The notes beneath the pieces are model-generated. The model did not search any database and was not told the DNA's origin. It was given only the letters and a program-made list of their open reading frames with translations. From Helicobacter sp. (GTDB lineage Bacteria; Campylobacterota; Campylobacteria; Campylobacterales; Helicobacteraceae): a DNA stretch of 9,638 nt. Positions 1 to 9,638 of this stretch are shown here, piece by piece. The DNA is taken from contig JARIAP010000174.1 in the NCBI GenBank assembly GCA_029257755.1, forward strand, positions 1 through 9,638, read 5' to 3'. Both the position numbers and the translations under genes were made by a program. Position 1 is the stretch's first letter; each line of letters starts with the position of its first letter.

Positions 1-316
1 CAACAAAAGTTTTGCCCATAGCCATATACCCTAATGAATCTTGATAATTGTCATATTTTGGACGACCTTTTGAATCTGTTTTAGGCTTATATTCCACTCT
101 TAATGTATATCCCAAATAAGAACCAACATGATTATTTTCTCTATATACATAAATCCTTGCTTTGCCTTTTGGTGGATCTTGTAATACAAAGCTACCATCA
201 CTTAAAAAGCCAATTTTTTTGCTTTCAGCAAGTGGAACTAATTGACGATTAATAGAACAACCAACAAATATTAATATAATAAACATAAAATAAAATTTAT
301 AGATAAAAAATTTCAT
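1..316 (-). CDS. Putative lipoprotein, DUF2846-like (3' end beyond window)
   Basis: My own minus-strand translation from an ATG at 316-314 stays open to the window edge, giving 105 residues with the C terminus missing. The N terminus is a type II signal peptide: basic and aromatic residues, a hydrophobic core, then IFVGC with the lipobox cysteine at residue 20, so the product should be a lipid-anchored envelope protein. The segment PPKGKARIYVYRENN followed by GS (about residues 51-67) resembles the start of DUF2846-type lipoprotein domains, where a strand with an Arg-rich tyrosine motif is typical; this is a resemblance by eye. The gene lies 31 bp after the purC stop, so it is probably the last visible member of that operon. 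No clear ribosome binding site precedes the ATG, and a TATAAT-like hexamer at 332-337 could give it some transcription of its own. Function unknown. Confidence 0.7.
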   Translation of the reverse strand, partial: MKFFIYKFYFMFIILIFVGCSINRQLVPLAESKKIGFLSDGSFVLQDPPKGKARIYVYRENNHVGSYLGYTLRVEYKPKTDSKGRPKYDNYQDSLGYMAMGKTFV

Positions 317-347
317 AAATTATTACAACGAATTATATAAAAAATCA

Positions 348-1094
348 CTAATGTATATTTGATAACCTAGATAGAACTTCTTTGTAAGCACTAGTCACAT
401 TACCAAGATTTTGTCTAAAAATATCTTTATCCATTTTTTTATTTGTTTCTTTATCCCAAAGCCTACAACTATCTGGACTAATTTCATCAGCTAATAATAT
501 ATTTTTATCTTTATCTCTTCCAAATTCTAGTTTAAAATCTACTAAATTTAAATTAGCCTTATCAAAATATTCTATTAGAATATTGTTTATATTTAATGCT
601 AGATATTTTAATGTCTCTATCTCTTTAATATTTGCTATACCCATAAGCAAACAATGAGAATCTGTTATAATTGGATCATTTAAGGAATCATCTTTATAAT
701 AAAATTCTACAAGAGGATTACCAAGTGGGGTATCTTTTATTGCAATAGATTCTTTTATACCAAGCCTATTAGTTAAACTACCAGTTGCTATATTTCTAAC
801 AACTACTTCAATAGGTATAATATCAACCTTTTTGCATAACATATATTTATCTTGTATTGTTTCAATAAAGTGTGTTTTTATATTTTTAGATTCTATAAGA
901 GTAAAAATTTGTGTTGAAATTTGACAATTTAAAATACCTTTTCCATCTTCACTACTTTTTTTTTGTGCATTAAAGGCAGTTAGATCATCTTTAAATTCTG
1001 CAAGTATTATATTTTTATCGCTAGTTTTATAAAGTCTTTTACCTTTGCCTTCATAAAACATATTTTGTGATTGCAAAATATTTAACAAATCCAT
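348..1094 (-). CDS. purC: Phosphoribosylaminoimidazole-succinocarboxamide synthase (SAICAR synthetase)
   Basis: This cytoplasmic enzyme of de novo purine synthesis joins CAIR and aspartate using ATP to give SAICAR. The 248-residue protein carries the family landmarks in order: the ATP-binding start YEGKGKRLY (14-22), [11 protein letters not shown] (96-106), the signature LVDFKLEFG (184-192), and [13 protein letters not shown] (202-214). Length is close to the bacterial norm of about 235-250, with roughly ten extra N-terminal residues. I keep the first ATG because AAGGGG lies at a good distance upstream, whereas the ATG at codon 12 has no such site. The gene starts 19 bp after the ctpA stop, which implies co-transcription; the same ctpA-purC order is known in Campylobacter jejuni. 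H. pylori lacks most of this pathway, so the gene argues for another Helicobacter or a relative. No missing motifs or frame breaks were seen. Confidence 0.96.
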
Positions 1095-1113
1095 AATTTC
1101 CCCTTATTTTAAG

Positions 1114-2505
1114 CTATTTTACTTTTACAACATTCCATGTTTTTAATACATCTATAGCACTTTTTAATTGAATATCTTTCATTATAATTTCTTGAGTAAT
1201 TGTTTTGTTATCAGATTCAGATTTATTTGACTTTGTATCTTCTTTACTTGTTTCATTAAGTAACTCATTTTTTAAATGTCTTTTTAAATCTGCTTCTTTA
1301 AATTCAAGTTGATTTTCTGGTCCAATAGGAACTTCACCTTCAGCCACAATAATATCGGGTTTAATTCCTACTGCTTGTATGCTTCTACCTGTTGGTAAAT
1401 AATATTTTGCTATTGTTAATTTTAATGCTTCATTAGCCTCTTTACCAAATGGAAATATTTTTTGAACACTTCCTTTTCCAAAAGTTGATTCTCCAACAAT
1501 AACTGCTCTTTTATAGTCTTGTAATGCACCAGCAACGATTTCACTAGCTGATGCACTACCAGCATTTACCAAAACTACAAGTGGGAAGTTTAAAAATTCA
1601 GCATTACCAGAAGTTTTTAATTCAATATTTTCTATTTTACCTCGTTCGCTAACAACTACACCACCTTTTACAAATAAGCTAACAAGAGATATAGCTTGAT
1701 CAAGCAATCCACCCGGATTACCTCGCAAATCAAGCACTATACCTTCAAGTTTTCCAATTTGTTTTAAACCCTTTTTAACCTCTTGTGTTACATTTTTATC
1801 AAATGTAGCCACTCTAACATAGGCATAATTTGTTTCTTCTATTTTACTTACAAAAGTAGATCTAATCTTAACTTCATCTCGTTTAATTTCAAACCTTAAA
1901 GGTTTTGTTTCACCTGTTCTAATAATTGTAAGAACTACTTTAGTTCCTCTCTTACCTTTCATTAAAGATACAGCTTGATCTATCTTCATATCAATAGTTG
2001 GTTTATCATCAATTTTTAATATAATATCTCCACTTTTTAAACCAACTTTTTTAGCAGGAGTATCATCAAGCGGTGCAATAACTGTTAATGCACCATCTTT
2101 CATACCAACGGTAATACCTATACCACTAAAACTACCATTTGTTTTTGTATGTAAATCTTCATAATCTTTTTTAGTTAAATAAGCAGAATGTGCATCAAGA
2201 TTACTTAGCATACCAGATATTGCTTTTTCTATAATTTCATTTGCATCAATATCATTTACATAACTATTTTCAACAATATTAATTGCTGCAACAAACTTCT
2301 GCATAGCACGATCTCTTTCTGCCTGTGTAAGTTTCTTTTTCTTTTGTTGAACATTGGTATTATCTTGTTGTTGTGCAACTGCAATATAATTTTCTTGTGA
2401 TAAAGAGTCTATACTATTAGTTTGCGATATACCAAATCCACCAATAATTAAAGCAGATGACAAAATACCAGACAACATATAAAAATTTAAATTTCTAACT
2501 TTCAT
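1114..2505 (-). CDS. ctpA: Carboxyl-terminal processing protease, S41 family
   Basis: A periplasmic serine protease that uses a PDZ domain to recognise C-terminal tails of substrates; family members process or degrade envelope proteins. I start it at the ATG at 2505-2503, preceded by GGGA six bases away, giving 463 residues. An in-frame TTG four codons earlier gives a longer reading but would overlap that binding site. In the ATG numbering there is a hydrophobic signal or anchor at about 8-28 and a Gln/Lys-rich linker. The PDZ domain spans about 125-215 (GSFSGIGI, GLKSGDIILKIDD). The S41 core contains LDLRGNPGG (258-266), the nucleophile in GSASASE (predicted Ser319) and its Lys partner in TFGKGSVQ (predicted Lys344), the usual 25-residue spacing. 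A charged Lys/Glu/Ser tail of about 70 residues follows. All catalytic residues are present. It lies between the rhodanese (41 bp gap) and purC (19 bp gap). The symbol follows family usage. Confidence 0.95.
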   Translation of the reverse strand: MKVRNLNFYMLSGILSSALIIGGFGISQTNSIDSLSQENYIAVAQQQDNTNVQQKKKKLTQAERDRAMQKFVAAINIVENSYVNDIDANEIIEKAISGMLSNLDAHSAYLTKKDYEDLHTKTNGSFSGIGITVGMKDGALTVIAPLDDTPAKKVGLKSGDIILKIDDKPTIDMKIDQAVSLMKGKRGTKVVLTIIRTGETKPLRFEIKRDEVKIRSTFVSKIEETNYAYVRVATFDKNVTQEVKKGLKQIGKLEGIVLDLRGNPGGLLDQAISLVSLFVKGGVVVSERGKIENIELKTSGNAEFLNFPLVVLVNAGSASASEIVAGALQDYKRAVIVGESTFGKGSVQKIFPFGKEANEALKLTIAKYYLPTGRSIQAVGIKPDIIVAEGEVPIGPENQLEFKEADLKRHLKNELLNETSKEDTKSNKSESDNKTITQEIIMKDIQLKSAIDVLKTWNVVKVK

Positions 2506-2546
2506 GTTAATTCCCAATAATTAATTTAATAGATATTATATAAAAT

Positions 2547-2903
2547 CTATTTTAAGTCTCTCAAACAATCTTTAAAATCCCCAACAATTTCAAATTTATT
2601 GTAAAATTTAGAAAATAAATCATCAAAGAAATATATATTGTTGCAACCAAGCTCTACAAGCTTACTACCCATTATAGAGGCTCTACCACCCATTTTACAA
2701 TGTATAAGTATTTTTTTATCACTATTATCTTTAGCCAAATTATATATTGCATGTAATTCTTTGATATTTGGAACTCCTTTGATTCTTGCTGCACATACTT
2801 CTTCTTTCTCTCTTATATCAATTACAATATAATCAATCAAATTCATTTCATCAATATATATAGCCTTTGCAAGGCTTTTATTGTTTTTACCATACTCTTG
2901 CAT
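2547..2903 (-). CDS. Single-domain rhodanese-like sulfurtransferase
   Basis: A 118-residue protein made of one rhodanese homology domain, with no signal peptide, so it should be cytoplasmic. The domain starts with strand IVIDIRE (26-32), the usual 'D-x-R' start of the fold. The active-site loop is HCKMGGR (68-74) with the catalytic cysteine at 69, which would carry a persulfide. The six-residue loop is typical of sulfur-transferring rhodaneses rather than the seven-residue loop of Cdc25-type phosphatases. The chosen ATG has AGGGAA upstream at good spacing. It is the first gene of a probable rhodanese-ctpA-purC-lipoprotein operon. The partner and sulfur acceptor cannot be deduced, and no tRNA-modification or molybdopterin genes are nearby to guide assignment. 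Confidence 0.9.
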   Translation of the reverse strand: MQEYGKNNKSLAKAIYIDEMNLIDYIVIDIREKEEVCAARIKGVPNIKELHAIYNLAKDNSDKKILIHCKMGGRASIMGSKLVELGCNNIYFFDDLFSKFYNKFEIVGDFKDCLRDLK

Positions 2904-2938
2904 AAAAATTCCCTATAATATAAATTAAAGCTTGTAGT

Positions 2939-2963
2939 TTATCGTTTTTTTTTAAATAAATTA
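2939..2963 (-). promoter_or_regulatory. Possible sigma28-like promoter with A9 spacer ahead of the rhodanese operon
   Basis: On the minus strand CGATAA (2944-2939) is preceded after 15 bases by TAAT (2963-2960), close to the TAAA-N15-CGAT pattern of epsilonproteobacterial sigma28. A start about seven bases downstream would leave a leader of roughly 30 nt containing the rhodanese ribosome binding site. The spacer includes nine consecutive A. The match is short and in AT-rich DNA, and a housekeeping operon is not an expected sigma28 target, so this is tentative. Confidence 0.22.
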
Positions 2964-2986
2964 TGAAATTAGTGATTAATATAAAA

Positions 2987-2992
2987 TTATAA
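2987..2992 (-). promoter_or_regulatory. Candidate -10 box (TATAAT) for the rhodanese-ctpA-purC operon
   Basis: A perfect TATAAT on the minus strand, between the fliK stop (3020) and the rhodanese start (2903). Helicobacter and Campylobacter vegetative promoters have a conserved -10 and a poorly conserved -35, so this box alone is a reasonable candidate. It would give a leader of about 80 nt. The AT-rich context makes chance matches likely. Confidence 0.3.
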
Positions 2993-3019
2993 ACAAACAT
3001 TATACAATATAGCTAAAAA

Positions 3020-4942
3020 TTAAGCATATTGTGGAAGTGAAATTTCAATAGATTGAGGTATATTTCCTAATTGAACTTGTGCTTCTGCTTCTTCTAATGA
3101 TTGTAGTTTTATATTACTACCTTTTTGTTCTTCATTATTATTTTGTTGTTGATTACTACTTTGCCCCTCATGTGTCCCAAAATTTAAATCAAGATTATTA
3201 AATCCTATTTGCATAAGATTTTGACGCAACTCTTGAGCATTTTGCACAAACATTGTCATAACATTAGCATTTGAAGTAATACTTACTTGCAAATCCTTTC
3301 CTTTTTTAGAAATAGTCATTGCAACTTGACCAAGATTTGCTGGATTAAGCTCTAAATTTATTTTAGTTACAGGTGGCTTATAATTTAAAACTTCATCTCT
3401 AAATTGACTTGCAAAATTTTTCATAGCTTCCCTTGCCATAGCATTTTTAATACTAACTTCTTGTTTTGTATGCACAGAACCTACATCTTGCTTAGAATCT
3501 ATTTTTTCGCTTTGTTTATCTTCTGTCTTTTTTTCGGACTTTAACACAATATCTGCTTCTTTTGTATTTTTATCTAACTTTAGATTCTCTGAAAATAATG
3601 CATCAAATGGTTTTTGCACATCCATTTCAAACATAGTATTGTTAGGATTTTTTAATTCCTTTGGATCTAAAAACTGCCCTTGTTTAGCCCAACCTTGATA
3701 TGTCTTTTGTATTACATCTTGCATTGAATTAGCTTTATCGTTTTGTAACATTAAATGGGTTTTTATTTTTGTCTTATTAACTTCTATTAATTCTCCTAAG
3801 TCCCCATCTCCTGTAATATCATAGAGTTGTTCTAAAAATTCTTGTTCCATTATTTCATTTCTAAATTTAGAATCAACAATGTTTTTAGGTTGTATAGAAG
3901 TTCTTTCTACAATAATAGATTTATCACCATCATTTATTTTAAATTGTAATTTTTCTATTTCATTTTGTGCTTTTCTTTTTGCATTTGCACTTGCATCATA
4001 TCTATTTAATAATTCTGCTAGAAGAGCATCTTTCTTACTCATTTCATTTAAATCGCTTGAATTAATCTTTGCAAGTGAAGTAGCAACAGCATTACCTTTA
4101 TCCTGCAAAGAGTAGCTAAGTCTTTCTTTATTGTTTTCAAGCGTATTCATATCCATTAAATCTTTAGGATCAATTTTATTTTTTTTACCATTTTCTAAAA
4201 TCTCCATCTTTTGGAGATTCAAGTTTCTTGCTTGAGCTTCTTTTTTGACATCATTTAATGTTTTAATGCCATCTAACTCTTTTAATGTTTCATTTTTAGA
4301 ATTTTTTGTAACATTTGATAAGCTGTTTTTAGAATTTAATGATTCCTTATTATCATTAATATCATTATCATTGCTTTGTATTTCTGTATCACCTAAAGAC
4401 AATGAAGTGCTATTTGTATCTGTATTAGAATTACTATCTGCTTTATTATTATCTTTTATTTTTTCTATTTTATCTTTCTTATCTATTTTTACAGAATCAA
4501 TATTATTTTTATCGTCAATGGATTTATTATTAGAATCTTTTTTATTATTTGCTGTAGCTTTTTCTTCATTTTCATTCTTTATGCTTATATTATTTTCTAT
4601 ATCTGATTCTTTATTTTTCAATGCTTTAACTAATTGAGATTCTGTAGCTTTTGAATTTACTTTTGTTGTTACTGGATTTGCAGATGATTCTTTGGTATTA
4701 TCACTATTGTTATCTTTTAAGTTTTTACTTTCTTTTGAATTACTTTTAATTTTATCATCATCTTTTATATTTTTGTTATTGCCATCTTTTTCACTATTTT
4801 TTAATTCAACACTTTTTGTTGTTTTGTTAAGTGCATCTGCAAACTCTGTAGAATCTGTTTTATTGTTACCTTTTTGCTTAGGATTATCAGTTGTGGCTGT
4901 TTGAGATTGATTTGTGCCTATTATATTCATATCAGCTACCAT
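3020..4942 (-). CDS. fliK: Flagellar hook-length control protein FliK
   Basis: FliK is exported through the flagellar type III apparatus; it measures the hook and then switches export specificity toward filament proteins. The 640-residue product has the expected two-part design. A long, low-complexity N-terminal region (about 10-220) is dominated by Asn, Lys, Ser and Asp and is probably disordered. The C-terminal Flg_hook-type domain (about 505-600) is recognisable from LELNPANLGQVAMTI (530-544) followed by MFVQNAQELRQNLMQIGF (564-581), the L-x-P-x-x-L-G-x-V and 'R-x-x-L' pattern of the switch domain. A Gln/Asn/Glu-rich tail follows. The first ATG is preceded by AAGGA at good spacing; a second ATG four codons later is less well placed. 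A sigma54-type promoter lies just upstream, as expected for a hook-class gene. It stands alone among non-flagellar neighbours, which is common where flagellar genes are scattered. Confidence 0.93.
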   Translation of the reverse strand: MVADMNIIGTNQSQTATTDNPKQKGNNKTDSTEFADALNKTTKSVELKNSEKDGNNKNIKDDDKIKSNSKESKNLKDNNSDNTKESSANPVTTKVNSKATESQLVKALKNKESDIENNISIKNENEEKATANNKKDSNNKSIDDKNNIDSVKIDKKDKIEKIKDNNKADSNSNTDTNSTSLSLGDTEIQSNDNDINDNKESLNSKNSLSNVTKNSKNETLKELDGIKTLNDVKKEAQARNLNLQKMEILENGKKNKIDPKDLMDMNTLENNKERLSYSLQDKGNAVATSLAKINSSDLNEMSKKDALLAELLNRYDASANAKRKAQNEIEKLQFKINDGDKSIIVERTSIQPKNIVDSKFRNEIMEQEFLEQLYDITGDGDLGELIEVNKTKIKTHLMLQNDKANSMQDVIQKTYQGWAKQGQFLDPKELKNPNNTMFEMDVQKPFDALFSENLKLDKNTKEADIVLKSEKKTEDKQSEKIDSKQDVGSVHTKQEVSIKNAMAREAMKNFASQFRDEVLNYKPPVTKINLELNPANLGQVAMTISKKGKDLQVSITSNANVMTMFVQNAQELRQNLMQIGFNNLDLNFGTHEGQSSNQQQNNNEEQKGSNIKLQSLEEAEAQVQLGNIPQSIEISLPQYA

Positions 4943-4994
4943 AACTATTCCTTAAAATTAAATTATCCTATATAAACTAAGATTTATAATCTAT

Positions 4995-5010
4995 AAGCAA
5001 AATATATTCC
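4995..5010 (-). promoter_or_regulatory. Sigma54 (RpoN)-type promoter for fliK
   Basis: Read on the minus strand the site is GGAAT-N5-TTGCTT, with the invariant GG and GC separated by exactly ten bases (GG at 5010-5009, GC at 4998-4997). This matches the epsilonproteobacterial RpoN consensus, roughly GGAAC-N5-TTGCTT, with one mismatch. Transcription should begin near 4985, giving a leader of about 43 nt that contains the AAGGA ribosome binding site of fliK. Position, strand and the flagellar role of the downstream gene all agree. Expression would then depend on the FlgR/FlgS-type activator pair known to drive hook genes in these bacteria. Confidence 0.8.
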
Positions 5011-5102
5011 TTAATATACATTTTTATTATAATATATAATATTAAAAAGCTAAAAAGTTAAATAATAGGGTATTAAATATGAGAATCTATAAGGAAAATA
5101 GC

Positions 5103-5135
5103 TTTTATAATAATTGATAAACAACTATTATAAAA
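5103..5135 (-). terminator. Hairpin after the Hsp70-like gene (weak terminator or 3'-end stem)
   Basis: Arms at 5103-5116 and 5122-5135 pair over 14 positions around a 5-base loop. As minus-strand RNA the single non-identical position becomes a G-U wobble, whereas on the plus strand it would be an A-C mismatch, favouring a role in the minus-strand transcript. It lies about 28 bp past the Hsp70-like stop. The stem is nearly all A-U and is followed by GCTATTTTCC, not a strong U run, so it may protect or attenuate rather than terminate fully. Confidence 0.45.
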
Positions 5136-5163
5136 AATGAAAAATCATTATTTTGTTGGAATA

Positions 5164-7344
5164 TTAATCTTTCAATACCTTATTCTCACTTTCAAAAAGT
5201 ATTGTATTAATATCATCTTTATGAACCACCATGTATTTAATTGTGTTTGGACGCACAATTTTTATGTATATATGATGATCATCTTTAACATGATCTGGAT
5301 CTATCTTACATGTAATTTTTTTAGATTCATTTATTGATAAGTTGCCTGTAGTTGCCCTAGCATCGGCTGTATAGTATAAATCAAACTCATCATTTGTATA
5401 ATCTAAAAGCTCTATTGGATTTCCATACTCTATATGCTCTAAAGTAATATCCTTTTTATCAATTAGCACTTCAAACTTATCTTCTCCATCATTTTGACCT
5501 AAGAAAAATTTGAATTTAGCCTCCTCATTTTCTGTAATTTCTGATGAAACCTTTATTGTTCCTTTTTTTCTACCATCTAATAATCCAAATGCAACACCTG
5601 TTTTACAAGTTATTGTTTTAGATATATCATCATCACTTTCTTCTGTTATACCCATTTCTTTCTTTTTTGCCTCTGCTTCTTCTGTGCCAAGTGGAGGGTA
5701 TAACTCATACTCTATATCTGCATTTTCTTTCATAAGCTCTTCAAATGCTTCTTTAACTAATATACATCTAGATGCATTGCCACCTAAAAATATATGTAAC
5801 TTATCTATACCTTCCATTTTATCTTTAGTATTATTAAAAGCACTAAAGAATTTCTCAACACCTTTCTTAATTTCATGTTTTAATATGTCTATTAATTCAG
5901 CATAATTACAATTAAGTAATATTTTTGTTTTTTGCTGACAATGTTTATCTAACAAATTATCTATCTCTATAGTTGTTTCTTGTTCTTCTGGTGATTTTTC
6001 CCTATATTGATTTGTATCATGTAGTATTTCTCTTAATTTTTTTATAAGTAGTTGCATATTTCTTTGTGCTTCTAAAGTTTTTGCTATAAGATGTTGGCAT
6101 TTATTTGTAATCTGCTGTCCTTTTGGTAATGTAAAGTTGCATTGTGATTCTGTCATTATGTCTGCATTTTTTTCAAACACTTTATATGCAAGTAATTCTA
6201 ATAGCTTTTCACCACCTAGATTTTCATCTCCATCTGCACCAAAATGTTTTATCTCAAATCTATATTGTTTCTCACTAATCTTTTTCCATATACCAAAATC
6301 AAAATCAGTAGTCCCACCACCAAAATCAAATACACCATAATAAATTGGTTTATCTAAATCTTTTCTTCTAAAGCCATATTCTTGTAATGCACTTATTGCA
6401 TATGCTGCTGGTTCAGTAGCAACTAAACTTACTCTAAAATCTTTCCCTTTATCTGTATTAAATATAGATTTAGGAATTGATTTTTTAATACCTCTCTCAA
6501 AGCTCTCTTTAATCTTATCTCTTATTTTTTTATCATATTTTACTGGATAAGAAAGGTAATATTCTAAAAAAATTTGCCCATCGTGCATTTGATTTATATA
6601 TCTACCGATATAATAAGCATAAATCTCTATTGGATCTATATCTCCAGAATCAATCTCTACAAAACATTTGAGTTTATGTATTCCATCTGTATCTCTTATA
6701 TTTGTTCCTTCATCATCTGCAGCCCATTGTTTGAGCTGGTTAAAAAATCTATAAAAATCATTTCCTTTTACACCTTCTAAACTATGTTCTGCTGTATGAG
6801 ATATAGAAATATCATTCCATTCTGTATGAGGACGAGAAATGCAGGAATTATATGCATCCATAAAAGATTTTATCTTTCTAAATTCAATCATTGTTGGATT
6901 TTCATAATCTGTTTCTTTCCCTTCTCTATCAACTTCTAATTTCCCTATTTTTATTAATCGTTTATAACTATTTTTGTCTAAATAAGCAGCAACGGTTGAT
7001 TTTGTCCCAAAGTCTATGGCAACTATACCACCATCTATAATATCTTTTACTGGATTTTTAGCAAATATTTCTTTATCTAATCTAAAAATAACCAACCCAT
7101 CATCTTTATATTTATCTCTATAAATATCCCAATGCCCCAATTTATCATCTGTTAATAAACTTGGCACATATTCATCAAGACCGGCTACTGTATAATCAAT
7201 ACTGCATAATTTTTTTATAACTTCATCTGCACTAATTTCACCATTTTCATTTGGTGTTAAAGCATTAAATAACTCTATTAGATGCTTATCCTCTTCTTCA
7301 TGAAACTTTATTTCTTTAATTGCAATACTATTATCATTACTCAT
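5164..7344 (-). CDS. Divergent Hsp70-family (actin-fold) ATPase
   Basis: A 726-residue protein with a complete Hsp70-type nucleotide-binding domain. Visible elements are phosphate-1 IVAIDFGTKST (107-117), the connecting segment VATEPAAYA (308-316), phosphate-2 GVFDFGGGTTDFDF (337-350), the GADGDENLGGEKLLELL stretch (369-385, equivalent to Hsp70 GD-x-x-LGGE), the adenosine motif LHIFLGGNASRC (516-527), and TCKTGVAFGLL (579-589). Unlike DnaK there are about 105 residues before the ATPase, and the 135 residues after it look beta-rich but show no classical peptide-binding domain or alpha lid. No signal peptide, so cytoplasmic. The ATG has AAGGA upstream. It lies 40 bp after a GrpE-like gene and is almost certainly co-transcribed with it, which suggests an ATPase driven by its own exchange factor. 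Substrate and role unknown. It is not the housekeeping DnaK. Confidence 0.9.
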   Translation of the reverse strand: MSNDNSIAIKEIKFHEEEDKHLIELFNALTPNENGEISADEVIKKLCSIDYTVAGLDEYVPSLLTDDKLGHWDIYRDKYKDDGLVIFRLDKEIFAKNPVKDIIDGGIVAIDFGTKSTVAAYLDKNSYKRLIKIGKLEVDREGKETDYENPTMIEFRKIKSFMDAYNSCISRPHTEWNDISISHTAEHSLEGVKGNDFYRFFNQLKQWAADDEGTNIRDTDGIHKLKCFVEIDSGDIDPIEIYAYYIGRYINQMHDGQIFLEYYLSYPVKYDKKIRDKIKESFERGIKKSIPKSIFNTDKGKDFRVSLVATEPAAYAISALQEYGFRRKDLDKPIYYGVFDFGGGTTDFDFGIWKKISEKQYRFEIKHFGADGDENLGGEKLLELLAYKVFEKNADIMTESQCNFTLPKGQQITNKCQHLIAKTLEAQRNMQLLIKKLREILHDTNQYREKSPEEQETTIEIDNLLDKHCQQKTKILLNCNYAELIDILKHEIKKGVEKFFSAFNNTKDKMEGIDKLHIFLGGNASRCILVKEAFEELMKENADIEYELYPPLGTEEAEAKKKEMGITEESDDDISKTITCKTGVAFGLLDGRKKGTIKVSSEITENEEAKFKFFLGQNDGEDKFEVLIDKKDITLEHIEYGNPIELLDYTNDEFDLYYTADARATTGNLSINESKKITCKIDPDHVKDDHHIYIKIVRPNTIKYMVVHKDDINTILFESENKVLKD

Positions 7345-7384
7345 AAACTATCCTTAAATTAAAATATGTTAAAATTAAGCTTTG

Positions 7385-8800
7385 CTACTTAACTTTTACT
7401 AGAGATTTATTTGTTTTATTTCCGTATTTAAATCCCTTGCAAATAACTTTATCAACTTTTCCTTGATTTGGTCCATCGCCAATTTTTGTATGGATATTTT
7501 CATTAAATTTATCATCTTCTTTTACTTCCATGCGAGATAATTCATCTTCACCACTTTGTTGGAGAGCATTAAATGATTTATCAAAAAATGCAACTAGTTG
7601 GCTAACATCTCTATCATATATTGCCTCTGTTTTTATATATTCATATAATTTATCTAAAACATCCTTATTTTGACTAGTTCGTATGAAATTATATGAGGTA
7701 TCATATTTAATATACACATATTTTTTCTTAAATTCATCTGGTAGAGATTTATAAATATCGTATAATTCCATATTCATATCTTTTTTTGTATTATCTAGTT
7801 CTTTTTGTGAGTTTTGTAAATTACTTGTTAATGTTGTATTTTTTTCTTCTAATTCTTTATTTTTTTCTTGTAACTTTGCTTTATTTTCACTGCATTCTTT
7901 ATTGATAGAATCTATTTTAGAATTTTTATCCTTAATTGTTGCTTGTAATTTATTTTCATAATCTTGTTTTATAGATTCTAATTCTTGTTTATGATTTTGT
8001 TTTGTAGATTCTAATTCTTTATTTATTTGCTCTAAGTCTTTTTCAAGTTTTGATTTTATTTGCTCTAATTTTGCTTTTTCTGCTTGTAGGCTAGATTTAT
8101 CATTGTTTAGGTTTGATATTACAATATCTTTAGATTCTAATGTTTTGTTTAATGTATCTTTATCTTGTTTTAATGTATTTACATTTTCTTGTAAATGCTC
8201 TTTATCTGTTTCTAATGTTGCTTTATTAGTCTTTAAACCTTGTATTTCTTTGTCTTTTTCTTGCAAAGTATTATTTTTAGATTCTAATTCTTGTTTCATA
8301 GAATCTACTACTTGTTTATATTGTGTTGCTTGAGATCCTAGCTTTGTTTTGTGTTCATTTTTTTGAGATTCTAATTCTTGTTTATGATTTTGTTTTGTAG
8401 ATTCTAATTCTTTATTTATTTGCTCTAAGTCTTTTTCAAGTCCTGTTATTCTTTGCTCTAGCTTTGCTTTTTCTATTTGTAGGCTAGATTTATCATCGTT
8501 TAGGTTTGATATTTTACTATCTTTAGATACTAGCTTGTTATTATAATCATTCAAATGTTCATTTAAACTTTTTATTTGTTCCTTTAAAGCTTTGAGATCG
8601 TCTATTTCTTCTTTGTTATAATTAAATACCTCATTATTCTTACCATCTCTTTTGATAGTAATCTTAACAGATTGTGGTTTAATCTCCATTTCTATTCCTT
8701 TTACATTTATCTTTTTGCGATTGTATTTACAAACCTTATCAAATATCTTTATAAATATTTTATAATATTTATATTTTTTCTTTTTTTTATCCTTAGGCAT
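7385..8800 (-). CDS. Long coiled-coil protein with GrpE-like C-terminal domain (putative Hsp70 exchange factor)
   Basis: The 471-residue product has four parts: a very basic start (1-37, five consecutive Lys); a short probable beta segment (about 38-62); a Glu/Lys/Gln/Asn-rich coiled coil (about 63-340); and a C-terminal region (341-471). The last 45 residues follow the GrpE beta-domain pattern: FNENIH (432-437, as DPNVH in E. coli GrpE), GKVDKVICKGFKYG (447-460, the 'G-x-V-x-x-V-x-x-x-G-Y/F' core) and the final SLVKVK. GrpE is the nucleotide exchange factor of Hsp70, and the next gene encodes an Hsp70-like ATPase. E. coli GrpE is 197 residues, so the coiled coil is greatly extended; residues 94-145 are repeated at 225-276. 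The first ATG has AAGGGA upstream; a second ATG at codon 38 (8689) also has a good site, AAGGA. Assignment is by motif and context only. Confidence 0.75.
   Translation of the reverse strand: MPKDKKKKKYKYYKIFIKIFDKVCKYNRKKINVKGIEMEIKPQSVKITIKRDGKNNEVFNYNKEEIDDLKALKEQIKSLNEHLNDYNNKLVSKDSKISNLNDDKSSLQIEKAKLEQRITGLEKDLEQINKELESTKQNHKQELESQKNEHKTKLGSQATQYKQVVDSMKQELESKNNTLQEKDKEIQGLKTNKATLETDKEHLQENVNTLKQDKDTLNKTLESKDIVISNLNNDKSSLQAEKAKLEQIKSKLEKDLEQINKELESTKQNHKQELESIKQDYENKLQATIKDKNSKIDSINKECSENKAKLQEKNKELEEKNTTLTSNLQNSQKELDNTKKDMNMELYDIYKSLPDEFKKKYVYIKYDTSYNFIRTSQNKDVLDKLYEYIKTEAIYDRDVSQLVAFFDKSFNALQQSGEDELSRMEVKEDDKFNENIHTKIGDGPNQGKVDKVICKGFKYGNKTNKSLVKVK
7973..8128 (-). repeat. Internal direct repeat, copy 2 (coiled coil of the GrpE-like gene)
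   Basis: Encodes residues 225-276 of the coiled-coil protein. Offset exactly 393 bp (131 codons) from copy 1 with no indels over 52 codons. Bases 7973-8048 are identical over 76 bp to 8366-8441, and the remainder differs at a few positions. It lies wholly within the coding frame. Confidence 0.95.
8366..8521 (-). repeat. Internal direct repeat, copy 1 (coiled coil of the GrpE-like gene)
   Basis: Encodes residues 94-145. Shared protein landmarks with copy 2 are ISNLN, DKSSLQ, EKAKLEQ and the perfectly conserved block LEKDLEQINKELES. The exact 76-bp identity at DNA level indicates a recent duplication or gene conversion rather than shared coiled-coil bias alone. Confidence 0.95.
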
Positions 8801-8823
8801 AGTAATCCCTTTTTACTAGATTA

Positions 8824-8857
8824 ATTATATTTTACTATATTTATGCTATATTGTCAA
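8824..8857 (-). promoter_or_regulatory. Candidate sigma70-type promoter for the GrpE-like/Hsp70-like operon
   Basis: On the minus strand TTGACA (8857-8852) is followed after 17 bases by TAAAAT (8834-8829), and TATAAT (8829-8824) overlaps the end of that box. The start would lie near 8820, about 20 nt before the ATG at 8800, leaving room for the AAGGGA site. A perfect -35 hexamer is unusual in Helicobacter-type vegetative promoters. A second TTGACA occurs 11 bp further upstream (8868-8863). The promoter overlaps the end of the preceding small ORF. Confidence 0.45.
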
Positions 8858-9217
8858 TATGTTGTCAATACATTCCATTGTGCTTCTATCCAAAGGTTGC
8901 ATGTCTTTTATCTTTTTTCTTTGTTTATGATCTGCCTTTATATATGTTAGTATGAGCAATACCTGCGAACTATTTTTATTTAATTTTTTATTTTTATATT
9001 CATGCTCTATATACTTATGTAAAATTGTAACTATCTTGTCATCAAATAAAGAATCTAAATCTTTAACCAATAAGAATACTAATTTAAGTGTATCAACCCA
9101 TTTTGTATTTATTTCAATATCATTATGTGATATACTAAATTTATCATTATTTTTATCAAAATGAAAATATAGAAAAATATATAAAGAAAGTAATATAAAA
9201 TTATTTGGACTTTTCAA
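8846..9217 (-). CDS. Hypothetical protein, possibly a 5'-truncated remnant
   Basis: I do not recognise this 123-residue frame. It is Lys/Asn/Ile/Leu-rich and appears mostly helical, with a hydrophobic stretch near the N terminus (FILLSLYIFLYF, about residues 7-18) and a basic patch DHKQRKKIKD (about 95-104). There is no HPD motif, so it is not a J-domain protein. The only start near the 5' end is a TTG at 9217-9215 with no ribosome binding site, no ATG occurs before residue 105, and an in-frame stop lies at 9263-9265. It ends 45 bp before the GrpE-like gene, so it could belong to the same operon or be leftover 3' sequence of a decayed gene. The length of the open frame in such AT-rich DNA supports past or present coding, not a function. 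Confidence 0.4.
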   Translation of the reverse strand: MKSPNNFILLSLYIFLYFHFDKNNDKFSISHNDIEINTKWVDTLKLVFLLVKDLDSLFDDKIVTILHKYIEHEYKNKKLNKNSSQVLLILTYIKADHKQRKKIKDMQPLDRSTMECIDNILTI

Positions 9218-9536
9218 TATGAAAAATGTATTTTGATAATGCTGTTTATAAATATAGGTATTTTAGTAAGTATGCTATTGTATCTATAGGAATATTAGAT
9301 GAATGATATGTATTTTTGATGTTAATATAGGTATTAATATGATAGTTTTATGATTATATGAGTAAATATGATAATAAAAAATAAGATATCTTGCTCTGAA
9401 TAAAACTTATTTAATTGGTCTTAACTTAAAATTTTCATTAAAAAATATAAATGATGATATTGAATATATATAAGTAAGATATTTTATATTTATAGTGTTA
9501 TAAATAATATTAGATAAATATTATAAGTTTATATTT
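9218..9536. other. AT-rich intergenic region with no intact gene
   Basis: About 320 bp between the hypothetical minus-strand ORF and the plus-strand gene at 9537. I see no tRNA, no insertion-sequence end, no CRISPR repeat and no ORF beyond a few dozen codons. On the minus strand there are open tracts in successive frames (about 9420-9334 and about 9350-9246) that could be remnants of the 5' part of the neighbouring ORF. An 8-bp inverted repeat lies at 9504-9524, close to a possible plus-strand promoter. Confidence 0.6.
9496..9504 (+). promoter_or_regulatory. Possible extended -10 promoter for the gene at 9537
   Basis: TGT followed by TATAAA reads as an extended -10 element about 32 bases before the ATG. 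It is followed immediately by an inverted repeat (arms 9504-9511 and 9517-9524, loop of five) that could be an operator. Both are short and AT-only in AT-rich DNA, so chance is a real alternative. Confidence 0.25.
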
Positions 9537-9638
9537 ATGAATCTTAAAGCTCTTTCGGAAGAATTTTCTATTAAAAAAGCAGTGTTAGAAATAGCCTCTT
9601 CTATAGTCATAGCTCTAGTAAATACAGGCATTATAGAT
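9537..9638 (+). CDS. Unidentified protein, N-terminal fragment (continues beyond window)
   Basis: An ATG at 9537-9539 opens a frame that stays open for 34 codons to the window edge (begins MNLKALSEEF). Base composition changes sharply here, from almost pure A/T to mixed codons with GCA, GCC, TCG and GGC, which supports real coding sequence. The visible part looks helical, with a hydrophobic stretch at about 18-33 that may be a membrane segment or a buried helix. The ribosome binding site is weak (TAAG about nine bases upstream). It is divergent from the rest of the window, so it is a separate transcription unit. Too little is present to name a family. Confidence 0.5.
   Translation, partial: MNLKALSEEFSIKKAVLEIASSIVIALVNTGIID

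Follow-up and report, generated by a model that had tools for sequence, protein, structure and literature searches.

The window, the whole 9,638-nucleotide stretch of Helicobacter sp. DNA analysed here, carries two adjacent genes on the minus strand, a GrpE-like gene (7385..8800, 471 aa) and an Hsp70-like ATPase gene (5164..7344, 726 aa). A 40-bp spacer on the same strand (7345..7384) runs from the GrpE-like stop to the Hsp70-like start, confirming the pair described in the initial annotation. The two genes are likely to be expressed as one transcript, as their layout suggests, and in relatives the gap between adjacent pairs is below 60 bp in 51 of 59 cases. A promoter-like element, TTGACA-17-TAAAAT (8829..8857, minus strand, 11/12 match), lies 28 bp before the GrpE-like start, and such matches are not enriched in the window (31 found versus 41 expected). 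Upstream of the GrpE-like start only 838 bp of the contig remain.

Within this upstream region a 123-aa ORF (8846..9217, minus strand) matches the tail only of a RelA/SpoT-domain protein encoded upstream of the pair in two relatives, L014 and L139. The match is limited to the C-terminal tail, about residues 302-400, with phmmer E-values between 1.8e-6 and 4.3e-5 among 1696 ORFs and a tblastn E-value of 5e-6. In both relatives the RelA_SpoT-domain gene (1.8e-10 and 5.1e-14) is directly upstream of the GrpE-like gene and overlaps its start by a few bases. Judged from sequence, the 123-aa ORF is likely either a remnant or a separate tail gene.

An ATPase of predicted Hsp70 fold and its putative GrpE-like partner

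The Hsp70-like protein has three predicted domains: an N-terminal domain (residues 1-103), an Hsp70-type nucleotide-binding domain (residues 104-595; 5560..7035, minus strand) containing the motifs IDFGTKST and VFDFGGGTTDFD, and a C-terminal domain (residues 596-726) that is beta-rich in the model. PF00012 does not match the protein at E≤1 in a Pfam scan and its curated cut-off is not reached; the predicted structure contains the Hsp70-type nucleotide-binding fold. K205, E311 and D340 are conserved in all 57 rows of the family alignment, as is each of the residues matching D8, T11, K70, E171, D194 and T199 of DnaK, where the equivalence of K70 is approximate. The position of DnaK T12 is lysine in 56 of the 57 rows and arginine in one, and that of R167, a J-protein contact of DnaK, is variable. 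There is no helical lid in the predicted model, which contains no helix of at least four residues past residue 666. The beta-rich C-terminal domain is a candidate substrate-binding domain: five of the 50 VIA rows listed (DnaK, GRP78, a ciliary Hsp70) reach residue 720 or beyond, with a whole-chain rmsd of 6.6-9.3 Å. The protein is predicted to be an Hsp70-fold ATPase with an intact catalytic site.

The GrpE-like protein consists of a coiled coil, a helical head and a C-terminal GrpE-type beta-domain (residues 422-471; 7388..7537, minus strand). PF01025 scores 13.4 and 16.1 bits on it, below the curated cut-off of 25.8. In a Pfam scan of 49 family members GrpE is matched in nine (best 2.5e-6), and no other family is matched in more than one member. 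The relation is also recovered by hhalign, with controls run, and by structure comparison. A test on genomes points the same way: the GrpE-like search matched 21 genomes outside the carriers of the Hsp70-like gene, and 19 of the 20 matches fetched are housekeeping GrpE (186-240 bits); in the 21st genome (G076) the match falls on a gene detected by PF01025 at 171 bits. The C-terminal GrpE beta-domain, and with it the similarity to GrpE originally proposed for this gene, is confirmed by these four approaches. The helical head, residues 36-96 of the piece predicted as a monomer, aligns poorly with GrpE. Inside the coiled coil lie two in-frame direct repeats of 234 nt (7962..8195 and 8355..8588), offset by 393 nt and 82% identical, and the match between the copies also holds at the protein level. 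The long coiled coil of the window protein is therefore partly due to in-frame duplication; GrpE-like ORFs have a median length of 254 aa (n=87, counting redundant loci and fragments), compared to 471 aa here.

Distribution, pairing and genomic place

The Hsp70-like gene is accessory and patchily distributed. At E≤1e-3 the protein matches 5502 of 7997 scored candidates, and none of the 120 matches listed carries an Hsp70 Pfam domain. With its own genome included, the gene is present in 8 of 99 genomes and in 19 of 398 genomes of the order, 13 of these 19 belonging to one genus; it is found in none of 13 congeners. Matches occur on two plasmids, and none was found in phage records or viral contigs.

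In the window fliK is followed by genes for rhodanese and ctp protease and by purC. A search of 14 genomes of the genus detected fliK in every one, and the pair was not found in the six congener regions fetched around it, which makes the pair an addition at this place. Two of these six regions (L211 and L212) show the same order from fliK to purC, at 60-85% identity. On the other flank of fliK four of the six have one common gene of 144-148 aa and two have other genes. The place itself is not strongly variable, and to call it a variable site upstream of fliK would go too far.

The initial annotation placed the pair apart from housekeeping DnaK and GrpE. The congeners support this, since 12 of 13 have a housekeeping GrpE and 10 of 12 a full-length dnaK. 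In the window's own genome, which is 67% complete, neither housekeeping gene was found; a PF00012 search there returned one MreB-like ORF only, recognized as MreB by eye.

Pairing was assessed in the best 79 of 256 relatives from one scan of species genomes. A GrpE-like gene is present in 68 of these 79 loci, 48 of the 79 having also supplied rows for the GrpE-like profile, and is absent from 11; it lies directly upstream on the same strand in 59 and elsewhere in the stretch in nine. Within the order the pair occurs together in 14 of 19 carrier genomes, the window's own included, and 13 of 17 Campylobacterales contexts (16 genomes) have a GrpE-like ORF. The expectation that the two genes would be found together in other genomes is thereby supported, and so is the remark that no J-protein is visible beside them, which also fits the variable position of DnaK R167. 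No HPD motif was found among the window neighbours, and 1035 neighbour ORFs of relatives contain 14 HPD motifs, only one of them in a protein that looks J-like by eye (L078, 89 aa). We infer that the pair cycles without a linked J-protein, possibly with one encoded elsewhere.

Neighbouring ATPases, a third protein and toxin genes

An FtsK/HerA-type ATPase is encoded in the same stretch in 30 of the best 79 loci, of the HerA-like type in 26 (one in pieces) and of the EssC-like type in four. The HerA-like ATPase is about 1030 aa long and has a serine-rich insertion. The single representative scanned matches NCBIfam NF033849 at 6e-40, under the cut-off of that model, and among PADLOC models it matches those for HerA (best 9.4e-19) and mad8 (2.8e-21). 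A third protein of about 170 aa is present in 28 loci, in 27 of them together with the ATPase. Another recurrent family (about 235 aa) is present in 24, and those of its members that were listed start hydrophobic and glycine/serine-rich. Carriers of the full HerA-type module include Neobacillus and Evansella species (L023 and L024). Neither ATPase nor third protein is present in 48 of the 79. Of the 31 loci flanked by 8 kb or more on each side, the ATPase is encoded in 13, and 18 have neither. The initial view of a stand-alone pair fits these 48 and 18 loci, but it is too narrow, given the ATPase in 30 loci and a third protein that goes with the carriers.

After the pair, gastric Helicobacter relatives have genes for a third protein, a WXG100-like protein, a nuclease-toxin protein, a SUKH immunity protein, a small helical protein and an EssC-like FtsK ATPase. 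From scans of single representatives, the WXG100-like protein matches PF06013 (4.5e-4, below cut-off), the nuclease-toxin protein WHH (9e-12) and the ATPase TIGR03924 (5e-31, below cut-off). Many of these loci contain split ORFs. The 17 Campylobacterales contexts comprise 12 with an EssC-like ATPase, two with a HerA-like one and three with neither, and a WXG100-like gene accompanies 11 of the 12 EssC-like ones. Seven of eight long EssC-like proteins have one Walker A motif and the eighth has none.

By hhalign the third proteins of the HerA and EssC types belong to a single family (97.8%, E 9e-13). There are also two side families, which match the HerA-type third protein at 97.3 and 97.2% and do not match the EssC-type one directly. 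In the order the third protein is found in 16 of 398 genomes, that is 15 of the 19 carriers versus 1 of the 379 others. The corresponding Fisher p of 1e-22 is too strong, as a single genus supplies 12 of the 15 and the genomes are not independent. Four carriers lack the third protein: the window genome, G343, G396 and G092, the last of these a 3.2-kb contig.

A quick tree built from 105 Hsp70-like proteins places the window protein in a 16-row Campylobacterota clade with an SH-aLRT of 100, on a long end branch (0.81). The other 15 rows come from four HerA-type and 11 EssC-type loci, and the window is alone in having no visible ATPase. Pump and third protein were not found on the contig, and the remainder of the genome, which is 67% complete, yielded no HerA-like gene and no third protein. 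Membership of a clade of ATPase loci and the tail-only RelA/SpoT match together make it likely, on sequence grounds, that the window copy descends from a fuller module. It may now be a core that has been stripped of its partners, a core with partners in the third of the genome that is missing, or a stand-alone derivative.

Proposed function and relation to known systems

Our tentative reading is that the pair forms the chaperone core of a mobile module in which effectors are made ready for an FtsK/HerA-type pump; the contig itself has no pump gene. The Hsp70-like protein would bind ATP at its intact catalytic site and may engage a client through its lid-less beta-domain. Part of a review of exchange factors describes how GrpE inserts its beta-domain into the DnaK cleft and opens it, and gives GrpE as the one exchange-factor type known in bacteria, the special Hsp70s HscA and HscC being independent of it (Bracher and Verghese 2015, PMC4753570). 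By analogy, the beta-domain of the GrpE-like protein would wedge into the nucleotide cleft after hydrolysis and release ADP, so that this protein would bind the Hsp70-like protein as its cognate partner and serve as its private nucleotide-exchange factor. The coiled coil may join two beta-domain heads or anchor them to other parts. The likely clients in relatives would be small proteins and toxins whose genes neighbour that of the pump; the pair would bind these clients and then pass them on to the pump.

The main rival, which we consider somewhat unlikely, is an intracellular anti-phage or abortive-infection module in which the pair holds an effector inactive until infection and then frees it, with no export; a RelA/SpoT-type enzyme or the HerA-associated protein would be candidate effectors. 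Patchy distribution, the PADLOC HerA matches of the one HerA-like ATPase scanned and the RelA_SpoT gene directly upstream in two close relatives, with its tail-like piece in the window, all argue for such a switch, as do published conflict systems with HSP70 and GrpE (Kaur 2020, PMC7159879) or with Hsp70-like proteins and EssC- or HerA-like ATPases (Bell 2024, PMC11090510). However, the RelA_SpoT link is seen in two loci only, the Hsp70-like protein has no match at E≤1 among PADLOC models, and the WXG100-like, nuclease-toxin and SUKH immunity genes of the EssC-type loci look more like toxin delivery. It is rather unlikely, in our view, that the Hsp70, private GrpE and third protein form a translocation motor energising or loading two FtsK/HerA-family pumps, one HerA-like and one T7SS/EssC-like with WXG100 and nuclease toxins; the window would then hold the bare engine.

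Since 18 of the 31 well-flanked loci have no pump, we give lower weight to the pump reading and more to a chaperone specialised in folding or assembling one client of the envelope or cytoskeleton and unrelated to pumps, the ATPase linkage then reflecting shared islands. This remains unlikely. It is favoured by the 48 of 79 loci without pump and third protein, among them loci of Domibacillus, Peribacillus and Lysinibacillus in which neither was seen, and by a biotin/lipoyl-type domain (PF00364) on four listed proteins (P0080, P0090, P0105 and P0115; Bacillaceae where the source is named). Yet the third protein is nearly confined to carriers, mostly of one genus, and is common to two pump types, which shared islands alone would not give. 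That the window copy is a functionless, decaying remnant of a former module seems improbable: the missing pump and third protein, the tail-only upstream match, the long end branch and the split ORFs of gastric Helicobacter copies are consistent with decay, but neither frame is interrupted along its 726 or 471 codons, the catalytic residues are conserved and the coiled coil was duplicated in frame.

The pair resembles DnaK-GrpE in its nucleotide-binding fold, catalytic residues, GrpE beta-domain and neighbouring genes. It differs in the absence of an over-cut-off PF00012 or PF01025 match to the window proteins, of a helical lid in the model and of conservation at the R167 position, in the lysine at the T12 position in 56 of 57 rows, and in its other helical part, variable coiled coil and accessory distribution. 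GAP1-N2 GTPase systems likewise have dedicated HSP70 and GrpE genes in one neighbourhood, in about 14% of cases and with DnaJ, according to parts of their description (Kaur 2020, PMC7159879). Compared on that description, those systems centre on GAP1-N2 GTPases and DnaJ-FNIII, whereas here ATPases and a third protein recur. Type III-A CoCoNuTs resemble the pair and its loci in an Hsp70-like NBD with a putative SBD, in coiled coils and in two similar ATPase cassette kinds, one with WXG100 and a nuclease, the other combining a variable insertion with a small helical protein; EssC with WXG100 and EccE3-HerA are among their three kinds of extension (Bell 2024, PMC11090510). In contrast, they need an McrB-like GTPase and CnuC, the Walker A-like motifs of their Hsp70-like domains are called degenerate where the window family keeps its catalytic residues, and the sections of the description drawn on here do not mention GrpE. 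The eight window ORFs scanned, on a contig that ends 838 bp upstream of the GrpE-like start, include no GTPase or DnaJ family, no McrB-like GTPase and no T7SS gene (WXG100 or EssC-like ATPase).

The EssC-type Helicobacter loci, with their WXG100-like protein, nuclease toxin, SUKH immunity and EssC-like ATPase with one Walker A motif, resemble a mobile T7SS with WXG100, whose YueA-like ATPase has three domains, the middle one alone being active; the parts of that description considered here include no chaperone and no Hsp70-GrpE pair (Zhang 2012, PMC3482391). In organellar import, according to part of the review above, mtHsp70 and its GrpE homologue take part (PMC4753570). Coupling of an Hsp70 and a GrpE-type factor to translocation would be common to both in the proposed mechanism only; here the pair has no linked J-protein, the pump is different and transport is a proposal. 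The combination of Hsp70-like protein, GrpE-like protein, third protein and pump was not found in the literature searched.

The pair is likely to be the chaperone core of a little-known machine for protein delivery or defence. The family is a large set of Hsp70-like ATPases, with a window member missed by the Pfam Hsp70 model, and has its own GrpE-like gene nearby in most of the loci analysed. Because it is linked to FtsK/HerA ATPases of two kinds and to a near-exclusive third protein, it offers a direct approach to the question of whether protein delivery in bacteria is powered or gated by Hsp70 cycling. If the pair does act as a motor, it would be the bacterial counterpart of the import motor of mitochondria, put to use for weapons.

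The region upstream of fliK

The stretch upstream of fliK (window 5000-9638) is not the same in all congeners. A single common small gene occupies this site in four of the six congener regions (L210-L215) and different genes are found in the other two; the Hsp70-like/GrpE-like pair is present upstream of fliK in none of the six.

Genes neighboring the module in relatives

The GrpE-like gene is directly preceded by a RelA/SpoT-domain gene in two relatives, at 7747-8973 on the plus strand of locus L014 and at 11058-12272 on the minus strand of L139. Of this gene, the window retains only a 123-aa ORF (8846-9217, minus strand) resembling the C-terminal tail of the relatives' protein. A family of ~395 aa (cluster 42) also occurs repeatedly near the module in Campylobacterota (L139, L140, L148, L149, L079), and one member has a weak Pua-like match.

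Variant, duplicated and split genes

Four Hsp70-like database proteins of 1061 aa (P0080, P0090, P0105, P0115) carry a precomputed PF00364 (biotin/lipoyl-type) domain, which the alignment positions N-terminally in P0080. Two tandem Hsp70-like genes share a stretch with one GrpE-like gene in L148, L149, L072, L069, L075 and L078. Upstream of the module in L040, ORF 2 (929 aa) contains the Hsp70-like motif LGGDNFDNEI but does not match the Hsp70-like family profile.

In the EssC-type modules of gastric Helicobacter (L141-L147, L150-L154), many ORFs are in pieces, including those for the Hsp70-like protein, the toxin and the ATPase. Comparable splitting of CoCoNuT genes in Helicobacter is described by Bell 2024 (PMC11090510).
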